From: a virus
DNA: 64,000 nucleotides
Direction: 5' to 3' (one strand)
Virus record (IMG/VR): IMGVR_UViG_3300024243_000005
Span: 116,180-180,179 of that record
Shown here: positions 1 through 64,000 of the stretch, piece after piece
Position numbering within the stretch: the first letter of the stretch is position 1
How the letters are laid out: the number at the start of each line of letters is the position of its first letter
Translations under genes and position numbers: made by a program
The notes under the pieces: generated by a model
The model's database searches: none
Seen by the model: only the letters and a program-made list of their open reading frames with translations
Told to the model about the DNA's origin: nothing

Positions 1-267
1 GGCGTGCAAGCTGCCCAGATTACCCACGCAGCAGGTGAGTCCAGCCCTGGCGACCTTGCCAGCGGCACCTACGCAGTCGTGCTAACCGTCCCTGACGAAG
101 CCGAGCTGCGTGCCCTCAGCGCCCGTCTACACACCAAAGAGATTCGCCACAGGACCATCTGTGAGAACGCACCTGCGTACGCTGGCCAGGCCATGGCCAT
201 CGGCGCCGAGCCTGCGCCCCGCAGCGTACTGAGGAGGCACTTCAGCAGCTTACCGCTGCTTCGATAA
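1..267 (+). CDS. Pth2-like peptidyl-tRNA hydrolase, C-terminal part (gene cut by window edge)
   Basis: The open frame has no stop between the window start and the TAA at 265-267, so the 5' end lies outside. The visible part has the layout of a Pth2 C-terminal half: a hydrophobic strand TYAVVLTVPDEAEL, then helix, then a strand ending AMAIGAEP, then a closing LPLL. Pth2 enzymes release peptides from peptidyl-tRNA. The position directly in front of two tRNA genes fits a translation-recycling role. Catalytic residues of the N-terminal half cannot be checked. A different alpha/beta protein is possible. Confidence 0.5.
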   Translation, partial: GVQAAQITHAAGESSPGDLASGTYAVVLTVPDEAELRALSARLHTKEIRHRTICENAPAYAGQAMAIGAEPAPRSVLRRHFSSLPLLR

Positions 268-277
268 GTAGTACCCC

Positions 278-363
278 GCGCGGGTAGCTCAGTGGTCAGA
301 GCGCTCCGTCCTGTCCTCGGACAGCAGACGGCGAGGTCGGAGGTTCAACTCCTCCCCCGCGCA
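278..363 (+). tRNA. tRNA-like gene with an enlarged anticodon arm
   Basis: The acceptor stem GCGCGGG/CCCGCGC, D stem GCTC/GAGC and T arm GGAGG-TTCAACT-CCTCC all pair perfectly. The anticodon region is about 13 nt too long. An outer stem CTCCG/CGGCG (one mismatch) or CCGTC/GACGG encloses a second hairpin, CTGTC-CTCG-GACAG. The amino acid cannot be assigned; a GTC triplet after a T would suit Asp if about 9-13 nt were removed. It could be an intron-containing tRNA, a degenerate tRNA or a tRNA mimic. Confidence 0.55.
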
Positions 364-426
364 CTCATTCCCCTCACGGGTGTAAGGCCCGATTACCTAG
401 TTTGACTCTGGGGAGGGGAGCCACAT

Positions 427-503
427 ACGCCTGTAGCTCCAAGCTGGCAGAGCGCCCGGACTAAGGTCCCGGGAGGTCGCAGGTTCGAACCCTGTCAGGC
501 GTA
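427..503 (+). tRNA. tRNA with an oversized (9-nt) anticodon loop
   Basis: Acceptor ACGCCTG/CAGGCGT, D stem GCTC/GAGC and T arm GCAGG-TTCGAAC-CCTGT are all well formed, and the variable loop is 5 nt. The anticodon stem CCCGG/CCGGG closes a 9-nt loop, ACTAAGGTC, instead of 7. If the only T followed by a triplet is taken as T33, the anticodon is AAG (Leu), possibly an expanded AAGG. Leu tRNAs normally have a long variable arm, so identity is uncertain. It ends one base before the stop codon of the opposing gene at 504. Confidence 0.7.
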
Positions 504-941
504 TCAGGAACCCAGGCTCTTGATGTAGAAGTAGGCCGCTGCAATCGCGGCGGGGATCATCCCTCCCAGCAAACCGTAGAGCCCCGACTTCGCCTGCAGC
601 CGTGCCACATCCACCTTCACCGCGTGGACGCTATCCTTCAATGCAGAGAGGGCGACTGTGAGCGCATCTGCACTCTCTTTGGCCGCTGTGGCTACCCCGG
701 CGTCCCCTTTGGCAAACGCAGCCTTCAGCTTCTCTACTGCCTTCCGTAGTTCTTCGGCAGCGGCCCGAATCTCAGCCACGTCCTCCTTATGCATGTCGAA
801 GATTTCTTCCTGGACCTGCGCAAACCACTCCAGGTAGTGCTGCACGTGCCGTGCCCACTCCTCCCACACGGGGAGATCCTTCTCACTCTTGATGGGCGGC
901 GGTGGTGGTAGAAGGAATTTACCGCTGTTCCTACGCGCCAC
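504..941 (-). CDS. Coiled-coil protein with C-terminal membrane segment
   Basis: About 145 aa. The start is uncertain: GTG at 941 has an AGG about 10 nt upstream, while TTG at 986 or GTG at 983 would extend it. The N-terminus carries a run of six prolines, followed by a long charged helix rich in E, K and A. A hydrophobic segment (YGLLGGMIPAAIAAAYFYI) lies close to the C-terminus, so it is probably C-terminally anchored. It overlaps the end of the cupin gene. No family recognised; holin- or spanin-like roles cannot be supported. Confidence 0.6.
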   Translation of the reverse strand: MARRNSGKFLLPPPPPIKSEKDLPVWEEWARHVQHYLEWFAQVQEEIFDMHKEDVAEIRAAAEELRKAVEKLKAAFAKGDAGVATAAKESADALTVALSALKDSVHAVKVDVARLQAKSGLYGLLGGMIPAAIAAAYFYIKSLGS

Positions 942-1350
942 CTGGTGCACCTGGGTAACCGTCGATTGAGGGCACAACGACACCAAGAATCCAGGTATCC
1001 TCTAGCGCCAACGCCCCGTGTCCCGTCTCTTTGTCCAAGTACAAGAAATCCCCCCGCTCCAGCACTTCGGTCTTCTTCTCCCCCGCTTCCGCGTACACCA
1101 CCTCAAGACGCCCGCTCAGAACGATGAGCCACTCCTGGGCTCTCTCGTGCTGATGACACGGCAGCTTGGTACCTTTGCTGAACAAGCACTTCTGAACCGC
1201 ACCATGGTGGTCATGCATCAGCCCATGACCAACCGCCGTGCCCCCCTCCACCTCATATTCAACAACGCTAGACATCGGCGTGGTCCCCTTGAGTTTCTTG
1301 GTCATAGCCGCCAATTCAGGCAACTTTGTCCCTGGCTTCGGAATGGGCAT
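931..1350 (-). CDS. Small cupin-domain protein
   Basis: 139 aa, start chosen at the ATG beginning MPIPKPG. Residues about 50-125 follow the cupin pattern: HDHHGAVQKCLFSKGTKLPCHQHERAQE is followed by a conserved GRLEVVY strand, then the second motif GDFLYLDKETGHGA. The HxH and E residues of motif 1 and the H of motif 2 would bind a metal. Cupins of this size act as small-molecule isomerases, dioxygenases or sensors; the substrate cannot be inferred. It lies downstream of a terminator at about 1.5 kb and so probably has its own promoter. Confidence 0.75.
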   Translation of the reverse strand: MPIPKPGTKLPELAAMTKKLKGTTPMSSVVEYEVEGGTAVGHGLMHDHHGAVQKCLFSKGTKLPCHQHERAQEWLIVLSGRLEVVYAEAGEKKTEVLERGDFLYLDKETGHGALALEDTWILGVVVPSIDGYPGAPGGA

Positions 1351-1470
1351 ATTCGGTGTTCCTACGTAGTCAGGTTCGTGTGCACGAAGGCTCCTGTTGT
1401 ACCCATGAATAATAGTATCTTCCGCCGAAGAATTCAAACACACAAGAAAATTACACGATATACGAGAACT

Positions 1471-1509
1471 AAAAAGAAAACCCCCAACGCAAGCCGATGC
1501 GCGGGGGTT
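1471..1509 (-). terminator. Rho-independent terminator, minus strand
   Basis: An inverted repeat AACCCCC ... GGGGGTT with an inner GCG/CGC extension is followed on the minus strand by TTTTCTTTTT. It sits about 60 nt downstream of the stop codon of the gene at 1566-1940 and separates that operon from the cupin gene. Confidence 0.8.
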
Positions 1510-1565
1510 CTCATCTACCAGGAAGCAGAACTTGAATGTCAGAGTGATAGACTTCGCACGGTGTG

Positions 1566-1940
1566 TCAAGGCTTGTTGACCAGGGATTCTTCATCCGTGG
1601 TGCGGTCTACAGAGAATACGACCCACTCATGTGGTGCGGTACAAACAAACATCTCCTCCGTCGTCTCAATGAAGGTCGCCGCTTCCGCAACGTAAGCCTC
1701 CTCCAACCACAGCAGCAACCCATCACTCGGCTTTTCATTCACACCCCAAACCAATGTACCAATCCCCGCAGTTGTAACGAGTACACGCTCGTGTAAACGC
1801 ACTTGGCCACTAGCGAAAGCTCTCTTCACAGCGGCAACATCATCAAACACCCACTTGACGGAGTGCTGTATGTTCATATCTTGCACCTCATCTATGTAGG
1901 TGACCGTGACCTGGGTACCCCTAACCCCCGGCGCAGCCAT
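1566..1940 (-). CDS. Hypothetical protein, 124 aa
   Basis: ATG start overlaps the end of the upstream gene by 20 nt. The protein is mixed alpha/beta with a QVTVTYIDEVQD strand near the N-terminus and WVVFSVD near the C-terminus. It has no cysteine cluster, membrane segment or recognised motif. It is the last gene of an operon starting near 4240 and is followed by the terminator at 1471-1509. Confidence 0.7.
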   Translation of the reverse strand: MAAPGVRGTQVTVTYIDEVQDMNIQHSVKWVFDDVAAVKRAFASGQVRLHERVLVTTAGIGTLVWGVNEKPSDGLLLWLEEAYVAEAATFIETTEEMFVCTAPHEWVVFSVDRTTDEESLVNKP

Positions 1941-2355
1941 CGTCAGTACCTGGGAAGCTATCGCCGTTTAGATTGAGCTTGACGTGGTCGAGGGGGCGCG
2001 GTATCGCGACCTCAACTATCACTGAGTCATGCACGTGTGCCACCACGTGCGCGTCCATCGCACCCTCCGCCGCTGGGTCAATGCCCACAATGACCTTGGT
2101 GTTCGCAGGAAGTATCTGCACCAATCCATCCTGGGGTGAGTTCCCAGGGGCAAGTACCACCTCGTACAGGCGATCACCCACATTGCCCCGTGTACCAAGG
2201 GGAAGCGCATCTTCGTACGCCACGGCCCTGAACTCTTCCACCGACGCGTACCTCGCAGCTAAGCCCAGGGCCTCCATCTCCGCCATGAAGTTCTTCGCGA
2301 ACAACGCACCATACGCCAGCGCTTGTGCTTGTGCAGCGTCGTCCGAGGTCCCCAT
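1921..2355 (-). CDS. Hypothetical protein, 144 aa
   Basis: The ATG at 2355 overlaps the TGA of the upstream methylase-like gene (TGATG), indicating translational coupling. An N-terminal helix (DDAAQAQALAYGALFAKNFMAEMEALG) is followed by beta-rich sequence with a VAHVHDSVIVEVAIPRP strand. Family not recognised. Confidence 0.7.
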   Translation of the reverse strand: MGTSDDAAQAQALAYGALFAKNFMAEMEALGLAARYASVEEFRAVAYEDALPLGTRGNVGDRLYEVVLAPGNSPQDGLVQILPANTKVIVGIDPAAEGAMDAHVVAHVHDSVIVEVAIPRPLDHVKLNLNGDSFPGTDDGCAGG

Positions 2356-2957
2356 CACCAATCCACCCATCCAATCTGAGGGGGTCCGTCGCTCCCTGGC
2401 TCGCGCCCATCCATCGTGAAAAAAGCGTACTCCGCGCTGTCGTTGCCCTTCTCATCAAAGCTGGGCCTGGGGCGGATGACATCCACGTTGAGTAAATTGA
2501 TCTCATTCCACAGGTCAACGCGGCAGTTCGCGCCGAGAACGCTGAGGCGCATCAAGTAGAACATCAGAGACGTGGGCTTCGCCAGGAGCGTATGGCTCTT
2601 GCGGATAAACCTCTCCGCGTACGTGAAGGGAGGGTTGCCTGGTACGAAGTCGAAACGCGTGCGCGTATTCCACAGGAGGAAGTCGGCGTAGACGCGCCGC
2701 ACCCCTTGTGCGCCCCCAGTCATGGAGTGTCGGAATCGCTCCACCCCGATAGGGCTCTCCTCCATGTTGCGACAGTAAATCTGGGATATGCGCGCAAAGG
2801 GCGCCGGGCCACAACCGGGTTCCAGCACACGCTTTACGCGGTAAAGCTGCTCCCCACGGCGCTCTGCCAGCATTGTGTAACCTGCGTGCACCAACGCAGG
2901 AGGGGTCAGGTACACATCCCCAAGCTCGGATTGTTTCTTCCTGTTTTTGCTACTCAT
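2355..2957 (-). CDS. DNA N6-adenine methyltransferase-like protein
   Basis: 200 aa. Motif I, VLEPGCGPAPFA, is the SAM-binding loop. Motif IV, NPPF, follows at about residue 108 and is the catalytic signature of amino-methylating DNA methyltransferases. The N-terminal YLTPPALV segment resembles the TPP/TP-containing start seen in this class. It lacks an obvious target-recognition domain, so it is small for the family and may be an orphan phage methylase. Start ATG overlaps the stop of the 428-aa gene upstream (4-nt overlap). It also contains one TTTACGCGGTAAA palindrome (2833-2845). Confidence 0.75.
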   Translation of the reverse strand: MSSKNRKKQSELGDVYLTPPALVHAGYTMLAERRGEQLYRVKRVLEPGCGPAPFARISQIYCRNMEESPIGVERFRHSMTGGAQGVRRVYADFLLWNTRTRFDFVPGNPPFTYAERFIRKSHTLLAKPTSLMFYLMRLSVLGANCRVDLWNEINLLNVDVIRPRPSFDEKGNDSAEYAFFTMDGREPGSDGPPQIGWVDW

Positions 2958-4240
2958 TTTGCCACTTTATCATGGTTCTCCGACCGGCGCGTAGACGGGA
3001 TGTATGGTGCATCGTCTGGACCTCGTGTATGATCCGCCACCCTCGTCACCAGCACCGCCATCCACTCGTCGGGCCGCTTACGCCGCACACCCCGCTTCCA
3101 CAACGCAGACGCCAACGACCCTGTCGGCTCCATGGTCTCGAAGATGTGGTACTTCTTCTTTGATGCTACCCGGGGCTTCTCCAGCCACGCACGCGTGTCC
3201 TCACCCAAAGGAAGGGGTCCACGTCGAACGCGGATGCGATCATGCGCCCGCACATCGTACTGATACGCCTGCAGAATGCGGAAGTCAGCCTCCTTTTTCA
3301 CCTTGCGGGTCACCTCTTGAATCACCTGGTCTCGCATCACGACGGTGTAGTACGGTGGTGGCATCACCCGACCACGTATTGTGTTCTTCTTCCTAAACGA
3401 TTGTACGATACGCCGATGCGCCTGCTTGCCGTGTTTGGTCTCCAAAACCGTCTTGTGATCATTCAACCACTGCACGATGTGGGGCACGATAGTGTTCGTC
3501 CCCGTGAGGGGATACTGCCGGGAGGGCTTCAACTCGTGGCCTTTATAACGCTCAACAACCGGAGCCATGCGATGTGCATACTGCTGACGACTACCTTCAA
3601 CAACACCCGCAGGGACAGACATCTCGTTGTCTAAATCTTCAAACGAAACCAGGGACACAATGTCTCCCTCCGACGTGATCAGGTGCCCATACAGCTCCCC
3701 ATCCCCAAAACGTGCAGTACCAAACGACGTGGGGCCAGGGGGCTGAGTCCAACACTCTACACCGTTGAGGTCCATACTGAAGCCCGCAGACGTAAACTCG
3801 TCGTACCCCAAGTAAAGCGTGGAGAATGGCATCTCCTTACTCAGTTCATTCCACACGAAAATATCGTCATACGTTCTCTTGGCCGCTTCCTTCACAACAG
3901 CGGCGGGCAGCGTTGGCATCACACCACCGCGCGCACGGTCTTCCACGCTCTTAGGGTGTAGCTGAACCACCAGGTCATCCCGAGCAAGAAGAAGCGCAGC
4001 ATATGCTGACTCGTACAGGCGCGCGGGTACCTCGATGATGTGTGCACGCCGTAGTAGCTCTCCAACGAACTTCACGGTGTCTCTTGCCTCTGTAGCGGCA
4101 TGCGTATGGAACTTCTCGTCCTTGACGGCACCCCACTGTACGTACATCCCCCTTGTGGAGAGGAAGCGCTGCACAATCCCAGAGTGACCGACGTCCCTGG
4201 AAAAACTCTTCATCCCTTCCGGAAGTAACGCTTTGCCCAT
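2954..4240 (-). CDS. Large hypothetical protein, 428 aa
   Basis: The ATG at 4240 has a strong GGAGGAGGTGAG ribosome-binding site. The sequence has no cysteine cluster or membrane segment. The C-terminal third is very basic (KKKYHIFETMEP, RRKRPDEW), suggesting nucleic-acid contact, but no family was recognised. It is the first gene of the minus-strand operon running to 1566 and includes the methylase-like gene. Confidence 0.7.
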   Translation of the reverse strand: MGKALLPEGMKSFSRDVGHSGIVQRFLSTRGMYVQWGAVKDEKFHTHAATEARDTVKFVGELLRRAHIIEVPARLYESAYAALLLARDDLVVQLHPKSVEDRARGGVMPTLPAAVVKEAAKRTYDDIFVWNELSKEMPFSTLYLGYDEFTSAGFSMDLNGVECWTQPPGPTSFGTARFGDGELYGHLITSEGDIVSLVSFEDLDNEMSVPAGVVEGSRQQYAHRMAPVVERYKGHELKPSRQYPLTGTNTIVPHIVQWLNDHKTVLETKHGKQAHRRIVQSFRKKNTIRGRVMPPPYYTVVMRDQVIQEVTRKVKKEADFRILQAYQYDVRAHDRIRVRRGPLPLGEDTRAWLEKPRVASKKKYHIFETMEPTGSLASALWKRGVRRKRPDEWMAVLVTRVADHTRGPDDAPYIPSTRRSENHDKVAK

Positions 4241-4271
4241 CTCACCTCCTCCATGCTACTTTAAATTCATC

Positions 4272-4661
4272 ATGTACATCTGGTACCCAGGACGACCTCC
4301 CGAATGCACCCCCGAACTGCTCCAACACCTCACCACTGTGCTGGAGTTATTCGACGACCTCGTAGCGCATCGAGACAGTGTGCACCTGGACGCCATTAAC
4401 AGGCAGTTCGGCCTCATGTGTGCCCTCGTAGGTGCTGAACAAGACGCCTGCCTTGACAGCGACCTGAGCCTGCGGGACTTCCGCATGTTCTGCGAACAGG
4501 TCCCACAAGCCACCGCGCTCATGTACACCCACGAGGACTGGAAAGCACTGTTCGAAATATCCGTGGGCGTCACCGACCTGCACCAATCCCTGGAGATTGA
4601 CCATGCCCACACCTGCCCCACCCCCGAAGTTGCCAGCACGGGAGCCACCGCCACCAACTGA
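4272..4661 (+). CDS. Hypothetical helical protein, 129 aa
   Basis: Plus-strand gene divergent from the 4240 operon. The start ATG (MYIWYPGRPPE) has no clear Shine-Dalgarno sequence. The protein is mostly helical (LLQHLTTVLELFDDLVAHRD; DLSLRDFRMFCEQV). An opposing minus-strand reading (4347-4718) has a low-complexity glycine-rich composition and was judged less likely. Strand choice is an inference. Confidence 0.5.
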   Translation: MYIWYPGRPPECTPELLQHLTTVLELFDDLVAHRDSVHLDAINRQFGLMCALVGAEQDACLDSDLSLRDFRMFCEQVPQATALMYTHEDWKALFEISVGVTDLHQSLEIDHAHTCPTPEVASTGATATN

Positions 4662-4779
4662 GCCAGGGCCTACCGTGACCCCTGCGTCCCAAGCCAAGAA
4701 CAAGGGCTTGCGCGCCACGACCCCCAGAGAGGAGGATCGTGCACGCTACACCCGCACCACCGGAAGAGACCTGGGCTAA
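4603..4779 (+). CDS. Proline-rich small protein, 58 aa
   Basis: Overlaps the end of the preceding plus-strand gene in another frame. The N-terminal half is dominated by Pro, Ala and Thr (MPTPAPPPKLPAREPPPPTE) and the C-terminal half is basic. No function recognised. It ends convergently with the minus-strand gene at 4776. Confidence 0.4.
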   Translation: MPTPAPPPKLPAREPPPPTEPGPTVTPASQAKNKGLRATTPREEDRARYTRTTGRDLG

Positions 4780-5123
4780 GCGTCCTTCCCCTTCAGCTCC
4801 CCGTCCTCTTCCTTCAACCACTCGAACACCGCTGACCGCGCCTTAAAGGTCTGCCGAACCCACAACGCCGTCTTCAGGTACGCCGATGTGAGGTCCTCAC
4901 GCGTGCGTGCATTCACGGGAGCAATCAGCAGCGAATACTGCCCATTCAACAGAAACACTGCACGGAAGCGGTCCTCCGCTGCGTTACTGAACAGCGCCCC
5001 TTGACCGTCTTCCAGCGTAATGTTGTTCTCCGCGAGCACCGTCTGCAGCCGCGTCTGCGACACATACCGCAGGTCTGTATTCGGCATCCAATCAATCATG
5101 TTCACCGGAATTCTGCCGCCCAT
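4776..5123 (-). CDS. Hypothetical protein, 116 aa
   Basis: The ATG at 5123 is preferred because AGAGGTG lies 5 nt upstream; a GTG at 5129 overlapping the upstream TGA is the alternative. Starts MGGRIPVNMIDWMPN. Predicted mixed alpha/beta with a charged C-terminus. Family not recognised. Coupled to the zinc-ribbon gene upstream. Confidence 0.7.
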   Translation of the reverse strand: MGGRIPVNMIDWMPNTDLRYVSQTRLQTVLAENNITLEDGQGALFSNAAEDRFRAVFLLNGQYSLLIAPVNARTREDLTSAYLKTALWVRQTFKARSAVFEWLKEEDGELKGKDA

Positions 5124-5125
5124 TT

Positions 5126-5542
5126 TCACACCTCTTCAAGTTTGATGAGGGCGTATACCTCCACCCACTTCTTCCCACACCCAGGACAGCGTACACCTCC
5201 GCGAAGCTGCGCTTCAGGGAATTGGACCAGCTCCTCGCTGACAAGGCCACCCTTACCGCAGTACGGACACTTTGTAGGTTCTTTGAGATACTTCTCGTAG
5301 GCCGCTGTACCCAAGACACGTAGCTTGAACCGTGTCACGAGAACTGCTTCTGTGCCCACCCAGTCAACGATGAGCTGTATTTTGCACGTGGGGCAACGAA
5401 GGATAAACCCCTCCGTAATGTGTACTGTACCGTCGTCCTGTCGCCAAAGTCGTCTGTTGGTCCTTGGGCCAGGAATATCAGCGCCACAATCTGGACACTT
5501 GGCGCGGTGTATACTTCCTTGCGTAGTCCTCGGTGCTGTCAT
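5126..5542 (-). CDS. Zinc-ribbon protein with four CxxC knuckles
   Basis: 138 aa, ATG at 5542 with GGAGGTGCG upstream. Two zinc ribbons can be traced: CPDCG paired with CPTC, then CPYCG paired with CPGCG about 30 residues apart. The C-terminus VEVYALIKLEEV looks like the final ribbon strand. Such proteins may bind nucleic acid or mediate protein contacts; no specific function is supported. Confidence 0.75.
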   Translation of the reverse strand: MTAPRTTQGSIHRAKCPDCGADIPGPRTNRRLWRQDDGTVHITEGFILRCPTCKIQLIVDWVGTEAVLVTRFKLRVLGTAAYEKYLKEPTKCPYCGKGGLVSEELVQFPEAQLRGGVRCPGCGKKWVEVYALIKLEEV

Positions 5543-5544
5543 CG

Positions 5545-6023
5545 CACCTCCAACACGTGCTTCATACTCCTCCTCTTTTTTTGATAAACACATCCCGTGT
5601 AGCCAGATTAGATCTGGGTCCGAGGTTCCTATCGGGCAACGAACCCCGGGAGGGGCATCATGGAGTTGTTTCTGGTGGGCGCTCCATGAACACAAGCCTG
5701 CGCATCTGACCCTAACGCGTACAACATGGCAGCAGCAGCAGCCGCCCACCTACCTACGTGTGTGAATCATTCCTTAATTCGTGCCTCGGGGGCGCCAGTG
5801 GAATGGCGCCTACGTAGTGTCAGCGTTACGCTAACGACGCTTTCGCAACGAAAGATTCACGGCGAAGATTCTCGCCTTCTTCCACCTAATGTACAGCCTG
5901 GGTGTGGCCACGCCCTGCTACGAGGCATTACCCTCGTGGTGCACGGTGAGTCACTATACGGCAGTGAACTCCGCGCTCATCCCCCGCCCTGCCACACCCC
6001 TTGTTGCGCTGTACACCAAGACC
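5545..6023. other. 480-bp region without genes, hairpin-rich
   Basis: No convincing reading frame. It contains CATGGAG...CTCCATG (5659-5690 area), GGCGCC...GGCGCC, GTCAGCG-TTA-CGCTAAC and CTTTCG-CAA-CGAAAG. The last two are short stems with three-base loops like those of the 29.7-32.1 kb region, and the third pairs fully only on the minus strand, through a G-U pair. It may be a structured leader or small RNA, or an operon control region. Confidence 0.4.
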
Positions 6024-6503
6024 TTAAATCAACAGCAGCTCTTCGTGGGGGAAGTACCCCACCTCCTCGGCGCCCATGATCAGGGACAGCTCCTCACCGT
6101 CCGTGACGAACTCAAAGTTCATGTCGCTGTCACGACGCACCAAGGACCCCACTGCGCTGTAGAGCGCCTCGTTGCACGCACGCCTCAGCTCTGCGACGGG
6201 CGGATTGTAGTCCGACGCCTCCATGCCGTAGAACGTCGAGTAGCGCATGTCGTTGGGGTCAAACGGGACCGTCTTCGCAGCAGCGACGCTCGCCGACATG
6301 TACCCAGTGTCGTTACGCACCAATCGACAGACCACCGTGGGGCCATCCAAGGCGAACACGGGGGTGTAGAACTCGTCGATGAAGTGGTACAACCGCGCCC
6401 AATTCTGCCACGCCTTGACCTGCGCCTGCACAGCGTCCAGGGTGGTGTCTGCCAGCTTGCGCCACACCGACACTGGAACCGAGATAACCTTCTGTTTTGT
6501 CAT
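6024..6503 (-). CDS. Hypothetical protein, 159 aa
   Basis: ATG start with GAGGAGAGCGAC upstream. N-terminal beta strand followed by helices (VSVWRKLADTTLDAVQAQVK), acidic C-terminus ending PHEELLLI. No cysteine cluster. Family not recognised. Confidence 0.75.
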   Translation of the reverse strand: MTKQKVISVPVSVWRKLADTTLDAVQAQVKAWQNWARLYHFIDEFYTPVFALDGPTVVCRLVRNDTGYMSASVAAAKTVPFDPNDMRYSTFYGMEASDYNPPVAELRRACNEALYSAVGSLVRRDSDMNFEFVTDGEELSLIMGAEEVGYFPHEELLLI

Positions 6504-6530
6504 GTCGCTCTCCTCGTTTGTCTCAGCATA

Positions 6531-6785
6531 TCATTTACCAGAAGGTGTTGTACCCAAAGATGGGTACAGGACGCCCACTGTGGTGATGGGTGCTTTCAAC
6601 AGCTCCTCGGACTCCATCATCCCGGGGACACTCGTGCAGTACACGGGGTCATGCTTTGCGCTACGCCCTGCGCAGTAGCTGCACATGTAATCACCCACCA
6701 AGGTACACCGTGTATTCCTGGGCAGGGTTCTGAATTGTCCTACATGGTTGAGTACCGGAATCCGTCCGTTGTCAGTCGTTGCCAT
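6531..6785 (-). CDS. Small cysteine-containing protein, 84 aa
   Basis: Starts MATTDNGRIPVLNH. Contains CSYCAGRSAKHDPVYC, a possible single zinc-binding knuckle. Overlaps the end of the 60-aa gene upstream by 14 nt. Unrecognised. Confidence 0.7.
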   Translation of the reverse strand: MATTDNGRIPVLNHVGQFRTLPRNTRCTLVGDYMCSYCAGRSAKHDPVYCTSVPGMMESEELLKAPITTVGVLYPSLGTTPSGK

Positions 6786-6954
6786 CTTCGTTCCCTGGAA
6801 TCACCACTATCACAGTGGCGTCCTTGTCGCTCGGTGGTGGATAGATCACGGCAACGCCGCGCCCACCCTCTTCAGGTGCAGCTTCGTCCGGTACCGGGGG
6901 GTACGGGTACTGATCTTCAATGTATACGTACGGCTGGTCCATGTTGTTACCCAT
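6772..6954 (-). CDS. Acidic proline-rich small protein, 60 aa
   Basis: The ATG at 6954 begins just downstream of tRNA-Ala on the same strand, so the two may share a transcript. Composition is YPPV/DEAAPEE-rich with a valine strand (ATVIVVIP). Unrecognised. Confidence 0.6.
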   Translation of the reverse strand: MGNNMDQPYVYIEDQYPYPPVPDEAAPEEGGRGVAVIYPPPSDKDATVIVVIPGNEDGND

Positions 6955-6955
6955 G

Positions 6956-7028
6956 TGGAGGATAAGGGACTCGAACCCTCGACCCCGGGCTTGCAAAGCC
7001 CATGCTCTCCCAACTGAGCTAACCCCCC
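6956..7028 (-). tRNA. tRNA-Ala (TGC)
   Basis: Complete cloverleaf on the minus strand: acceptor GGGGGGT/ATCCTCC with two G-T pairs, D stem GCTC/GAGC, anticodon loop TTTGCAA on a GGGC/GCCC stem, and T loop TTCGAGT. Anticodon TGC reads GCN Ala codons. No CCA is encoded. Confidence 0.9.
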
Positions 7029-7099
7029 CGAAAAAACCCGTGCACGTTACACGGGGCGCATCTCTTGTACATGATTGACCAGAGGCGTCCCTCTCATGG

Positions 7100-7171
7100 C
7101 TGGGGCAGGAGGATTCGAACCTCCGAATGCGGGCACCAAAAACCCGTGACTTACCACTTGTCGACGCCCCA
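7100..7171 (-). tRNA. tRNA-Gln (TTG)
   Basis: Minus-strand cloverleaf with acceptor TGGGGCG/TGCCCCA, anticodon stem CGGGT/GCCCG, loop TTTTGGT with anticodon TTG, and T arm GGAGG-TTCGAAT-CCTCC. The overall sequence resembles bacterial tRNA-Gln. It lies 70 nt upstream of tRNA-Ala, probably cotranscribed. Confidence 0.9.
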
Positions 7172-7357
7172 AAAAACGCAATGTATCACACTCCTTCCTG
7201 ATTTTGGGCTCCTCACCGCCGGGCCTCCCTGCAGCTACCCTGTCGGCCTTCTCAGACGAGATCCGAAGGAACAAAAAATGAAAGACGTTGCGCCTCTCTG
7301 CTCACATGAGCTTAACGAAAGAATGTAACTACGAGCTACGTGATTTCTTATACCAGT

Positions 7358-7627
7358 TTACCGCGTAAATTCGAGAACTGTTGAGGGTGTGGTGAACCCC
7401 GGGACGACGGCGCTTGTCACGCCCGTGATGTGCCGCCCCGGGAGAGGGTCGCACCCTCGATGTCCTGGCGTGGGAGGCCAGTATTGAGGGGTCACCTCTA
7501 CTACGCCATCGTGACTCTCCCGGGGGACCCAGCTATTGGCCCATGCGGTTTTTCCGAGTTGAGTCGCCTGCAACGCAAGCACTATCCACCACGAAAATAG
7601 CAATGCGCTCACCAGAACAAGGATCAT
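7358..7627 (-). CDS. Small membrane-anchored protein, 89 aa
   Basis: Strong GGGAGGTGAGCC site before ATG. Residues 1-20 (MILVLVSALLFSWWIVLALQ) form a signal anchor, followed by a soluble tail. No lipobox cysteine. The last codons overlap a TTTACCGCGTAAA palindrome (7357-7369). Possibly a periplasm-facing phage membrane protein; function unknown. Confidence 0.7.
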   Translation of the reverse strand: MILVLVSALLFSWWIVLALQATQLGKTAWANSWVPRESHDGVVEVTPQYWPPTPGHRGCDPLPGRHITGVTSAVVPGFTTPSTVLEFTR

Positions 7628-7752
7628 GGCTCACCTCCCTGGTGTGTTAAGGGTTGGACTACTCATTTGCAATTACCTGCATCATCTCCTCTGCGCGACA
7701 GCGAAACCTGGAAACTCTCGGCCCCGATTAGGTGCCTACCCAGGATGACCCG

Positions 7753-8151
7753 TTACTTAATCGTTGGAGCTGCGGCCTCGGTTACCTCTTCACCGGGGAA
7801 GCGCCAGCAAAAACCTCGTGCGGTACTGCTGGTCCAGTGCACGACCGAAGTGACTCCCTCCTTCACCGTCTGCCGTCCGTACTGATCCTCCGCACCCTGA
7901 TTCTTGTCCACCACGACCAAATTGATGCACGGCCAATGCTCTCCAGCCTCTTTGTAGTCGTTAAGGATGACGCCATCGTCGCCCGTATCGTACACGTAAG
8001 GATCCTCGCTCCCCTCGGGGGCGGGTTTCCTACGCGGACAGACCAGGCGTCCTTTGGGGTCACCGTGGATGCAAAGCAGCAATGCGTCACGCTCAACGCG
8101 GTCAGCATCGATGAACACCAGGTGCATTCCAACTACCAGTTCTCGTTTCAT
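7753..8151 (-). CDS. Hypothetical protein, 132 aa
   Basis: ATG at 8151 with AGGAGACAGT upstream. Begins with a strand-rich segment (MKRELVVGMHLVFIDADRV). No recognised motif or cysteine cluster. Confidence 0.7.
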   Translation of the reverse strand: MKRELVVGMHLVFIDADRVERDALLLCIHGDPKGRLVCPRRKPAPEGSEDPYVYDTGDDGVILNDYKEAGEHWPCINLVVVDKNQGAEDQYGRQTVKEGVTSVVHWTSSTARGFCWRFPGEEVTEAAAPTIK

Positions 8152-8215
8152 ATCACTGTCTCCTTGTTGCGGCTCCGTTGCCGCGCAGAGGAGATCTGCA
8201 ATTTGTTATCATCTC

Positions 8216-8629
8216 TTACGGGTACCGCCGTGTCCAGAGTCCGCACGGATTATCGAAGTCGAGGCACCAGGTTGTGAACTCCGGTGTACGAAACGGGCGT
8301 TTCCACACACAACAATAGGACCTCACCTTGTAGTGGCTCGCGGGACCGGTGAAGCACACACGGGGCTTGCGCTCTGGGGGCTGCGTTTTGTACCCATTGC
8401 TCACACACCAATCCCGCAACTGACGGTGATTCATCGCACAACCGCTGCCGAAGACGCCTGCCAACGCGAACGCCACAACGACCGCAAGCATCCAAAGACA
8501 TCCAGAACCTGTTGTTGCCTTCGGGGCCTTCGCAGGGTTACCCCCACATCGATAGCACACGTTGCCTCCCAGCCTCCACGTAGACTGCTTGTTGCAGCTA
8601 CGACACAGGCCCTGAATTTCAACTTCCAT
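8216..8629 (-). CDS. Zinc-ribbon membrane protein, 137 aa
   Basis: The N-terminal ribbon CRSC...CYRCG is followed by a membrane segment (WMLAVVVAFALAGVFGSG) ending at a cysteine. The C-terminal domain is Cys-rich (VCF, YCCVW, WCLDFDNPC). This arrangement suggests a cytoplasmic zinc ribbon and an exported disulfide-containing tail. Function unknown. Confidence 0.7.
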   Translation of the reverse strand: MEVEIQGLCRSCNKQSTWRLGGNVCYRCGGNPAKAPKATTGSGCLWMLAVVVAFALAGVFGSGCAMNHRQLRDWCVSNGYKTQPPERKPRVCFTGPASHYKVRSYCCVWKRPFRTPEFTTWCLDFDNPCGLWTRRYP

Positions 8630-8661
8630 GTACACAACCTACGTTGGGCACGCCGACAGTG

Positions 8662-8964
8662 TCAACCGGCATTCTGCTCAAGGGCTTTTGCGCGGGCACG
8701 TGCGCGCGTCTCCAACTTCTGTAGGTAGTTCTTGAGCTTCCACTCAGCCATAGGCGCGTGGCATTTCACCTCGTGCCGCAGGTACGTAGCCTCCTCCATT
8801 GCACCTTTTCCCGCCCAATGCACTAGCGCAGATTCTCGCATCTCCTGCAACAAGGCAATCTGCTTCACATAGTTCTCCTCCAGCGCACGCGTGCTCTTCA
8901 GCAGCGCTACTACCTTCTCCGCTGTCATCGGAGGTTTCGTATCAATATCATCGATTCCTGCCAT
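8662..8964 (-). CDS. Helical protein, 100 aa
   Basis: Mostly alpha-helical and charged (TAEKVVALLKSTRALEENYV; KLETRARARAKALEQ). Likely coiled coil. Unrecognised. Confidence 0.7.
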   Translation of the reverse strand: MAGIDDIDTKPPMTAEKVVALLKSTRALEENYVKQIALLQEMRESALVHWAGKGAMEEATYLRHEVKCHAPMAEWKLKNYLQKLETRARARAKALEQNAG

Positions 8965-9038
8965 AACCCCTCTCAGGTTGATTAAATAAACTCAGTTGAT
9001 GTAGAGTGCGAAGTACACAACTCACACGGAGACGAAAC

Positions 9039-9599
9039 ATGACCCACATCGGAAAGATTCTGACCAAGGCACGCCCCACCATCCAACACTTCCGCGCACA
9101 CATCCTCCTGGTGTGCCTCGCAGCCATGCTCGTCGCTTGCCCCGCTGGGATGTCCGTCTATGACCACATGCGCAACGTGCTCAGCTACCAGGATGTGGGC
9201 ACCGCGTTCTCCGACGCCATCGTGAAGCGTTGGATGTCCAAGCAGACCGACGAGGCCAAGAAAGCCGAGGTCCAGGCCAAGTACGACAAGATCAAGCTGA
9301 GCACCCTCAAGGGCATCGCCGCCCTGGAGGCGACCATCGATACCGCTGAGAACGCCGGGACCGGAGGTGACCCCAAGAAGCTGCGCGAGGACGTCAAGAA
9401 GCTCGTGGCCAAGCTCCTGGACTTCGGCCTGTCGCTGGAGAGCGCCATCACGCCCGTGGACCCACTGCCTGCGACCCCTGCGCCCGACACTGCCACACCT
9501 GCATCTGCGCCGAACAGCAACTACCTGGACGTGGTGCGCGAACGTAACCGGATCCTGGCCAGGATCGACGCGGACTTCGAGCGCCGGTTCAACTTGTAG
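9039..9599 (+). CDS. Putative lipoprotein with coiled-coil body
   Basis: 186 aa, start at MTHIGK with GGAG 8 nt upstream. A basic N-region is followed by the hydrophobic stretch ILLVCLAAMLVAC, ending in a lipobox-like LVAC. The mature part is helical and charged, with a Pro/Ala/Thr linker before the C-terminus. First of three plus-strand genes at 9.0-10.5 kb. The long N-region makes signal-peptidase II processing an inference. Confidence 0.7.
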   Translation: MTHIGKILTKARPTIQHFRAHILLVCLAAMLVACPAGMSVYDHMRNVLSYQDVGTAFSDAIVKRWMSKQTDEAKKAEVQAKYDKIKLSTLKGIAALEATIDTAENAGTGGDPKKLREDVKKLVAKLLDFGLSLESAITPVDPLPATPAPDTATPASAPNSNYLDVVRERNRILARIDADFERRFNL

Positions 9600-9628
9600 C
9601 GCCCGCACGCCCCGCCTATAATGCTGGC

Positions 9629-10243
9629 ATGTACACTGCTGGCCACCACCACGCCCTCACACAACTCGGTCTCGAAAAAAGCGCCGGGCTCGCCGACACC
9701 ATCCAAGCAGGGAAGACCTTCCTTGCGGGATTCAAGGATAAGGCACGCGCCGCGTCAGATGCTTTGAGCACAGGCACAGCCACTACGCTCCCCGGCGTAA
9801 GGCGAGGTGCTGTACCCACCCCTGTGGGACACAACCCACAACAGACAGCAGACGCCCTCCACCGTGCGAGCGCTTCGGGGTACCCTATCGCTCACCGTGC
9901 GCATAAAGGCGTGATGCTGCCCTTCCACCCCACCGATAACCTGGTGTACATGAATGGGCGTTGGGTCAACCCAGATGAAGGGCTCGCCGCGTTCCGCAAA
10001 ATAAACGTACGTGAGGGGCTACGGCACTCAGCACAAGCACCTCACCCCGTATCCCGGCCCATGGGTCCCGTGACATCCAGCGCACCCCCACAAGCAACCA
10101 CGATGGGGGAGAACGGGCTATCCATGACAGGAGCCATCACGCCGAAAGCAGAGAACATGCTCCTGCGTGACATCGAGCTGGCACGACTAGGGGCTGCTGC
10201 AAAGATGGGGTCGTACAACGCACTCGCTGCTCTGGGGTTCTAA
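9629..10243 (+). CDS. Hypothetical protein, 204 aa
   Basis: Begins 29 nt after the lipoprotein gene with MYTAGHHHALTQLGLEKSAG, a histidine-rich start. Rich in Ala, Gly, Pro and His with low sequence complexity in the centre; it could be a virion-associated protein, but this is only an inference from composition. Same operon as its neighbours. Confidence 0.7.
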   Translation: MYTAGHHHALTQLGLEKSAGLADTIQAGKTFLAGFKDKARAASDALSTGTATTLPGVRRGAVPTPVGHNPQQTADALHRASASGYPIAHRAHKGVMLPFHPTDNLVYMNGRWVNPDEGLAAFRKINVREGLRHSAQAPHPVSRPMGPVTSSAPPQATTMGENGLSMTGAITPKAENMLLRDIELARLGAAAKMGSYNALAALGF

Positions 10244-10251
10244 GCCACCAC

Positions 10252-10500
10252 GTGGAACTAACCCGCTGCGACGATAAAAACTTCGGCCCGTCGTCCGCAC
10301 CTGTGGGTACCTGGATACCATGGACCCATGGAAGCACCTACCTCAAGACCGCCGCTCTACGTTGTCCCACGTGTGGCCACATCTTCTGCCTCGCGGAACA
10401 CACCATGGATGAGGACGGCGCCGTATCCCCTTCCGTGGTGTGTCCCCGTAAATGTGGCTTTCACGTGTTCATGTGCTTGGTGGGGTGGTCTCCTACCTGA
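10252..10500 (+). CDS. Small zinc-ribbon protein, 82 aa
   Basis: ATG shortly after the preceding stop. Ribbon cysteines are CPTCG and CPRKCG about 27 residues apart. The C-terminus overlaps the convergent minus-strand gene by 8 nt. Function unknown. Confidence 0.65.
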   Translation: MELTRCDDKNFGPSSAPVGTWIPWTHGSTYLKTAALRCPTCGHIFCLAEHTMDEDGAVSPSVVCPRKCGFHVFMCLVGWSPT

Positions 10501-10792
10501 GTGCGTCCAGCGCAGCCTGCTGTCTTGCCAACTCCACCTCGCGATCATGCTCCGCATCCCGCAACATCGCCCCCAGGGCCTCCAACACCACCCGAAACTG
10601 ATCCGGGGTGCACACCAGCACCGTCGTCGCGCACTGCACCGTGTAACCACCTGGGCACGCTTCGAAGCACGCCTCCGTCCCACACTCGAACTCCACCTGC
10701 ATGGACGTAGCGTTCCCGCTGTGCTTGAACCCGACAGCGGTTGACTTCTTCACCGCCGCCCGTAGTTTTGCCATGGTAGGGCCATCAGGCAC
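10493..10792 (-). CDS. Hypothetical protein, 99 aa
   Basis: The GTG at 10792 is favoured by AAGGAGGTG 6 nt upstream and by overlap with the upstream stop; ATG at 10774 is the alternative. Two short Cys-containing strands (FECGTEACFEACPGG) precede a helical C-terminus (LEALGAMLRDAEHDREVELA). Unrecognised. Confidence 0.65.
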   Translation of the reverse strand: MPDGPTMAKLRAAVKKSTAVGFKHSGNATSMQVEFECGTEACFEACPGGYTVQCATTVLVCTPDQFRVVLEALGAMLRDAEHDREVELARQQAALDALR

Positions 10793-11657
10793 ACTGCACC
10801 TCCTTCTGAAGTATCGCCTCTTGCTCTTTGTCCTGCTGCTGCTCCAGCTTCATGTCGAACACCGCGCGCATCCTCTCAGCGTCCGCATACCGCCGCTCCT
10901 TCGCAGCCTGCAGCATCAGCGTCTCCAGGCGCTTCATGCGTGCACCCTCAGAGATGTGGCGTCCTCGGAGACCACCCTCGGGTACCGTATGACGTAACTC
11001 GTGACTCCCGATGTTGTTGAGGCCGTGCGTGCCCACCTTGACCCACCACATGTTGTTGATGTTGTGCTCAGCGATACCAACGCCCCAGCGCTTGTCCCAA
11101 CCCAGGAAGAAAACACGCTCCCCGTTGCGAATCACCCCATCTTGCCCTTTGCTGTTGTACGGGGAAATCTCCGCATTGTTGTAGACGCTACGCCCACGCC
11201 CAAAGGTCTCGTGCTCCGCTCTATAGTCCAGGAACTCATCCACGGTAGCGTCGAGGGCGCCGTACTTCGGTTTGGAGTCTTTGTACGTGTACTCAGTGTT
11301 TTCACGACACCACGCCACGAACTGTTGTATTTCGTACTTCACGCGCACCTTCAACAGATACGGCATCTTGCGCAACTTGTCGTGCTCGTACTTCCCACCG
11401 CTGGGGTGTTTGCAATGCCGGTGTCCGTTACGCAAGCAACGATGGTGCTTCAGGATGTTCTTATCCTGCCGCACAGACCACCCGCGTCGCCGCAGCAAGC
11501 GAATAATGGGGTGCAGAATATCGTACTCGAACCCCTTGTCGTACTGCGGCCAATTCGCCTGCATCTCCTCCCGCGTGGGCTCCTCCCACACATGAAACGA
11601 CGCATACTCCATGAACACCCGCACCTCACCCGGGGGACGCTGCGCCAGGGCCTTCAC
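10785..11657 (-). CDS. Hypothetical protein, 290 aa
   Basis: N-terminal part contains His/Cys residues (HHRCLRNGHRHCKHPSGG) that could bind metal. The centre has GERVFFLGWDKRWGVG. The C-terminal 60 residues form a charged helix (LMLQAAKERRYADAERMRAV) of the UvrB/UvrC coiled-coil type. No catalytic motif recognised. 4-nt overlap with the gene upstream. Confidence 0.7.
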   Translation of the reverse strand: MKALAQRPPGEVRVFMEYASFHVWEEPTREEMQANWPQYDKGFEYDILHPIIRLLRRRGWSVRQDKNILKHHRCLRNGHRHCKHPSGGKYEHDKLRKMPYLLKVRVKYEIQQFVAWCRENTEYTYKDSKPKYGALDATVDEFLDYRAEHETFGRGRSVYNNAEISPYNSKGQDGVIRNGERVFFLGWDKRWGVGIAEHNINNMWWVKVGTHGLNNIGSHELRHTVPEGGLRGRHISEGARMKRLETLMLQAAKERRYADAERMRAVFDMKLEQQQDKEQEAILQKEVQCA

Positions 11658-12055
11658 TTCTTCACCTCTGGCATCGCATCCTCTGGCACGCGCTCACCGT
11701 CTGCGACCTTCACCTCGTAATCCTTCATCTGGTGCCCGCCGCCTGTCTTCTTATGGCCCAGCCACTTAACGATCATCGGGTCTCCAACCTGTGCTGGCGA
11801 CACATCCACAAGCTGCACCAGCTTCATCCCTGTGAGCATGTACGAACCACCCTGGGGCACGTGCAGAATGATGACCGTGTACTCGCCGAAGGTGCCGTTC
11901 TGTACCGTCTGGCCACCGTAGTAGCCCACCAGCTCGTCGCCCTCTTCAGGGTCCCAACGCTGGGCCTTGGTAACCTTCTTCCAGTTGTAGCGTGCTCGCA
12001 GCTCCTCGGCTGCGGTCTGTGCAGGGATGTCAGGGAGCGGAGCTGGATCAGCCAT
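11654..12055 (-). CDS. Hypothetical protein, 133 aa
   Basis: Mostly beta strands (GEYTVIILHVPQGGSYMLTG; KLVQLVDVSPAQVGDPMIVK) with an acidic N-terminus and a basic patch HKKTGGGHQMK. It resembles small OB-like phage proteins with an exposed KKTxGGH loop; this is an impression, not a homology claim. Confidence 0.7.
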   Translation of the reverse strand: MADPAPLPDIPAQTAAEELRARYNWKKVTKAQRWDPEEGDELVGYYGGQTVQNGTFGEYTVIILHVPQGGSYMLTGMKLVQLVDVSPAQVGDPMIVKWLGHKKTGGGHQMKDYEVKVADGERVPEDAMPEVKK

Positions 12056-12335
12056 CAGCGGGTTCCTCCTCCTTGGTCGTGTCGATGTCCAACTTGCGCT
12101 CCTCGTCGAATGTCATGTTATCGAGATTCAGCGCCCTGCAACTACTCGGCTCCCACGGCTCACCATCGGTGACCGTCAGGTCCAGGTTCTCCCGCTTGTC
12201 GGGGTCCTCCAACACATCCTGCACTGCGTTCTCCGCCAGCGTGTGCGCCTGTTTTAGGTCAGGCGCATCCACGCGCACAGTAACCGTGGTCCGTACGAGT
12301 GCTTCGAGTTCGACCTCTACGTCGATGATTGGCAT
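12048..12335 (-). CDS. Hypothetical acidic protein, 95 aa
   Basis: Beta-rich N-terminal half (IIDVEVELEALVRTTVTVRV), acidic C-terminus ending EEEPADG. ATG start directly follows the upstream TAA. Unrecognised. Confidence 0.7.
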   Translation of the reverse strand: MPIIDVEVELEALVRTTVTVRVDAPDLKQAHTLAENAVQDVLEDPDKRENLDLTVTDGEPWEPSSCRALNLDNMTFDEERKLDIDTTKEEEPADG

Positions 12336-13172
12336 TTATTGATCTCCCTCACCCCAGAATTCACCCACAACACGATCCATATCCTCCAGTACACAAGAAG
12401 AGAACCACTCCCCGTGCAAACGGAACGCGTCAAAAATGGTATGTAAGTATCGCTCCAGTGCTTTAGGTCCCGTGTACTGTTTGACCACCGTAAGTTCTAC
12501 AGAGCTATGCGTCCGCAACGTCGACAGGCGCTTCTTGAGTTGTGTCGTGTACCCAATCTTAACATTGCCCACTTCTGAAGCCTGGACGACGTAAATTGTT
12601 TGTGTATCCGCAGAGTTCTCAGGGAAGCCGAAACACAACAAGTGGTTACACACCCGCTGATGAAAACGCTCCCCCTTCCCAAAGGCTTTCAAAATATCCA
12701 AAAGCAGTTCTTTAATGAAGTGTACGCCCGAAGCCTCTATGACATCCAATGTCACACAGGTCCCATGATCAGAGGTACATCTCACATGGCTAACGCGCCC
12801 GGTGGCCAGGTGAATAATGGCACTATCCAATTCCGTGAGTTCAATGACGTCGTTGCACACATCACAACCCACACGTAGTGACCTGCGCATTGGATACTTA
12901 GTCCAGTATTCCAGCCACGCCTTCTGTAACGCGTCCACAACTTGCTCGGATTGTTGTGACTTCCGCCGTACGTACTTATACCAATCCCAGTAACTCCACC
13001 CCCAACACGCACCTTCCTCCACAGCAGCGTCACGCTGCGCATCACTCGCCAAATCTCCGACAACATCATCACGCGTCAGACTACCTAGCAACCACGGAAG
13101 GAAGGAGCCACCTTCGGCCTTAGCGCGCACCCTGGCGTTACGTAGTGCGGTCTTACTACGGCAAGTACCCAA
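12336..13172 (-). CDS. YozE-like plus T5orf172/GIY-YIG-like protein
   Basis: About 278 aa from a TTG at 13172; the exact start is uncertain. Residues about 22-70 (SFLPWLLG...RDDVVGDLASDAQRD) follow the YozE SAM-like pattern. The C-terminal 90 residues (IYVVQASEVGNVKIGYTTQL, then LRTHSSVEL, then ALERYLHTIFDAFRLHGEWF) match the T5orf172/MUG113 branch of GIY-YIG-like domains. Members of this branch occur in phage and regulatory proteins and are often not proven nucleases. The central CDVC cysteines may bind metal. Confidence 0.7.
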   Translation of the reverse strand: MGTCRSKTALRNARVRAKAEGGSFLPWLLGSLTRDDVVGDLASDAQRDAAVEEGACWGWSYWDWYKYVRRKSQQSEQVVDALQKAWLEYWTKYPMRRSLRVGCDVCNDVIELTELDSAIIHLATGRVSHVRCTSDHGTCVTLDVIEASGVHFIKELLLDILKAFGKGERFHQRVCNHLLCFGFPENSADTQTIYVVQASEVGNVKIGYTTQLKKRLSTLRTHSSVELTVVKQYTGPKALERYLHTIFDAFRLHGEWFSSCVLEDMDRVVGEFWGEGDQ

Positions 13173-13611
13173 GCAACCGTCCGATGCCCCGCGCCATCGC
13201 GTTGGAGGGCTCCTTGATGTCGTGCATCATCGTCCTGTTGTACATGTACATGGCGAGGTCTTCCCAGAAGTCCAGGCCACTATGCATCGAGACCACGCTG
13301 TCTGCGTCCACGCCGAGCATCGACCCGATGAACAGCTTCTCAGCGTCTTCCATGGGGCCGTAGTAGGTCTGGTCCCCGGAGTCGAACAGTTCAACCTCTT
13401 GCACTTGTATGTCCGCGATATCTGCGGGCAAATAGCTGCTCGCGTCCATAGCTGTGCGTAGCGTACTCGCGTCCATGGTACTGGGGCCGTCCTTGATGAG
13501 AAACTCAACAACGAAGCGGCGGCGTACCGATTTACCGCGTAAAGGCAGTGCTGCAGTACGGAACGGAGGACTCAGCGGGGCACTTTCTGGTTCATCGAGG
13601 ATGCTACCCAT
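13156..13611 (-). CDS. Hypothetical protein, 151 aa
   Basis: The ATG at 13611 overlaps the TGA of the TOPRIM gene. Contains an RGKSVRRRF basic patch encoded across a TTTACCGCGTAAA palindrome (13531-13543), then an acidic region with MMHDIKEPSNAMARG near the end. Unrecognised. Confidence 0.7.
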   Translation of the reverse strand: MGSILDEPESAPLSPPFRTAALPLRGKSVRRRFVVEFLIKDGPSTMDASTLRTAMDASSYLPADIADIQVQEVELFDSGDQTYYGPMEDAEKLFIGSMLGVDADSVVSMHSGLDFWEDLAMYMYNRTMMHDIKEPSNAMARGIGRLLGYLP

Positions 13612-14999
13612 CAGCGTTTCTCCTTGACAAGACGGGGAAGAAGCTCCCCATACATTCGTGCTCGGAACTCTTTGCGCACCACCTCCGACTCGTTCAGGAT
13701 CGCCTGGTGGATGCTCCCGTCGAAGCAAGCATCAATGGCTCTGCGCGCCAGGCTGCGAAGCACTTGGGGGTCCAGAGCATCAAGCTCCCAGGCGTCGTTC
13801 CCAGCCCAACCGTGGTCCCGCACGTACTTCGCATGGCGCGTCGACGTCGGCTTCGCCCAGAAGGGCGGAGGGCTGTACTGCTGGATCTGGTTCTTGTTAA
13901 GCGCCATACGCTCCACCGTGAAGGGCACGATGACGCCCTCGCGAACCTGGATAATCTTGAGGCGCCGCTCCAGGTCCAGAGGGATCTCCATCCCATCGGG
14001 GTCATGGTCGCCGAAGTACAGAATCTTGATCTCTTGATTGCTACCCTCGTGCCACTCCAGCCCTGTCAGCTTGCCGTATCCGTACCGCTTGATGCCACCG
14101 TGAGTACCCTCTTCGCGTGAGTCAACAGGGATGTCGTCCTCATCCTCTTCGGCCCAGTCCACGTAGTTCTCTAACTGGTCAATCGCGTCCTCGTGGTTGA
14201 CCAACAACCGCGCCAACCCCTTGGGTGTTGTGGGGTCATGCTCCTGCGCCTCACTGAAACCCAGCGAGAAGAGATCATTTTGATCCTGTATTGAACTGTT
14301 CATCACCGACGCCATCATCAGGTGGAGCTGATGCAAGATGGACACCGAGGGATAGCCCTTCGTCGCCAACCAGGACACACCGAGCTTCTGGCACGGAGGG
14401 CCGAAGACATTGGATAACGCCTCTTTCTCGAACAGCACGAAGGGGATGATGGGCTGGCGAAACCAGCGACTCACCTGCACGAAGAACTGATCCAGCTTGG
14501 GAATCCAGTCCCCGGCTGACTCCAACGCACGCTCTTGATTCAGGTCGAAGCGCATCACGTCTCCGTAATGCAGCGTGCGGGATGCATCGGACAACAGTTC
14601 GAGAGGGAAGTCCCCTTTGATCCTCGCCGCCGACAAGGTGTTCTTGACCCGGTTGTACTCCGCCTGCCCCGAAGGGATGTATCCACGACTGACGAGCTGG
14701 TAATACATGCCCCTGACGGTAAGGCTCATACCGTCCTGCTGGTACTTCAGAGCGATGCTGTTGCACACATCCAAGAGCTGCTGCTTCGTGAGGTATGTGA
14801 CGCCTTTGAGCCTGGCCCGGAACTGCGGCGTCATCTTGTTAACTGCGCACTCTTCGAAAGGGGGTGTGTCCTTGCCGTCGACAGCACGAGCCTTGGCAGC
14901 ACGCGCATACGCCTCCAACAACGCCTCCTCACCCTTCTTGCCCTTGACCTCGATGTTCCATGCTTCCCCATCAGGAAAGCGCACGTGGAATTTGGGCAT
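13611..14999 (-). CDS. TOPRIM-domain protein related to topoisomerase VI subunit A / Spo11
   Basis: 462 aa. A winged-helix-like region includes SLTVRGMYYQLVSRGYI, as in proteins that precede a TopoVI-A type TOPRIM domain. The TOPRIM signature is present: a glutamate in VLFEKEAL (about 215) and the acidic pair in YFGDHDPDGMEI (about 335). These residues would bind Mg. No tyrosine role could be verified. Such single-subunit proteins are common in phages and bacteria and may cut or process DNA. Coupled to a 90-aa gene upstream and a 151-aa gene downstream. Confidence 0.75.
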   Translation of the reverse strand: MPKFHVRFPDGEAWNIEVKGKKGEEALLEAYARAAKARAVDGKDTPPFEECAVNKMTPQFRARLKGVTYLTKQQLLDVCNSIALKYQQDGMSLTVRGMYYQLVSRGYIPSGQAEYNRVKNTLSAARIKGDFPLELLSDASRTLHYGDVMRFDLNQERALESAGDWIPKLDQFFVQVSRWFRQPIIPFVLFEKEALSNVFGPPCQKLGVSWLATKGYPSVSILHQLHLMMASVMNSSIQDQNDLFSLGFSEAQEHDPTTPKGLARLLVNHEDAIDQLENYVDWAEEDEDDIPVDSREEGTHGGIKRYGYGKLTGLEWHEGSNQEIKILYFGDHDPDGMEIPLDLERRLKIIQVREGVIVPFTVERMALNKNQIQQYSPPPFWAKPTSTRHAKYVRDHGWAGNDAWELDALDPQVLRSLARRAIDACFDGSIHQAILNESEVVRKEFRARMYGELLPRLVKEKR

Positions 15000-15271
15000 C
15001 AGTCTCGGAACGCCTCGGGGCAGCTTTCCTGCATCCGCTCCAGCATGAACTGCGCCGACGGGCAGTTGCCCACCCCTGCACGGGTCTCCAAACTCTTACG
15101 AAGCATCAAGACCGCCGCACCGTAGCTATTGCCTTGAGCTTCAGCCAAGACACCCAGCGACAGCCTCAAATCTTGCGTCGGGCTATCTGTACCCCGCACC
15201 ATCCATTGCACTGGCATGAACACGCCACCCACGACGTCGAACGCCGCGAGCAAATAAGCTGTGTGATCCAC
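14999..15271 (-). CDS. Hypothetical protein, 90 aa
   Basis: The stop overlaps the TOPRIM gene's ATG. Helical sequence with GNSYGAAVLMLRKSLETRAG. Likely functions with, or at least is translated with, the TOPRIM protein. Unrecognised family. Confidence 0.65.
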   Translation of the reverse strand: MDHTAYLLAAFDVVGGVFMPVQWMVRGTDSPTQDLRLSLGVLAEAQGNSYGAAVLMLRKSLETRAGVGNCPSAQFMLERMQESCPEAFRD

Positions 15272-15369
15272 ACTTCCTCCTTGGGCAAAAAAAGAGATAA
15301 ATGAAACCCACTACTAAGCTAGTAGGGGCCTCTGTGTTTTCTTATACCTGATATGTATTGGGATTTCGG

Positions 15370-15444
15370 TCGGGGTGAGAGGATTTGAACCTCCGACATC
15401 CTGCTCCCAAAGCAGGCGCGCTGACCAGACTGCGCTACACCCCG
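15370..15444 (-). tRNA. tRNA-Pro (TGG)
   Basis: Minus-strand cloverleaf: acceptor CGGGGTG/CACCCCG type pairing, anticodon stem CCTGC/GCAGG with loop TTTGGGA (anticodon TGG), T arm GGAGG-TTCAAAT-CCTCT. Isolated between two operons. Confidence 0.9.
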
Positions 15445-15478
15445 TGAACCGCAGAATAGAGCCCTCTACAGCCCACTG

Positions 15479-15685
15479 TCAAACCTTCGTGATGTACCGC
15501 TCGCCGAGCCACACTTTGCATATACCACAGGGGCAAGGCTTCCCGAAGCGGTCTGCGGCCAGATGTGCAGCGTGGTCCACGACCCAGTCAACAACCTGGA
15601 AGATGCGCCACAAAGGGAACAGCGTCCCGTAGGTACAGAACGCCCCACCTCGGAGCTTGAAGTATCTGGGTCCGCGTAGCTTCAT
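15479..15685 (-). CDS. Small cysteine-containing protein, 68 aa
   Basis: Starts MKLRGPRYFKLRGGAF; the C-terminal CPCGICKVWLG may be a metal knuckle. 4-nt overlap with the gene upstream. Unrecognised. Confidence 0.7.
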   Translation of the reverse strand: MKLRGPRYFKLRGGAFCTYGTLFPLWRIFQVVDWVVDHAAHLAADRFGKPCPCGICKVWLGERYITKV

Positions 15686-16101
15686 ATCATCTCACTCTCG
15701 AAGTATCGCACGTCGAACTCGTAACGTGAACACACATGTGGAAAGAGGCGCTGCGCCGTACGCCACATCGTCAGGAAGTCATGCCTGCCCCGCATCATGA
15801 ATCCGCTGTTACAACCCCCACGCCCATCCACGGAACGGTCCCAGAAGGAGATGAGCGTCCAGTGCTTCTTCGACGAGTACGTAACACGCACCAGGCCCTC
15901 TGTCTGAATCCGTGACCGCTCTGCACGGCGACCACGCACCCGAGAACCAGGGCAGTGGCCCCCATCCAACCGAGGGAACGCCTCCCACATCTCTTTGCCC
16001 ACACCGTCGCCCATCGACGGCGAATTCATGAACTGGTCCCACAAGTAGTGACCCGCGCTCTCGATGCACCCGAAGTAGTACATCACTCTGCGCTCGTCCA
16101 T
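15682..16101 (-). CDS. Hypothetical protein, 139 aa
   Basis: Starts MDERRVMYYFG; the GCIESAGHYLWD segment after a YYFG strand is typical of small phage proteins of unknown function. The frame is open further upstream into an XRE-type hel turn helix (see 16102-16248), so it may be the C-terminal part of an interrupted regulator. As an independent gene this ATG is the best start. Confidence 0.65.
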   Translation of the reverse strand: MDERRVMYYFGCIESAGHYLWDQFMNSPSMGDGVGKEMWEAFPRLDGGHCPGSRVRGRRAERSRIQTEGLVRVTYSSKKHWTLISFWDRSVDGRGGCNSGFMMRGRHDFLTMWRTAQRLFPHVCSRYEFDVRYFESEMI

Positions 16102-16248
16102 CGCTATCTGCGCTGCCCCGGGAACCGCGCGCTTACCCCGCTCCACCTCACCAAGACGCACCGCGCTCGCCTACAGCGCAGCAGCGAAGTCACGCAGCGA
16201 CAGGTTGTACTTCACGCGCAGGGCACGCAGCTCGTGGCCGAAGGGCAT
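16102..16248 (-). pseudogene. XRE-type HTH segment interrupted by an amber codon
   Basis: ATG at 16248, 4 nt after the upstream TGA, gives MPFGHELRALRVKYNLSLRD-FAAAL, then TAG (16171-16173), and then in the same frame ASAVRLGEVERGKRAVP. Together these form a textbook XRE helix-turn-helix (LRxLR...LSLRDFA.ALG.S..RLGEVERGKR) with the stop at the conserved turn residue. TAG ends several other genes here as an ordinary stop, so general recoding is unlikely. It is either a nonsense mutation, a read-through site or a sequencing error. Confidence 0.6.
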
Positions 16249-16251
16249 CGA

Positions 16252-16440
16252 TCAGTCTTCCTCAGACTCAGCCAACGCCTCCTCTTCCTGCGCGGCCAGG
16301 TCCTCTTCCCCCGCCGCAAGCGCATCCGCGATGCGCCCCTGAATGATCTTCAAACCATCGCAATACTCCTGAAGGGAACACTTCACCTTCGTAGCAGCCT
16401 GCGCCGCCTCTTCACCGATTGCTTCGAATTTCTCATCCAT
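16252..16440 (-). CDS. Acidic helical protein, 62 aa
   Basis: ATG overlaps the upstream stop. Sequence MDEKFEAIGEEAAQAATKV continues into a Glu/Ala-rich helix ending EALAESEED. Possibly a DNA mimic or coiled coil; only composition supports this. Confidence 0.65.
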   Translation of the reverse strand: MDEKFEAIGEEAAQAATKVKCSLQEYCDGLKIIQGRIADALAAGEEDLAAQEEEALAESEED

Positions 16441-17081
16441 CAGCTCTCTCCTCCTATCGCCATTAGCATTCGATACAGTGTATCTGCTTCTGAAAGCACC
16501 AGCGCACGTTTGTAGTTGGGGTACCAGGATTCCGAAGTCTGCTTCTGGTTCCACTGTTCGAGGAAGGCGTGCAGCTCCATCTCATCTGTCAGGTACGCGC
16601 CCTCCCAATGGTCATCGAGCGCCTCTTCCCGGCATCGGTCGAAGTCCACTGAAGGGCTCTCCGACGTACACGTCCACACGTACCCAGGAACGTCCCGTCC
16701 GTCGTCGTTGCACACCTCAAGAAGTAGCCCCACGTTCTCAAAGAACCCCTCGTTCCAATTGGACAACGCCTCACAATACACCGGGCCGCTCCACTCGTGG
16801 ACCTTGTCGGCTACCATGAAGCGCTCCACCTCTCGCGCTGCATTGCGGTCGTGCGTCGAATCTGCGAAGCACTGTGGGCATAAGCACTGGTGTGCTCGAT
16901 CATGTTCCGCACCACAGGTATCACACACCCAGGGGCCACAATGGCCCTCTGCGTGCTCCCGTGCCCCGTCATCACCACTATTCTTAACCGACCCAACGAC
17001 GCTGCCACACCCGCCACACGCGTACGCGATGACCTTGTCTGTACCTTGCTTCGTCAGCGCTATCGGGGGCGCCTTATCCAT
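16440..17081 (-). CDS. Zinc-ribbon protein, 213 aa
   Basis: Start MDKAPPIALTK. Ribbons: ACGGCG, later CDTCGAEH and CLCPQCF. The rest is acidic, with a C-terminal helix (ALVLSEADTLYRMLMAIGG). Unrecognised. Overlaps the 65-aa gene upstream by 8 nt. Confidence 0.7.
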   Translation of the reverse strand: MDKAPPIALTKQGTDKVIAYACGGCGSVVGSVKNSGDDGAREHAEGHCGPWVCDTCGAEHDRAHQCLCPQCFADSTHDRNAAREVERFMVADKVHEWSGPVYCEALSNWNEGFFENVGLLLEVCNDDGRDVPGYVWTCTSESPSVDFDRCREEALDDHWEGAYLTDEMELHAFLEQWNQKQTSESWYPNYKRALVLSEADTLYRMLMAIGGES

Positions 17082-17271
17082 CGAGGACCCACCGTAGCAG
17101 CGTTCCCTTCTCGATGTCCTCCACGCTCGCCGGACGGTGTGCCCCGCCGTCCAGAACGACAGCCACCAACGGCACTGAAACGGTGCACCCAGGAGTGGGG
17201 CACTTCCTTCTCGCGTACAGCGGTGACTCCTGCACAAACTCCAACGCCACGTTACATTTCCCGCAGTTCAT
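17074..17271 (-). CDS. Small zinc-ribbon protein, 65 aa
   Basis: [13 protein letters not shown] ... KCPTPGCTVSVPL makes one ribbon with two cysteine pairs. Unknown function. Confidence 0.7.
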   Translation of the reverse strand: MNCGKCNVALEFVQESPLYARRKCPTPGCTVSVPLVAVVLDGGAHRPASVEDIEKGTLLRWVLDG

Positions 17272-17488
17272 CTTCGCTCCCTCTGTTGGGTGCGTCCCAC
17301 CCGATAGCTTTGCTCGCCGCTACGTGACCACCCTGACCCACCTCTCGCTTCTTCGTACCCATCACTTTTATGTAGTGCTGTCCCGTTTCCCCCTGGAACA
17401 CCGGGTCCCCAAGAGGGGCGAACCGCCACCGTCGCAGAAGATCTTCGTAGCTCGCTGCGTCGATCCATGCTTTGTCGCTCTCACTCAT
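17252..17488 (-). CDS. Hypothetical protein, 78 aa
   Basis: Starts [20 protein letters not shown]. The segment [20 protein letters not shown] is typical of short phage proteins with a conserved RFAPxGxPxFQGE motif, so the gene is probably real. Function unknown. Confidence 0.7.
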
Positions 17489-17975
17489 CACGACTCTCCA
17501 TGTCCAACCCCTTAGCCTCAAACACATCGTACAGTGCGTCGTGCAGCGCCTTAGCCTCGGGGGATACATCGCTATTCATCGGCGTGTGCTCCAGGATCTC
17601 CATGAGCAGAGCCTGGTCCTTCTCATCGATGGCGTCGACGACATCGAGCAGCTTCTTCTTCACCTCGGGCTCAGGCATCTCAACTTCCTCTGGTTCGGGT
17701 TCAGGTTCGGGTGGTGGAGGTGGGAGCGGGGGCTCAGGTTCCGACTCTATTGCAAACTCTTCCAAGAGAGCGATGGCACCTTTCAACTTCAACAACGCAC
17801 GCACCTCCACTTGCCGTATGCGCTCCCTGGTCAAGTTGAGGATCTCCCCTACTTCCTCAAGTGTAAGACCCTCCCCATCAACACCACCTGCAACAACCAG
17901 AACACAAGTGTGCGCCATTTCATGGACTTCCAGATGTGGGAAGTTCAGCTTGAGGGAGCCGGTATTGGGATTCAC
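17481..17975 (-). CDS. Sigma-70 region 4-like DNA-binding protein
   Basis: 164 aa from a GTG start. [20 protein letters not shown] at about residues 39-58 is the region 4.2 helix-turn-helix that contacts the -35 element, and CVLVVAGG just before it fits the usual lead-in. There are no regions 2 or 3. A Pro/Glu repeat linker ([18 protein letters not shown]) joins it to a helical C-terminus. It is probably a phage transcription regulator or co-activator of host polymerase, not a full sigma factor. Confidence 0.8.
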
Positions 17976-18185
17976 GTCCGTGTAGATGTGGTATTTGCAC
18001 GAGACATAAGGGCACGGTCCCGTCTTGTCACACTCGCCCCACGTACGCGGTTTACGCGGTAAATTAAAAGCACTGAGTGCAGCACCCTCCAGTAGCTCTG
18101 CACGTGATAGCTTTTTTGCGGCAAGGTCTTAGCGCGTGGCCCCCGCGTCTCACGACGATGCTGCCGTGTAGGGTGTTTGCGTTCG
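17976..18185. other. Intergenic region with palindrome
   Basis: About 210 bp without a convincing gene. It carries TTTACGCGGTAAA (18051-18063) and is the likely promoter/leader for the sigma-4 operon (minus strand). Confidence 0.35.
18051..18063. repeat. Dispersed palindrome TTTAC-NNN-GTAAA (representative copy)
   Basis: Perfect copies at 2833, 7357, 13531, 18051, 31541, 39382, 48517, 56781 and 61473; single-mismatch copies at 29133 and 43640. The three central bases are always G or C. Copies fall inside genes in different frames and in intergenic DNA, so conservation is at the DNA level. Suggests a recognition site for a dimeric DNA-binding protein. Confidence 0.7.
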
Positions 18186-18605
18186 CTATCCACCGCGCGC
18201 CTTCACCTTTCCCGGAGGTGTGTACTGCGCCTCAAGTGCCCTCTTATCCGCCGCACTCAGCTCCAACGTACGCCCTTTGCCGTGTGCACATTTGTACACC
18301 TTCTTGGCAGGTTTCTTCGCTGCATTCTTCGCTGCCTTCTTGGCGCGCTTCTTCTTCTTGGGGGGCTTCCGTTTCACCTTCTTCGCGTAGCGCTCCTTGT
18401 GTTCCTTCAACAACATGAGCCACCCTTGTCGTTCATCGCCCTCGGAAGCCATCACATTCCAGTGCAGTATGGTCCCGACGCGGTCGTGCCACGCCAAGTC
18501 GAAGTCACAAGACTTGCACCAGGCAAACCACTTATTGGTGTTGCTATCCATGATCTCAGGCTTATGCCTGCAGATAGGACACGGCTTGATGATGGGTGGT
18601 GGCAT
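18186..18605 (-). CDS. Zinc knuckle plus histone H1-like lysine tail
   Basis: 139 aa. The N-terminus has CPIC and CKSC pairs (PCPICRHKPEIM; WCKSCDFDL), a zinc ribbon. The middle is a Lys/Ala/Pro-rich stretch (KKVKRKPPKKKKRAKKAAK, continuing NAAKKPAKK) like histone H1 tails or bacterial Hc1-type proteins. Such tails bind DNA non-specifically. A nucleoid-compaction or packaging role is an inference. Confidence 0.75.
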   Translation of the reverse strand: MPPPIIKPCPICRHKPEIMDSNTNKWFAWCKSCDFDLAWHDRVGTILHWNVMASEGDERQGWLMLLKEHKERYAKKVKRKPPKKKKRAKKAAKNAAKKPAKKVYKCAHGKGRTLELSAADKRALEAQYTPPGKVKARGG

Positions 18606-18832
18606 CAGCGCGGGAACAGACGCATCGGCACGGAGCGCAGCACGGCGTCGCCGCCGTGACCATATTCCTCCATGACCCCATTCTTGTAGTCCATGCAGAT
18701 CAGGTCACACTTGTCACCCGCCTTGAACGCGCCGAAGTCGACCTTGAAAATCACGTCGGCGTACTGGAAGCACTGCTCGTCAACTTCTTCGACATCGTTG
18801 TGGGATGTGTGCTCGAAAATCTCGTCAACCAT
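18605..18832 (-). CDS. Hypothetical protein, 75 aa
   Basis: Acidic, starts MVDEIFEHTSHNDVEEVDEQ; beta-rich second half. Its TGA overlaps the next ATG. Unrecognised. Confidence 0.7.
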   Translation of the reverse strand: MVDEIFEHTSHNDVEEVDEQCFQYADVIFKVDFGAFKAGDKCDLICMDYKNGVMEEYGHGGDAVLRSVPMRLFPR

Positions 18833-19013
18833 CTTTGGACTCCTTGGCCATATTCTCTGTAGTGGTGTCCGTCCCCCAATCCCGAGAACCGCAACACGAG
18901 CACCGTGGCAGAGGCACCGGCTCTGGTTCTTCCTTCACCGAATGTATTTTCCAAGTGCGCGGACCAATTTTCTCAAACCAGACCGGCATCCCCGGTGCTA
19001 TAGCCCTGCTCAT
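18825..19013 (-). CDS. Small CxxC protein, 62 aa
   Basis: Starts MSRAIAPGMPVWFEKIGPR; a single RCSCCGSRDWG knuckle. Overlaps the next gene by 8 nt. Confidence 0.6.
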   Translation of the reverse strand: MSRAIAPGMPVWFEKIGPRTWKIHSVKEEPEPVPLPRCSCCGSRDWGTDTTTENMAKESKDG

Positions 19014-19039
19014 GGTTTCTCCGTGTCCGCAGTGGTTGA

Positions 19040-19201
19040 TTATGGCATGTCCATGGGCCAAATCAGCCGCCCAAAAATGTGACGTTCCGCCTCGGACACA
19101 ATGTTGGCGATCTTTTCGTCTCCCTGATCCCGCCCTTCCTCAACAGGATCAATGTCCACATAGATTTTATCCGGCGGCGGGGGAGGTGCATGCCGTCTCA
19201 T
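19040..19201 (-). CDS. Hypothetical protein, 53 aa
   Basis: Starts MRRHAPPPPPDKIYVDIDPV; short, with Pro run then acidic helix. Overlaps the preceding 58-aa gene. Weakly supported. Confidence 0.45.
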   Translation of the reverse strand: MRRHAPPPPPDKIYVDIDPVEEGRDQGDEKIANIVSEAERHIFGRLIWPMDMP

Positions 19202-19343
19202 TGTGGCCAAGACTTTCCTGGTACTCCAGAACACAATCGGCGCGGCCTCTTTGCACCACGGCGAACAGTGGTGAAGGAGGGGGGTCAATCTCGCTGTACC
19301 TGATCGCTTTTCCGCACGCCAGGCAGTCCCTCTTTTTATACAT
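19167..19343 (-). CDS. Small CxxC protein, 58 aa
   Basis: ATG at 19343, GGGAG about 11 nt upstream. Starts MYKKRDCLACGKAIRYSEID, a typical zinc-knuckle start for short phage proteins. It fills the space between genes and overlaps the next upstream stop by 8 nt. Confidence 0.5.
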   Translation of the reverse strand: MYKKRDCLACGKAIRYSEIDPPPSPLFAVVQRGRADCVLEYQESLGHNETACTSPAAG

Positions 19344-19662
19344 GCCGCTTGCCGCTCCCTGTTGATTGCAGCACGGCAGACGGTCGCATCATGCTTACGT
19401 GATCCACTCCATCCTCTGCGTCACCCAGACACGGGGACTTGTCTTTGCCTGTCAGTAACGACGTAGCTGCATCATACCCCGCCTTGTACAACACAAACGT
19501 CTTCTTCGATTGACACCCGCCGCACGTCACCTCTGCGGGGTCCTTGCTCACCCGCAACGCGGAACGTGTGTACCCGGGATGTGGTCCGCGCCCCGGGATC
19601 TTGCCACCGCACGCACTCTTCTTCGCACCATAATCGAGGTGTACCTTCTCACTTGAGGACAT
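19336..19662 (-). CDS. Hypothetical cysteine-containing protein, 108 aa
   Basis: Starts MSSSEKVHLDYGAKKSACGG; contains SACGG and TCGGCQSKKTFV as possible zinc ligands. Overlaps the upstream gene by 14 nt. Confidence 0.65.
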   Translation of the reverse strand: MSSSEKVHLDYGAKKSACGGKIPGRGPHPGYTRSALRVSKDPAEVTCGGCQSKKTFVLYKAGYDAATSLLTGKDKSPCLGDAEDGVDHVSMMRPSAVLQSTGSGKRHV

Positions 19663-19972
19663 CGCGCAGCACCTCCGGTTCCTCCAACCAGCGAACCGGC
19701 TTACCGTGGTCCAGCGCATAGCGGTACTCGCGCCGCGTCCCGTTGCCGATGTAGCCACCCGGGTTGATGACCAGCACCTCGTTGCACAGGTCAATCTTGC
19801 GCAGGTGTAGCTCGTTCAGCGCTCGCCGCTCCTTGTCATCCTTCGGGTGGAAGTCCTTGAACACCCCAACAGTAAGCACGATGTTCCCTGCCAACGTCTC
19901 TGCACGGTTCGCAGCGTGGAACGCCTCTTCGAAGCGGGTGCTGCCGATGAGACAGACGATCTTTGTTGTCAC
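19649..19972 (-). CDS. Nucleoside 2-deoxyribosyltransferase-like (DUF4406-type) protein
   Basis: 107 aa. Strand-loop start KIVCLIGSTRFEEAF, followed by HLRKIDLCNEVLVINPGGYIG and RREYRYALDHGKPVRWLE, follows the small Rossmann-like fold of nucleoside deoxyribosyltransferase relatives. Such proteins could cleave or exchange nucleoside bases. A second, more divergent member is at 34133. Confidence 0.7.
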   Translation of the reverse strand: MTTKIVCLIGSTRFEEAFHAANRAETLAGNIVLTVGVFKDFHPKDDKERRALNELHLRKIDLCNEVLVINPGGYIGNGTRREYRYALDHGKPVRWLEEPEVLRDVLK

Positions 19973-20196
19973 CCCACCACCTCCTTCCAGTCCTCACGCA
20001 TTCGTTTCAGCTCCTCCAGCACACCATCCCGCAGATCGTACAAATCCTCGCAGAGTCGGACCCAGGTCACACAGTACGCACGCTCCCAAACGAAGAGTGT
20101 GATGGAATGCGCCCCCACCTCTACACCGTAGCCCCGCTGGTTCTCACCCCGGGGAATCCACCCGCGCATCACCCACTCACCTCTTATCTTTGGCAT
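19969..20196 (-). CDS. Hypothetical protein, 75 aa
   Basis: Starts MPKIRGEWVMRGWIPRGENQ, ends with a helix (LEELKRMREDWKEVV). 4-nt overlap with the gene downstream. Unrecognised. Confidence 0.65.
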   Translation of the reverse strand: MPKIRGEWVMRGWIPRGENQRGYGVEVGAHSITLFVWERAYCVTWVRLCEDLYDLRDGVLEELKRMREDWKEVVG

Positions 20197-20338
20197 CTTT
20201 GCCCTCCTCAACGGCACGTCGGAACGCCGCCGTCAACTCCTGCCACTGCTTCAGCAACCCCTGCTGCTTGGCCCAGCGCTTCTCCTTGAGGATGGCGAGC
20301 CGGTCAGCCTTGAGCCCCTGCATGTTGTACTTGGTCAT
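20177..20338 (-). CDS. Basic helical protein, 53 aa
   Basis: MTKYNMQGLKADRLAILKEK followed by Lys/Arg-rich helix. Preceded by GGGGGAG. Unrecognised. Confidence 0.6.
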   Translation of the reverse strand: MTKYNMQGLKADRLAILKEKRWAKQQGLLKQWQELTAAFRRAVEEGKDAKDKR

Positions 20339-20520
20339 CTCTCCCCCTCCGTGCCTCCAGTGGTTGGATTCGGTTCGTGTTGCTTCTCCACCTCGCCGTA
20401 CAGGTAGGCGTCTGAGCACTCATCTGAGCACCACACCAAGGGGATGCCCGGATACCAGTGCCACCCCGCCTTCTTGTCCCATGGCTCGCGCTTACCGCAT
20501 GTCCCGCAGGTGTAGGTCAC
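20335..20520 (-). CDS. Small zinc-finger protein, 61 aa
   Basis: YTCGTCGKREPW and VWCSDECSDAYLYG give a treble-clef-like four-cysteine finger. 4-nt overlaps at both ends. Confidence 0.7.
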   Translation of the reverse strand: MTYTCGTCGKREPWDKKAGWHWYPGIPLVWCSDECSDAYLYGEVEKQHEPNPTTGGTEGER

Positions 20521-20702
20521 TTGCTGGATCCGGTCAGATCGTGTGCCCCCTTGAGTGCCAGGTACCGCTCCTGTTCGCCACTGACCCGCTCCCTCAGCCG
20601 CTCAATCTCGGCGTCCTTCTCCTCTGCCACCTCAATAATCCTGTCCTTGAGCGCGGTAATCTCACGCTGCATTTTTCGTTGACTATCCATTTTTCTCTCC
20701 AT
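20517..20702 (-). CDS. Coiled-coil protein, 61 aa
   Basis: Continuous charged heptad helix (ITALKDRIIEVAEEKDAEIE). Start either at 20702 or at MDSQRK (20690). Unrecognised. Confidence 0.65.
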   Translation of the reverse strand: MERKMDSQRKMQREITALKDRIIEVAEEKDAEIERLRERVSGEQERYLALKGAHDLTGSSK

Positions 20703-21258
20703 CTTTGAGCGCCCGCACGATGTCCTGATACAGGGTCTCGTCGTGGCTCTTGGCTAGTGGTATGCACCTGGTCAACAGTGCGCAGGTAACGGTCATGGCG
20801 GCTACACGCTTCCGAACACGGGCCAGCTCCACGTTCAGCGCATCCACGTTATCAGCCTCTATGCCGGCCCACTTTCGCACGCCCTTAACCTCGGATCGGA
20901 GCGCATCACGTTCTTTATCCAGGGCCTCAACCCCCGCCTCAACCCGACTCCCCGAAACAATCCGCCACACGGTAGCCAGATCTGCGACGGCCTGCTCTGG
21001 AGCCCACCCGTTGCAGTTGCGGATGTGGTTGCGCTCCAGGCGCTGTAGTGCCAGCGGTGCATCGCCGTCCGATCCATCTTGACGCCCGGACACGAGCCGG
21101 GTCAGGGTCGCGAGGGCTTCCAGGGTTTCTGCCTTGGGGTGTATGCCGAGTCGGCCTGTCGCGTTGATATAGTGCCGCACGGTGTCCAGCGCCCGCAGCC
21201 CGTCGCGCTCCTGGTCCTGGTTAGGCCTCCGATCTCGGCTGTTAGGTTTTGGATTCAT
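20683..21258 (-). CDS. Hypothetical helical protein, 191 aa
   Basis: Starts MNPKPNSRDRRPNQDQERDG. Two helical repeats with RHYINATGRLG and LATLTRLVSG. Long helix at the C-terminus. Unrecognised. Confidence 0.7.
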   Translation of the reverse strand: MNPKPNSRDRRPNQDQERDGLRALDTVRHYINATGRLGIHPKAETLEALATLTRLVSGRQDGSDGDAPLALQRLERNHIRNCNGWAPEQAVADLATVWRIVSGSRVEAGVEALDKERDALRSEVKGVRKWAGIEADNVDALNVELARVRKRVAAMTVTCALLTRCIPLAKSHDETLYQDIVRALKDGEKNG

Positions 21259-21442
21259 TTCTCGTCTCCCCCTTGCTGCAAGCGGTAAGAAGTGGGCGTT
21301 TTAGAAAGCACCACGCGATACTGGTTTTATGGGGGTCATGGTATGCAGACACCAACTCCCACCCCTCTGCGCCTAATTCATTCAACAATGCTTCGATACA
21401 TTCACCAGGGTGCTCGCACGTCGTTTTATACTCCCACTTCAT
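21242..21442 (-). CDS. DUF4177-like protein, 66 aa
   Basis: MKWEYKTTC...LLNELGAEGWELVSAYHD...WCFLKRP is the DUF4177 pattern: N-terminal strand, helix, GAEGWELV, then a last strand. Function of the family is unknown; it is common in phages and bacteria. Confidence 0.75.
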   Translation of the reverse strand: MKWEYKTTCEHPGECIEALLNELGAEGWELVSAYHDPHKTSIAWCFLKRPLLTACSKGETRNESKT

Positions 21443-21624
21443 GGCTGCTCCTTAGTGGTGGGAAGCGGACGCCCCATTGAGTCGACGGTCGGCTCAGAGC
21501 AAAGCTTGTCCATTAATTTGCGGAGGCGCTTCCTGTTGGTCTCAGAGCACTTGCCGCACCGAGTCTTCCCAGGGTGCCCGGGCATGGCTTCGGCGTATTC
21601 CATTCCGTGTTTTTTACAGATCAT
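21439..21624 (-). CDS. Small zinc-knuckle protein, 61 aa
   Basis: MICKKHGMEYAEAMPGHPGK then CGKCSETNRKRLRKL: one C-x-x-C pair plus an N-terminal Cys/His pair, as in short phage zinc fingers. Overlaps neighbours by 4 nt. Confidence 0.7.
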   Translation of the reverse strand: MICKKHGMEYAEAMPGHPGKTRCGKCSETNRKRLRKLMDKLCSEPTVDSMGRPLPTTKEQP

Positions 21625-21830
21625 GACTGCCCCTTAGATCTGGCTCGGCGTTCCAGGTCGCACATCTCGCCCTCTTCCCTGACCTGATAGAACGCGCCCT
21701 GCCAGAAGATGGATATCTTGCTCTTGGCTTTGTGTTTTATTTCCCCAAATACCACCCCGCGCCCCAACGACAAGCCAAGGGTGAAAGCCACCAAGATCAA
21801 AATACCGCCGATTGTGTAGAGAGTTATCAC
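21621..21830 (-). CDS. Single-pass membrane protein, 69 aa
   Basis: GTG start. Residues 3-24 (TLYTIGGILILVAFTLGLSL) form a membrane helix, with a basic cytoplasmic tail. Unrecognised. Confidence 0.65.
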   Translation of the reverse strand: MITLYTIGGILILVAFTLGLSLGRGVVFGEIKHKAKSKISIFWQGAFYQVREEGEMCDLERRARSKGQS

Positions 21831-21831
21831 G

Positions 21832-22002
21832 TCACTTCTCCTGTCCGGATCCGGCCTTCGCCTTTAGTTCTGCCTTCTGTTTCGCCCTGGCCAACGGCCC
21901 GCGCCGCTTGTGCGTGCCCTTGCGCCATCCAAGGTGGCGGCGGATCACGCTGTGATGGATGCCTATGATTTTCTGAATCTTCGGCCATGAGCAACTCCAC
22001 AC
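21832..22002 (-). CDS. Small basic HTH-like protein, 56 aa
   Basis: GTG start. The segment WPKIQKIIGIHHSVIRRHLG reads as a helix-turn-helix, followed by a basic helix (HKRRGPLARAKQKAELKAKA). It ends with TGA one base before the next GTG start, with GGAG in between. A competing frame over the same DNA (21827-21988) is Pro/Gln-rich and less protein-like. Assignment rests on composition and spacing. Confidence 0.5.
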   Translation of the reverse strand: MWSCSWPKIQKIIGIHHSVIRRHLGWRKGTHKRRGPLARAKQKAELKAKAGSGQEK

Positions 22003-22343
22003 TCAACCAAATCAGCCACCGCGCACCCGGCAAACCCAGCGCCTGGATCCGCAACCATGTGCCGGTCGCCGCGCCAGTGGTTCGGGTCGCCGTCGTAGGG
22101 TATGCCGCACGTGGAGCAGCGGTGGACGCAGGCCCCGCACACCGCCAGCACCAGGACCGCGTCCCGTTTTAGCTCGGCGAACCTGTGACAGACGGGACAC
22201 CAGCCCCATCCGCACTCCGGGCACGTCGGGCGGTGGTCATCGGCCTCGCGCTGGAACTTGTGGCCGCAGTGGTCGCATGTGTCGCGGACTGGCGGCGGGG
22301 CGTCGTAGGGGTAGCCGGTCACGAGACCGCCCCCAAGTGCCAC
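21963..22343 (-). CDS. Multi-zinc-ribbon protein, 126 aa
   Basis: Ribbons: CDHCGHKF, CPECGWGWCPVCH, CGACVHRCSTCG. The C-terminal GDPNHWRGDRH resembles restriction/HNH-adjacent sequence but no HNH motif is complete. Unknown function. Confidence 0.7.
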   Translation of the reverse strand: MALGGGLVTGYPYDAPPPVRDTCDHCGHKFQREADDHRPTCPECGWGWCPVCHRFAELKRDAVLVLAVCGACVHRCSTCGIPYDGDPNHWRGDRHMVADPGAGFAGCAVADLVECGVAHGRRFRKS

Positions 22344-22579
22344 AGGAGCCGCCAGGCGATCCCCTCGTGCGCGTACCTGGTCTCCTCACAGCCTGGTGTC
22401 GCGCAGGAGCCGCCCCAGAGGCCGTCCTTGGGTCTGAACTCATGATCGAGCCGCGGGGCCAGGAGGGTGCTCAGGGCGCGGTAGGTGGCCAGGCGTCTGG
22501 CGTATGCCTTCAGGCGGGCGCCGTTGCCTTGTTGGTGGGTTGTGCTATTCTGTTTGGACATCTGATCTCCTTGTTTCAA
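22319..22579 (-). CDS. Hypothetical protein, 80-86 aa
   Basis: Start at 22579 or, more likely, MSKQNS at 22561 (AAGGAGATCAG upstream). Helical (RLKAYARRLATYRALSTLLA), with CATPGCEETRYAHEGIAW near the end. Unrecognised. Confidence 0.6.
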   Translation of the reverse strand: MKQGDQMSKQNSTTHQQGNGARLKAYARRLATYRALSTLLAPRLDHEFRPKDGLWGGSCATPGCEETRYAHEGIAWRLLWHLGAVS

Positions 22580-22591
22580 GCCAGGCCCTGT

Positions 22592-22711
22592 TCACGCGGG
22601 GCCTGGTGTACCTGAGTAATACGCGTCGTACGTCCAGTGCATCCTGTACTCGTCGGGACCGAACCTTTCGAGGCCGTGATCGTAGCTGCCGCTGGTGTTG
22701 TATCTACCCAT
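22592..22711 (-). CDS. Small protein, 39 aa
   Basis: ATG at 22711 with GAGGAGGTGGTG directly upstream. Sequence MGRYNTSGSYDHGLERFGPD continues YRMHWTYDAYYSGTPGPA. Tyr/Gly-rich. The stop lies in a perfect 8-bp hairpin (CCAGGCCC/GGGCCTGG), which could attenuate transcription. Confidence 0.65.
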   Translation of the reverse strand: MGRYNTSGSYDHGLERFGPDEYRMHWTYDAYYSGTPGPA

Positions 22712-22721
22712 CACCACCTCC

Positions 22722-22928
22722 TCACGCGTAGTGCGCATGGTCTGGGCAATAATGCCACTCAAACCTAGCGGACCCAGGACCCCCGGGGGGTTCTATCTGC
22801 ACACGCTTCATCCACCCGCTACTGCTAATCTCCGGATGCGGTTTAATCGTGGCGTCACAAGCGTCACACTCCAGTCGCACAAGAAACCTCCTGCCGGTAC
22901 CCTCTTCAACTGCGTAGACCTTAGCCAT
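22722..22928 (-). CDS. Hypothetical protein, 68 aa
   Basis: Starts MAKVYAVEEGTGRRFLVRLE; single CDAC knuckle plus HYCPDHAH at the C-terminus, which could complete a zinc site. 8-nt overlap with upstream gene. Confidence 0.7.
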   Translation of the reverse strand: MAKVYAVEEGTGRRFLVRLECDACDATIKPHPEISSSGWMKRVQIEPPGGPGSARFEWHYCPDHAHYA

Positions 22929-23115
22929 CGATCGGCCCCTGCGGCAGAAGCGCCCAGTGTTTGCCGTCCCAGTAATACCACCCCAGGTCAGTCTCGACGT
23001 ACCAAGCGTTGCGCTCCGTGTTGTAGCGCATGGAAAGAACCTCCTTACCGGGAGGATCAGAGAAGCTGTACTGTTTGAGAATACGTGCATGGTGCTCCGT
23101 CATCCGCATCGTCAT
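22921..23115 (-). CDS. Hypothetical protein, 64 aa
   Basis: Second half NAWYVETDLGWYYWDGKHWA is a tryptophan/tyrosine-rich beta hairpin resembling WW-like or SPOR-adjacent repeats. Starts at 23115 or 23109. Unrecognised. Confidence 0.65.
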   Translation of the reverse strand: MTMRMTEHHARILKQYSFSDPPGKEVLSMRYNTERNAWYVETDLGWYYWDGKHWALLPQGPIDG

Positions 23116-23840
23116 GCCTCCTCCTCCTCATGTGCAGGAAGTTGTAGCTTCTCCCCCACCGCCAGCGCGTGCAACTGCCGAATAGACGAAAGGCCAAGAC
23201 GCATCACCGCTGACATCGTGAACGCCTCAATCTCCGCCTTGCCTGCCACGACAACCTTCTCCGCAGCCTCCTTGAAGGACTCAACGGCAAAGGGGCGGTT
23301 GGCCTCCACCTCGCGCATCACGTACTCCAGGACACCTCGTAAGTGCTCGCGGTCTCCCTTACCGATGCGTGACTTCCTGAGTAGCGACAGCCCGTGGTCA
23401 ACCTTCGCCCGGAGCTTATCGACGATCTCCGCCTGGTCCTCAACGAAGCCACGCACAACCCTCTCAACCTCTGTCTTCATCGACGGTGCGATGCCTGGCA
23501 CAGATTCACCACCGAGACGCGAAAGCGTACAGGGGACACCCTCTCCCATGTTGGGCGTCGTAAGGAACTCTGCGTATTGTGCTTGGCTCAGGTGCACTTC
23601 AACGATGTTGCGCCCCGAGGAAAACCAATACCTCAAGAGGTGAAACCGTCGCTTGCTGTGTTTGATTTTGATGCAGATGAAAGTACCGTGGTCTTCGATT
23701 GCGGAGCCATACAGCTTGGCGTGGCCCTGCACGCGAGTCACACTGATCTGTCCGTACGCCGGATGTGTCTCCAGCTCTTCAGTCTCTCCTGGAGTAGTGC
23801 CCGGGACCTTGGTGATCTTCGGTTCGCGAGTGGGGGTCAT
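23112..23840 (-). CDS. Hypothetical protein, 242 aa
   Basis: Beta-rich N-terminus with ITKVPGTTPGETEELETHPA, then helical. Contains RGFVEDQAEIVDKLRAKVDH and a C-terminal MRLGLSSIRQLHALAVGEKL. No motif recognised. Confidence 0.7.
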   Translation of the reverse strand: MTPTREPKITKVPGTTPGETEELETHPAYGQISVTRVQGHAKLYGSAIEDHGTFICIKIKHSKRRFHLLRYWFSSGRNIVEVHLSQAQYAEFLTTPNMGEGVPCTLSRLGGESVPGIAPSMKTEVERVVRGFVEDQAEIVDKLRAKVDHGLSLLRKSRIGKGDREHLRGVLEYVMREVEANRPFAVESFKEAAEKVVVAGKAEIEAFTMSAVMRLGLSSIRQLHALAVGEKLQLPAHEEEEA

Positions 23841-23849
23841 CAGCGCAGC

Positions 23850-24101
23850 TCAGCTATTACGTCGGATGAGTTCATCGACCCTCTCTGCCTTTGTGGGACC
23901 CTCGCTCCAACCCTTCTCCGGATCAGGGGCCTCAATTTGTTGTACTCGGTTCAGCGTCGTGGGGTGGAGAATCCACAAGCTCCCATCCGCGAATCGCTTC
24001 CGGGGCCACGACGATCTCTTCTTCGCACGATCCCGCGTGAGGCGGTCCAGCGCACGTTTCAACGACGCACGCCGCTGCTCCTTCGACTTTCTCTTGGGCA
24101 T
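23850..24101 (-). CDS. Basic protein, 83 aa
   Basis: MPKRKSKEQRRASLKRALDR is strongly basic; later WILHPTTLNRVQQIEAPD. Upstream sequence CTAAAAAAGGAATAG provides an A-rich ribosome-binding site like those at 42204 and 45354. May bind nucleic acid. Confidence 0.7.
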   Translation of the reverse strand: MPKRKSKEQRRASLKRALDRLTRDRAKKRSSWPRKRFADGSLWILHPTTLNRVQQIEAPDPEKGWSEGPTKAERVDELIRRNS

Positions 24102-24129
24102 CTATTCCTTTTTTAGCTTAAAGTGGTGT

Positions 24130-24957
24130 ATGGCCAAAGATCATGTAACCAAATTCGACGCTGTAGCGGGTGGTATCGTAACAGTAACAACCTCCGACAA
24201 CATCGAAGATTGTACCAACGCCGCAGATGTCGTGGCAGTCAACGATGTTGTTTACCTCAACGCGGACAACCAAGTAGCCAAGGCAAGTGCCACTAGCGCG
24301 CACAGGGTATTTGGGATCGTCTTTGAGATAACCGACTCCACGCATTGTCGTGTTATCACAGGCGGATTGATTGAAGGCTTCAGCACTGGAATGTCAATCG
24401 GCGACGACTACTTCCTGGCGGAGAATGGTGCACTGCACCTGGTCCCCGACCCCTACCACCACCGCATCGGTTTTGCGTTCAACGCTACGGACCTGTTCCT
24501 CCGCATCGAGAAGCCCCAAGCAGTTGTCATGGGCTCGTGTCTGGTCACCACTCTCGGGGGAATAACGTTAACCACAAAAGATACGTGGTACTCGTGGACG
24601 GGGCTTTCTCCTGCGGTGTGGGCGGATGTAGATGAGGACTTGTTCACTCACGCGGATGGCGTCCTAACCCACATCGGCGGTGCACATTGCTGGGCGCTGT
24701 GTTCCTGCCACATCTACGCTTCATCCACTACGATAGGGCCGTACCACCTCGGTATTTCACACAACGGGGATGACCCTGACCTCTACAGCACCATGCGCTT
24801 AGCTGGAACAGCTAACAGCTTCACCATGCAAAGAGCCATTTATGTGGCAGAGGGCGACACATTGGAACTTATGATGCAGAAGCCCGGTGTAGACGGCTGT
24901 TGGGTACAGGTCAATACCGGGTCCTGGTTCTCTGCGGTGGGCTTGAATCTGAAGTAG
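24130..24957 (+). CDS. Putative virion/tail-fibre-type protein, 275 aa
   Basis: Plus-strand gene. The N-terminal half has the pattern of phage fibre or decoration proteins: VVAVNDVVYLNADNQVAKAS, IEGFSTGMSIGDDYFLAENG. The C-terminal half (SWTGLSPAVWADVDEDLFTH; YVAEGDTLELMMQKPG) resembles a C1q/TNF-like jelly roll. Such proteins sit on the virion surface and may bind receptors. This is a fold-level guess. Confidence 0.65.
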   Translation: MAKDHVTKFDAVAGGIVTVTTSDNIEDCTNAADVVAVNDVVYLNADNQVAKASATSAHRVFGIVFEITDSTHCRVITGGLIEGFSTGMSIGDDYFLAENGALHLVPDPYHHRIGFAFNATDLFLRIEKPQAVVMGSCLVTTLGGITLTTKDTWYSWTGLSPAVWADVDEDLFTHADGVLTHIGGAHCWALCSCHIYASSTTIGPYHLGISHNGDDPDLYSTMRLAGTANSFTMQRAIYVAEGDTLELMMQKPGVDGCWVQVNTGSWFSAVGLNLK

Positions 24958-25032
24958 CAACCCCAACGGGATTTGAACCCGTGTCACCGGCGTGAAAGGC
25001 CGGTGTCCTTGGCCATGCTAGACGATGGGGTC
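24958..25032 (-). tRNA. tRNA-Glu (TTC)
   Basis: Minus-strand cloverleaf: acceptor GACCCCA/TGGGGTT, anticodon stem CCGGC/GCCGG with loop CTTTCAC (anticodon TTC), T arm ACGGG-TTCAAAT-CCCGT. An upstream CAGGGG/CCCCTG hairpin (25040-25059) lies between it and the small membrane gene. Confidence 0.9.
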
Positions 25033-25069
25033 TAAACAACAGGGGGAACTCCTCCCCTGCTGCGGCAGT

Positions 25070-25159
25070 TTACAGCATGAACATCATTCCGATCCAGAGC
25101 GCGATGACGACAGCGCCACCAACGGTCTGAACCAACTCTTGTTTGTCTTCCCGCGTCAT
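25070..25159 (-). CDS. 29-aa single-pass membrane protein
   Basis: ATG at 25159 with CCCGGAGG 7 nt upstream. MTREDKQELVQTV is followed by a hydrophobic helix (GGAVVIALWIGMMFML) to the stop. Too short for standard gene callers. Membrane topology N-in is likely from the charged N-terminus. Confidence 0.65.
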   Translation of the reverse strand: MTREDKQELVQTVGGAVVIALWIGMMFML

Positions 25160-25190
25160 GTACAGTCCTCCGGGCATTCTCTTGTACCCG

Positions 25191-25445
25191 TTAGAAGCGT
25201 TTCTTTGTGACGTACACGCGGTCCTCGTTGTCCCAATCCTCCCACGTATCGCCGTTGTCCAACTCCAGACTACGCACGAACTCAGTGGGGTGCTTGATGA
25301 CCTTGATGACCGTCAGACACTCACTCTTTTTCGGCGGTGTGTCTGTGGTGAGCGTAACGAGCATGTCACCCTTCTTGACCTTCTCTACCTTCTTCAGGGT
25401 GAGACCAGCGGGGAGCTTGGATGTCTTAGTTTTGCGTTTCGCCAT
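25191..25445 (-). CDS. Basic beta-rich protein, 84 aa
   Basis: MAKRKTKTSKLPAGLTLKKV then KKGDMLVTLTTDTPPKKSE; reads like a small KOW/SH3-like fold. Function unknown. Confidence 0.65.
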   Translation of the reverse strand: MAKRKTKTSKLPAGLTLKKVEKVKKGDMLVTLTTDTPPKKSECLTVIKVIKHPTEFVRSLELDNGDTWEDWDNEDRVYVTKKRF

Positions 25446-25710
25446 CTGGCTCTCCCACGAGGTGGCTCAAAAGCTGATGACACTTCTGCTCATATGTCTG
25501 GATCCGCTCTTCAAGAGAACGCACCAGCGCCACATCCTTCGTGATGCCCGCCTCCAGCTCCATGAACTGGCGCAACCGTTGAAAACGATCAGTGGTTGAC
25601 ACATCAAGGCCCAACTCCTTCGCGCGTATGTGCACACGCGGGTCCCACCCACCATTGAGCTGCGACGCCTGTACGACGACAACCTTCGGTCCTGTACTGG
25701 TATCCGCCAT
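25426..25710 (-). CDS. Hypothetical protein, 94 aa
   Basis: MADTSTGPKVVVVQASQLNG, then a helical C-terminus (LVRSLEERIQTYEQKCHQLL). ATG overlaps the YkgJ-like gene's stop. Confidence 0.65.
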   Translation of the reverse strand: MADTSTGPKVVVVQASQLNGGWDPRVHIRAKELGLDVSTTDRFQRLRQFMELEAGITKDVALVRSLEERIQTYEQKCHQLLSHLVGEPDGETQN

Positions 25711-26132
25711 CAGCCCACCTTCCATTCGTTGGGTTTTGTCGCCATGGTACCACCACGCGTCATGGGCAGACCCCCGGGCGCGTGATCACGATAGAACGTC
25801 GCAATAGCGTTCTTGCAGTGCTGACTGCCTGGCGTGAAGTCCCGGCACACCTTGGGGCGCCCCTCGTAGACATCGCAGCGACAATCCACGAGGACACGCC
25901 CCTTGAGCGCGATGCACGCGGGGCCGTCTGGGTGTGACTTGTTCACCCGAAGACCTTGGTAGAAGTGTCCATGCAGGTCAGGAGAGCACACGTAACGCTG
26001 GTACGCCTCGGGGAGTCGCTCCAAGTCCGCGTCAGTCACCTCAGCGTAGTAGTTGCTGGCGTGACCGCCGCTCGCCGGAATGTCGGAGAGGCAGCAGATG
26101 CCACACTCTTGGCAGTTGAATTCCTCTGGCAT
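25710..26132 (-). CDS. YkgJ-family CxxCxxCC protein
   Basis: 140 aa. N-terminal CQECGICC, then CIALKGRVLVDCRCDVYEGR followed by PKVCRDF: the full set of cysteines seen in the PF03692 (YkgJ) family, thought to bind zinc or an Fe-S cluster. Catalytic role unknown. One of three such proteins in the window. Confidence 0.8.
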   Translation of the reverse strand: MPEEFNCQECGICCLSDIPASGGHASNYYAEVTDADLERLPEAYQRYVCSPDLHGHFYQGLRVNKSHPDGPACIALKGRVLVDCRCDVYEGRPKVCRDFTPGSQHCKNAIATFYRDHAPGGLPMTRGGTMATKPNEWKVG

Positions 26133-26134
26133 GA

Positions 26135-27085
26135 CTACGCCAGCTCGTCGAGGTAGCGCTGGACGAAACCCTGCTCGTGGCCCAAGGCAACCCACTTCCA
26201 GAAGCCACGACTCAGCTCAGCGGCGTCGACGCGCGCCAGGAACTCGGTGCACTCCTTGTCGTGCTGCGCCACCACGCGCTCACCCGCGTCCTGCAGCGTA
26301 TCCACCAACTGCTTCACCACCCCGTTCTCCCGCCGCAGCCGGTACACCTCATCCTGCAGCGCGTTGACGTCCTCGGGGATGTTGTTCCCCTCAGCCCAGA
26401 GCGCGCGGGTTTCCTCATCCATGGGCTCCTCGGGGGACTCGCTGGTGACACCCGCGTACATGGACTCAGCCGAGTCATTCGCCTGAATGGCCGCGTTGTG
26501 GTCCACGTGATCCACGGAGGACGCATGCATCTCCGCCTCCTGCTCGGGGGTGAGGAGCTTCTTGAGAGGGGCGTTCTTCACCGCCTCAGTGATCTCCGCG
26601 CCCTTGCCCGTGCCGACGTTGAGTGCCATCGCCTTGAGCTTGTTGCTCTCCCACTTCCTCTTGCACACCTGGAAGTACGCCTTGCTGACCGGGCACTCAC
26701 CCTTGAACGCCGCGACCCACCACCCGGAGAAATCCTCGAAGGTGAGGGTGGGATCCGTGTCCAGGTACCGGTGGATCATCTTCGCCTGGGAGTCACCCTT
26801 CTGCGGCTGCACCTTGGTCTTGGGGGTAAACCCTGGCTCCTTCTGAGGGAGCACCGCCGCTTCCTCACCCAGCAACTCGATACGCTGCTTCTTGTACATG
26901 CTCTTGGCCTGGATGTAATACTTCTTCTTCACCGGGCAGATAGCGCGCTTGCCCTTACCCTGGGCCTTGCGCCACTCGTTGGTGAACTGCACGTAGTTCA
27001 TCTTGACCCACGTACCATCTGCCGCGTGCTCATTGAGCACATCCCACACCTGCTGCTGCAGGCTCGGTCCTTTCTTCTTTTTCAT
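26135..27085 (-). CDS. Hypothetical protein, 316 aa
   Basis: Starts MKKKKGPSLQQQVWDVLNEH. Contains several helical, basic segments with a repeated Y/W-x-K pattern (KKKYYIQAKSMYKKQRIELL; CPVSKAYFQVCKRKWESNKL), then an acidic linker and a coiled-coil C-terminus. The stretch SMYAGVTSESPEEPMDEE is echoed by SMYAESPESTEEEPM in the gene at 53803, suggesting distant relationship. Possibly DNA-binding. Confidence 0.7.
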   Translation of the reverse strand: MKKKKGPSLQQQVWDVLNEHAADGTWVKMNYVQFTNEWRKAQGKGKRAICPVKKKYYIQAKSMYKKQRIELLGEEAAVLPQKEPGFTPKTKVQPQKGDSQAKMIHRYLDTDPTLTFEDFSGWWVAAFKGECPVSKAYFQVCKRKWESNKLKAMALNVGTGKGAEITEAVKNAPLKKLLTPEQEAEMHASSVDHVDHNAAIQANDSAESMYAGVTSESPEEPMDEETRALWAEGNNIPEDVNALQDEVYRLRRENGVVKQLVDTLQDAGERVVAQHDKECTEFLARVDAAELSRGFWKWVALGHEQGFVQRYLDELA

Positions 27086-27087
27086 TT

Positions 27088-27864
27088 CTACGTCTCCGGA
27101 TGGTTGTACGGCTGATACGTCGCCGCGTAGTTCTTCGCCACAGGCAGCTCTTCGAACTGACGCCATTCGCGCCACAAATCCTCAAGGAACCGCTGCAACA
27201 TGTAACGCTTCGCCGCTTTGTCCCGGTGGCTTCCATTCATACCCCAGGGGGCGGGTCCACCTGACCCACCGCAGTTGCGACACTCGTGTCCGTAGAATGT
27301 ACCCTTGCCTTTGCAAGCCATGCAGATGGGGACCATGGTGGTCTCCTTCCGCTGCTTGTAGTTGTTGTAGTGTGTGACGTACGGCTCTGTGCCGTGCTGC
27401 AGGAACTGATTCGCGATGCGGTCTGAACGGCACTTGCGGTACGAGGATACCTGGGTAGCAGGGAGTGCACGCCCGTTGCGGGGTGCTACGCCCCACCAGG
27501 CCCACAGGGATGAGGGGTGTGGGGCCTTGCTAATATCGATCTCCCCAATCAGCGCAGCGCCGAGCGCCGGGCCAATCCCTTTGATGTCCCGCAACCAGTG
27601 CTGCCAGAACTCCTCTTCCTTGAGCGCCAGATGCATCCGTCGGTACAGGTCCTTCTCCGACACATTCGCAACGTGGATCATCTCCCGCGCGAAGACCGGC
27701 GTACGCCCCTTACCCACCACCTTGAGCAGCTCGATACGACACTGCTGGGTGTGGTGGTAGACACGCGCCACCTGAGCCAGCTCCGAGTAAATGCTCTTCT
27801 TGACCACCACCTTGCGCACTCTGGTTGCCCTCTTCTTGGGCGCCACCTTCTTCTTGGGCCTCAT
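27088..27864 (-). CDS. IS110-type (Transposase_20) HhH protein with DnaJ-like zinc finger
   Basis: 258 aa, very basic N-terminus. DIKGIGPALGAALIGEIDIS followed by SLWAWWGVAPRNG is the helix-hairpin-helix and following strand of the IS110 C-terminal domain. Between this and the terminal helix (AKRYMLQRFLEDLWREWR) lies CMACKGKGTFYGHECRNCGG, a DnaJ-type CxxCxGxG finger. The N-terminal DEDD RuvC-like domain of real IS110 transposases is absent, so it is unlikely to be an active transposase; a structure-specific DNA-binding role is more likely. Confidence 0.75.
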   Translation of the reverse strand: MRPKKKVAPKKRATRVRKVVVKKSIYSELAQVARVYHHTQQCRIELLKVVGKGRTPVFAREMIHVANVSEKDLYRRMHLALKEEEFWQHWLRDIKGIGPALGAALIGEIDISKAPHPSSLWAWWGVAPRNGRALPATQVSSYRKCRSDRIANQFLQHGTEPYVTHYNNYKQRKETTMVPICMACKGKGTFYGHECRNCGGSGGPAPWGMNGSHRDKAAKRYMLQRFLEDLWREWRQFEELPVAKNYAATYQPYNHPET

Positions 27865-27869
27865 GGCAT

Positions 27870-28097
27870 TTAGGGCCTCCTCTGCCCTCGCTCTTCCGGC
27901 GTCAAACAACTCGCCGGGTGCTCCATCTCATCATACTGCTTGTCCGAGATTCTTCCGTCTTTGCACAAGCCGTCTGTGAAATCGTTGAACGCCTCGCACC
28001 GTGCTACGTAGTCAATCTTTCTATCCTGCTCGTAGGTGTCACGCACACCCGGAAGTACGCACTGCGTGAACTCGCGAACCACCTGGGTCCACGTCAT
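27870..28097 (-). CDS. Hypothetical protein, 75 aa
   Basis: Starts MTWTQVVREFTQCVLPGVRD; helical with four cysteines, no CxxC. GGAGGG lies upstream. Unrecognised. Confidence 0.6.
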   Translation of the reverse strand: MTWTQVVREFTQCVLPGVRDTYEQDRKIDYVARCEAFNDFTDGLCKDGRISDKQYDEMEHPASCLTPEERGQRRP

Positions 28098-28188
28098 GTA
28101 ACGACTCACATCCCTCCTACAAAGAAAACGTGCACCGCCCCCGTATCCTGCCGTCCCCGCAGGGACGACGAGTTGGACATAAGGGGCA

Positions 28189-28482
28189 GTGCACCGATGG
28201 GATAACGACCTCCGCGCGATCCGTGATGCGTCGCCGGGGGTTGGGAGTGGCGCGCAGACTCTTCCGGAGATACGGGCTAATGTCAGCCCCGCACAAAGCC
28301 TACGGCCCCCACGTGTTAGGGCTCGCTGGGTCGACGCTCGCCGGTCTTGGAGCGTCGCCTTTGAGTGGCGAGTTACTGCGGTACTACTTCTCCTCCTCGT
28401 TGTGATGTCGTGTAAAGGTGATTCCGGACTCCCCGGATACCACCCGCCGCTCCCACCACACCCGCCGAAGCAGGTGCAGTGA
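28189..28482 (+). CDS. Possible small lipoprotein with proline-rich tail
   Basis: GTG start, no clear ribosome-binding site. TAVLLLLLVVMSCKG near the end could be a signal II sequence with Cys, followed by a tail GLPGYHPPLPPHPPKQVQ reminiscent of Rz1-type outer-membrane spanins. The long N-terminal part before the signal argues against it. Treat as tentative. Confidence 0.25.
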   Translation: MHRWDNDLRAIRDASPGVGSGAQTLPEIRANVSPAQSLRPPRVRARWVDARRSWSVAFEWRVTAVLLLLLVVMSCKGDSGLPGYHPPLPPHPPKQVQ

Positions 28483-28514
28483 GGGCGGTCTTGTCTTGTT
28501 GGTCGTCGCACCCG

Positions 28515-28982
28515 CTACGCGGGGGCCTCCTCCGTCTCCAGCGGACCCTCGAACGGCGTCTCCACGACCTCCTCCTCCTCCTTGGGCGGCACGCTGGTGG
28601 GGTACATCCACAGGGACGGCGCCTCCAGGTCGCGGTCGCCGAAAACGACGCAGGGGATGTTCTCGTCCGGGTCCGCGTCGCCCGTGGGGATGACGACACC
28701 GTGACCCGAAGCAGCGGACACCGTGCCAGCGGCAGCGAGAGACACACCACGCTCGGCCTTGGTGGAGGCGAAGTCCAGCTTCACCGACGCCCATGCGCAC
28801 GCCTTGCCCATCATGCGGAAAACGAACCCCAGGGCGGCGAGCACCATCGCCGGGACCCCGAAGACGAAGGCACCCATCATGCACAGCACGACCGCCACGA
28901 CGGCCACGATGACCAGCACCATGCTGAAGGAGTACGCCAGGCCACGCAGGGCCACAAACTTCGCACTGAGTTCTTTCTTCAT
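28515..28982 (-). CDS. Membrane protein, 155 aa
   Basis: ATG with ACGGAGGGAATT upstream. Two hydrophobic segments (FSMVLVIVAVVAVVLCMMGA and FGVPAMVLAALGFVFRMMG) are followed by an acidic C-terminal tail ending ETEEAPA. Preceded by the repeated promoter-like element at 29085. Unrecognised family. Confidence 0.75.
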   Translation of the reverse strand: MKKELSAKFVALRGLAYSFSMVLVIVAVVAVVLCMMGAFVFGVPAMVLAALGFVFRMMGKACAWASVKLDFASTKAERGVSLAAAGTVSAASGHGVVIPTGDADPDENIPCVVFGDRDLEAPSLWMYPTSVPPKEEEEVVETPFEGPLETEEAPA

Positions 28983-29084
28983 AATTCCCTCCGTAGGAAT
29001 GTGGTTGAAGAATGGCTGCTCATCTTCTCGCGGTAACGAGAACACTTATTACGGTGTGGGGTCGAGTTGATGAGCGAATTAAGA

Positions 29085-29127
29085 CACTCGACCTTACTTT
29101 CTTGTACCTGTTTGGGTGGTTATTTTT
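29085..29127 (-). promoter_or_regulatory. Repeated promoter-like element, copy 1
   Basis: ACACTCGACC-N5-TTCTTGTACCTGTTTG followed by GRGT and an AT-rich tract. It is nearly identical to the element at 29688, and both lie about 100 nt upstream of a minus-strand gene, between that gene and an upstream terminator. Orientation is inferred from this placement. Confidence 0.55.
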
Positions 29128-29142
29128 GAACGATTTACGGCA

Positions 29143-29170
29143 TAAAAAAACGGGGGTTACGGCCCCCGTT
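29143..29170 (-). terminator. Rho-independent terminator, minus strand
   Basis: AACGGGGG-TTACGG-CCCCCGTT hairpin followed on the minus strand by TTTTTTT. Located 23 nt after the stop of the 133-aa gene. Confidence 0.9.
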
Positions 29171-29192
29171 GTACTGCTCACACCAGCCCGCG

Positions 29193-29594
29193 CTAATGCA
29201 CCTGCACCCAGCGCCAGGGCTGAGGCGTGGTGTAGTCACGCGGGTCGAACGCCCCGAAGATGGGCTCATCCATGTTCACGCGACGACGCAACCCGTACCG
29301 CGTGGACGAGAAGGACTGCGTGTCCTCCAGGATGACGCTGTCAATGCCCAGCAGCACCTCGGCCATGAAGAAAAGGGACCGGGTATTGCGCACGTCGCTC
29401 TCGCGCCGCTCGTACAGCTTGTGCAACAGCGGAACCATGTCTGGGTTCACCAGCAGGACCTGGGTGAGCGCCTGCTCAACCACAGCACCCTTCGCCGCCA
29501 GGTAACGGTTGTCCGATGCCCCAACAACCTTGAACCACGCCTGCTCAGCGCCATACTGGATGATATCCAGAACCAACTCTGCTACATCTTTCAT
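29193..29594 (-). CDS. Hypothetical protein, 133 aa
   Basis: ATG with GAGAGGAGC upstream. Helical (DVAELVLDIIQYGAEQAWFK; LLHKLYERRESDVRNTRSLF). Monocistronic: own promoter-like element upstream and terminator downstream, suggesting it is expressed separately from its neighbours. Unrecognised. Confidence 0.75.
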   Translation of the reverse strand: MKDVAELVLDIIQYGAEQAWFKVVGASDNRYLAAKGAVVEQALTQVLLVNPDMVPLLHKLYERRESDVRNTRSLFFMAEVLLGIDSVILEDTQSFSSTRYGLRRRVNMDEPIFGAFDPRDYTTPQPWRWVQVH

Positions 29595-29671
29595 GATGTA
29601 TTGCTCCTCTCTCCGGATGAGAGATCATTACGCCTCGTCACTCTATAAGGGCACGGTCGATAAGACGAGAC

Positions 29672-29727
29672 GTGTTCAATGGTTGAACACTCGACCGCAT
29701 ATTCTTGTACCTGTTTGAGTATCATAT
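29672..29727 (-). promoter_or_regulatory. Repeated promoter-like element, copy 2, with 8-bp palindromic operator
   Basis: Second copy of ACACTCGACC-N5-TTCTTGTACCTGTTTG (29687-29717). It overlaps a perfect inverted repeat GTGTTCAA-TGG-TTGAACAC (29672-29690) absent from copy 1, a likely operator for a dimeric repressor controlling the gene at 29594. Confidence 0.55.
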
Positions 29728-29737
29728 TTTTAGGATC

Positions 29738-29761
29738 TAAAAAGCGGCGTGGGAGCGCCGC
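29738..29761 (-). terminator. Rho-independent terminator, minus strand
   Basis: GCGGCG-TGGGAG-CGCCGC stem followed on the minus strand by TTTTT. There is no gene upstream of it for 2.4 kb, so it would terminate a non-coding minus-strand transcript. Confidence 0.8.
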
Positions 29762-32122
29762 AGTGATGCCTTATGTAATGGGGCCAGAGACCAACTTCGA
29801 GGTGCAAGCTCGAAGTTGGTCTCAGCAGGCAGTAATAGCATCTCCCTCACCCCGGAGATGCCGAGCACTGCCGAAGGTCTAATACCGACGTTGCGCCGGT
29901 CGCTCTAGGAGCACGCATCACTTGTTGGTACTTACTTACTACAAACAACCACGATACTTGAATCTCCCGCTCCTGCTGGTGTGGGACAGTTTTGTGGGGT
30001 AGTACGTAGGCCACCCCACAAAGTCTCGTGACCATCCCGCCAGGCTTGGTGGGGTGGGTAAGAACGCCCCACGGCGCAGTATGTGCCTAATACGTGGGCG
30101 TAGCACCCACACGCCGCCAGGACGTACTATCGTGGTGATTCCTTCAGTTGACGATCCAGGTGGGGTTCACGAGGTGGGGACTAACCTCGTGAGCTTCACC
30201 CAGTCGCCGTAGTGCCCGGTACACGACCTTCGGTCGTAGTCCGGGTCAGGCATTTGTTACTACTCCCTGCGAGCGTGTCGCTCGCCGTGCATGCTAGTAC
30301 ACACGAATCACCGGTCTCACTTCACTATCCCTCAGAGGGTTCTTTTAATAAGGCGTGCGCCGCGATGTTTGTGGAAGGGATGTCGCGTAGGCATGGGTGT
30401 AGTCACTTTGTCAAAGTGTCTGTACCCAGGGCGTCCACGTGACATCACTCCACGTGTATCAGCGAAGCTACCCCGTGGGCGGTGCGCCCACCACTTACGT
30501 CGTGCGTTGAGACCTAGTTTTGAACTAACGCGCTTACTTGTCTGTCACCGGAGATTGACCTATTCGGCTGAGGTGTTGGTGGAGTCCGGCACGAGCCGGA
30601 CGCCCAACATATTCAGCGATGTCGCCCTTTTCGTTTATATGGGTGTAGCACCCACCACGTATCAACAACCACTAAGCGCGAGTTGCTAGAGCTAGAGAAT
30701 GTGGCGAATCACTTCGTCGCGCCCTCTGCTTCGTGGGGTGTGACATCGGCGCGCGGCACCTTGCGCGACAATGTCGCATATCGTGAACCGGAGTTCAGTA
30801 CCGTATGTGGGCGTTGCACCCACGCCACGTCCTGTGAACCAACTACACGCTTTCGTATGTACCTTATTCGCTTATTGGTGAGGAGGGAGCCCTCCTCGTC
30901 GTTAAAGGTGCAAATACACACCCGCCGAACAACCCTCGCATGTATTTGTACCGTAACGCGGGGGAGGTGCGTACGCCCGAACAACTCACCGAGGTTTCTA
31001 CCACTCTACGGTGTCGTTTCAACACCTGTGAATTCGTTGACCGAATAAGGAAACGCTCACTAACAATTTTGACAGGGCGGAGTCGCGTAGGCTTCGGGAG
31101 ACTCAGTGTTCCGAAGTCTAGGTGGCTCCGCACAAAGATGTTCTGGGTTCGGATACGGTGGAGGAGCCTCGCTTTATCGGCGCCGCCTTAGCAAGCTGAT
31201 TGAGGCGACGATATCCGAAGCTCCACCGCGTATCGTGTACCTGGCGACGTTTCGTCACCACCACGTCTGTGACGTGTACTGAGCGTTCAGGTTGTTGCTT
31301 TGGATTAGGACCCCAGTGGAGAGCGAATCGCAAGTTCGGATCACGTGATGACAGTGCTTTTGAGCACAGACTCAAAGGGATCCGTGCGCAGCGAGTCGCG
31401 ATATCTTGATGAATGATCTAACTGCACGTCCAAGACGTAGTCGTCGGACTGCACCAGAGGGAAGTTAGATCAGACGGCAAGATCTCCTGAGCAATCACGT
31501 GGGCGTAGCACCCACACGCGCGCAGCGTACCAACAACCAGTTTACGGCGTAAATCGTACCTTATCCTCACTAGGGGCTGTCATCGACCAAGATGACCTAT
31601 TGCTGAGTGTGGGACGCGCTAGGCGAAGCCTGAGCGGCGTACCGCATGTAGCGTGTGCTGCTTACTACTTGTGGTGGCGGTGCGCCACCTATGTAACCGA
31701 CGTCGGTTAACGACTGAGGACAAAACACTCGCTTGAGTCTCTAAAAGGTGTTGTTCAAGCACGGCAATTGAAGGGGTCAAAACACGCTTTGCACCGCCGC
31801 AGCGGGGCAGTGTTTTGGGAACTACAACTGTCGGGGATGGATATAACACCTCTAACAGTAATGGTGGTGTTGCACCACCGCCTGACCTGATCAGGTTTAC
31901 CGAGTGTGTACTGTGAAGCGCTGACTTCATTTTACGATAGAAACAGATAGTGGGATGTCACACGACATCCGCTTTGGTGTGGCGGTCATCTCCGGGTGTC
32001 CCCGGGGACTGGCCTACCGCTACGGCGGAGACACTACTGTGTGGACTGCTCTTATCCCGCGCATCCTTCCGCTGACGTTACGTCAGCTCCCTGGGAACCT
32101 GGCCAGGCTTTCTCAGCGCTAC
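29738..32122 (-). ncRNA. Candidate giant structured RNA, about 2.4 kb
   Basis: No believable gene between 29595 and 32122. The stretch is packed with perfect stems, many of 6-7 bp with three-base loops: 30223-30237, 30269-30285, 30404-30418, 30475-30491, 30640-30654 and GCTGACG-TTA-CGTCAGC near 32070. Longer stems include 15 bp at 29787-29823 and 9 bp at 30167-30192. A recurring GTGGGYG...CRCCCAC hairpin appears about seven times (30094, 30475, 30640, 30807, 31498, with GGTGG variants near 31676 and 31863). Three copies (30094, 30807, 31498) have C-A mismatches on the plus strand but G-U pairs on the minus strand, and the terminator at 29738 is also minus-strand. Known phage ornate RNAs (GOLLD, ROOL) are shorter. 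Boundaries are approximate: start just after the gene ending at 32123, end at the terminator. Confidence 0.6.
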
Positions 32123-32740
32123 TTACTTCTTGTTGAACATCGCCACCATATCGGCGTACGAGGAGGGCTTGAACTGCTTGAGGATATCGAAGGAATTGTC
32201 TTGTAGGATGGAGAGTCCCATGAGTGTGACCGTGGGAAGTGTTCCAGGAGCCATCACGCCACCTTGCCCCGCCGCACGCATAAATGCGACCGACGACTTG
32301 AGCACATGAGCCTCTGCCTCAGTGGTGTCTGGAGTAGCCACGGTGTGCCCTGAATCCTTGGCGCAGTCCTCGGCGGGGGAGATGACGCAGTGGAAGCGAC
32401 ACATCGCCGGGCGGTACTTGTAGATGGTGCAGTCGTGTGTCTTCTCATCCACGAACCCACACATATTGTTGCTATCGAACCAATCTACTGCAGATACCTT
32501 ATCCTGGAACTTGGCCTGGAATTCCAGCACGGACAGGAGCGACATCAACTTCTCTTTTGGGTAAAGTTTGAGGAGGTAGCGAGCGATAACCAACCCTTCG
32601 GCGACCGTGGCAAGGACCTGCTGCTTACAACATGCAGTGCACCCACGCGTGCAGGAGACGGTTTCACCCTGTGCCTCCTCGAATGCTTGTATCTTGCGCA
32701 GAAAGCGCTGATGCACGAGGTCCAACATATCCTCGAACAC
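32123..32740 (-). CDS. YkgJ-like CxxCxxCC protein
   Basis: About 205 aa from a GTG at 32740 next to the upstream TGA; ATG at 32728 is the alternative. CTRGCTACC near residue 25, then CGFVDEKTHDCTIYKYRPAM and CRFHC: a complete YkgJ cysteine set. Helical C-terminus. Directly downstream of another YkgJ-like gene, so the two are probably a duplicated pair. Confidence 0.75.
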   Translation of the reverse strand: MFEDMLDLVHQRFLRKIQAFEEAQGETVSCTRGCTACCKQQVLATVAEGLVIARYLLKLYPKEKLMSLLSVLEFQAKFQDKVSAVDWFDSNNMCGFVDEKTHDCTIYKYRPAMCRFHCVISPAEDCAKDSGHTVATPDTTEAEAHVLKSSVAFMRAAGQGGVMAPGTLPTVTLMGLSILQDNSFDILKQFKPSSYADMVAMFNKK

Positions 32741-32741
32741 G

Positions 32742-33536
32742 TCAAGAAGTAGGTTCAGCTCTCCACAAGGTGCGTAGTGCCCGCGCTTGGTCAGTCTTCT
32801 GCTCTTGTAGCCCTTCGGCTTCTTCCTCGGCTTCTTTGTCTTCTTGGGCACGCCACTCCTCCCTGAGTTTGTCGTATTCCTTTCGCATGCTGTGAAACCG
32901 TCGACCTCCATCAGGTCTCTGGTTGTCTTTAGGGTCCGACAATATACGCCAACCCGCGTCGTCCTCCGTTCCACGCCCACAGAACCACGCCTGGCACGTA
33001 ATGGGCCTCGTAGCGTAGATGGAGCAGCGGCAACCCTTGAGGAAGGGACAATCCCCGTCATCGAAGTGCTTGAGGTACGTGTATGTGTTGGGGCGAAACA
33101 CCCCAAAGCCCGACGCAAGGTTAGGCGTCTCCTTCTCCCCGGGCTCTGGTGCCATGGAAGCGTTGCGTATGAGCCCCCGGAAACGCCACAACCTGTCCCG
33201 AGGATACACGCACACCTCGAACACACGGCAGCAGCGAGCGTCGCACGTCGCACACACCTCGTGGGATGTCTTGTTGTCGTGGGAGAATGCACTGTGGGGC
33301 CAGCGGTCATCAGGGCCAATCTCGTGGTCGTCGAAGTCGGACTCCACGATTGTTTTTAGCCTCTCCACAAGCTCTGGCTCTTCAGCCTCCACCTCTTGGA
33401 CGGCCTTAATGCACTCTTGCAGCTCCACCATCTCGTCTGGGGTGATGACGCCACGAGGGGTGATGGTGTCCTCTTCGCTAAGTGCTTGTTGCTCCCCCTT
33501 GAATGTTTTGAGAGACATGAAGACACCGTCAGCCAT
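32742..33536 (-). CDS. YkgJ-like CxxCxxxCC protein with long tail
   Basis: 264 aa from MADGVFM. CATCDARCC, then CPFLKGCRCSIYATRPITCQ and AWFCG supply the metal-binding cysteines. The C-terminal 60 residues are a Glu-rich charged helix. N-terminal 70 residues acidic and unstructured-looking. Confidence 0.75.
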   Translation of the reverse strand: MADGVFMSLKTFKGEQQALSEEDTITPRGVITPDEMVELQECIKAVQEVEAEEPELVERLKTIVESDFDDHEIGPDDRWPHSAFSHDNKTSHEVCATCDARCCRVFEVCVYPRDRLWRFRGLIRNASMAPEPGEKETPNLASGFGVFRPNTYTYLKHFDDGDCPFLKGCRCSIYATRPITCQAWFCGRGTEDDAGWRILSDPKDNQRPDGGRRFHSMRKEYDKLREEWRAQEDKEAEEEAEGLQEQKTDQARALRTLWRAEPTS

Positions 33537-34140
33537 CGAGCATCTCCAGCACGCTCTCCGCCAGAAGCGCAGCACCCTTGACTCGTAGGGGGTCTCGGTT
33601 GTCCTGCGCCAACGTGGAAACCTCTTCAGCCAGCTTGCGCAGCAGCTCGTGTTCCATGGTTAGGCGTGTGGCCCACACCAACGTGTCGTAGTGTGCATCG
33701 AAGAGCCGAATAGCGTCTGCCTGGGTCTCCGGCTCCTCCCCCTTGCACAAATCGCCGAAGAACTCCTCCGCGTAGAACCTAAGTGCCTTCTTGGTAGCGT
33801 CGAGAGCACCCTGCACACCTTTGGACCACTTCACAGGGCATTGAGGAGAACCCACAGGTCCCTTTTGCCCCTCTGAAGCAGGAGTATGGTAGTACATCGC
33901 CTTCACGGAGCCCTCGTACAACCCAGGCCAACACGCTGGGCACGGTTTTCCGTAAAGGAAGCGGTTGTGCTTGGCGCAGCACGCATCGGCGGGGGTATTG
34001 AAGCGGTGACTCTTCAACAGGTCCACGTCGAGCTGAAAGCCAGGCAGGTGCACGCCACATATAATACACATGACCTCCGTGGGGCTTCGGAACGCCGCGC
34101 TGCCAATGGGGTGGCCGCAGGGGAGTAATACATTACTCAT
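33529..34140 (-). CDS. Zinc-binding protein, 203 aa
   Basis: MSNVLLPCGHPIGS with CIICGVHL makes one finger; CCAKHNRFLYGKPCPACW makes another. C-terminal half helical. Unrecognised. Overlaps neighbours by 8 nt. Confidence 0.7.
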   Translation of the reverse strand: MSNVLLPCGHPIGSAAFRSPTEVMCIICGVHLPGFQLDVDLLKSHRFNTPADACCAKHNRFLYGKPCPACWPGLYEGSVKAMYYHTPASEGQKGPVGSPQCPVKWSKGVQGALDATKKALRFYAEEFFGDLCKGEEPETQADAIRLFDAHYDTLVWATRLTMEHELLRKLAEEVSTLAQDNRDPLRVKGAALLAESVLEMLDG

Positions 34141-34519
34141 GGCGAGCCACCTCCAACGCTTCCTGCTGCTGCATGTACGCCGCCACACCCTTCAAAGTAC
34201 CAAACACCGGGATACCACACATAGTTGCCCGCGCACTCTCCGCCCGTGCACCCGCCGACGCCTCCCAGTTGGGGAGTAGCACCATGATGTCGCACCGCTC
34301 CAGCAGCTCCACAGTCCCGGCCAACCAAAACTCCTCTGTCAACTGCCCGAAAAAGAGATGGGTGTTGGCATGGGGAATGAGGGGCATCACCCCCAGCTTC
34401 GCTACCTCCAGGGCAAGCTCCTCCGCTCGCCGCACATTCTGTGCGATGTCCCAGGTCGTTTCACCAGTGAACGGGCCTGCGATGTAAGCGATCTTCAACC
34501 GCCTCTTCGTCTTTGCCAC
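34133..34519 (-). CDS. DUF4406-like (nucleoside deoxyribosyltransferase-related) protein
   Basis: 128 aa from GTG at 34519 (GGGAGCAGA upstream). KIAYIAGPFTGETTWDIAQN, then VMPLIPHANTH, and CDIMVLLPNWEASAGARAES followed by GIPVF match DUF4406 closely. Predicted Rossmann-like nucleoside- or nucleotide-binding protein. Phages often use such proteins in nucleotide metabolism or base modification. Confidence 0.8.
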   Translation of the reverse strand: MAKTKRRLKIAYIAGPFTGETTWDIAQNVRRAEELALEVAKLGVMPLIPHANTHLFFGQLTEEFWLAGTVELLERCDIMVLLPNWEASAGARAESARATMCGIPVFGTLKGVAAYMQQQEALEVARHE

Positions 34520-34621
34520 TCTGCTCCCTCCGTTGGGTAAATATTTCGTCGCTGCAGCGTACATGCACAGCGCACCTTCTAGTACCACTACGTAGTACGT
34601 ATTTGTGAGTGGTACACCGTA

Positions 34622-34831
34622 CTACGGAGCGCCGTCCTTGTCCGACTCCCGGTGCGGAGCGTCGAGCACGTCATCCACGGCGACGAGCCCACGCTGCAGT
34701 GCACGCCACCCGCCGACCACGAACTTGAAGCCCAGCACGATGGTGAGGAGCGCAGCCACAATCAGCGCGTACACCCCCCAGAAGAACACCACACCACCTC
34801 TCGTGGCTTGTGGTTCAGAATCCTGCACCAT
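34622..34831 (-). CDS. Small membrane protein, 69 aa
   Basis: ATG with GGAGGTGATTG upstream. Membrane helix VVFFWGVYALIVAALLTIVL, then a charged tail. Unrecognised. Confidence 0.65.
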   Translation of the reverse strand: MVQDSEPQATRGGVVFFWGVYALIVAALLTIVLGFKFVVGGWRALQRGLVAVDDVLDAPHRESDKDGAP

Positions 34832-36007
34832 CAATCACCTCCAGAATTCACGACCTGGGCACCCAGCGCAGCGCTGACAGCCTGTGGATGCCCCACGGGT
34901 GGTCTGGCCAGGGAGGGGGTAAACCAGACGCGTAGGTCGCCGCTCGCCGGGACGGCGTCGATGAGGCCCCGGTGAAAAGATACGGCGAGCAGTGAATCAA
35001 ACATCTACACCAGCGATATCATTATATAATCCCATCTATTTTGAAGACTCGGAGCACACTCTACTCATAAAATCATACACTTAGCGGTATAAGTGTGAGA
35101 GTGGCCTGGCCCCTCCTGACCGCCCCATGACCCAATACAAGGAGTGGATAGGAGGGATAAGTGCAGTCAACTCTTGATGTTTCTGGCTCTTGTTCTAGCC
35201 CGGCGAGCGACCTCTTCCCCTCTTCCATCCTTCCGGAATCACTACATATACCTAGCTACTGTGCACTGCTCGGCGAGCGTCAATCAACTAGCATACTATA
35301 ATATACTATACATGTAGAAGAGTTAAGTAGTAGTAGTAGGGAGACTGATGGGTTGAGGACAGCGATGTGATTATGTTGTAGTTACGTGGAGTTATCGAAT
35401 CCTGTTCCAATATATTGATAAATGACGGGCACCCCCTACTTACATAATGGGGCACCGGGCAACGGTTCTATAAAGCTACGCTGCACCAATCAATACGTGC
35501 GGTTTTCGCCTGGACTATTGTGATTCTGCCGGGTTACACCCTACCTCTCCTCGTGCATTAAGGGAGTTCCCGCCGCCAGCGCCTTTTTACACCTACACGC
35601 ACACACATGCTCTCCTGGTCACTGTGACAAATACGCCCACCGACTGTGACTAACACGCACACATGCTGTGCCGAGACGCGCGGTGTAGTATGATTCCACA
35701 CCCCACCTCACATGCACATACTCCTCCAGCTCGCTGCCCAGGTCTCAGCCCCCTCTCAACCATTCCGCTGCCCGGTTTGTTTACTATGTAGTAGTGGGTC
35801 GCCGTCATTTATCGTTGCGTACAAAGAGGAGCATCACACTGCTGAGAATCATGGGCTTTTCTCACCCCTGTCCTCAACCCGACACTTTTGCCTTGACCCA
35901 CCCCCTAACACTGTGTTTGTTATGTTTTATCGGATGTGACGGACCACACGACAAAAACCACGCAGGCTCAGTTTACGAGAGTCTGCTGAAATGACAAGGA
36001 GTTAGAG
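34832..36007. other. 1.2-kb divergent non-coding region, candidate origin or control region
   Basis: No convincing gene. It separates minus-strand genes from the single plus-strand 746-aa gene and is AT-richer than its surroundings, with tracts such as ACTATAATATACTATA (about 35297). It contains three CGGCGAGC-type motifs (34941, 35200, 35270), a GTAGTAGTAGTAG run and a near-duplicated CGCACACATGCT block at about 35600 and 35660. Bidirectional promoter and replication-origin roles are both possible. Confidence 0.45.
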
Positions 36008-38248
36008 ATGCGCGACCGTTGGTACGGTGTCACCCTCCCCGACGAGGATTACGTAAAGATTACAAAGCTCAAGAAGTTATTGCGCTACGTAAAGAACAGC
36101 AAGAACACGCCGCTCACTGGGCGCTTCTACAACGACACAATGGGCATGATTTACTGGCCACACGTCTTCGCAAACAAGCGATTTCTTGACTACTTCGCGG
36201 ATATTGTGCTCCCCCGCAACCAGATGGAGGCCGAGGCACACAAGCTGTGTCCTGTGCACCACGTCCGCAAGCACAACGACTTCATCACCTGGCTGCAGCA
36301 GCGCACGCGTATGTTCACAGAGCACCTGCTGGGCTCCCTGCTCGTCCCAGCGGCCACGCCCCCTGGCGTGGTATGCATGGAGTACGCGGCGGCTCACGGC
36401 GAGCCCAGCGAGCCCATGCACAATCGGGCCAACTACACCACGTTCCGGCGGCTCACCATCACCGACAAGGCACTGGCACGTGTACTGCAGACTCCCGACA
36501 CGCGGTACGAGCTGGCAGTGCATGAGTTACCAGACCCACTGCGCCTGATACACCACGCCTGGAAGGCGCTGACGCAGCGGGCCACCAACGCCTACGACCC
36601 CACGCAGGTGGGCATCGAGTACACCCACACCGGCTGCATGTTCATCAACTGGGATATCTTCCGCGTCTCCTCCCGCTGGCCCAAGGAGGTTGGCTGCTCG
36701 GCAGCGAGCGCCATGTTGGATATCGAAAAACTGTCCAGCTCCCACACCCTGCGCAATGGTATGGCCACCCGGGACCTGGACCCCACGGTGGACCGCATCG
36801 GGCGCTTCCGCACCCGGGTGTACAAGAGCGATTATGTGCGCCAGGCCATGTCCACCGACCTGTTCGTGGCCCCCACCGCAGACGACAGCGACTACATCCC
36901 CTCCGCCACCGTCATCGACCCACTGTACCTGGTAAAGCGCCAGCATTTGTTCGATGGAACCTGGCACTACCAGCAGCGCAGTAAGCAGCTCAACGCCAAG
37001 CGGCGTAGCCGGGTGTCCCGGGACTCACCGGAGGCTGAGGCCACCGCCACTACCAAGGTCTACTCCTTCATGTTCAAGCCGGTGGATCACCTCAAGGACA
37101 TCATCACAGAGCACCAGCTCGCGCTGTGGTTTGACCCCAACCACGAGGAGCGTGTGTACGGTATCCGACGCAAGAAGGCGATGCTCTTCACCCGCCCAGA
37201 GCTGCTCGGCCAGGCAAGGCAGGACTGCCCCGCAGAGGTGGAGGTGTGGCTGCGCGCCGTGGACTCCCTCAAGCTGGTGGAGTCGTACCGTGATGACGGT
37301 GCCGTGGGCAACATCCAGGAGCAGCTCCGCTCTGAGTTCTACAAGCAAGCTCGCCAAGAGCATCTCAACGAGATTGGTCCCCAGGTTCTGGAGCACTTCG
37401 TGAGCTACGAGCTGCTGTCCAAGGACGAACAGTACCAGGTGCGTGAAGCAGCGAAGCGCCTGCATCGGGACCGGAGCGGAGACGAAGGTGCTGTCCCTGG
37501 CCGGTGGTGGCTGGACAAGACCGCGCAGCTCGCCCGTGAGTTCGTCAAGGCAGATACCATCCGGCGCATTGTCAATGTGACGCTGCCCGGCGAGCGGAGT
37601 GTTAGCACCCAACACTTCTACACCCCCGAGGCAATCAAGCTGTTTCAAACCTTCACCCAGGGAGCCATGGGTTCCCCTTCTGGGGACGTCGCACCCGACA
37701 GCCATATGGAGCGGGCGACCATGAACCAGCTTGCCCCGACGCCGTATCTGCTGGCGTGGACCCGCTTCTGCCTGGGTATGCAGGGCAAGGCCAACTCCTT
37801 CGCCATCAAGGAGGAGCACCAGCGTTGGACACCCGCAGAAGACATCGTCCTCGCACAGCACATCCACATCAACCAACCGAGGATGTCCCGCACCCAGTGG
37901 GGCAAGCTGCTCGCGGCTCTGCCAGCACGCAATGAGTCTGCGTGCCGGTACCGCGCTCGTACGGTGAATCTGTTGCTCGCCAAGGGGCTGACCGCTGCTC
38001 AGCGAGCGAAGTATCGTATGGGCAATGTGGAGCTGAAGACGGACCAGGCGATGGCGCGCAAGACCATTTTCATCTACGGGTACCTGATGTACTACCAGCG
38101 GTCGGGCCGCAAGCTGTTGCGTACCTTGCCCGGTGTGCGCAATATCCTTAAATTGACAGGACCTCAGTTGGAGCGCTTGCCGCTGCCCACATCCTACGCC
38201 GGTGACTTCTTCTCCACGTTCGGTGAGGCGTCACCATCGTTCTCTTGA
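36008..38248 (+). CDS. Large protein with C-terminal SANT/Myb-like segment, 746 aa
   Basis: ATG with AAGGAG 8 nt upstream; the longest gene in the window and alone on its strand. The sequence is soluble and basic, without a recognised enzymatic motif. Near residue 615-665, RWTPAEDIVLAQHIHINQPR followed by WGKLLAALPARNESACRYRA looks like a Myb/SANT-type tri-helix with conserved W, ED and AC-RYRAR. Together with the AT-rich upstream region this suggests a DNA-binding protein (initiator, regulator or virion protein); unproven. Confidence 0.7.
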   Translation: MRDRWYGVTLPDEDYVKITKLKKLLRYVKNSKNTPLTGRFYNDTMGMIYWPHVFANKRFLDYFADIVLPRNQMEAEAHKLCPVHHVRKHNDFITWLQQRTRMFTEHLLGSLLVPAATPPGVVCMEYAAAHGEPSEPMHNRANYTTFRRLTITDKALARVLQTPDTRYELAVHELPDPLRLIHHAWKALTQRATNAYDPTQVGIEYTHTGCMFINWDIFRVSSRWPKEVGCSAASAMLDIEKLSSSHTLRNGMATRDLDPTVDRIGRFRTRVYKSDYVRQAMSTDLFVAPTADDSDYIPSATVIDPLYLVKRQHLFDGTWHYQQRSKQLNAKRRSRVSRDSPEAEATATTKVYSFMFKPVDHLKDIITEHQLALWFDPNHEERVYGIRRKKAMLFTRPELLGQARQDCPAEVEVWLRAVDSLKLVESYRDDGAVGNIQEQLRSEFYKQARQEHLNEIGPQVLEHFVSYELLSKDEQYQVREAAKRLHRDRSGDEGAVPGRWWLDKTAQLAREFVKADTIRRIVNVTLPGERSVSTQHFYTPEAIKLFQTFTQGAMGSPSGDVAPDSHMERATMNQLAPTPYLLAWTRFCLGMQGKANSFAIKEEHQRWTPAEDIVLAQHIHINQPRMSRTQWGKLLAALPARNESACRYRARTVNLLLAKGLTAAQRAKYRMGNVELKTDQAMARKTIFIYGYLMYYQRSGRKLLRTLPGVRNILKLTGPQLERLPLPTSYAGDFFSTFGEASPSFS

Positions 38249-39222
38249 TGCGTCTTCACACGCAGGTCAAGCATCAGCGCGGAGGCGACGTAGCGGTCCC
38301 ACGTGCACATCTTCTTGTCGTGCATGTACAGCCGTTTGTGGTGTGCCCGTTCCTCTATGGAGTAAGCGCCGAAGGGCTGCTTCTCCCCCCGCTTGTCTTT
38401 CGAACGTACGTTATGTGGGTTGGTGGTGATGTTGGTGCCCCACCGAGACCAGAAGCCGTACCCGTTCGATGTGTCGTGGAGGATGGGAACCCGTGAAGTA
38501 TTGATGTTGAGTTCCTCCCCCACGATGCGTACGAGCGGGATGGTGAGGCAGTCCGTTTTGCCGAGGAACTGCGTGGTGCCGTTCGCCAACGTTGTTTCGT
38601 ACGGATTACGGTTGAAGGCCCAGCACCCAATGGCACCTTTGCGTATGTACAGCTCCTGACCCAAGAGGGTCTCCGGGCTAGGGCGGCGGTGGTCGTAGTT
38701 CCCCACGTGCTGAGCCACGGCGTACGCCCGCGTCCACGCGCTCTCTTTCAATGGGCTATGTATCGTTTCATCTTTGCGCATCACGTCGCACATGTACCGT
38801 ACGCCACCGTATTGAAAATGGACCACCCCACACCGAGCGCAGATCCTCATGGTGAAGAAGCGGACTGCGCTCGGTGGAATCACCTTCGTCATGCACACAA
38901 TTTGTAGTGGGCATTTGAAACAGTCGGTTTGTAGTGTGGGAGGTGTGGTCAGGTACGGGAAGAAGTCGCAGTGCGGGTCATGCTCCAGGTCGAAGTTCTT
39001 CAGTTCCTCCTCCAAGACGAGATCATCCAAGACGTGTATTTGTGTGACGGTGCTTGGGCCTGTGGGGGCACCTTGAACGATGACGGGCTGCGCCGACCCC
39101 ATGGTGTACACGTGTTGCAAGTTCCTGGGAGGGCTTACCGTAATGGTCTGTAGGTGGCCCACGGGTTTGCCACCAATGACGATGACACCCTTCCCTTTGT
39201 TTGTAACTTTTACAGTTGACAC
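38194..39222 (-). CDS. 342-aa protein carrying the CxxCPxxxxC module
   Basis: GTG start. N-terminal 70 residues include KVTNKGKGVIVIGGKPVGHL. At about residue 99, DCFKCPLQIVCMTKV and later ICARCGVVHFQYGG match the N-terminal cysteine pattern of the small-gene family at 45.4-50.5 kb. The C-terminal part contains WGTNITTNPHNVRSKDKRGE. Its 3' end overlaps the convergent 746-aa gene by 55 nt. Confidence 0.7.
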   Translation of the reverse strand: MSTVKVTNKGKGVIVIGGKPVGHLQTITVSPPRNLQHVYTMGSAQPVIVQGAPTGPSTVTQIHVLDDLVLEEELKNFDLEHDPHCDFFPYLTTPPTLQTDCFKCPLQIVCMTKVIPPSAVRFFTMRICARCGVVHFQYGGVRYMCDVMRKDETIHSPLKESAWTRAYAVAQHVGNYDHRRPSPETLLGQELYIRKGAIGCWAFNRNPYETTLANGTTQFLGKTDCLTIPLVRIVGEELNINTSRVPILHDTSNGYGFWSRWGTNITTNPHNVRSKDKRGEKQPFGAYSIEERAHHKRLYMHDKKMCTWDRYVASALMLDLRVKTHQENDGDASPNVEKKSPA

Positions 39223-39396
39223 GCCACTACTTTGCCATGACCATCAGCCCTTCAATCAAACCACCCGCCGACAGGTTCCCCGGCGGCTTCGGCCCGAGAG
39301 GCAACCCCGCCGGGAGGTTTGAGCGTCCTCGGATTTCACTGTCCCTGGGCGCTTTTTTATATCCTTCGTTGGGTGCCCTGATTTACGGCGTAAACT

Positions 39397-39816
39397 CTAT
39401 TTGGGTGGCACCTTCCGGAAGACCACCGGGAGCCAGTGCGGTTTTTTGTAGCCCTTCGCAGGAGGCTTCTGCACGATTGGAAAGTTTAACATCCCTCCAT
39501 CCACCATGTAGACGAGTGTCGTCGTGGGGTGGGATTCCAAACCGGGCGCGTCGCACAGCGCACTTGTAACTTCCAGAAACTGAGCACTAACACCTGCCCA
39601 GAAAATGATGTTGGGATCTTTTTCCGAGACCCTAACGTAGTCACCGGGGACTTCAAAACTGTCTTCGAACAAGTACATCAACTCCTGGTACGAAACGTTA
39701 TCCAATGTGCGTACGTACAGCAGCGCCATCTCCTGATACTTCTCCTCTTTTTGCAGGGCGCGTAGTTCTTCGCGTATCTCCAGCGGGGCACGGTCTATAC
39801 CACTAGCGCGGTTCAC
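39397..39816 (-). CDS. Hypothetical protein, 139 aa
   Basis: The GTG at 39816 overlaps the upstream TGA (GTGA). Helical N-terminus (LEIREELRALQKEEKYQEMA), then YVRVSEKDPNIIFWAGVSAQ. Unrecognised. Confidence 0.65.
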   Translation of the reverse strand: MNRASGIDRAPLEIREELRALQKEEKYQEMALLYVRTLDNVSYQELMYLFEDSFEVPGDYVRVSEKDPNIIFWAGVSAQFLEVTSALCDAPGLESHPTTTLVYMVDGGMLNFPIVQKPPAKGYKKPHWLPVVFRKVPPK

Positions 39817-40373
39817 CTGGATGTACCGCTGTCGTAGCGGTCCTGTGACTCGATGGCGGCAATGGCGAGCGCCGCAACACGAATCATGTACTTGCGGAAC
39901 CCAGCACGCCGCGCAGTTGTGCGATTGCACTCTGTGAGCTGCTTGCGGATGAAGGTAATCCATTCATGGAATGCGTGGTTGTCGTCGTGCTCTGGACCAC
40001 CCCACTGCTCATCCTGTGCAATGCGCTCAGCGAGGATGTCCTGGAACACACGGTTGCTGGCCCCGGGGACCACGAGCACATCCGGGTTCTTCACCTGGAC
40101 GTCTTCATCAGCACACTGCTGCGCCACTAACCCCCCATGCACAAGCGCGGTCTTCGCCTTCAGGCTCGCGATGAGCCAGTTGAGGTACCAGACAGCCTTT
40201 TCTAGGTCCTTGACGCCGTCGACGTCCCGCCAGCGAGCGATGTACTTCAGGGCGTTGCCATCACAGAAACCTGCGCCCCATGCCATGATGACCTTGATTG
40301 CTTCGTACGTGGTGTCACCACCGTAGTGGTTAGGGTGGTTGATCTGCTCTTCACCTTTGTTGTCGCCGCTCAT
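39813..40373 (-). CDS. DUF3310 fused to a second phage domain
   Basis: 186 aa. Residues 10-68 (INHPNHYGGDTTYEAIKVI ... NALKYIARWRDVDGVKDLEK) are DUF3310, a phage nucleotide-kinase-linked domain. The C-terminal part (ERIAQDEQWGGPEHDD ... AALAIAAIESQDR) is a separate phage module with the conserved DxQWGGxxHDD, MazG-like in character. Adjacent to thyX, consistent with nucleotide metabolism. Confidence 0.8.
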   Translation of the reverse strand: MSGDNKGEEQINHPNHYGGDTTYEAIKVIMAWGAGFCDGNALKYIARWRDVDGVKDLEKAVWYLNWLIASLKAKTALVHGGLVAQQCADEDVQVKNPDVLVVPGASNRVFQDILAERIAQDEQWGGPEHDDNHAFHEWITFIRKQLTECNRTTARRAGFRKYMIRVAALAIAAIESQDRYDSGTSR

Positions 40374-40768
40374 ACTGCCTTTGGCCTCCTTATGCGTTTT
40401 TGTAATATGAGTTCGTCGTACTGTGGTTGGGCTGGTGGATCAGTGGGTAGCACCCACCTTTCGGGCTGGAAGAACCCGGCGCTCGCGCTCCTATTGTCTG
40501 GTAAATCAGCCACTACACGTCGGCCAGTATGGTGTGGGAACATACTTCTACCATCTGCATCAAAAACATGTCCCCGCGCCTTGGGTCTACAGTGATTACC
40601 CTCGAAGTCTCTCCCACCGTATAGAAACCAGTCACCTGGATTCAAGTCCCCAATTTGGACTGGGGTACCGTAGTGTTTTAGATGGCAGCGGGTACATATT
40701 CCGTAATAAGAGTCAGCGCCCCCACCACACTCACAGCACGGAACGACTACTGAGCCCTCCATAACCAT
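40370..40768 (-). CDS. Zinc-knuckle protein, 132 aa
   Basis: MVMEGSVVVPCCECGGGADS and CTRCH give one ribbon. Next, IGDLNPGDWFLYGGRDFEGN reads as a small beta domain. ATG overlaps the restored thyX stop (TGATG), confirming thyX's original reading frame. Confidence 0.7.
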   Translation of the reverse strand: MVMEGSVVVPCCECGGGADSYYGICTRCHLKHYGTPVQIGDLNPGDWFLYGGRDFEGNHCRPKARGHVFDADGRSMFPHHTGRRVVADLPDNRSASAGFFQPERWVLPTDPPAQPQYDELILQKRIRRPKAV

Positions 40769-41456
40769 CAGGGCAGCAACACCGGGAGGTGCTCCACGAA
40801 CAGGTCGCGCACCTGGTTCATGATGTCGCGGATCTCCCACTGGGCGTGGGGGTCGCAGCGCATCTTGAACACGTGGAGCCACTGGCGCAGGTTGAAGGTG
40901 GTGTACACGGCGGTCGCCGTTGCCGTGTGGGCAGGGAGAAGCGAGCGTCCTCAGCGGGGATACCCAACTCACGGAGGCGCTTGTACATCACGTAGTCCAT
41001 GCGGGAGGTGTGCAGGAAGGCGTACAGCGCTGAGTTAAGGGGTGTGGACTCCAGGAAGTACTCGGAGATCATGCCGTCCTCGGGGAGGCAGTGTTCATCC
41101 TTGCCCATGATGCTCGGCGGAACGATGATCTTCAGCGCGTCGTGCTTGTCGGTGTTGGAGTAGTCGCAGTAGCGCATGGACTCCTGCGTGAAGGCAGCGA
41201 GACGGTGCCGGACGAGCTGGTGGCTCATGGCCCGGGACCCGGTGAACAGCACCGTGATGGAGGCGTGTTCCAGAATGCTCTCGTGGCCCATCTTCATGGC
41301 CACCTTGGCGATGAACTTCTCGGCGCTGCCTTCCCTGATGCGACCCTCGCTGCGGTGGCTAACACGGCCACACTCCTCACACAGCTCCAGCAGCTTGTGC
41401 CAGGTGGACACGTCGGGGGTGATGACTTCAGCGCTCGGTTTGATGATTTGCAGCAT
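40768..41456 (-). pseudogene. thyX: Thymidylate synthase ThyX, interrupted by a frameshift
   Basis: From ATG 41456 the frame encodes the ThyX core, including MSHQLVRHRLAAFTQESMRY (RHRxxSxxxxSxRY signature, here RHRLAAFTQESMRY) and ARFSLPT. After CTGCCCACA near 40926-40933 the reading frame is lost by one base. The other frame then gives the correct C-terminus: TATATAVYTTFNLRQWLH, then RCDPHAQWEIRDIMNQVR and LPVLLP, with a TGA overlapping the next gene's ATG. ThyX makes dTMP using FAD and methylene-THF. A 1-nt sequencing error, a real mutation or programmed shifting are all possible. Confidence 0.85.
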
Positions 41457-41485
41457 ATCTCTTCGACTCCTGAGTTTGTTAGTGT

Positions 41486-41806
41486 TTATGAAAACAACAA
41501 CGCGATGGTGAGCACGGCGCACAGCACGCCCAACCCGATGGTTGCGTAGACCCAGAGACGTGTGAACTGGCCCTGCGTCGTCATCGCGTCCTCGAATGCT
41601 TGGCGCTCTATTCTCGCGACGGCGGTGTTTTCGTTGAGTGTTTGCACCGCATTCTTGTAGTTGAACTCCGTTACCCGCAGCGCATCACTCAGCTTTCGCA
41701 CTTCAGCCAGGGCTTCACCGCGCTCACGGTGGCATCGCTTCCCATCTCCCTGCGCAGTGTGGAGGTCCTTTCGCAGCTCTCGGATTATTTCATCCTTGCT
41801 CGGCAT
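41486..41806 (-). CDS. Coiled-coil protein with C-terminal membrane anchor, 106 aa
   Basis: MPSKDEIIRELRKDLHTAQG and following heptads form a long helix; residues 86-105 (VYATIGLGVLCAVLTIALLF) are a membrane segment. Resembles Rz-type or other tail-anchored phage proteins in layout. Role unknown. Confidence 0.65.
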   Translation of the reverse strand: MPSKDEIIRELRKDLHTAQGDGKRCHRERGEALAEVRKLSDALRVTEFNYKNAVQTLNENTAVARIERQAFEDAMTTQGQFTRLWVYATIGLGVLCAVLTIALLFS

Positions 41807-41808
41807 GA

Positions 41809-42204
41809 CTACTTCCCTCGTCTCTGGTAAGCGCGCACTCTATCACTCTTGGGGGCCAATTCGTCCAGCCATTCCGTCAAGACCTTACGCACCTTCTTGC
41901 TCTGCGCAGTCTTGTTCGTGGGCATACGCTCCTCGACCCACTGCCCGGCGATCAGTGCAGCGTTGAACCTATCACCCCACACCAGACCTTTGGGGTCCAC
42001 GGGGAGCATGATGAGCGTGTGTACCTGCTCGGAACTCTTCACCAGGATGCGACCCTTGTCGCCCGCCTTGTTCACGAAGAGGACGGCTTGTCCTGGCTTC
42101 AGTTTGTACTGGCTGGAAGTGAGGTGCATCGTGTTGGCTTGCCAACTCACCGTGCGCAGATCTGTTGGGCGCACGACAGTCTTGATGACCCATTCGTGGG
42201 ACAT
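41809..42204 (-). CDS. Hypothetical protein, 131 aa
   Basis: ATG with CTAAAAAAGAAGGAG upstream. Beta-rich (YKLKPGQAVLFVNKAGDKGR), basic C-terminus. It is the first gene downstream of the array on the same strand, so it could be read from the same transcript. No link to Cas function is evident. Confidence 0.65.
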   Translation of the reverse strand: MSHEWVIKTVVRPTDLRTVSWQANTMHLTSSQYKLKPGQAVLFVNKAGDKGRILVKSSEQVHTLIMLPVDPKGLVWGDRFNAALIAGQWVEERMPTNKTAQSKKVRKVLTEWLDELAPKSDRVRAYQRRGK

Positions 42205-42256
42205 GAGGCTCCTTCTTTTTTAGGGTGGTGGGGGTAGTAACAAGCAAGTGGGGCAC

Positions 42257-43587
42257 GTCACAGATATGAAGCCTCTGTGCTGGCGTGGGAGACATTGGCC
42301 GTTGTCGCCAGTACAAGGCCCTGGCGCTGGCGTAACGACGTGTATCGCTCGTCACAAATACAAAGCCCCTGTGCTGGCGTAGCGTCAATCGTTTCAAGTC
42401 ACAAATACTAAGCCTTTGTGCTGGCATAATGGTATCTGGCTTAGGGGCACAAATACAAAGCCTCTGCGCTGGCGTTGCCACCTATGTTGCACGTCATCAG
42501 TATAAAGCCCTGACGCTGGCCCTTAGATACGTTCAGCGTTGGGGGCACAGATATCAAGCCTCTGCGCTGGCATAAGTGCACTCCAGACCTGGGTCACGAA
42601 TACGAAGCCTCCGTGTTGGCATTATCCAGGTACGTCCATCGGCGTCAGTACAAGGCCCTGACGCGGGCGTAGGAGAGAAGTCTGGATCACAGATACAAAA
42701 CCTCTGCGCGGGTGTAAAGACGACTGCGAGGTCGGCGCAGAAACAAAGCCTCTGCGCTGGCGTGAAGAAACTATACAAGGCGCTACAGATACGAAGCCTC
42801 TGTATCGGCGTCAAACCAACCCATGTGCTTATCACGAGTATGAGGCCCCCGTGCTGGCATGGAAGTAGAATCCTAGATCAAGGCGGTAGTACAAAGCCCC
42901 ATCGCTGGCATTATTGATCAGGCAATTCTATCGCAGATACCAAGCCTCCGCGCTGGCGTTATCGATTTCCTCAATGGCGCAGATACAACGCCCCTGCGCT
43001 GGCACAGCATGTTCATGATGGCGGTCACAGATACAAAGCCTCTGCGCTGGCGTATACAAAGCGAAGTACGTTGTGGGTACGAAGCCCCCGCGCTGGCACA
43101 GACGTTCAAGAAGGCGTCGTCAGTACAAAGCCCCAACGTTGGTGTAGGAGAGAAGCCTGAGTCACAGATACGAAGCCTCTGTGTTGGCGCAACAGCAGGG
43201 CGGTTAATGTCGTCGGTACAACGCCCCGACGCGGGCACGGTTCCGTTTGGGGGTAGGTCGTCGGTACAACGCCCCAACGCGGGCACTGAACAAGTTGGAA
43301 TTCGGTCACAGATACGAAGCCTCTGCGCTGGCATAGGGAGCTATGTCTATCGTTGTCAGTACAAAGCCCTGGCGCGGGCGTAATGCTCATGGTGGCGGTC
43401 ACAGATACAAAGCCACCGTGCTGGCGTATAACATAGCGTTCATCATAGGCGCAGATACGAAGCCTTCGCGCTGGCACAGATTAGTGTAGTAGTTTCACAG
43501 GCTGCTTGTCACAGATACCAAGCCTCTGTGCGGGCACCACCAGGAGTCCCACATGGGCACAAGTACAAAGCCCTCATGCTGGCGTTG
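42257..43587 (-). CRISPR. CRISPR-like array of 28 degenerate, structure-conserved units
   Basis: 28 units spaced 45-51 bp apart (one gap of 60; mean about 48). Read on the minus strand each unit is AYGCCAG - 6-nt stem - GGCTTYGTA - 6-nt stem - AC, about 30 nt, followed by a variable segment usually near 17 nt. The stem sequence varies but pairing is kept: CACAGA/TCTGTG (42259), CACAAA/TTTGTG (42400), CGTCAG/CTGACG (42643), CGCCAG/CTGGCG (42306), TACAGA/TCTGTA (42784), CGTCGG/CCGACG (43211). Nine stems are perfect, fourteen more pair fully only with G-U pairs of the minus-strand RNA, two only on the plus strand, and three contain a mismatch either way. The GGC at the loop's 5' edge can pair with GCC upstream, an H-type pseudoknot; one unit (42700) changes both sides (ACC/GGT). 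The first unit begins one base after the nuclease gene's stop codon. No separate leader or tracrRNA was identified. Confidence 0.85.
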
Positions 43588-45354
43588 TTATGCATTTTTC
43601 GTGTGGCGCTTTGCCCACTTCGCTTGGCGGGGTGCGGTATTTACGGCGTAATCCTTGACCTTGGTGGGCACAGCTTCCTTAGCCCCCTGCTGGTGTTCGT
43701 CCCAGCGAAGCAGCAGGTTGTGCGCTGCGTTAGCGTCCTGATCCCAGTTTGCCTGGCACTCGCTGCATGTGTGCATCACCTCTTTTGAGGCGTCCCAGGG
43801 TTCTTCCGGGTGGTCGCCACACACCGCACAATCCTGTGTGGTCATCGCTGCATTCACCTCAGCGACGGCGCCGAGACGCATCGCAAACCCATTGATGAGG
43901 TTGCTACGCAGTACCGAACACGCGGCGTCCCGTTGGTACAACCGGGCAGAAGCGATCTCTCCCTTATCAGACTCGGGGAGGACGTGCCGTTGCATTACGC
44001 TCAAATCGAACTGTTCCAGGACAAGAGTGTGGTACTTCCGCGAGAGGCGAGCGGCGATGTTACGGTACTGGTCCTTGCGGCGAGCGAGGCTCTTGTCACG
44101 TTGATTTGCTTCCCAGGACAACAGGTGCTTATCCTGCTTACGCCAGTCTTCCAAGCGCGGGTAGGCCAGGGTGTCACCTGCGAAGCGGGAGTCCCGCCAC
44201 GTACGTGCAAGCGCCGCTAGGCGTGCCGTTGAACGCCAAGCATGCAACGTCGTTGCAGCCTCAATCAACCAGTCAGGGAGCGACGCCCCTTGTTTCGTTT
44301 GGCGGCGCATCCACGCAGCCAGCCAATCACGCTCAATGTTGAAGTTCTTGTCACGTGTGCTGCGCAGGTCCTCGACCTTGCGGAACCCAGAGCGGACAGC
44401 CCCCTCAAGGAGGATCTCCTCCTCATATCCTTGGTTGTCACGGAAGTACGCGACACGGAGGAGTCCACTGGGACGCACACGCCACCCAATGTCCACGGCC
44501 ACAGTGCCAGTGCCACATGTTTCGCGGCGCCAGCCATCAGGGAGCGACAATGTAAAGTGGACGCTCCAGCGATCCTTGCCCGCCAGGCGTTCACGCAGAA
44601 CTTTGACATCCTTGATCGTGGCCACCCGAGGCAGAGGACGGTGCAGGATGAGCGGCCAGGTTGCCCAGATGGGCGTCGTTTTGCCCTGCACGGTACCAAC
44701 ACGCATCTTCAACTCAGAGCGCTTCGGGTTCGAACCGACGAAGATGCGCAGAAGTGTACTGTCACAGGCTAGTGCCTCAAAACTACTCAACCCTTTTTGT
44801 ATCTGTACAGCGACGGCACCATGCCCCGTCCAACGCCGAAAGTGGGGGTCCACAAACGCAGCTTTGCGTGCTGCATCCACGGCCTTCTCAATAATTAGAT
44901 ATGTACCCCAGTAGCAACCACAGATTGCGCGTTCTTTCCGGATAGTAGCCTGCGCACTTTCATTCACCTTGTTGATGGCTGTCTGTACCGCCGTGTCATC
45001 CTTGAGTGCAGCTTTAGCCTTGCGCAGTTCCGCACGCACTGTCTTGAGCTGCTGCCGTGCAATCTTCACACGCTTCCGTTGCTCCTTGGTGGAAGAACGT
45101 GAACGTGATGCTCTGTGTGTCGCCCGGAGATCAGCGATTGCAGCATCAACGACTGCTTTTTTCGCTGTCGCTTCTTCTTCGAGAGGTTCTACCGTCGGAT
45201 GGACACCCATGATGGCGCGTACCTTCTTACGGCGGTCACGTTCAATCTCGATGAGTTTGTTGTAATACTGATGTGCCAAATGTATCTGGTCGGATACGAG
45301 ATCCACGTTTTCACACGGGGGTCTAAGCCCGTAGCGATACACTAGAATGGGCAT
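43588..45354 (-). CDS. Compact Cas12-family RNA-guided nuclease (type V-M/Cas12m-like)
   Basis: 588 aa; ATG at 45354 with AAAAAAGAGGAG 4 nt upstream. RuvC-I: VAVDIGWR with D288. RuvC-II: LVLEQFDL with E447. Zinc ribbon: C509/C512 and C530/C533 (CAVCGDH, CSECQANW). RuvC-III: DQDANAAHNLL with D540. Residues about 55-145 are a Lys/Glu-rich coiled coil, and GCYWGTYLIIEKAVD, then RRWTGHGAVAVQIQ, WKD-like ARTWRD and RRKDQYRNIAARLS repeat the layout I recall for mycobacterial Cas12m. Unlike that protein, where RuvC residues are altered, all three acids are present here, so DNA cleavage is plausible. TnpB proteins are shorter (about 400 aa) and lack the downstream array. It contains an imperfect TTTACGGCGTAAT copy near its 3' end. 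Confidence 0.85.
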   Translation of the reverse strand: MPILVYRYGLRPPCENVDLVSDQIHLAHQYYNKLIEIERDRRKKVRAIMGVHPTVEPLEEEATAKKAVVDAAIADLRATHRASRSRSSTKEQRKRVKIARQQLKTVRAELRKAKAALKDDTAVQTAINKVNESAQATIRKERAICGCYWGTYLIIEKAVDAARKAAFVDPHFRRWTGHGAVAVQIQKGLSSFEALACDSTLLRIFVGSNPKRSELKMRVGTVQGKTTPIWATWPLILHRPLPRVATIKDVKVLRERLAGKDRWSVHFTLSLPDGWRRETCGTGTVAVDIGWRVRPSGLLRVAYFRDNQGYEEEILLEGAVRSGFRKVEDLRSTRDKNFNIERDWLAAWMRRQTKQGASLPDWLIEAATTLHAWRSTARLAALARTWRDSRFAGDTLAYPRLEDWRKQDKHLLSWEANQRDKSLARRKDQYRNIAARLSRKYHTLVLEQFDLSVMQRHVLPESDKGEIASARLYQRDAACSVLRSNLINGFAMRLGAVAEVNAAMTTQDCAVCGDHPEEPWDASKEVMHTCSECQANWDQDANAAHNLLLRWDEHQQGAKEAVPTKVKDYAVNTAPRQAKWAKRHTKNA

Positions 45355-45373
45355 GCTGCTCCTCTTTTTTAGA

Positions 45374-45832
45374 TCAGATGATTTCGTCGTCAGGGTGTCG
45401 TAGTGGGGGTTCAACGATGTGTACGGCGTGGGCGCAGTCTTGGGTGTCAACACCCAGGTTGCCACGTAGGAACATGGCGTAGCGCTCGTCAGGACCAACG
45501 GCTGTGACGTGTCGCCCTCGGCGGATCATCTGGAGGGGGTGCACCGTTTTGTAGTGGACAGCGCAGCCTTTGGTGACTGTGTGGATGCCTCGGGTGTTCT
45601 TCATATAAACGTGGATTGAAACCCCTTCCGGGATTGGTGCATGTTGTCCGTGGCGCATCTTAGTGCAGACGTACACATGTTCGTAGATGTTGAAGAGGAG
45701 GCAGAAGCAACGGTTACAATAGCGCACACGGTACATGCGCTGCACCTTGGAGGGGAACTTCTGTTGCTGGAGGCAGGGGATTGCCAGAGCACAGTGTCCA
45801 CAGGCTTTGTCGGTGGTGAGGATGGTTCTCAT
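45374..45832 (-). CDS. CxxCPxxxxC-family paralog 1 (most divergent)
   Basis: 152 aa. N-terminal ACGHCALAIPCLQQQK replaces the usual CP by CA; then YCNRCFCLLF and VCTKMRHG. Last gene of the eleven-gene paralog run and immediately upstream of the Cas12-like gene on the same strand; 20 bp separate its stop from the nuclease ATG, so cotranscription is likely. Confidence 0.75.
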   Translation of the reverse strand: MRTILTTDKACGHCALAIPCLQQQKFPSKVQRMYRVRYCNRCFCLLFNIYEHVYVCTKMRHGQHAPIPEGVSIHVYMKNTRGIHTVTKGCAVHYKTVHPLQMIRRGRHVTAVGPDERYAMFLRGNLGVDTQDCAHAVHIVEPPLRHPDDEII

Positions 45833-46275
45833 GGCTTCTTTATGGGGAGGGAGAAGGCCCCTGATTGCAACGCGTGGAGCGTCTCATCGAGGAACTCTTC
45901 GTCCATGTCATGGATTGGTGTTTGGAAGTCGTACCCCCCTTTGTGCAGGATACAACTGGGGCACACTCCCGCGTTTATGTAGATGCCGAGGACAGGGTCT
46001 TTGATGCGCGTCTCAGGGGTGCCTGTGGCGTTCGCCGCAGCGACGTAGTTTGGCACACAAGAGGAGTCGGTCATGCTGCGCCGCTCACACCTGAACATCA
46101 CCACCTTCTTGACTCGGGGTATGTGGGTGCGAGACTGCATTGATTCAGGTACGGGGTAGGTTTCTTTAAGGACGAAGCGTGTACACCTCACGCACAGGAA
46201 GGTTTCACTGTTGTTCATCTTGAACAACGCCCCGGAGAGGCAAGCGACGGCGAAGGGACAGCGCTTACATTTCAT
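45829..46275 (-). CDS. CxxCPxxxxC-family paralog 2
   Basis: 148 aa starting MKCKRCPFAVACLSGALFK (C3, C6, C12), then CVRC (C28, C31), a FRCERRS strand near residue 62, DPVLG and a C-terminal CPSC. This is the archetype of the family: N-terminal three-cysteine knuckle, second CxxC, central F-x-C-E-K/R-R, then DP-x-x-G and a last CxxC. Predicted zinc or Fe-S protein; role unknown. 4-nt overlaps at both ends. Confidence 0.8.
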   Translation of the reverse strand: MKCKRCPFAVACLSGALFKMNNSETFLCVRCTRFVLKETYPVPESMQSRTHIPRVKKVVMFRCERRSMTDSSCVPNYVAAANATGTPETRIKDPVLGIYINAGVCPSCILHKGGYDFQTPIHDMDEEFLDETLHALQSGAFSLPIKKP

Positions 46276-46649
46276 CCGATCTTCTTCCGGTGATCCTGCG
46301 CAGCGGCTTGTTGTAGTTCCTCCGACACACACGTGGAACACTTGCCCAACGGGATGTCGGTACCTGTCATTGGGTCCGTGACGTACGCAATAGTGTTTCT
46401 CGATGTAACAGCCTCGGACACTTGTTCGTGCACAAAATTGGACTCTGGGGGGCTGCGTTTCTCACAAAGGAATTCCACTATACGTTTGGGTTGTGGGATG
46501 ACACGCACACACACTGTTTCCGCCACAGGGGGATTCTCAATGATGATGAGGCGGGAACATTTAGCGCACAGACACACGTAGCTGCTGTTTATTTTGAACA
46601 GCGCCCCGGACATGCACGCAACCACGAAAGGACAGCGCTTACACTTCAT
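46272..46649 (-). CDS. CxxCPxxxxC-family paralog 3
   Basis: 125 aa, MKCKRCPFVVACMSGALFK, nearly identical in its first 19 residues to paralog 2, then CLCAKC, FLCEKRS, DPMTG and CSTC. A recent duplicate of paralog 2. Confidence 0.8.
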   Translation of the reverse strand: MKCKRCPFVVACMSGALFKINSSYVCLCAKCSRLIIIENPPVAETVCVRVIPQPKRIVEFLCEKRSPPESNFVHEQVSEAVTSRNTIAYVTDPMTGTDIPLGKCSTCVSEELQQAAAQDHRKKIG

Positions 46650-47100
46650 CGAGGTGCTCCACGGCGTATACCTCCTTGTCCCCAATGGCTTGGGGCACGG
46701 CGCCTTTGCATTCCTCACATTTGGTAATCTTGATGTGGCTCGTACCTCCCGGCGACATCGGGTCTATGGGCTCACCCAAGGCTCCTGATGATAATTTATC
46801 CAGGTTGAAGACGTCTACCTGGGGGATGTCGTAGATATCCAGGAACGCACGGTCCAGCTTCTCACAGTGGAGGTATCGACGCGCGGCAACGGCTACTTCT
46901 GTTTGCCATACACGCAGAGGGTTGTCGGGTGGTGACCCGGGAGCAGGGTCCACGTCGATGAGTTCGTAGGATGTGACCTGCAACCGCGCGCACTCACGAC
47001 AAAGGAGGATTGTGATGCTGCTCCCTATCACTGCGCCCACCTCTGATTGGAGCTTTCCCGCCATGCACAGCAGCACATAAGGACACCGGCTACACTTCAC
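46639..47100 (-). CDS. CxxCPxxxxC-family paralog 4
   Basis: 153 aa from GTG 47100. VKCSRCPYVLLCMAGKL, LCRECARL, LHCEKLD, then IDPMSPGGT and KCEECK. Contains more acidic residues in the centre than its neighbours. Confidence 0.75.
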   Translation of the reverse strand: MKCSRCPYVLLCMAGKLQSEVGAVIGSSITILLCRECARLQVTSYELIDVDPAPGSPPDNPLRVWQTEVAVAARRYLHCEKLDRAFLDIYDIPQVDVFNLDKLSSGALGEPIDPMSPGGTSHIKITKCEECKGAVPQAIGDKEVYAVEHLDEV

Positions 47101-47644
47101 GCCCGTCCTTTCCTTTGATCCCCCAGGGGTGCACCAGCGCTTCCATTGCCCCACTGTCCCGCGCTCGCTTGAACGCCAGCTCGTCGTCCAGGTTCACGAT
47201 GCGGTAGGCGCTGAAGGCACCATGCCTGCGCTCCTCACAATTACAGCGGTTGCAAACCTGCATGCGGAGAACTGTTCCACCTACGGGGTCCACGACGTTC
47301 ATTGTGATGGGCTCCGCCAAGGAAGACATGTGGTCTCCCGGGTCACCCACGGTAGATGTGGCAATACCTTTGCCTTCCGCAGTGTTCCGTACCCGATCAA
47401 CAATATCCGCGTAGCTTCGCTTCTCACAGATGAGGTAGGTCAGCGTCCCATCGTAGGGCAACACACCATGAAACTGCCGATAGAATTCAACAGTGTCAGC
47501 GGGTTCATTAGGCCCCGGACCAGCCTTGGCGTGCACAAGCTCAAGGCGCCGACACCGATAGCAGAGCGACGCAGTGCGGTCCTTGGAGTGCAGGAGCGTT
47601 CCACCGAGGCACGGCAAGACGAGAGGGCACTCTTTACATTTCAT
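47090..47644 (-). CDS. CxxCPxxxxC-family paralog 5
   Basis: 184 aa, MKCKECPLVLPCLGGTL, CYRCRRLELV, LICEKRS, VDPVGGTVLRMQ and CNRCNCEE. Longer C-terminal helix than paralogs 2-4. Confidence 0.8.
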   Translation of the reverse strand: MKCKECPLVLPCLGGTLLHSKDRTASLCYRCRRLELVHAKAGPGPNEPADTVEFYRQFHGVLPYDGTLTYLICEKRSYADIVDRVRNTAEGKGIATSTVGDPGDHMSSLAEPITMNVVDPVGGTVLRMQVCNRCNCEERRHGAFSAYRIVNLDDELAFKRARDSGAMEALVHPWGIKGKDGREV

Positions 47645-48126
47645 GGCGTGTCTCCCGTGGGGACGATGATCTTTCGCAGCTCACTCTCCTCCCGCAGTCT
47701 CTCTCGGATGAGGTTGCCCCCAGCCTGCCCCACCGCTTCAAAGATGGCCACCGTCTGCTTCGCCATCATCTCTGTGATTGCAGGGTCAGTGAAGGTGACC
47801 TTCCGGGAGTCCAGGTCCTCGTGCAGCTTAATGCGGTAAGGGAGAACACGGCGGTCCTCGGGGTCACACATGGTGCAGCCCGAGACGAGCAGTGGGCCAC
47901 CGTCCACAGGGTCCACGAGCTGAACACCACGACGTACCTCCGGAGCGGCGCGGTACTGGAACTGCAGCACGTCAAGGTTCCTCTTCTCACACACGAAGTG
48001 CAAGCTGCGGGGCTCCTGCACGAGTAGTTCGAGACGCCCACACTGAGGACATAGGCGCATAACGATGGCGCTGTGGAAGGTACCCTGCATGCATGGTAGG
48101 GCGACGGGGCAGTGTTTGCATTTCAT
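47641..48126 (-). CDS. CxxCPxxxxC-family paralog 6
   Basis: 161 aa, MKCKHCPVALPCMQGTF, LCPQCGRLELL, FVCEKRN, VDPVDGGPLLVSG and CTMCDPED, helical C-terminus with RERLREESELRKI. ATG overlaps paralog 7's stop. Confidence 0.8.
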   Translation of the reverse strand: MKCKHCPVALPCMQGTFHSAIVMRLCPQCGRLELLVQEPRSLHFVCEKRNLDVLQFQYRAAPEVRRGVQLVDPVDGGPLLVSGCTMCDPEDRRVLPYRIKLHEDLDSRKVTFTDPAITEMMAKQTVAIFEAVGQAGGNLIRERLREESELRKIIVPTGDTP

Positions 48127-48683
48127 GATTTCTTCTCTTTGTCACCAAGGATGTACTCTGGTGGCACACCCGTACCTCGTATCATGAGATTGAGCGTAGC
48201 ATCGTATCGCTCACGCATGGTGTTTGTCTTACGTACTTGGCGTAGTGTTTTTAGGAGCACACTTCTTTTCTTAGCCATCTCAGCATCGGGGTCCTTTGCT
48301 GAAAAGGTGATTCGCTGCATGTCGAGGTCCTCGTACATTTCTACCACGTACAGATTGTGCCGAGGTCCGTCACACCGGATGCAAGCAGACACAGGCAGGA
48401 AACCGCCGGACACTGGGTCGACAACCTGAATGCCTCTTCCATCCTTGGGAGCATCAATAATAGCTTGTTGCAATGTAAGCAGGTTCCTCTTCTCACACCG
48501 GAAGTACAGCGCGCGCTTTACGCGGTAAACTGGGCCGTTGAGAGCACCACGCGTTTTAACGGGGAGCACCTCAAATAGCCCACATACTTGGCACAAGTTG
48601 ATGATGACTGCGAAGGCGTGGTGATTGTCGAACCACACCCCCTGCATACACGGCAAGGCCAGGGGACAGTTTCCACACTTCAA
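48123..48683 (-). CDS. CxxCPxxxxC-family paralog 7
   Basis: 186 aa. The TTG at 48683 is chosen because it lies 8 nt after GGAGGG, overlaps the upstream TGA (TTGA) and aligns with the family start (KCGNCPLALPCMQGVW). Then LCQVCG, FRCEKRN, VDPVSGGFLPVS and CIRCDG; closest to paralog 6. A TTTACGCGGTAAA site lies in its coding region (48517). Confidence 0.75.
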   Translation of the reverse strand: MKCGNCPLALPCMQGVWFDNHHAFAVIINLCQVCGLFEVLPVKTRGALNGPVYRVKRALYFRCEKRNLLTLQQAIIDAPKDGRGIQVVDPVSGGFLPVSACIRCDGPRHNLYVVEMYEDLDMQRITFSAKDPDAEMAKKRSVLLKTLRQVRKTNTMRERYDATLNLMIRGTGVPPEYILGDKEKKS

Positions 48684-49087
48684 AACAAAGACCCTCCTGG
48701 CCCTGCTCCTGGACCGAAAATGAGGTTGTGAACCTCGTTGATGAGTTCCGTCGCGCACTCTTCACACAGGGTTACGAGGAAGTCTTTCCCTAGAACAACA
48801 GGAACGTGACTGTACGAAAAGCGTTGCACCTCCTCCCGCTTCCTTTTCACCACGCGTCGGATGGCATTTTCGAAGGCCCCCTTGAGTTTGTTGGCAGAGT
48901 AGTTTTCACTTTGTACGCAGATAGGTAGGAGGTCCCACACCTCGTGGATCTCAGCTTGCCCCACTCGCAATACTTGCACCTTGTTACATGTTGGACACAC
49001 CACGATCCCGCGCACTGGTTCCTTTCCCGCCAGACATGCTAGAGCGTGGGGGCATTTGGCACAGGCTGATGTTATTTCATGAATCAT
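48680..49087 (-). CDS. CxxCPxxxxC-family paralog 8
   Basis: 135 aa, ACAKCPHALACLAGKEPVRG, VCPTCNKVQVL; a shorter central region and a last CEEC. Two residues before the first Cys extend the usual N-terminus. Confidence 0.75.
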   Translation of the reverse strand: MIHEITSACAKCPHALACLAGKEPVRGIVVCPTCNKVQVLRVGQAEIHEVWDLLPICVQSENYSANKLKGAFENAIRRVVKRKREEVQRFSYSHVPVVLGKDFLVTLCEECATELINEVHNLIFGPGAGPGGSLF

Positions 49088-49542
49088 GATCCATAGCTAC
49101 CGGGCCGAGACACCACCCCCACGTTCTCGTGGATGGTGCTAGGGTCGTAGCCTCGCAGAGCATCAGGGTGGTCGTCCACATCAATGTACAAGACGCGTGT
49201 GCTCCGGTTGAAGTATTTGCTCTGTCCGAAGATAGCATCACAGAGGCCACACGTTTCGTCCTCGTTCCGCTGCATCGCTGCCTTACGTACGAGCTTATAC
49301 CCTGTGATGTAGGGGCGATCGGCAGGTTCCATGCTTTTGACCGGAGGGCACTCGAAGATCCAAACGATGTCGTGTAACACCAATATCTCAGGTACCCCAT
49401 TTTTCCCTGGGATACGGATGTGCCTGTCTCCACGTGGGGCAAGTACGGCGGTACGCTCACACCCCTCGCACAGATGCATAAACCCAGGTGGCTCCCCATT
49501 CTGCATGCACGGGATAGCGAAAGGGCATCTACGACAATCCAC
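49084..49542 (-). CDS. CxxCPxxxxC-family paralog 9
   Basis: 152 aa from GTG 49542, VDCRRCPFAIPCMQNGEPPG, CEGCERTAVLA, FECPPVK in place of the CEKR strand, and CGLCDAIFG at the C-terminal CxxC. Overlaps paralog 10 by 14 nt. Confidence 0.75.
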   Translation of the reverse strand: MDCRRCPFAIPCMQNGEPPGFMHLCEGCERTAVLAPRGDRHIRIPGKNGVPEILVLHDIVWIFECPPVKSMEPADRPYITGYKLVRKAAMQRNEDETCGLCDAIFGQSKYFNRSTRVLYIDVDDHPDALRGYDPSTIHENVGVVSRPGSYGS

Positions 49543-49954
49543 TATTATCCCCCAGGAATAAGCGAAGACCCCAAACGTGGTCACGGTCTTCAAGGTCTCC
49601 GCAGTAAACACGAGGACGGTCTGCCGCACCGTCGCGCTTGAGATCGTTGATACAGTTGGGGCACTTGATGACGTGACACCCACCCATACGATGCCCGGCG
49701 ATAACCTCGGGGTGTACGCGCACGAAAGGAGCCACGGGCATTCCGTTTTTGCTGGGGTCAGGGAACACGACTTCCTTGACCTTGGGACACACGAAGCTCC
49801 ACCACATGACTTGCGGACAACGGTTTCGGTACGTTTCAGTATTGACAGGACGGCGCACCCACACCCGAAGACACTCAGGGCACACCTTCGCGGCGTTCGG
49901 CGGGCGACCATTTGCCAAGCACCACACCGCGAAGGGGCATTTTGCACATATCAC
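49529..49954 (-). CDS. CxxCPxxxxC-family paralog 10
   Basis: 141 aa from GTG 49954, ICAKCPFAVWCLANGRPP, VCPECLRVWVR, FVCPKVK and KCPNCINDLKRDG. Groups with paralog 9 by the NGxPP sequence after the third cysteine. Confidence 0.75.
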   Translation of the reverse strand: MICAKCPFAVWCLANGRPPNAAKVCPECLRVWVRRPVNTETYRNRCPQVMWWSFVCPKVKEVVFPDPSKNGMPVAPFVRVHPEVIAGHRMGGCHVIKCPNCINDLKRDGAADRPRVYCGDLEDRDHVWGLRLFLGDNSGLS

Positions 49955-50532
49955 TGAGTAGTGAGCTTGATCATGCCCGGCGAGCGATGTGGCGTCGCAT
50001 CCAGGTCAATCCAGTTTTCGTCAATGTACCGGAGGGTGGCGTGGTTGGGAGGCTTCGGAAGGGCGGGATTGTGCATGTACTCACACTCACAACATACTGA
50101 AACAGTGAGCGCCGGTTGCGTACGCTGCGGGCGGGGGTCTTCGACGTGGTGCGTGACGTTCGTGTACTGCTGCCAGTACCAGTTCAGCTTGTAGATCTGG
50201 AAGTCCTCGGGAGACTCATCTTCGTGCCGCTTGCGTGGGAGAGTAACCGCCTGCATACCGAGATCAATGCTGTCCACCGAGACACCTGTGTCGCGCCGTG
50301 TTCCTGGCAGCTTGCACGCGTCCACGACATCGCGCAGCAGTGGGCGCTCCTCACAGGTGAAGAGGAAGGTCACGTACTTATCTTCGGGGGCAGTCCCCTG
50401 CGCCAGCACGAGGGTGGGCTTCTTCTTCATGTTGATGAAGAACCGCCCACAGTGCAGGCACAACCCGTAGGTCCCAGCGATGAAGCTACCCCCGTAGCAG
50501 ACCATCATGAAAGGGCACTTGCGACATTTCAT
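49951..50532 (-). CDS. CxxCPxxxxC-family paralog 11
   Basis: 193 aa, MKCRKCPFMMVCYGGSF, LCLHCGRFFIN, FTCEERPLL, later CCECEYMHNPALPKPP. First member of the uninterrupted paralog run in transcription order. Confidence 0.8.
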   Translation of the reverse strand: MKCRKCPFMMVCYGGSFIAGTYGLCLHCGRFFINMKKKPTLVLAQGTAPEDKYVTFLFTCEERPLLRDVVDACKLPGTRRDTGVSVDSIDLGMQAVTLPRKRHEDESPEDFQIYKLNWYWQQYTNVTHHVEDPRPQRTQPALTVSVCCECEYMHNPALPKPPNHATLRYIDENWIDLDATPHRSPGMIKLTTQ

Positions 50533-50915
50533 TGTTTCACAGGTTCCTTGGCTATGCGGATGAGTATGCGGTTCGCCGCCTCGGGGCGCACGGCGATCGG
50601 ATTGCCCGCTGTGATGTCCAGGAAGCCGTCCTCCCCTTCCTTCTTCACCAAGAAGCAGCTCACGGTGTCACGGAAGCCACTCCCGAGGGTGAAGACCACA
50701 GCGTTGGAGAGGTGTGCCTGGCTGGTGCAAGCAGCAATGCCTGCGTCACCCATGAACTCCCGGATGGTTGCTTTCGAGAAACCCCTCTCAGGGAAGGAAC
50801 AATACTTGGTCAGCTCCCCCAGCCCGGCGATGTTCTCTTTGTCTGCTTCGGACAGCACAACCAGGATGGGTATCTTGGTGCTGTCGTATATCGCGTCACC
50901 GATGCGTACTTTCAT
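50529..50915 (-). CDS. Hypothetical protein, 128 aa
   Basis: MKVRIGDAIYDSTKIPILVV ... IREFMGDAGIAACTSQAHLS; alpha/beta, no cysteine pairs, so not part of the adjacent family. The MKVRIGDAIYDS opening is common in short phage proteins of unknown function. Confidence 0.7.
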   Translation of the reverse strand: MKVRIGDAIYDSTKIPILVVLSEADKENIAGLGELTKYCSFPERGFSKATIREFMGDAGIAACTSQAHLSNAVVFTLGSGFRDTVSCFLVKKEGEDGFLDITAGNPIAVRPEAANRILIRIAKEPVKQ

Positions 50916-51169
50916 GCATCTTTCTCCTGTTCGAGAGCGAGCTTGTGTCCATGCACCAGCGCCACGCTGTCAGGGATTTCATACCAGACCAGGCTGTCTT
51001 TTGCAGTAATGCAGTGGCGTACTGCGTTACCGTAGCGTACTCGTCCGCAGCGAATGCCACAGATGTTTCGGATGAGGTAGATGACCCTGGGTGGGGTTTC
51101 AACGTGCTTATTTTTAGGTGCGTAGCACAGAATAACGCGGGAGCACTCAGTGGGACCGGCGAGTGACAT
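50912..51169 (-). CDS. Hypothetical protein, 85 aa
   Basis: ATG overlapping the upstream stop. MSLAGPTECSRVILCYAPKN ... VIYLIRNICGIRCG; four cysteines in non-family spacing. Unrecognised. Confidence 0.6.
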   Translation of the reverse strand: MSLAGPTECSRVILCYAPKNKHVETPPRVIYLIRNICGIRCGRVRYGNAVRHCITAKDSLVWYEIPDSVALVHGHKLALEQEKDA

Positions 51170-52452
51170 CACTTAGCTCCTTTGCTGTTTACTTTGTAAT
51201 CGTGCGCCACGCGCAAACCATTTGGGTCCCCTATTGGGTGTGGGGCGATCCATTGTCTACGACGCAACGACCAGCGCGGACCATAGGCTTGGTTTCTCCA
51301 ATGCCCACGCCTAATGCTGCGTGTCTTCAGTTTCCATTTCTTTATACTGACCCCTGTACCTTGTAAACTCAGGTCAAGGCACGCGTGGATCTCAGGTGCT
51401 ATTTCTATGGTGTTGCCAAAGCTCCATGTACGGCTGTTCTGCGCTGAGGTGAGTAACCTGTCTTTTGGTTTTTCAGCTCGTATGCGTGGAGTTTGTGTGG
51501 TGTCACCCATTTTGCATTCATTTACGTAGATGCACGTATTTACGATGATGCGTCGTAGAGTATTCAGCGCGAGGCTTGTCTTCGTTGCTACTAATTTACC
51601 TGATTTCTTCTGTAACGTATCATCAGGGTCCGTGTCCTCATCCAGGAATGTACCTACGTCCCACGCTCCTTGTATGTGTTGCGCGCGCCCCATTAGAAAA
51701 ATCATGTGAAGAAGCGTGGACGTTACGTCCAAATCTTCTAGGGGTGTGTGTAAGAGTTCATCGTTGATAGAGTGGTTTGTGTGTTCATGGTAAAACCCTG
51801 TGTAGGGTCCAGGCCCCATGAACGCTGGTGCTGTAGGTACCCCAAATGCGAAAGTACTAAATGGGACCTTGAAAATCTCTTCGGGTACCCCTTTTGTATC
51901 GGTCAAAGAAAACCCCGCGAGTAGCGCTTTGCTGGGGTTAATTGTTGGGAAATGGTACCTCTCCCAACCCAAGCCCCGATGTACACCCAGTACCCAGGTT
52001 TGTATTGTGTGTTCAAAACTTTCAGTGAAGCCGTCAGGGCGCAAATGGGCGTCCATCCCTCCGGTGCGAAGCCATCCGTCTAGCACTGGGAAAGCGCGAA
52101 CAACTTCGAGCATCCATTTCACGCTACAGGGTGTGTAAGGCACTTGTGCTAATTCAGGAAAGTTTTGAATAGCGCACGCAATGTGCTGTGCCCAGTTGTG
52201 AGTGTTTCGAATGCGGGATATTTTGAAGGGTGATTCAAGCATAAGCGAAAACCGACACGCGTGCACCACCCCCTCCCAGCGAGACAGTACGTCGGCATCT
52301 TCGGGCGACGCTCCTTTAGCGGCGTATGCGTTCCGGTATAGACCAAGGCAGGATTTTTGGTACCGCTCCACTTCGTGGAATGCACCTATTGCGTATGGAC
52401 TAGGACCTGTACGTTTCTTCTTCTTTTTCTTCTTCTTACTTTTTGAAGCCAC
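51169..52452 (-). CDS. Hypothetical protein, 427 aa
   Basis: GTG start (GAGG about 12 nt upstream) with a poly-lysine N-terminus (SKSKKKKKKKKRTG). C-terminus RRGHWRNQAYGPRWSLRR, then WIAPHPIG follows a phage motif, R-x-HWR-x-Q-x-x-G, seen at the ends of some replication- or DNA-associated proteins. Otherwise unrecognised. The codon usage differs mildly from neighbours (more T-ending codons). Confidence 0.7.
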   Translation of the reverse strand: MASKSKKKKKKKKRTGPSPYAIGAFHEVERYQKSCLGLYRNAYAAKGASPEDADVLSRWEGVVHACRFSLMLESPFKISRIRNTHNWAQHIACAIQNFPELAQVPYTPCSVKWMLEVVRAFPVLDGWLRTGGMDAHLRPDGFTESFEHTIQTWVLGVHRGLGWERYHFPTINPSKALLAGFSLTDTKGVPEEIFKVPFSTFAFGVPTAPAFMGPGPYTGFYHEHTNHSINDELLHTPLEDLDVTSTLLHMIFLMGRAQHIQGAWDVGTFLDEDTDPDDTLQKKSGKLVATKTSLALNTLRRIIVNTCIYVNECKMGDTTQTPRIRAEKPKDRLLTSAQNSRTWSFGNTIEIAPEIHACLDLSLQGTGVSIKKWKLKTRSIRRGHWRNQAYGPRWSLRRRQWIAPHPIGDPNGLRVAHDYKVNSKGAK

Positions 52453-52486
52453 GACGCTGCATACCTCGGTAGACTTCGTCAGCCAT
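52436..52486 (-). CDS. 16-aa micro-ORF
   Basis: ATG at 52486 with CTGGAGC upstream encodes MADEVYRGMQRRGFKK and ends inside the start of the 427-aa gene. Could be a coupled leader peptide. Supported only by the ribosome-binding site and position. Confidence 0.35.
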   Translation of the reverse strand: MADEVYRGMQRRGFKK

Positions 52487-52488
52487 GG

Positions 52489-52893
52489 TTAGCTCCAGGA
52501 GGCGTCGACGTACTGACGCACAAGGCGGGCGTAGTTCTCGTAGGCACCCAAAACGATATTTGTGCAGCTCCTATTCCTCTTGGCATTGCACCACGACTCC
52601 CACCCCACATCCAGCAACCGCTGCACGATGGGGTCCAGGTCTTCTGCGTCCGCGTGAGCACTCTTGACCTCAGTGTGACGGGGGTGGTCAGTCTCCCCGG
52701 ATCGACGCGTACTTACGTCGTGGCTGTACTCCTCGACGTACACGCACGGGTCCCCGGACAGCAGCCCTTCACCAGCAGCGTACATCACGAGGTTGTCCAG
52801 GGTACGGCGCACATCGGATTCGGACAGGTCAGGGTCGGACTGGTACGTGACGTCGATGGTGAGGCGTGCGTGGATTTGTCTCTCGTCAGCCAT
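52489..52893 (-). CDS. Hypothetical protein, 134 aa (shares C-terminal module with next gene)
   Basis: Helical protein ending with WESWCNAKRNRSCTNIVLGA, then YENYARLVRQYVDASWS. The upstream neighbour ends WDTWQNARVNQAGTEAVGDA, then YMSYIQFVREHVDPNWS, so both carry the same roughly 45-residue terminal domain on unrelated fronts. Confidence 0.7.
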   Translation of the reverse strand: MADERQIHARLTIDVTYQSDPDLSESDVRRTLDNLVMYAAGEGLLSGDPCVYVEEYSHDVSTRRSGETDHPRHTEVKSAHADAEDLDPIVQRLLDVGWESWCNAKRNRSCTNIVLGAYENYARLVRQYVDASWS

Positions 52894-52896
52894 CGC

Positions 52897-53361
52897 TCAG
52901 CTCCAGTTCGGGTCGACGTGCTCGCGCACGAACTGGATGTACGACATGTAGGCGTCACCGACGGCCTCCGTACCCGCTTGGTTGACCCTGGCGTTCTGCC
53001 AGGTGTCCCAGAGCTGATCCAGCACGGTGAGCGCCCCCTGGCTCAACTCCACCTTGAGAAGCGGCGGGCGGTGTGGGCACTGAATCTCCGGAGGCGCGGC
53101 GAGGCCAAGGTGTCCCTGCCAGGTGGGGTCGTAGCGTACGGTGGGGTCGTCGATCTTGAGCACGATGATGGTGTTCGCCTCGTTCTTGGGGAACTCGCTC
53201 TTGACGTCCGGGAGGATGTCGTCCATGCACACACCGTAGTCCTCCGTCTCCTCGTCACACACGAAGGCGTGGACTTCATCGTACTCAGCACCAGGTACGC
53301 GGCGAATGATGACGTGGGTCGCCGTGTTCTCCTGGCACTGGTCGCAGTCTCTTGAGTTCAT
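52897..53361 (-). CDS. Hypothetical protein, 154 aa (paralogous C-terminal module)
   Basis: Start MNSRDCDQCQENTATHVIIR, a CDQC zinc knuckle, then beta-rich; C-terminal 45 residues match the preceding entry. Overlaps the lipoprotein gene by 4 nt. Confidence 0.7.
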   Translation of the reverse strand: MNSRDCDQCQENTATHVIIRRVPGAEYDEVHAFVCDEETEDYGVCMDDILPDVKSEFPKNEANTIIVLKIDDPTVRYDPTWQGHLGLAAPPEIQCPHRPPLLKVELSQGALTVLDQLWDTWQNARVNQAGTEAVGDAYMSYIQFVREHVDPNWS

Positions 53362-53810
53362 TTCTTCTCCGATCCTTCAGGTTTGGCTTCCGTGCAGTAC
53401 ACCTGGCGCATGCACATGAAGGTGTGAGTCCCATCCATCGGGACGGCGAGGTATAGCGCCGATTCCTCTGCGTGTTGGCGCATTAGCTTGTAGTGTAGCC
53501 CCCCGGGGATCGACGCAATGTCGGGTGTCCCCGTAGGGAGGGGAGGTGTTTTTCGTACTGTGTTGAGTGCAGCACACCGTGCTTTCAGAACGTCGATGGC
53601 TGTCTTGCAGGCGGAGGTACAGGTCCTGATGCGCTTATCACATTCCCGGGCGCTCCGCGTGAACGATTTGAAGTCCTCACGGTAGCGCTGCACCATCCCC
53701 TGGCACGTCTCCAGCTTGCCCAGGGTGAAGGTGCACCCACTGCTCTTCGGCGTCTCCAGCTTGCACCCGGAGCATATTACCAAGAGGAAACACAGGAGGA
53801 GTCTACCCAC
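53358..53810 (-). CDS. Putative lipoprotein, 150 aa
   Basis: MGRLLLCFLLVICSGCKLET: short basic start, hydrophobic core and an SGC lipobox at residue 16. The mature protein is Cys-rich (CTFTLGKLETCQG; CDKRIRTCTSACK) and helical, ending in a charged tail. Probably outer-membrane or periplasmic, exported by the host. Confidence 0.75.
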   Translation of the reverse strand: MGRLLLCFLLVICSGCKLETPKSSGCTFTLGKLETCQGMVQRYREDFKSFTRSARECDKRIRTCTSACKTAIDVLKARCAALNTVRKTPPLPTGTPDIASIPGGLHYKLMRQHAEESALYLAVPMDGTHTFMCMRQVYCTEAKPEGSEKK

Positions 53811-54588
53811 GCTTCTGCCTCTTTCGGAGGTCTTCCAAAGCCTCCTCCAGATTACTAGACAGCGCGACGGTCGCTGATACCTTGCCGCAGATCTCAGCAG
53901 CGCGGATCAGGTCCTTGGTACGCTCAGACGCCGTCAAGCTCAGGACGTGTGTGATGTTACCGTGCTGCACATCTTTGTGGTCCACGTGCCGGTTGTTCGA
54001 CGCCTCCATTTGGAGGCGCGTGATCTCGTGCTGACGTTCTGTGGTGGTGGCGACGCACTCCAGGACGGGGGTAAGCCACCCACCCTCATCGTTGGACAAC
54101 ATGAAGTCGGGCATGGGCTCTTCTTCGGTGGACTCAGGAGACTCAGCGTACATGGAACCAGCGGGAGGCTGGCCCTCGGGCAGCGCTTCCTGGGGCGTGT
54201 TGTACATGGTGTCCGGGGGTGCGTCAGCGTGTGGAGCAGAAGCTGTCTCCACCCCACGCTTGGGCGGCGCCTTGCTCTTGGCTCTCGTCGCAGCCCCCAT
54301 CTCCCGCTCGATCTCAGCGAGCCCGTGGAACATATCGCTGGGGTGTTCGTTCTGGCGGTCCCATCGGCGCAGGCCATCCCACATCTTGCGGATGTACGCC
54401 GATTGCTTGATGGAGGGGTTGAAGCCGCTGACGAACTTGCCCTGCATGTCTTCAGCGGTGCTGTACCTGCTCGTGACATAGTCACCAGCCCCTTTGTCCG
54501 TGAGCATTTCTTGCATGGACTCAGCAAGGGCCTGGATGTTGTTGCAAGCGCAGATGGCCTCCGCGCGAGTTAGCTTACTGTCCATCAT
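53803..54588 (-). CDS. Hypothetical protein, 261 aa
   Basis: Start at MMDSKLTRAEAICAC (AAGGTGGTG upstream). Middle region Pro/Ser/Glu-rich with SMYAESPESTEEEPM. C-terminal coiled coil ending DLRKRQKRG. Shares the SMYA/ESPE segment with the 316-aa gene at 26135. Confidence 0.7.
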   Translation of the reverse strand: MMDSKLTRAEAICACNNIQALAESMQEMLTDKGAGDYVTSRYSTAEDMQGKFVSGFNPSIKQSAYIRKMWDGLRRWDRQNEHPSDMFHGLAEIEREMGAATRAKSKAPPKRGVETASAPHADAPPDTMYNTPQEALPEGQPPAGSMYAESPESTEEEPMPDFMLSNDEGGWLTPVLECVATTTERQHEITRLQMEASNNRHVDHKDVQHGNITHVLSLTASERTKDLIRAAEICGKVSATVALSSNLEEALEDLRKRQKRG

Positions 54589-55025
54589 CACCACCTTGGG
54601 TAGTGTCCGTAGATTTCACGGATTCCGGGGAAGTAGGCGAGGAGGATTTGGTCTTCGGGTACTGTGAGTTCTTCTTCGACCCACGCTCCGTCGTCGTCCC
54701 CATTGTCGTCTTCAGCTTCTTCGTCGTAGTATCCGTGGTCAGGGTGAGTGTACTTAACAACAGGGACGGAATCCCACGCACGTCCCAGCGCGGCTTGTGC
54801 GTCGGCCATACAACATGCTTCATCATGTGACTCCTCCCAATCCTCGTCCGAGACGGGACCATAGTAGCCATCGTACCAGATGCGCGATGTATATTTCTTG
54901 AGCTGTTCGATGCTGCACTCCGCTGCTGCCGCGAACTCCTGCCAAAGACAGTCCTGCTCGTGCTCAGCACCAGCGGGATCGTACTCCGACATGTGTTCGA
55001 AGCAAGGAAGTAGCTCGTCACTCAT
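54588..55025 (-). CDS. Acidic protein, 145 aa
   Basis: MSDELLPCFEHMSEYDPAGA, strongly acidic (EEAEDDNGDDDGAWVEEE) with many Tyr/Trp. Unrecognised; acidity could suggest a nucleic-acid mimic, inference only. Confidence 0.7.
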   Translation of the reverse strand: MSDELLPCFEHMSEYDPAGAEHEQDCLWQEFAAAAECSIEQLKKYTSRIWYDGYYGPVSDEDWEESHDEACCMADAQAALGRAWDSVPVVKYTHPDHGYYDEEAEDDNGDDDGAWVEEELTVPEDQILLAYFPGIREIYGHYPRW

Positions 55026-55518
55026 TGGTGTCCTCGGCGGGCTCTTCCTCAACCTCCACGTACATCTGGCGGTCGTTCCAGTCGACGTAGTTGCGCACGG
55101 CGCGGGCCAGGGCCTTCATGCGCCCGTTGAGGGGGTTGTACGCGTCGCCGGGGCAGGTGGGGTTGAGGTCCACCAGCTCCTTCCAGCGGAAGCACGCGGT
55201 GCAGGGCGAGGGCACCTTGAAGCGGGGACCACCAGTGTGACGCTTGGTGGCACCGACGTACACACCACCGGGAGGCGGCGGGGCCTCGTTTTCGGTGCTC
55301 TCCACCAAATCTTCGGGGGGCAGCGGGTACAACATGGCGACGGTGAAGTCCCCACCCTCGCGCTGATGCCGGTACGTGACGCGGTAGTTGCTAGTCAGGA
55401 GCAGCGCCATGGCGTTGCTGTCCTGCCACTCCTTGGAGTAGCGCTTGCAGGTTTTCCAGATGCACGTTTCCTCGATGGAGGTCAGAGCGGGGATCTTCTT
55501 CTCGGATGCGTCAGGCAT
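55018..55518 (-). CDS. Hypothetical protein, 166 aa
   Basis: MPDASEKKIPALTSIEETCI. Contains CIWKTCKRYSKEW and a CTACFRWKELVDLNPTCPGD metal-site candidate, then an acidic tail. 8-nt overlap with downstream gene. Confidence 0.7.
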   Translation of the reverse strand: MPDASEKKIPALTSIEETCIWKTCKRYSKEWQDSNAMALLLTSNYRVTYRHQREGGDFTVAMLYPLPPEDLVESTENEAPPPPGGVYVGATKRHTGGPRFKVPSPCTACFRWKELVDLNPTCPGDAYNPLNGRMKALARAVRNYVDWNDRQMYVEVEEEPAEDTNE

Positions 55519-55519
55519 C

Positions 55520-56083
55520 TTATTCAGTCCTTTTTCTTACGGGTTGTTGCTTCTTGGTTGGCGTGTAGAAGGGTACTTGTTGCATCCCGCGCTTACGGTC
55601 GAGACCGAGACGCCGCCTTTTGGTGTGGCGCCGCTTCATTTCGAATAACCGTAATACGAACTCTTTGAACGACAACATGTGCGCAGAGCTACAGCGTAGA
55701 CGCCCTTCCAACAGGGTGGCTTCCTGCGTGAGTATGTGTTTCTTGATGCGTGCTTCTGGAGTTCTACCCCAACCACGGTGTGCCTCATTTTTCCAGAGTG
55801 CACAGAAGAGGCAATCACATTTTAAGCCAGCAATGCCCGCTTCTTCGTCTGCGAGAAACGTCTCCCGGCGAGCGGTGTACAACGGAACACAGCGCACTAC
55901 TCGTTGTGCAACCGGAGCAAGGAATGTTGCTGTTGGACTGGTGCTCCAATGGACCTCGTTTTCCAGGGGACCAAGGCTCAGTGATCCACACTTTGAACAC
56001 ATGCCCAAATTGATGCGGGGCCACCCCTCCTGTATGCACGGAAGCACCAGGGGGCACCCCTGGCACTCAGGACTTAGAATCAG
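55520..56083 (-). CDS. CxxCPxxxxC-family paralog 12 (distant locus)
   Basis: About 187 aa. SPECQGCPLVLPCIQEGW, then CSKCGSLSLG; later CDCLFC as the terminal CxxC, and a basic C-terminus (RRHTKRRRLGLDRKRG) absent from other members. No ATG, GTG or TTG in the right place; CTG (56083) or ATT (56080) is the likeliest start. Overlaps the upstream gene's end. Confidence 0.6.
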   Translation of the reverse strand: MILSPECQGCPLVLPCIQEGWPRINLGMCSKCGSLSLGPLENEVHWSTSPTATFLAPVAQRVVRCVPLYTARRETFLADEEAGIAGLKCDCLFCALWKNEAHRGWGRTPEARIKKHILTQEATLLEGRLRCSSAHMLSFKEFVLRLFEMKRRHTKRRRLGLDRKRGMQQVPFYTPTKKQQPVRKRTE

Positions 56084-56450
56084 ACCCGAAGTCGGCGGGG
56101 TCAAAATTGTCCCAGAAATCCTCTGCGAACGGACGCCCCTCGCTACGGACGACGCGCTCAAGAAGTAGCGCACGGAGGAACCGTTCGTCATGGAGGCACT
56201 GTGTAACAAGGGCGTTGAGCAGGGATTGTTCCTCATCATCGTCCAGCCTCGTGAAGTCTTGCACCTTTCCTGCGTAGTGACACGACACGCACCAGCAAGA
56301 TGCACCGGTGTCCCAGTTGTGCCCTGTTGTCCCCTTCGAGCCGTCGTCGTGCATGGTCACAGTGGCCCGGCACTCGATGTTAAATGGGCCGTACTCCTTG
56401 CATTTGGGACACCGAAGCCCCGCAAGACAATTTTCGTTGTGTGCGGTCAT
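56067..56450 (-). CDS. Zinc-ribbon protein, 127 aa
   Basis: MTAHNENCLAGLRCPKCKEY, then CWCVSCHYAG complete a ribbon. C-terminus acidic. Unrecognised. Confidence 0.7.
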   Translation of the reverse strand: MTAHNENCLAGLRCPKCKEYGPFNIECRATVTMHDDGSKGTTGHNWDTGASCWCVSCHYAGKVQDFTRLDDDEEQSLLNALVTQCLHDERFLRALLLERVVRSEGRPFAEDFWDNFDPADFGSDSKS

Positions 56451-56767
56451 CAGAACCCCAGTTTAAGTTGCCCCGGCGAAGGGTCTTTACGACGGAGCTT
56501 GCGCCCTCGTTTCGTGGTGATACGGGGGATACGCGCCCCCGTATTATCGAGCATGTACTCCATGGTATGGAAGCAATTACTGATGTGGCGCATCGCTGCG
56601 ACCTTGGGCCAATCCTCTACATCAGCGTGGAAATGGAACAACCACCCCAAGTAACGCCGCAGCTTGGCAGCGTCTTCATCGCCGAGAGTGTGCCCCAACT
56701 TCTTCAGGGGGCCGAGCTTGGACTGCCTGCCCGAGTACGGGCGTCGGAAGAGGCCATCACCCGCCAT
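56450..56767 (-). CDS. Basic protein, 105 aa
   Basis: Helical middle (WPKVAAMRHISNCFHTMEYM), basic C-terminus (KRGRKLRRKDPSPGQLKLGF). Unrecognised. Confidence 0.65.
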   Translation of the reverse strand: MAGDGLFRRPYSGRQSKLGPLKKLGHTLGDEDAAKLRRYLGWLFHFHADVEDWPKVAAMRHISNCFHTMEYMLDNTGARIPRITTKRGRKLRRKDPSPGQLKLGF

Positions 56768-56807
56768 CGTGGGGCTCCGGTTTACCCGGTAAATCGAAGT
56801 TGGTCAT
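56757..56807 (-). CDS. 16-aa micro-ORF containing the dispersed palindrome
   Basis: ATG at 56807, GGAGACTG directly upstream, encodes MTNFDLPGKPEPHDGG and stops inside the next gene's start. The TTTACCCGGTAAA site (56781-56793) lies within it. May be a leader peptide; low certainty. Confidence 0.35.
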   Translation of the reverse strand: MTNFDLPGKPEPHDGG

Positions 56808-56814
56808 CAGTCTC

Positions 56815-57621
56815 CTAGATAACAGCAGAGCCCCACACCCAGCGCACTGGGATGTTGGGGGTTTCAGGATGGAACTCGTTGTTTCCGTACGAGTCGTCGA
56901 TGTCAGTGAGGGCCACATCAGCAGTCAACCCGGGGAGTATCTTGCGAGCGTCACCACAAAGAGTGTACAGCTTCGCGTCACCAAGATGGCGTTCAATGCG
57001 CGGGAGTACCCAGTTGCGTAGGGGCTTCGACCTCTCCACGAGAGTCACCGTCTTGACAGTTCTCTTGCGAGTCACGTCGATGAGTTGGTGTCCGAGGCCC
57101 AGACCGGCGATGACCGTGTGCTTGCGCGCCTTGGTGACCCCTGGACGCAGCGTCATGATCTCCATCGGGGTTAGAGACATCCAGGTCTTATCACGACCAC
57201 CATCGCCTCGCCGAAGTGAGGGGATAACGACGTCCCCGTCGAAAGCGACCCAACCGATGCGGTTGCCGCAGGCAGTATAAAGGCGCGTGTGCTTCGGCAG
57301 GATGGCGTTGAGGTAGTGCATATCCGTACCGGGGATGCTGATGTACTCAGATGGCGTCATGTTCTTGCGTACTTGGTTTTCGGTGGGGCGCAGTTCGGGA
57401 GCCAGGTTCCGAGACCCCAACCAACGATTGTAGCTGTCAGCGGAGATCATCATCCACTCGCGCCACTTCATCTTCGGGTTCCATGGTACTGCGTTCTTGG
57501 CGTCCTTCTTTATGAACTGTGCTACCTCTTTCCCGAGCGCATCAATGCGCTTCTTGAAGAGTATGTACGGGATCATTGCTTGCTCTATTCTCCGCAACTC
57601 CCGCATGGCCCATAAGCTCAC
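56815..57621 (-). CDS. SAM-dependent methyltransferase-like protein, 268 aa
   Basis: GTG start with GGAGG 7 nt upstream. Motif I, HTVIAGLGLGHQLID; post-I acid in TVTLVERSKPL; LCGDARKILPG; DVALTDIDDSYGNNEF as motif IV. Layout is like spermidine-synthase-type or small-molecule methyltransferases. N-terminal 110 residues are separate and helical. Substrate unknown. Confidence 0.75.
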   Translation of the reverse strand: MSLWAMRELRRIEQAMIPYILFKKRIDALGKEVAQFIKKDAKNAVPWNPKMKWREWMMISADSYNRWLGSRNLAPELRPTENQVRKNMTPSEYISIPGTDMHYLNAILPKHTRLYTACGNRIGWVAFDGDVVIPSLRRGDGGRDKTWMSLTPMEIMTLRPGVTKARKHTVIAGLGLGHQLIDVTRKRTVKTVTLVERSKPLRNWVLPRIERHLGDAKLYTLCGDARKILPGLTADVALTDIDDSYGNNEFHPETPNIPVRWVWGSAVI

Positions 57622-58271
57622 CCGGTGCCTCCTTCGGCAAAATGCTTATCCATGTCTCTGAGTTCAGCTAATCGCTTTGTGTGGTAGTCGTGGCTGTAGT
57701 CCACAAAGATATGGTGCTGACTAATACACGCCGTCACCATATCCATGCGCAGGCTTTGTTCGTGTACCTGAACACCGTTGAGTACCGCGTGAGACCCCGG
57801 CGAGATGTAGTATTGCACTAAGCGGAGCACGTCGAACGTCTGGTCGTTACCTACGAAGGGGTACAACCACAAGGGGACCCCGGCGATGTCCGCGTACGCC
57901 TGGCGCTGTTCCTTGGCCCAATCCAACGGTGGAACAGGGTGTCGTCGCAGTGCGTTTATCAGCGCCAGTTCGCCGAAGTGGTGAGACCACGACGCGTTCT
58001 TACCAACAACGACAATGGGCCACTTATCTTTGGACCCAGTGCGGGTCACTACTAGCCCCGTGCTCGTGGCCATGGTGCTTTGCCGCAGGATGTAGAGCAC
58101 GGTTGATTTACACGCTTTGGATAGATCACGGTTACGACCAACCTCCGTTGTAACCCTGATCTTGATATCGAAGTCGTGCACAAGGAGCTTGGCGAGTCTG
58201 CGCAACTCTTCCCACTTCTCGTCTACGATGTGGAAAGAAACAGGGGTGCTTACTTGAGAGAGGAAGTCCAC
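57618..58271 (-). CDS. Hypothetical protein, 217 aa
   Basis: GTG start. Mixed alpha/beta; SWSHHFGELALINALRRHPV and VNSHDYHTK-like HDYHTKRLAELRDMDKHF. No family recognised. GTGA overlap with the methyltransferase gene downstream. Confidence 0.65.
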   Translation of the reverse strand: MDFLSQVSTPVSFHIVDEKWEELRRLAKLLVHDFDIKIRVTTEVGRNRDLSKACKSTVLYILRQSTMATSTGLVVTRTGSKDKWPIVVVGKNASWSHHFGELALINALRRHPVPPLDWAKEQRQAYADIAGVPLWLYPFVGNDQTFDVLRLVQYYISPGSHAVLNGVQVHEQSLRMDMVTACISQHHIFVDYSHDYHTKRLAELRDMDKHFAEGGTG

Positions 58272-58690
58272 GGCGACCCTGCGTTTGAACCCATGGAGAG
58301 GTTATCGAAGATGTCGTTAAGCTCCCCACTCTTCAGCATCTGTGCGAATTTATCAATCTTGGGCACCCCCTGGAAGCTCCCCAAGACGCGTACCCACATG
58401 CGAGCTGGAATAACCCCGGTACCAAGCCCCAGGTTCAAGAGCTGCTGGAGTGTATTGAAGAAAGGGATGATCGTACGTACGAGGAGTTCGAACAGTTTGT
58501 GGGCCTCCATCGTCTTCACTATGTGTGCTGCGTTATCTGCCGACGCTTGTGCCGAAAGGGACACGCAGGTCTGCGATAGGCTCTCATGTGAGGAGGCGAT
58601 GCGCTGCAGGGAGTTGGACCCTAGTTGGATGCACTCAAGGATGCTCTGCCCCGTGGGGGTACTGAAGAACTCACCCAGCTCAGTTGGCAT
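58250..58690 (-). CDS. Hypothetical helical protein, 146 aa
   Basis: MPTELGEFFSTPTGQSILEC then helical, Ala/Ser-rich. Contains LLNLGLGTGVIPARMWVRVL. Unrecognised. Confidence 0.65.
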   Translation of the reverse strand: MPTELGEFFSTPTGQSILECIQLGSNSLQRIASSHESLSQTCVSLSAQASADNAAHIVKTMEAHKLFELLVRTIIPFFNTLQQLLNLGLGTGVIPARMWVRVLGSFQGVPKIDKFAQMLKSGELNDIFDNLSMGSNAGSPWTSSLK

Positions 58691-59078
58691 CGCCGCTTGC
58701 ACCCTTCTTCTCTTTCTCGTAGTCCTGCCGTAGAGCAACACCACCCCACCACACGATGAACTCGGGGTTGATGTCGTCACCTTTGAGGAGGTCTTCCATC
58801 TCCTGTTGTAGCCCCTCCTTGAAGCCCGGCGAGCGGTGCACGTCTTCCCCACGATTGAACTTGTCCAAGAGGCCAATCTTCTCAGCGACCCTGGCCTCTA
58901 CACCCTTCATGGTGTTGGCGTACTCACATGCAGGGCAGTTTGGAAGATGTGCACGTAGCCACTCAACACGTTTCGCCGGTTCACGGGCGTAGAAGCGGCC
59001 TGCCTCAACCGTCTCTTCGCAGTACCCTGAGCGCCAGATGTCATTGAGCTTGTCAGCATTGGATTTGGTGGTTGTCAT
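58680..59078 (-). CDS. Hypothetical protein, 132 aa
   Basis: Helical with one CPAC pair (LPNCPACEYANTMKGVE), resembling the anti-sigma zinc motif region but without its HxxxC pattern. Unrecognised. Confidence 0.65.
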   Translation of the reverse strand: MTTTKSNADKLNDIWRSGYCEETVEAGRFYAREPAKRVEWLRAHLPNCPACEYANTMKGVEARVAEKIGLLDKFNRGEDVHRSPGFKEGLQQEMEDLLKGDDINPEFIVWWGGVALRQDYEKEKKGASGDAN

Positions 59079-59566
59079 ACTGCACTCTCCCAGATGACGT
59101 TCCCCGGCTTCATGCGGTCACAGGGGTCGTACCCCCTCTTGGACCACTTCTTCGCGAGTTCGTCCGCTCGTGCGTGTGTGATGTAGCAGTGGTCAGCGAC
59201 GGCCCAGAGGTACCAGGTGATGGAACGCCCCGTGGTGACGGAGCGCCCGCGCTGTCCGAAGTCTGTGATGCGCTTGTTCGCGTGGTCGTACCCAAGACAA
59301 TCGGTGCCGTGGTAGCGGAAGAGGATGAGACCCTCGGGGTAGTGGCACCCCCGCCTTTCAGCCTGTGCGGTATCTACGGACGGGGGTTGCCCCTGCTGCA
59401 AACACACCAAGCGGCGTTCGCACCCTTCGCAGCATGTACCTTCGTCCCAGGACGGGAGCCGCATTGCACCTGTGACTACCACAGAATGGTTGCCACCATT
59501 GCCAGAGAAACCAGTGCGCAGAGCCTCGCTCAGCTCTTTGGACCGCAACTCATTTGATGAGGGCAT
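59075..59566 (-). CDS. Cysteine-rich protein, possible remote CxxC family member
   Basis: 163 aa. TCCEGCERRLVCLQQGQPPS recalls the family N-terminus (CxxC...CxQxGxPP, compare paralog 9) but lies at residue 45 rather than at the start, and the CP is lost. Then GCHYPEGLIL. Relationship is uncertain. Confidence 0.65.
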   Translation of the reverse strand: MPSSNELRSKELSEALRTGFSGNGGNHSVVVTGAMRLPSWDEGTCCEGCERRLVCLQQGQPPSVDTAQAERRGCHYPEGLILFRYHGTDCLGYDHANKRITDFGQRGRSVTTGRSITWYLWAVADHCYITHARADELAKKWSKRGYDPCDRMKPGNVIWESAV

Positions 59567-60011
59567 TACTTGTTATGCGTGCATGTGGGGCCGTCCGAGA
59601 CGCGGATCAGCTCCATGCTGGCGAGCGCGGTGTTGTCAGGGAGTTCCGGGTCGGACATTACGCAGTTGAGACACGTGGGGCGCGTACAGAGGGGGAGGCA
59701 AGCACTGAACCGGAGAGCATGGCACCCAAGACGATACATCGCTGCTCTTGCCTGCATTGAGTCACCTGTCTGAAGGAGTTGATCCATGATGTTACTTGCT
59801 ATTTCTGGAACTACGAGTTCGCATTCGTGCACGAGGTTGTGCATCACGACACAGTAGTGTCGGTACAGATCGGTGAAAGTTTTATCTATGCGCAACCACG
59901 TCCCTACGTTCTGATGTGCCAACGCAAGCATCCCCTTGGTGGCAGGGGTGATGGTCCACTGCAACATGGGGGATACTGGGATTACAACGTCAGTCAGCGA
60001 TTGGCCGTCTA
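59566..60011 (-). CDS. Hypothetical protein with CxxC tail, 148 aa
   Basis: GTG at 60011 lies inside the exonuclease gene's 3' end. VLFIDGQSLTDVVIPVSPML, helical middle, C-terminal ACLPLCTRPTCLNCVMSDPE as metal-binding candidate. Unrecognised. Confidence 0.6.
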
Positions 60012-60724
60012 TGAACAGCACGGTAGTCCTCCTCGATGGAGCGTACCACGCGGAGGGACATGTCCGCATCCCCCATCGCGGTGTGCATTGCGAGGTCCGC
60101 AGCACCGGGGAACAAGGAGGAGGCGAGACGCTCCAGGCTGTAGCCAGGGCGCTTTGTACCGTTGCGGATGTCGAGGTAGCGCGACACCGCCATGAGGTCG
60201 AGCGGGTGGTAGTGGAATGGCCAGCGCAGAGACCGCTCATCTTCTTCGTCCAGCACCTCGAAGTTACTGTCGTCGGTCCACTCACCGTGGCCGTGACTTG
60301 TGCTGAGGTAGTGGCCCCGGAAGAGGCGCTTGATGAACTGCATGTCGAAGTTTGTGTTCCAACCCACAGCGACGACACGCTTGTTGTTCTTGATCTCAAA
60401 GTTGCGGCGCAACCATTCGTTGAACTTCATCCAGGCCATGAGGGGGGACAGCGCCGAGCGGTACCGCTCACACACAGGGGTGTACACCCAGTTGTGCCCG
60501 TTGATTTCAATGGCACGGGGATTGATCAGCGGTGCAACGGGTGCCTCCTTCCTTACCGGGTGTGCGATGGGCTTGATGAGGGTCAGGAACGGTTCTGCGT
60601 CCGGGTGCAGCTCCAGATCCGGGGTGAGGATCTTGGCACCCAGCTCGATGGTGGCGTGTTCGCGTGGGTTGAGACCGGTGGTTTCGGTGTCCAGGAGAAC
60701 GTACCCGATGTCGTCGATGTGCAT
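59990..60724 (-). CDS. DEDDh 3'-5' exonuclease (DnaQ-like)
   Basis: 244 aa. Exo I VLLDTETTGL (D11, E13), Exo II WNTNFDMQFI, Exo III HTAMGDADMS with the H-x4-D spacing of DEDDh enzymes. Removes 3' nucleotides from DNA or RNA using two metals; could proofread, process ends or degrade RNA. Stands alone without a polymerase domain. Confidence 0.85.
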   Translation of the reverse strand: MHIDDIGYVLLDTETTGLNPREHATIELGAKILTPDLELHPDAEPFLTLIKPIAHPVRKEAPVAPLINPRAIEINGHNWVYTPVCERYRSALSPLMAWMKFNEWLRRNFEIKNNKRVVAVGWNTNFDMQFIKRLFRGHYLSTSHGHGEWTDDSNFEVLDEEDERSLRWPFHYHPLDLMAVSRYLDIRNGTKRPGYSLERLASSLFPGAADLAMHTAMGDADMSLRVVRSIEEDYRAVHRRPIAD

Positions 60725-60951
60725 CAGTCGCTCTCGCTCTCCTCACCGTCCGCGTTCGGATCCTCCACAGGCGCGTCCTCGGGGATGCTGTCCACTACCT
60801 CGAAGGTCGTGGTGGTGCTCTCCTTCTCCATCCCGATGGGGGCCTCCATCTTCTCGCGTAGCTCCACCATCTCCACGGCACCCTCGGGAGTGACATCGTC
60901 CCCGTCCACGGTGTAGTACCGGATGGTCTCTATGGTTGCTTTAACAATCAT
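60724..60951 (-). CDS. Hypothetical acidic protein, 75 aa
   Basis: MIVKATIETIRYYTVDGDDV, short beta start, acidic tail (EDPNADGEESESD). ATG overlaps next gene's start region. Unrecognised. Confidence 0.65.
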   Translation of the reverse strand: MIVKATIETIRYYTVDGDDVTPEGAVEMVELREKMEAPIGMEKESTTTTFEVVDSIPEDAPVEDPNADGEESESD

Positions 60952-61217
60952 GAGTCTTTGTAACTCTCCTTCCCGCGTGACGTAGCAACTAATCGCGGGG
61001 GTGATTCACCATTCATGATGAGGCGATGCTCCGCCTCCAGTTCACTGATTGCGTCGTACACCTGGCCCTGCAACGTGATCGCCACGAGATGGGCCTTTCT
61101 GTTGATGTTGGGGTACAGAGCAGCGGCAAGCTCTTCTCTGCTCATGGGGTCCTCCGCTTTGTTGATGATTCCAAGGACCCGACTCTTCACACTCGACTTC
61201 GTGGGGATTGCACTCAT
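60948..61217 (-). CDS. Winged-helix-like protein, 89 aa
   Basis: SVKSRVLGIINKAEDPMSRE then AAALYPNINRKAHLVAITLQ, VYDAISELEAEHRLI, and a wing GESPPRLVAT: helix-helix-helix-wing order. Candidate DNA-binding regulator, specificity unknown. Confidence 0.7.
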   Translation of the reverse strand: MSAIPTKSSVKSRVLGIINKAEDPMSREELAAALYPNINRKAHLVAITLQGQVYDAISELEAEHRLIMNGESPPRLVATSRGKESYKDS

Positions 61218-61834
61218 TTCTTGCCCTTCTCATGCTCGTAGTACCTCACCGCGTGTGCCGCCACCGTGTCGAATGCCTCTGGACCCCCGAAAGGGAAGGT
61301 CGTGCGCAGATTATGCCAGGCACGCCCAATACCGTATGCTGCCTGGTCGTCGTGCACATCCGTCTGGCGCCGGTGCAGCGCGACGTACCCGGAGGTTAGC
61401 TCCGCGAAGTTGGTGGCTTGGCGCATGGTGATCTCCGTCCACGGAGGGAGGGGGTCATCGTTAGCGTGGGATTTACCCGGTAAATCAAGGTCCTCCCCAG
61501 CCTGCGCGACGATGCGGTCAAACTCTATGGCACCTGCGGGGTACTCGGCGCGGATGCAGAAGATACCCAACACGAACCCCCACGCACGTACGTGGATGGG
61601 TACTGTCTTGTGCGCTGCGATCCACTGCACGAAGTTGTTACCGAAGGTGCTGGCTTCCTCCAGGATGTAGTCCTGGTGTGCCTCGGCTTGCGCAACAGGA
61701 TCCACGTGCCCACCTTGATGAACCTGTGCATCATCTTGTCCGAGGAACGTTTGGGCGAACTGATCCCCGAAGTGCTCACCGTCCGGCTTAGCTGGTTTGT
61801 TCGTTAGGCGTGTTGGGTTTATTGTATCAGGCAT
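61214..61834 (-). CDS. Hypothetical protein, 206 aa
   Basis: MPDTINPTRLTNKPAKPDGE; His-rich (DDAQVHQGGHVDPVAQAEAH) then mostly helical. Encodes a TTTACCCGGTAAA site (61473). Unrecognised. Confidence 0.7.
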   Translation of the reverse strand: MPDTINPTRLTNKPAKPDGEHFGDQFAQTFLGQDDAQVHQGGHVDPVAQAEAHQDYILEEASTFGNNFVQWIAAHKTVPIHVRAWGFVLGIFCIRAEYPAGAIEFDRIVAQAGEDLDLPGKSHANDDPLPPWTEITMRQATNFAELTSGYVALHRRQTDVHDDQAAYGIGRAWHNLRTTFPFGGPEAFDTVAAHAVRYYEHEKGKK

Positions 61835-62453
61835 CGTCCTGGTCCTCGCTTATTGTGTCTGCGTCAGGTTCTTCGTCTTTACGTAGGTACGGAGGCGTTG
61901 TACGGAGCCCTGTTAGCTCCCCAAAAGGTGTACCGGCACGCCTATACCCCTCCAGGACTTCCTTGTGAAGGGGTGAGAAGTGTCCGACGTACTTGGCTTC
62001 GTATGCAACACGTCCGCGTATCAATACACGGCTGGCTGCTGCAGGGCGTAAGTCCCCCAGTCGAACACGTATAGGGGCGCACCCACTGATGCACGGAGGC
62101 AAGGTTTGGACACACGTGCACATACCTATGCGCCCCCCGTTGATGGGGCAGCGTATATGGATGGAGAGCTTTTCGTAGAACGCGATGTCCAACGTGTCGC
62201 TCTCTTCGTCGTCTACCTCGATCGGGGAGTGGTTGGCGCAGAAGAATTGCAGCGCACTCTCCTCGAATTCGAAGAGGCTTTGGCACATGGCGTAGTCATC
62301 CAAGGGGTGCTGTGCTTCAACCACAATCGCGTCCATGCTGCAGTCGTGACAGGTGGGTGTGAGTAACTCCAGTTCATCATCAGTGAGTTGGCGTGCGGGT
62401 TTGAACATCCCCGCCCAATCGTGGACGCCGCTACCGGAGGACTCGGACGCCAT
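61827..62453 (-). CDS. Cysteine-rich protein, 208 aa
   Basis: MASESSGSGVHDWAGMFKPA, CHDC, HIRCPINGGRIGMCTC and CISGCAPIRV as metal-site candidates, then a helical acidic C-terminus ending SEDQDDA. Unrecognised. Confidence 0.7.
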   Translation of the reverse strand: MASESSGSGVHDWAGMFKPARQLTDDELELLTPTCHDCSMDAIVVEAQHPLDDYAMCQSLFEFEESALQFFCANHSPIEVDDEESDTLDIAFYEKLSIHIRCPINGGRIGMCTCVQTLPPCISGCAPIRVRLGDLRPAAASRVLIRGRVAYEAKYVGHFSPLHKEVLEGYRRAGTPFGELTGLRTTPPYLRKDEEPDADTISEDQDDA

Positions 62454-62739
62454 CTTTATCCTTGAAAGTCTGCATCTCGCGCTTTCGCTCAGCGGGGTCG
62501 TAGTCGATGGGGCCACGTGCCATCTCACAGGGTCCGATGACTTGGTCAGCCTCCACGATGTAAGGCACCGCGAGTTCACCAGCAGCTACGCGTGTGACCC
62601 CCGGGGGAAACACCTGCCCAGGACCTTCGTGTGCCGCGTACTTGCTACGTGGGATGCACCACCCGCTCCCGATATGCTTCTCACCGGGTCCGAGACTGGG
62701 GTCGTAATTCTCGCACTGGCCGCAGGGTAATTCGTTCAT
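62431..62739 (-). CDS. Hypothetical cysteine-containing protein, 102 aa
   Basis: MNELPCGQCENYDPSLGPGE ... SGWCIPRSKYAAHEG ... GPCEMAR; CxxC plus later cysteines in an order like small Fe-S or zinc proteins. Unrecognised. Confidence 0.7.
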   Translation of the reverse strand: MNELPCGQCENYDPSLGPGEKHIGSGWCIPRSKYAAHEGPGQVFPPGVTRVAAGELAVPYIVEADQVIGPCEMARGPIDYDPAERKREMQTFKDKDGVRVLR

Positions 62740-63131
62740 GTCGCCTCCAAACGGATGCCACCCAGGGCACCCGGATTAGTTATGTTCAGTCTGTGCAGTA
62801 TGGCATATAAACGATTGAAGCCGCGCACTTCGTCAGTCTCATCCCGTAGGAATATTGATTGCCGCACACCGTCCACTCGGTAAAGCGGCGCACCCCTGAC
62901 GCACTCACTTGCGATGATCTCAAACCCATCGAGGTGGGCATCCGAAGAGCCCAGCATATCCAACACCGTGTCCACCGCGCACTCCACGCCCCGGCGTCCC
63001 TCTGTCTCTGGAACAAGGATGCGCCCAATCCCACCAATACACATGAGGGCAATGGTCCCCGGAGGTGGGAGGTCGTCACCTTCAGGTGCGTCAAACATCC
63101 GCCACGGGTCTGCATGTGGGTCAGGGCTCAC
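62736..63131 (-). CDS. Hypothetical protein, 131 aa
   Basis: GTG start. Mixed alpha/beta; GTIALMCIGGIGRILVPETE and RGAPLYRVDGVRQSIFLRDE. GTGA overlap with the gene upstream. Unrecognised. Confidence 0.65.
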   Translation of the reverse strand: MSPDPHADPWRMFDAPEGDDLPPPGTIALMCIGGIGRILVPETEGRRGVECAVDTVLDMLGSSDAHLDGFEIIASECVRGAPLYRVDGVRQSIFLRDETDEVRGFNRLYAILHRLNITNPGALGGIRLEAT

Positions 63132-63373
63132 AGGGACACCAACTTTCCGTCGAGGAATGGATCCTCACAACGGGTGTGTACGAATTCGTAGTCGGTGCCC
63201 AGCTCCAACCCGCGTTCGGTGAGGCTGTTCGGATTGATGGCCTGTGGGTCCAGGAGGATGAACACCATATGGATGCGGTTCCCTTTTTCAAAGGGGCGTC
63301 TGCACGCAGCACAGATGTGGTCAGGGACACGCTTTTGTAGCCGGTCCTGGTTGAAGGTCTCTTCGTGTGGCAT
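63128..63373 (-). CDS. Small zinc-finger protein, 81 aa
   Basis: ICAACRRPFEKGNRI with FVHTRCEDPF completes a four-ligand finger. ATG overlaps the RNase HII stop, so it is coupled to that gene. Confidence 0.7.
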   Translation of the reverse strand: MPHEETFNQDRLQKRVPDHICAACRRPFEKGNRIHMVFILLDPQAINPNSLTERGLELGTDYEFVHTRCEDPFLDGKLVSL

Positions 63374-64000
63374 TACAAACGCTCCTTCACAGTCTTGTAG
63401 CTCTTGCGGTGGTGTGCTGTGACGCCGTGTTCATCGAGAGCGGCACGATGTTTCTTGGATGGGTAACCGTTGTTCGACGCCCAATCGTAGCGACCGTCCT
63501 CTGCGTGCAACGCACACATCTGTCGAACCTGTTCTGCCTTGGCCAGGATGGATGCGGCCCCCACTTGCCACACCAGGGTGTCAGCCTTGGGCAAGAGGCG
63601 GTACTCGAACCTCTGTTCTCCGAGGTCCATGTCTCCATCTATCGTTATTCGGTACTTCGCTGGGTCCGCGTGACCCAATACCACGATGCGCTCAAGGAGG
63701 CGGTGCACACAGGTCGCCGTAGCTTGCTTCAACGCACGACTTACACCCAGTGCGTCGATTGTGCCTGGGGACTGCGCGAATAGGCTGTATTCGATGCAGC
63801 GCTGCTTGATGAGGCGCTCGAAGTTCTCATGCAACTTATTGGGTACGCTCTTCGAATCCCCGATAGGGAGGTCATCACGCCGTTCGCGCTTCAACACAAT
63901 TCTTCGTACGCTGGAGTCGAAAGCCACCGCTGCCACGATGAGTGGCCCTGCGATAGACCCGTAGCCTACTTCGTCTGCGCCTATGACCAGATTAATTTCT
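63373..64000 (-). CDS. rnhB: Ribonuclease HII, N-terminus beyond window
   Basis: The frame runs off the right edge. At the edge EINLVIGADEVGYGSIAGPL carries the RNase HII signature G-x-DE-x-G-x-G-x-x-AGP, with the catalytic D and E; DSKSVPNK follows, and later QVGAASILAKAEQVRQM provides the A-S-I-L-A-K segment. Cleaves RNA of RNA/DNA hybrids, removing primers or ribonucleotides. The C-terminal extension (PSKKHRAALDEHG) fits the usual fold. Confidence 0.85.
   Translation of the reverse strand, partial: EINLVIGADEVGYGSIAGPLIVAAVAFDSSVRRIVLKRERRDDLPIGDSKSVPNKLHENFERLIKQRCIEYSLFAQSPGTIDALGVSRALKQATATCVHRLLERIVVLGHADPAKYRITIDGDMDLGEQRFEYRLLPKADTLVWQVGAASILAKAEQVRQMCALHAEDGRYDWASNNGYPSKKHRAALDEHGVTAHHRKSYKTVKERL

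Follow-up and report, generated by a model that had tools for sequence, protein, structure and literature searches.

Can a CRISPR array lose the sequence identity of its repeats and still be kept as a set of guide RNAs? The question is raised by a phage locus in a window of 64,000 nt (the whole stretch analysed, positions 116,180 to 180,179 of IMG/VR record IMGVR_UViG_3300024243_000005), where a compact Cas12-like gene is followed by 28 short units that agree in layout far better than in sequence. The locus and its next gene are arranged as follows:

43588-45354, minus strand: cas12m effector gene, 588 aa, with a D-E-D RuvC triad and a zinc ribbon; TAAAAAAGAGGAG ribosome-binding site before the ATG
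42239-43585, minus strand: eroded guide array of 28 units, each a 30-nt handle plus a guide of ~18 nt
41809-42204, minus strand: next gene, 131 aa, no family match; the same TAAAAAAGAAGGAG element before the ATG

Gene and array share the minus strand, with the array beginning 2 nt past the cas12m stop codon; the 131-aa gene probably forms one transcription unit with the array.

The RuvC triad (D288/E447/D540) and the zinc ribbon of the original prediction are both present in the 588-aa protein, the ribbon with four cysteines (C509, C512, C530 and C533). The protein had been left in the Cas12/TnpB superfamily at large; that it is a compact type V effector held, and profile search and structure prediction now place it as Cas12m (type V-M). 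A search of the PDB matched residues 5-549 to Cas12m 23vw_A (E=4e-75), with further Cas12m entries at 1e-19 to 5e-21. The PADLOC Cas12u1 model gave 6e-102, and a PADLOC model labelled Cas12f scored the protein too (2.9e-99). Cas12u1 is the V-U1 group, now named V-M. An AlphaFold (AF2) model built with 27 family sequences (pLDDT 87.9, pTM 0.77) retrieved Cas12m structures at Foldseek ranks 1-4 (8hhl, 8pm4, 8hio and 8hhm; 3e-30 to 2e-23), Cas12f coming after them at 1e-11. By Pfam and fold together, the protein is of Cas12m type and has a TNB domain resembling that of Cas12f1. The gene codes for a full-length Cas12m of type V-M (formerly V-U1). A TnpB/IS605 identity, with a single omegaRNA at the right end of the element and a guide taken from the flank, was rejected: an array of 28 units is present and Cas12m scores far above TnpB.

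Cas12m proteins with D-E-D, H-D-D and N-D-D triads all bind DNA and none cut it (PMC11013384). Because tested D-E-D members bind without cleaving, the intact triad of the phage protein does not imply cutting, even if it leaves room for it. By analogy with these D-E-D orthologs (PMC11013384), the phage protein would bind DNA in a PAM-dependent manner without double-strand cleavage. Triads in the viral family are mostly D-E-D and elsewhere H-M-D, H-A-D, H-P-D, N-G-D and others, a variation that fits a binding role.

A handle model recovers all 28 units in the 180-kb record and detects no further ones elsewhere in it at scores comparable to the array. The handles located with this model are:

43556-43585, minus strand: handle 1; guide 43538-43555; model R1, 40.2 bits
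43508-43537, minus strand: handle 2; 30-nt guide 43478-43507
43448-43477, minus strand: handle 3
43398-43427, minus strand: handle 4; guide related to guide 12
43352-43381, minus strand: handle 5
43305-43334, minus strand: handle 6
43257-43286, minus strand: handle 7
43209-43238, minus strand: handle 8
43161-43190, minus strand: handle 9; guide related to guide 19
43116-43145, minus strand: handle 10
43070-43099, minus strand: handle 11
43024-43053, minus strand: handle 12; nearest the model consensus, R1 48.1 bits
42976-43005, minus strand: handle 13
42930-42959, minus strand: handle 14
42882-42911, minus strand: handle 15
42831-42860, minus strand: handle 16
42782-42811, minus strand: handle 17
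42734-42763, minus strand: handle 18
42686-42715, minus strand: handle 19; pseudoknot pair altered on both sides, A-U for G-C
42641-42670, minus strand: handle 20
42593-42622, minus strand: handle 21
42544-42573, minus strand: handle 22
42493-42522, minus strand: handle 23
42446-42475, minus strand: handle 24
42398-42427, minus strand: handle 25
42351-42380, minus strand: handle 26
42304-42333, minus strand: handle 27
42257-42286, minus strand: handle 28, the last; guide 42239-42256

Each 30-nt handle follows the layout RY-GCC-NN-stem6-loop9-stem6'-AC, with GGCTTTGTA as the loop. The predicted 28 units, 6-bp stem and 9-nt loop were all found, as was the 45-51 bp spacing with a single exception of 60 bp. 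Guide segments measure 15-21 nt in 27 of 28 units (median 18), one is 30 nt long and none falls below 15 nt. All 28 handles differ from one another and contain 23 different stems; their pairwise identity averages 0.70 and ranges from 0.40 to 0.97. The near-identical direct repeats usual in CRISPR arrays are thus absent from the window array, and the unique, length-constrained spacers that also mark such arrays are present, with two related guide pairs. We class it as derived from a CRISPR array by erosion and not as a standard one. Assembly error was ruled out as the origin of the repeat variation, as two other assemblies (L001 and L002) carry the array without a single difference. A diversity-generating retroelement was likewise ruled out as its source: substitutions among handles comprise 139 transitions and 42 transversions and are not adenine-specific. 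An Rfam search found no known RNA.

Variation in sequence had been predicted to go with constancy of structure, and the aligned handles bear this out. All six stem pairs carry changes on both sides that preserve pairing; across stem and pseudoknot, 96.8% of cells are paired versus 84.2% in shuffles, and 45 cells hold double changes versus 13.4, neither value being reached in any of 500 shuffles. Sliding the partners by 1-3 columns as a control left at most six double-change cells. G-U pairs fit an RNA read from the minus strand, that of the gene, only. The second helix is a pseudoknot between the GCC at the handle 5' end and GGC in the loop, nearly invariant (0.10 bits) next to the freely varying stem (0.99 bits). 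A counterpart exists in 28 of 28 family handles with 18 different sequences, versus a mean of 13.7 and a maximum of 19 under random dealing of loops; the pairs include GCC/GGC, AAGGC/GCCTT, CCCC/GGGG, AGAGC/GCTCT and AGTT/AACT. These data show that both helices of the handle are maintained by compensatory change amid sequence drift. The original prediction had overlooked the pseudoknot helix, as well as the homology to the ordinary 36-nt V-M repeats of relatives. At several stem pairs one to three units have a broken pair, and some units may be dead.

An array that is unused and merely drifting could also present no two repeats alike, a few broken stem pairs and guides for which no targets are found. 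Unselected drift would, however, break stems, against the 96.8% of paired cells (84% shuffled) and the 45 double changes (13 shuffled), and would hardly leave the pseudoknot columns at 0.10 bits beside stem columns at 0.99 bits; moreover, every guide has at least 15 nt and the effector gene is intact. We consider such a decaying remnant very unlikely.

What the units retain can be compared with Cas12m crRNA structures. The cryo-EM structure of MmCas12m2 shows a crRNA in which -22..-17 and -8..-3 pair as a 6-bp helix, whereas no order is seen for nt -36 to -30. The protein contacts stem and pseudoknot through their sugar-phosphate backbone, His269/Arg270 read C(-1) and the G(-23):A(-2) pair, and the guide-target heteroduplex spans 17 bp (PMC10442227). 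In GoCas12m the repeat-derived handle is ~30 nt long and the readout is 18 bp (PMC11013384). The window handle begins at about -30 and forms its 6-bp helix at -23..-18 with -8..-3, and its loop exceeds that of MmCas12m2 by one base; since the handle starts at about -30, the part of the repeat absent from the window is the part disordered in MmCas12m2. Among the base-read positions, C(-1) is present in 25 of 28 handles, A(-2) in 19 and the matching partner G in 24. By this comparison, the structures explain the pattern: the stem, apparently held by its backbone, varies, and the base-read positions are largely kept. Likewise, what the units lack (repeat -36 to -30, guide past 17) would correspond to what is disordered or unpaired in cryo-EM, and the analogy shows a unit length (30 + ~18 nt) equal to one mature Cas12m crRNA. 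Together with the covariation of the stem, this agreement supports the proposal of a compact guide-RNA system with recognition by fold. Residues H238/R239 of the 588-aa protein align with His269/Arg270 of MmCas12m2 and are near-invariant across the family. This retention of handle-reading residues speaks against units that serve as RNA decoys, or as anti-CRISPR mimics of repeats, directed at a Cas12m-like system of the host instead of guiding the phage's own protein; the array also lies directly behind an intact effector gene of its own, which is the arrangement in nearly all relatives, and a decoy has no need for 28 different guides of constant length. That explanation seems to us scarcely credible.

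Where did such an array come from? A search for the gene-array pair in other large phages had been suggested, and Cas12m relatives were found at 40 viral loci and in three bacterial bins, with an array directly downstream in nearly all. Ordinary members, the majority among the viral relatives, combine 36-nt repeats with ~37-nt spacers in units of ~73 bp. The relative nearest by identity (L021, 43%) has the repeat GAAACAACGCCCGTGCAGAGGCAGTGTATCTGCAAC in units of ~73 bp, and the last 30 nt of this repeat align with the window handle consensus. Judged from such sequence comparison, the window array is descended from ordinary V-M arrays. Other eroded arrays occur in L026, L039, L042 and L053 (31/33, 11/11, 6/6 and 7/7 differing repeats, respectively), and single shortened spacers of 17-24 nt in L021, L034, L037, L038, L048 and L059. 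In a quickly built maximum-likelihood tree, which serves as a guide only because many end branches are long, the degenerate state requires seven changes, at least five of them forced by well-supported branches; read in this way, the tree shows repeat erosion arising repeatedly, at least five times. Repeat identity drops with distance from the gene in L013 (rho -0.73), L026 (-0.45), L028 (-0.69) and L029 (-0.65), so that in several relatives erosion is commonest at the gene-distal end; along the window array no such gradient was found (rho 0.14, p 0.46). An argument from a lost leader was dropped, as relatives with identical repeats have short leaders too.

Recurrent erosion, together with the difference among all 28 handles and the deletion-prone nature of identical tandem repeats, could suggest that divergence itself is selected and prevents deletion of units by recombination. 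The original prediction had raised a limit on recombination in this form, and it fared poorly. Exact runs that two handles have in common are not shortened: their mean, 7.78, lies slightly above the 7.30 given by independently varying sites. Runs of at least 18 nt are shared by 2.1% of handle pairs vs 0.6%, and relatives retain up to 23 identical repeats (L046). We regard this selection as improbable; the divergence of the handles looks like transition-rich point mutation with compensation.

Models of Cas1, Cas2, Cas4 and Cas6 had no match in the whole 180-kb record, which may be incomplete, in line with the absence of these genes nearby that had been noted before, and no cas1 was detected in 38 viral records. 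Ordinary members do not seem static: L036 and L038, whose DNA is 87% alike, have just the last, gene-distal spacer in common, which suggests turnover of spacers at the gene side. Both lack cas1, and spacer gain in trans within the family is possible. As to the phage itself, its terminase relatives belong to phages of Salmonella, Vibrio and Bacillus (22-31% identity); a related phage (G040) has a terminase 51% identical and no Cas12m. Arrays without the nuclease gene in related phages, which had been named as counter-evidence to a guide-RNA system, were met solely in the converse form: L045 (phage G001) has a Cas12m gene without an array, and 17 solitary handle-like units are scattered over its genome. 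A start-codon element was considered for these units, of which only 6 of the 17 lie at most 25 nt from an ORF-starting ATG (random 12.6%).

The suggested search of the variable segments for targets brought no credible protospacer in the phage's own genome, the relatives' loci or viral contigs. Near-matches were not in excess over shuffled guides in the own 180-kb record, nor in G040 and G001, and short BLAST against the loci of all relatives returned only spacers common to near-identical phages. The L046 array had no convincing target among 50,697 phages. Five exact scans of 2.9 million viral contigs (IMG/VR) with 5-6 guides, guide 1 among them, found one off-array site, with GGC upstream and no TTN PAM, which we judged a chance match. 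These scans are weak evidence either way, because exact 18-nt matches in large collections are near chance level. Within the array, guide pairs 4/12 and 9/19 have 13 matching positions each, a value that the second-best pair never attained in 200 shuffles, and the handle parts beside them resemble each other too, the pattern of duplicated units.

The guides could be a fixed regulatory set for host takeover, each one selected for CRISPRi-like silencing of host genes, and not an immune memory against competing phages. The lack of acquisition genes and young repeats, guides clamped at 15-21 nt and a preserved crRNA fold agree with it, as does the binding and repression by Cas12m (PMC11013384); guides 4 and 12 differ at positions that would be synonymous in one frame, and spacers of phages directed at host genes are reported in a survey of huge phages, also for an effector without a catalytic residue (PMC7162821). 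Against it, none of the guides could be paired with a host gene, 28 guides seem many for a regulon, and the two diverged guide pairs could equally follow variant foreign targets. We view this purpose as plausible but somewhat doubtful.

Our preferred explanation, with a probability of about 0.77, is that the phage carries a type V-M (Cas12m) CRISPR system whose array is closed, eroded and vertically inherited, with crRNAs that are still selected for fold and guide length and silence by binding. The array would be transcribed, perhaps from the side of the gene, and Cas12m would process the transcript and load each unit, recognising the fold through contacts with the backbone and with a few bases near the handle 3' end. 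The ribonucleoprotein would then bind PAM-flanked DNA over ~17 bp and block transcription or replication without cutting. Spacer gain would have ended long ago, as we infer for the window from the lack of young identical repeats; we propose that repeats were freed from staying identical because, once gain had stopped, no match for integration was needed. Point mutation and small deletions would wear each unit down to the needs of the effector, and guides, now inherited, would change by mutation and, as in pairs 4/12 and 9/19, at times by duplication.

Characterised type V-M systems (MmCas12m2, GoCas12m) share with the window a full-length homologous and compact effector of the same fold, a handle of ~30 nt that contains a 6-bp helix and a pseudoknot, a 17-18-nt guide readout and the largely kept 3' C and near-3' G:A; adaptation genes are absent from the window's record. 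The window differs in having unlike repeats (28 of 28, down to 40% identity) that are ~6 nt shorter at the 5' end than the usual 36-nt repeat, and spacers reduced from ~37 to ~18 nt, whereas Bigelyte et al. found repeats highly conserved between orthologous Cas12m systems (PMC11013384). The huge-phage V-U systems likewise combine a V-U effector and an array in a large phage without cas1/2/4, but their repeats, in the accessible part of that account, are treated as ordinary (PMC7162821). In the 197-kb phage Virus Rctr197k (KX853510), a homologous gene (34% identical protein, annotated 'similar to transposase') precedes an array of 73-bp units, whose 36-nt repeats, unlike those of the window, are ordinary near the gene and diverged at the far end only. 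TIGR-Tas is also a phage-borne tandem guide array with short guides. Its repeats are dual-spacer. A TIGR-Tas identity was rejected: the window effector has no NOP domain and is of Cas12m type by Pfam and fold. In the open-access papers searched for degenerate or divergent repeats, no fold-kept, sequence-eroded, crRNA-sized units are described. The effector is of a kind already known; what is new is the array, a V-M array in eroded form.

The locus amounts to a natural mutagenesis of the guide RNA of a compact DNA-binding Cas12: 28 working-sized handles from one phage separate essential bases from those needed for pairing only, and the units display the minimal handle and guide. They could be of use for compact CRISPRi or base-editing arrays without identical repeats, today's cloning problem. 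CRISPR arrays are recognised by the hallmark of identical repeats; this identity can disappear while the crRNA constraint persists, and such arrays are therefore probably missed by repeat finders. More tentatively, and with less than even confidence, phage Cas12m systems may repeatedly quit adaptive CRISPR, the array turning into an inherited set of crRNA genes, held by fold and worn to the mature crRNA; the end point may be scattered solitary units of the L045 type that run a fixed guide-RNA programme, for host takeover or inter-phage warfare, and evolve by mutation and duplication. The finding thus raises the question of whether phages convert acquired immunity into fixed regulatory guide sets.

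The neighbourhood of the window cas12m contains two copies of one short element and a run of small genes:
Window 45355-45375: CTAAAAAAGA(A)GGAG element, before cas12m
Window 42205-42225: CTAAAAAAGA(A)GGAG element, before the gene that follows the guide array
Window 45374-50532 (-): approximately ten consecutive small genes, just upstream of cas12m

The genome has 17 copies of the heptamer TAAAAAA where 0-4 would be expected, and it and the CTAAAAAAGA(A)GGAG element may be a phage promoter or translation element. Most of the small genes carry a CxxCP..xxCxxG-like motif at their start (e.g., MKCKRCPFAVACLSG and MKCKHCPVALPCMQG), by which they appear to be a tandem family of zinc-ribbon paralogs; the two tested against Pfam gave no significant match.

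The window phage also encodes an RNA polymerase of the multisubunit type, identified by domain matches in a segment of its 180-kb record:
L017:3818-8527 and L017:12204-13997 (63818-73997 of the record): RNA polymerase genes

One 1569-aa protein fuses beta-like and beta-prime-like domains (Rpb2_6, Rpb2_3, Rpb1_1 and Rpb1_2), and Rpb1_5 sits in a second protein.

Among the relatives, KX853510.1 (L013:5944-9360) has a Cas12m gene that is labelled 'similar to transposase' in GenBank despite an intact reading frame of 622 aa, and a CRISPR array is annotated beside it. The relative locus L040 has an additional array (8964-9614), approximately 3 kb past the first and identical to it in repeat.

The related phage IMGVR_UViG_3300027983_000009 has a cas12m (L045; RuvC triad H-P-D) and no array. 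Approximately 18 solitary handle-like units (expectation for the motif, 0.1) are dispersed across 82.7 kb of its genome on both strands (L062-L066), several of them intergenic and one immediately ahead of cas12m. Their role is unsure, because they lack the conserved 3' AC of the handle, the repeat-derived part of an array unit.

In two other relatives, pairs of handle copies lie outside the array, directly upstream of the cas12m start, at distances of 44-78 and 115-178 nt:
L044:3923-3987: handle-copy pair
L053:3763-3855: handle-copy pair

These pairs possibly serve autoregulation, in which the effector would act through its own handle.

Follow-up and report, generated by a model that had tools for sequence, protein, structure and literature searches.

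A cysteine-rich paralog family with gene turnover at a fixed locus in a rare group of phages

A tandem family of cysteine-rich proteins

A cysteine-rich protein family that is undescribed in the libraries searched occupies a fixed locus in a rare group of bacterial viruses, with 13 to 23 copies in each, and its genes turn over at that one site. The stretch of DNA analysed (the window, 64,000 nt) comprises positions 116180–180179 of the 180,179-bp virus record IMGVR_UViG_3300024243_000005. Eleven consecutive paralogous genes lie on its minus strand between 45374 and 50532 (Table 1, based on the window open reading frames, several of whose starts were corrected). These genes had been noted in an original prediction made from the sequence; all eleven are present and share a cysteine framework. 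Neighboring genes, predicted to overlap by 4–14 nt, do so by 4, 11 or 14 nt after start correction, and each gene then opens at or just ahead of its own cysteine knuckle. The possibility of a single frameshifted gene or a polyprotein was rejected, as every reading frame has its own knuckle-located start and its own framework.

Table 1. Members of the cysteine-rich family and flanking genes in the window.
Feature	Position	Strand	Description
g1	45374..45832	-	Divergent; knuckle C-x2-C-A-x4-C (A for P), final C-x2-C missing; in the tree, with 38194 and G003 66273
g2	45829..46275	-	Cysteine-rich paralog, ATG start; nearest paralog is g3
g3	46272..46649	-	Cysteine-rich paralog
g4	46639..47100	-	Cysteine-rich paralog, GTG start
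g5	47090..47644	-	Cysteine-rich paralog
g6	47641..48126	-	Cysteine-rich paralog; modelled with AlphaFold
g7	48123..48683	-	Cysteine-rich paralog, TTG start; 43–45% identity to g6
g8	48680..49087	-	Cysteine-rich paralog
g9	49084..49542	-	Cysteine-rich paralog; GTG start within longer ORF
g10	49529..49954	-	Cysteine-rich paralog, GTG start
g11	49951..50532	-	First in the cluster; in the tree, with G003 65669 and G004 20164
Outlying member 38194	38194..39222	-	Family module from about residue 99 of a 342-aa protein
Outlying member 55520	55520..56104	-	True start unsure
Flank 1	36008..38248	+	746-aa protein, weak Myb-like match; same-edge homologs G003 84819 and G004 2161; not a family member
Flank 2	53803..54594	-	Outside the family; homologs G003 62304 and G004 23126

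The framework consists of a C-x2-C-[P]-x4-C knuckle followed by a C-x2-C pair, a lone cysteine and a final C-x2-C pair. In an alignment of the eleven proteins, eight columns are invariant (C3, C6, C12, C26, C29, C46, C84 and P73 in g6 numbering), and P7 and C87 are conserved in at least 90%. The strict motif (C-x2-C-P-x4-C...C-x2-C) is present in 12 of the 847 window ORFs and in none of 891 ORFs from other phage loci; shuffling of residues within ORFs yielded it at a mean of 0.01 (maximum 1), which excludes chance as its origin. A profile built from the eleven genes detected 13 places and no more across the 180 kb record: the eleven themselves and the genes at 55520 (E 1.7e-6) and 38194 (E 1.5e-5), both of which had been expected to carry the module. 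A weaker copy proposed at 59075 was not recovered by the profile. That protein resembles the family only in a C-x2-C-x5-C knuckle that lacks the proline (hhalign probability 1%, E 0.056); its gene is a distinct one, present in single copy, and related phages carry orthologs.

Two other uncultured phage contigs bearing the family were found by searching with degenerate DNA patterns: IMGVR_UViG_3300032401_000001 (G003; 197,792 bp) and IMGVR_UViG_3300032799_000664 (G004; 130,445 bp). The sequence read, 80 kb of G003 and 60 kb of G004, covers all of the places identified by profile search of the whole records. An iterated profile collects 53 members from the three phages: 13 from the window phage, 23 from G003 and 17 from G004. 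Across 44 members, seven cysteines and the C-x2-C-x5-C spacing (44/44) are invariant and the eighth cysteine and the proline are conserved in at least 90%, at a mean column identity of 11%. Among the signatures first put forward for the family, C-E-K/R-R (7 of the 13 window members) and DP-x-x-G (6 of 13) are rare in the other phages and mark a sub-clade only. Profile recovery, cysteine invariance and an omega (see below) well below 1 among orthologs establish that the family is real and coding.

As the original prediction anticipated, no described family could be recognized. Pfam, NCBIfam, PHROGs, PADLOC and the PDB sequences contained no credible match, Foldseek searches against PDB and BFVD returned nothing significant, and a description of the family was not found in literature searches. 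By tblastn, the INPHARED phages contained no relative of the family and none of the 746-aa flank protein. A pattern scan covering bacteria and archaea, with one genome from each of 84,980 species, produced two hits, neither in the motif-bearing reading frame, and these were treated as chance. Three further viral loci hit by the patterns were also set aside, as the likeness in cysteine spacing was superficial in two (L012 and L014) and absent in the third (L013).

In a phylogenetic tree, most window members fall into clades made up of neighboring genes of that phage (g2/g3, g4–g7 and g8–g10), as expected from local duplication. The first gene of the cluster, g11, groups with G003 65669 and G004 20164 (support 99/93), which are the first family genes at the upstream cluster edge in their respective phages; g1, 38194 and 55520 are placed near G003 66273 in a tree whose many long branches leave the deep order insecure.

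A conserved locus with gene replacement

Synteny around the cluster is maintained among the three phages, each of which keeps both flanks, indicating that the family occupies one conserved site. Beyond the second flanking gene, the phages have further genes in common, among them those for a DnaQ-like exonuclease and an RNase HII-like protein. The genes near the cluster, with DnaQ-like exonuclease, ThyX and RNase HII motifs among them, belong to the replication and nucleotide module.

Within these flanks the gene content changes. G003 and G004 are close relatives, most of their flanking genes being 80–97% identical, and even so six members of G003 lack a reciprocal partner in G004; between the window phage and the other two, one-to-one orthologs are few or absent. 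G003 88320 and its G004 counterpart are flanked on either side by DNA of mostly 95–100% identity that reaches to the start codon, and encode bodies of only about 30% amino acid identity, a pattern that argues for gene replacement and that gradual divergence cannot readily explain. G004 9030 combines the upstream flank of G003 76926 with the body of G003 78549. In this single phage pair, in which all of the turnover was measured, 7 of 26 block edges lie no more than 50 nt into a family gene, compared to 1.3 expected (p 0.0006); these edges depend on BLAST extension, and the similarity of the knuckle sequences allows a junction to be placed no more precisely than between the start codon and about nucleotide 45. 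This 5' end of the gene encodes the knuckle, which is similar between paralogs, and would therefore be a natural substrate for homologous recombination. A more ambitious reading, which we regard as possible but doubtful, is that of a phage diversity system in which the conserved 5' knuckle segment serves as the exchange point and variable bodies are swapped, giving each phage a combinatorial set of host-targeting inhibitors.

Selection was assessed on the G003–G004 orthologs of more than 60% identity, several reciprocal-best pairs below 45% (allelic replacements or non-orthologs) being left out. The median omega is 0.20 for family orthologs versus 0.10 for flanking genes (p 0.004), and no family pair in these two phages exceeds 1. 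The family orthologs are thus under purifying selection, weaker than that on the flanks, and the positive selection that the original prediction had proposed to look for was not detected. The one pair with an omega of 1.63 is a non-family ORF with 172 gap columns, probably a mis-called gene. Of the earlier suggestion of diversification under conflict, the rapid turnover and replacement of genes is seen in the close pair, while the component of positive selection is not.

Predicted structure and possible roles

AlphaFold models of moderate confidence were obtained for g6 (mean pLDDT 69.5, with about 80–87 in most blocks of the cysteine core) and for a compact member of 86 aa (mean pLDDT 76.6). 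Both predict a short knuckle helix (residues 9–13), strands flanking the second C-x2-C and a strand leading into the lone cysteine, and the compact model has an additional C-terminal strand. In the compact model the C-x2-C pair at 23–26 is located between strands 18–22 and 29–32 (pLDDT 76.6). In VIA-align searches no Z score of 2 or more was obtained for the compact model, and the best score for g6 (Z = 4.1) lies outside the cysteine core. Judging from the number and spacing of the cysteines, the framework most likely binds metal, either as two zinc ions or as an iron-sulphur cluster together with a single zinc. The isoelectric points of the members range from about 4 to 10, a spread that does not indicate a common binding partner.

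The reading we favor, at about even odds overall, is that of an expanded, phage-specific and putatively metal-binding scaffold family whose genes are traded as cassettes at one site and which probably forms a host-takeover or anti-defence arsenal. The family sits, in operons of overlapping genes, at a single fixed locus that is variable in other respects, and the comparison of the two close relatives shows birth, death and replacement of its members by recombination at the knuckle-encoding gene starts. The loops and tails on the constant cysteine scaffold differ in every paralog; they could serve as binding surfaces, each paralog being directed at a different host or competitor target, and the proteins would most likely act as early host-takeover or anti-defence proteins. 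Rapid turnover at a fixed locus is a feature expected of such an arsenal and is found here; it is also compatible with a regulatory role or with superinfection exclusion.

The main rival to the arsenal is that the proteins are nucleic-acid-binding transcription regulators, with the zinc-ribbon-like module of each recognizing its own promoter, mRNA or surface of RNA polymerase and so timing phage gene expression. The placement of cysteine pairs beside beta strands in the models, in the fashion of zinc ribbons, is in keeping with such a function, as are the very basic character of several members (pI 9–10) and the replication genes close to the locus. Many members are neutral or acidic, however, and none matches a known zinc ribbon family. 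Regulators of phage genes would also be expected to keep their orthologs, and here the genes are replaced between close phages; we regard this alternative as possible but doubtful.

The original prediction had also offered the paralogs as subunits of a hetero-oligomer, for instance as the many related chains of a virion or replication assembly. Their co-directional, overlapping genes do suggest coordinated synthesis. Subunits of an obligate complex are nevertheless disfavored by the change in copy number (13, 23 and 17) and by the gene turnover, with almost no one-to-one orthologs for the window phage and partnerless genes even in the close pair, and we think this role improbable.

Similarly improbable are redox switches of the WhiB-like type, in which the C-x2-C-P-x4-C knuckle would hold a [4Fe-4S] cluster. 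The C-x2-C-x5-C spacing and the C-P pair agree with the features of WhiB proteins, but none of 44 members has a Pfam WhiB match (Pfam-A, E <= 0.1), the G-[VIL]-W-G-G motif is absent from all 53 members, and the conserved cysteines number eight rather than four.

A role as adaptation, processing or inhibitory subunits of an adjacent Cas12-like nuclease, a partnership implied when the cluster was first noted, can be largely dismissed: the cluster does lie directly upstream of a Cas12-like gene (PADLOC Cas12u1, E 7.6e-98) in the same direction, but among the three family-bearing phages only the window phage has this gene, so the association appears incidental, and no family member was detected by profile search in Rctr197k, L009 or L010, which carry a related nuclease together with arrays.

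If the arsenal interpretation is correct, a single locus would supply dozens of ready-made small proteins with a compact scaffold some 90 residues long, each possibly inhibiting a different host or defence factor. The locus would also be a clear test case for phage diversity generated by gene replacement rather than by point mutation.

Comparison with known systems

WhiB-like proteins, including those of actinobacterial phages, have a C-x2-C-P-x4-C spacing followed by a hydrophobic residue, and in this the present family (compared with Pfam Whib) is similar; it differs in its eight-cysteine framework and in lacking both the G-x-W-G-G turn and a profile match. With zinc ribbons and other small zinc-binding domains it may share C-x2-C knuckles placed by beta strands, as in the predicted models. 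No significant sequence or fold match to these domains was found, and the additional C-x2-C-P-x4-C module with its short helix is unlike a plain ribbon. The type V-U1 (Cas12u1/Cas12m) nuclease is a neighboring gene only and not a member of the family.

In organization, there is a parallel with the large eukaryotic DNA viruses such as the poxviruses, which maintain expanded, recombining multigene families at variable loci. The likeness lies in lineage-specific tandem expansion, change in copy number and recombination between paralogs at fixed regions; here, by contrast, the carriers are tailed phages, the genes overlap, and the scaffold is an undescribed, putatively metal-binding one. From phages, large families of tandem paralogs with gene swapping at one fixed site have, to our knowledge, seldom been reported. 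The family itself is undescribed in the libraries searched, whereas multigene families that expand and recombine at variable loci are already known from the large eukaryotic viruses.

Genes shared with the syntenic contigs

The single-copy knuckle gene may perhaps be distantly related to the cysteine-rich family. The RNase HII-like protein, a label based on sequence motifs and not on a family search, is kept in both G003 and G004, the uncultured phage contigs that are syntenic with the window around the cysteine-rich cluster. Homologs of the 746-aa protein were identified only in these two contigs, the other two phages of the group, and exhibit 99% identity to one another.

Features in the window outside the cysteine-rich cluster
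Feature	Coordinates	Strand	Remarks
746-aa protein	36008-38248	+	weak Myb/SANT-like match
Hairpin array	42257-43586	+	27 units; adjoins Cas12-like gene
Cas12-like nuclease	43588-45327	-	PADLOC Cas12u1 (type V-U1) match, E 7.6e-98
Single-copy knuckle gene	59075-59566	-	conserved C-x2-C-x5-C; orthologs in G003, G004
RNase HII-like protein	63376-63999	-	incomplete; gene cut by window end

The hairpin array beside the Cas12-like gene

The hairpin units are ~31 nt long and recur with a period of 45-60 nt, interrupted by a single gap of 93. The sequence varies among the 27 units and their six-pair stem covaries: 87% of the stem cells are paired, and changes on both sides of the stem were observed in 43 cells versus 17 in shuffles, with none of 500 shuffles reaching the observed value.

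Arrays at related nucleases in other phages

The nuclease homologs of Rctr197k (KX853510), L009 and L010, phages that lack members of the cysteine-rich family, each adjoin an ordinary CRISPR-like array, with a repeat of ~36 nt and a period of ~72 nt. At L006:4969-6864, Rctr197k also has another transposase-like gene, its second, and after this gene comes an additional annotated CRISPR array, ~5 kb away from the first array. Compared with the ordinary arrays of these three phages, the degenerate hairpin array of the window is the exception, and it is unlike a normal CRISPR array in that the gaps between its units are only ~15-20 nt.
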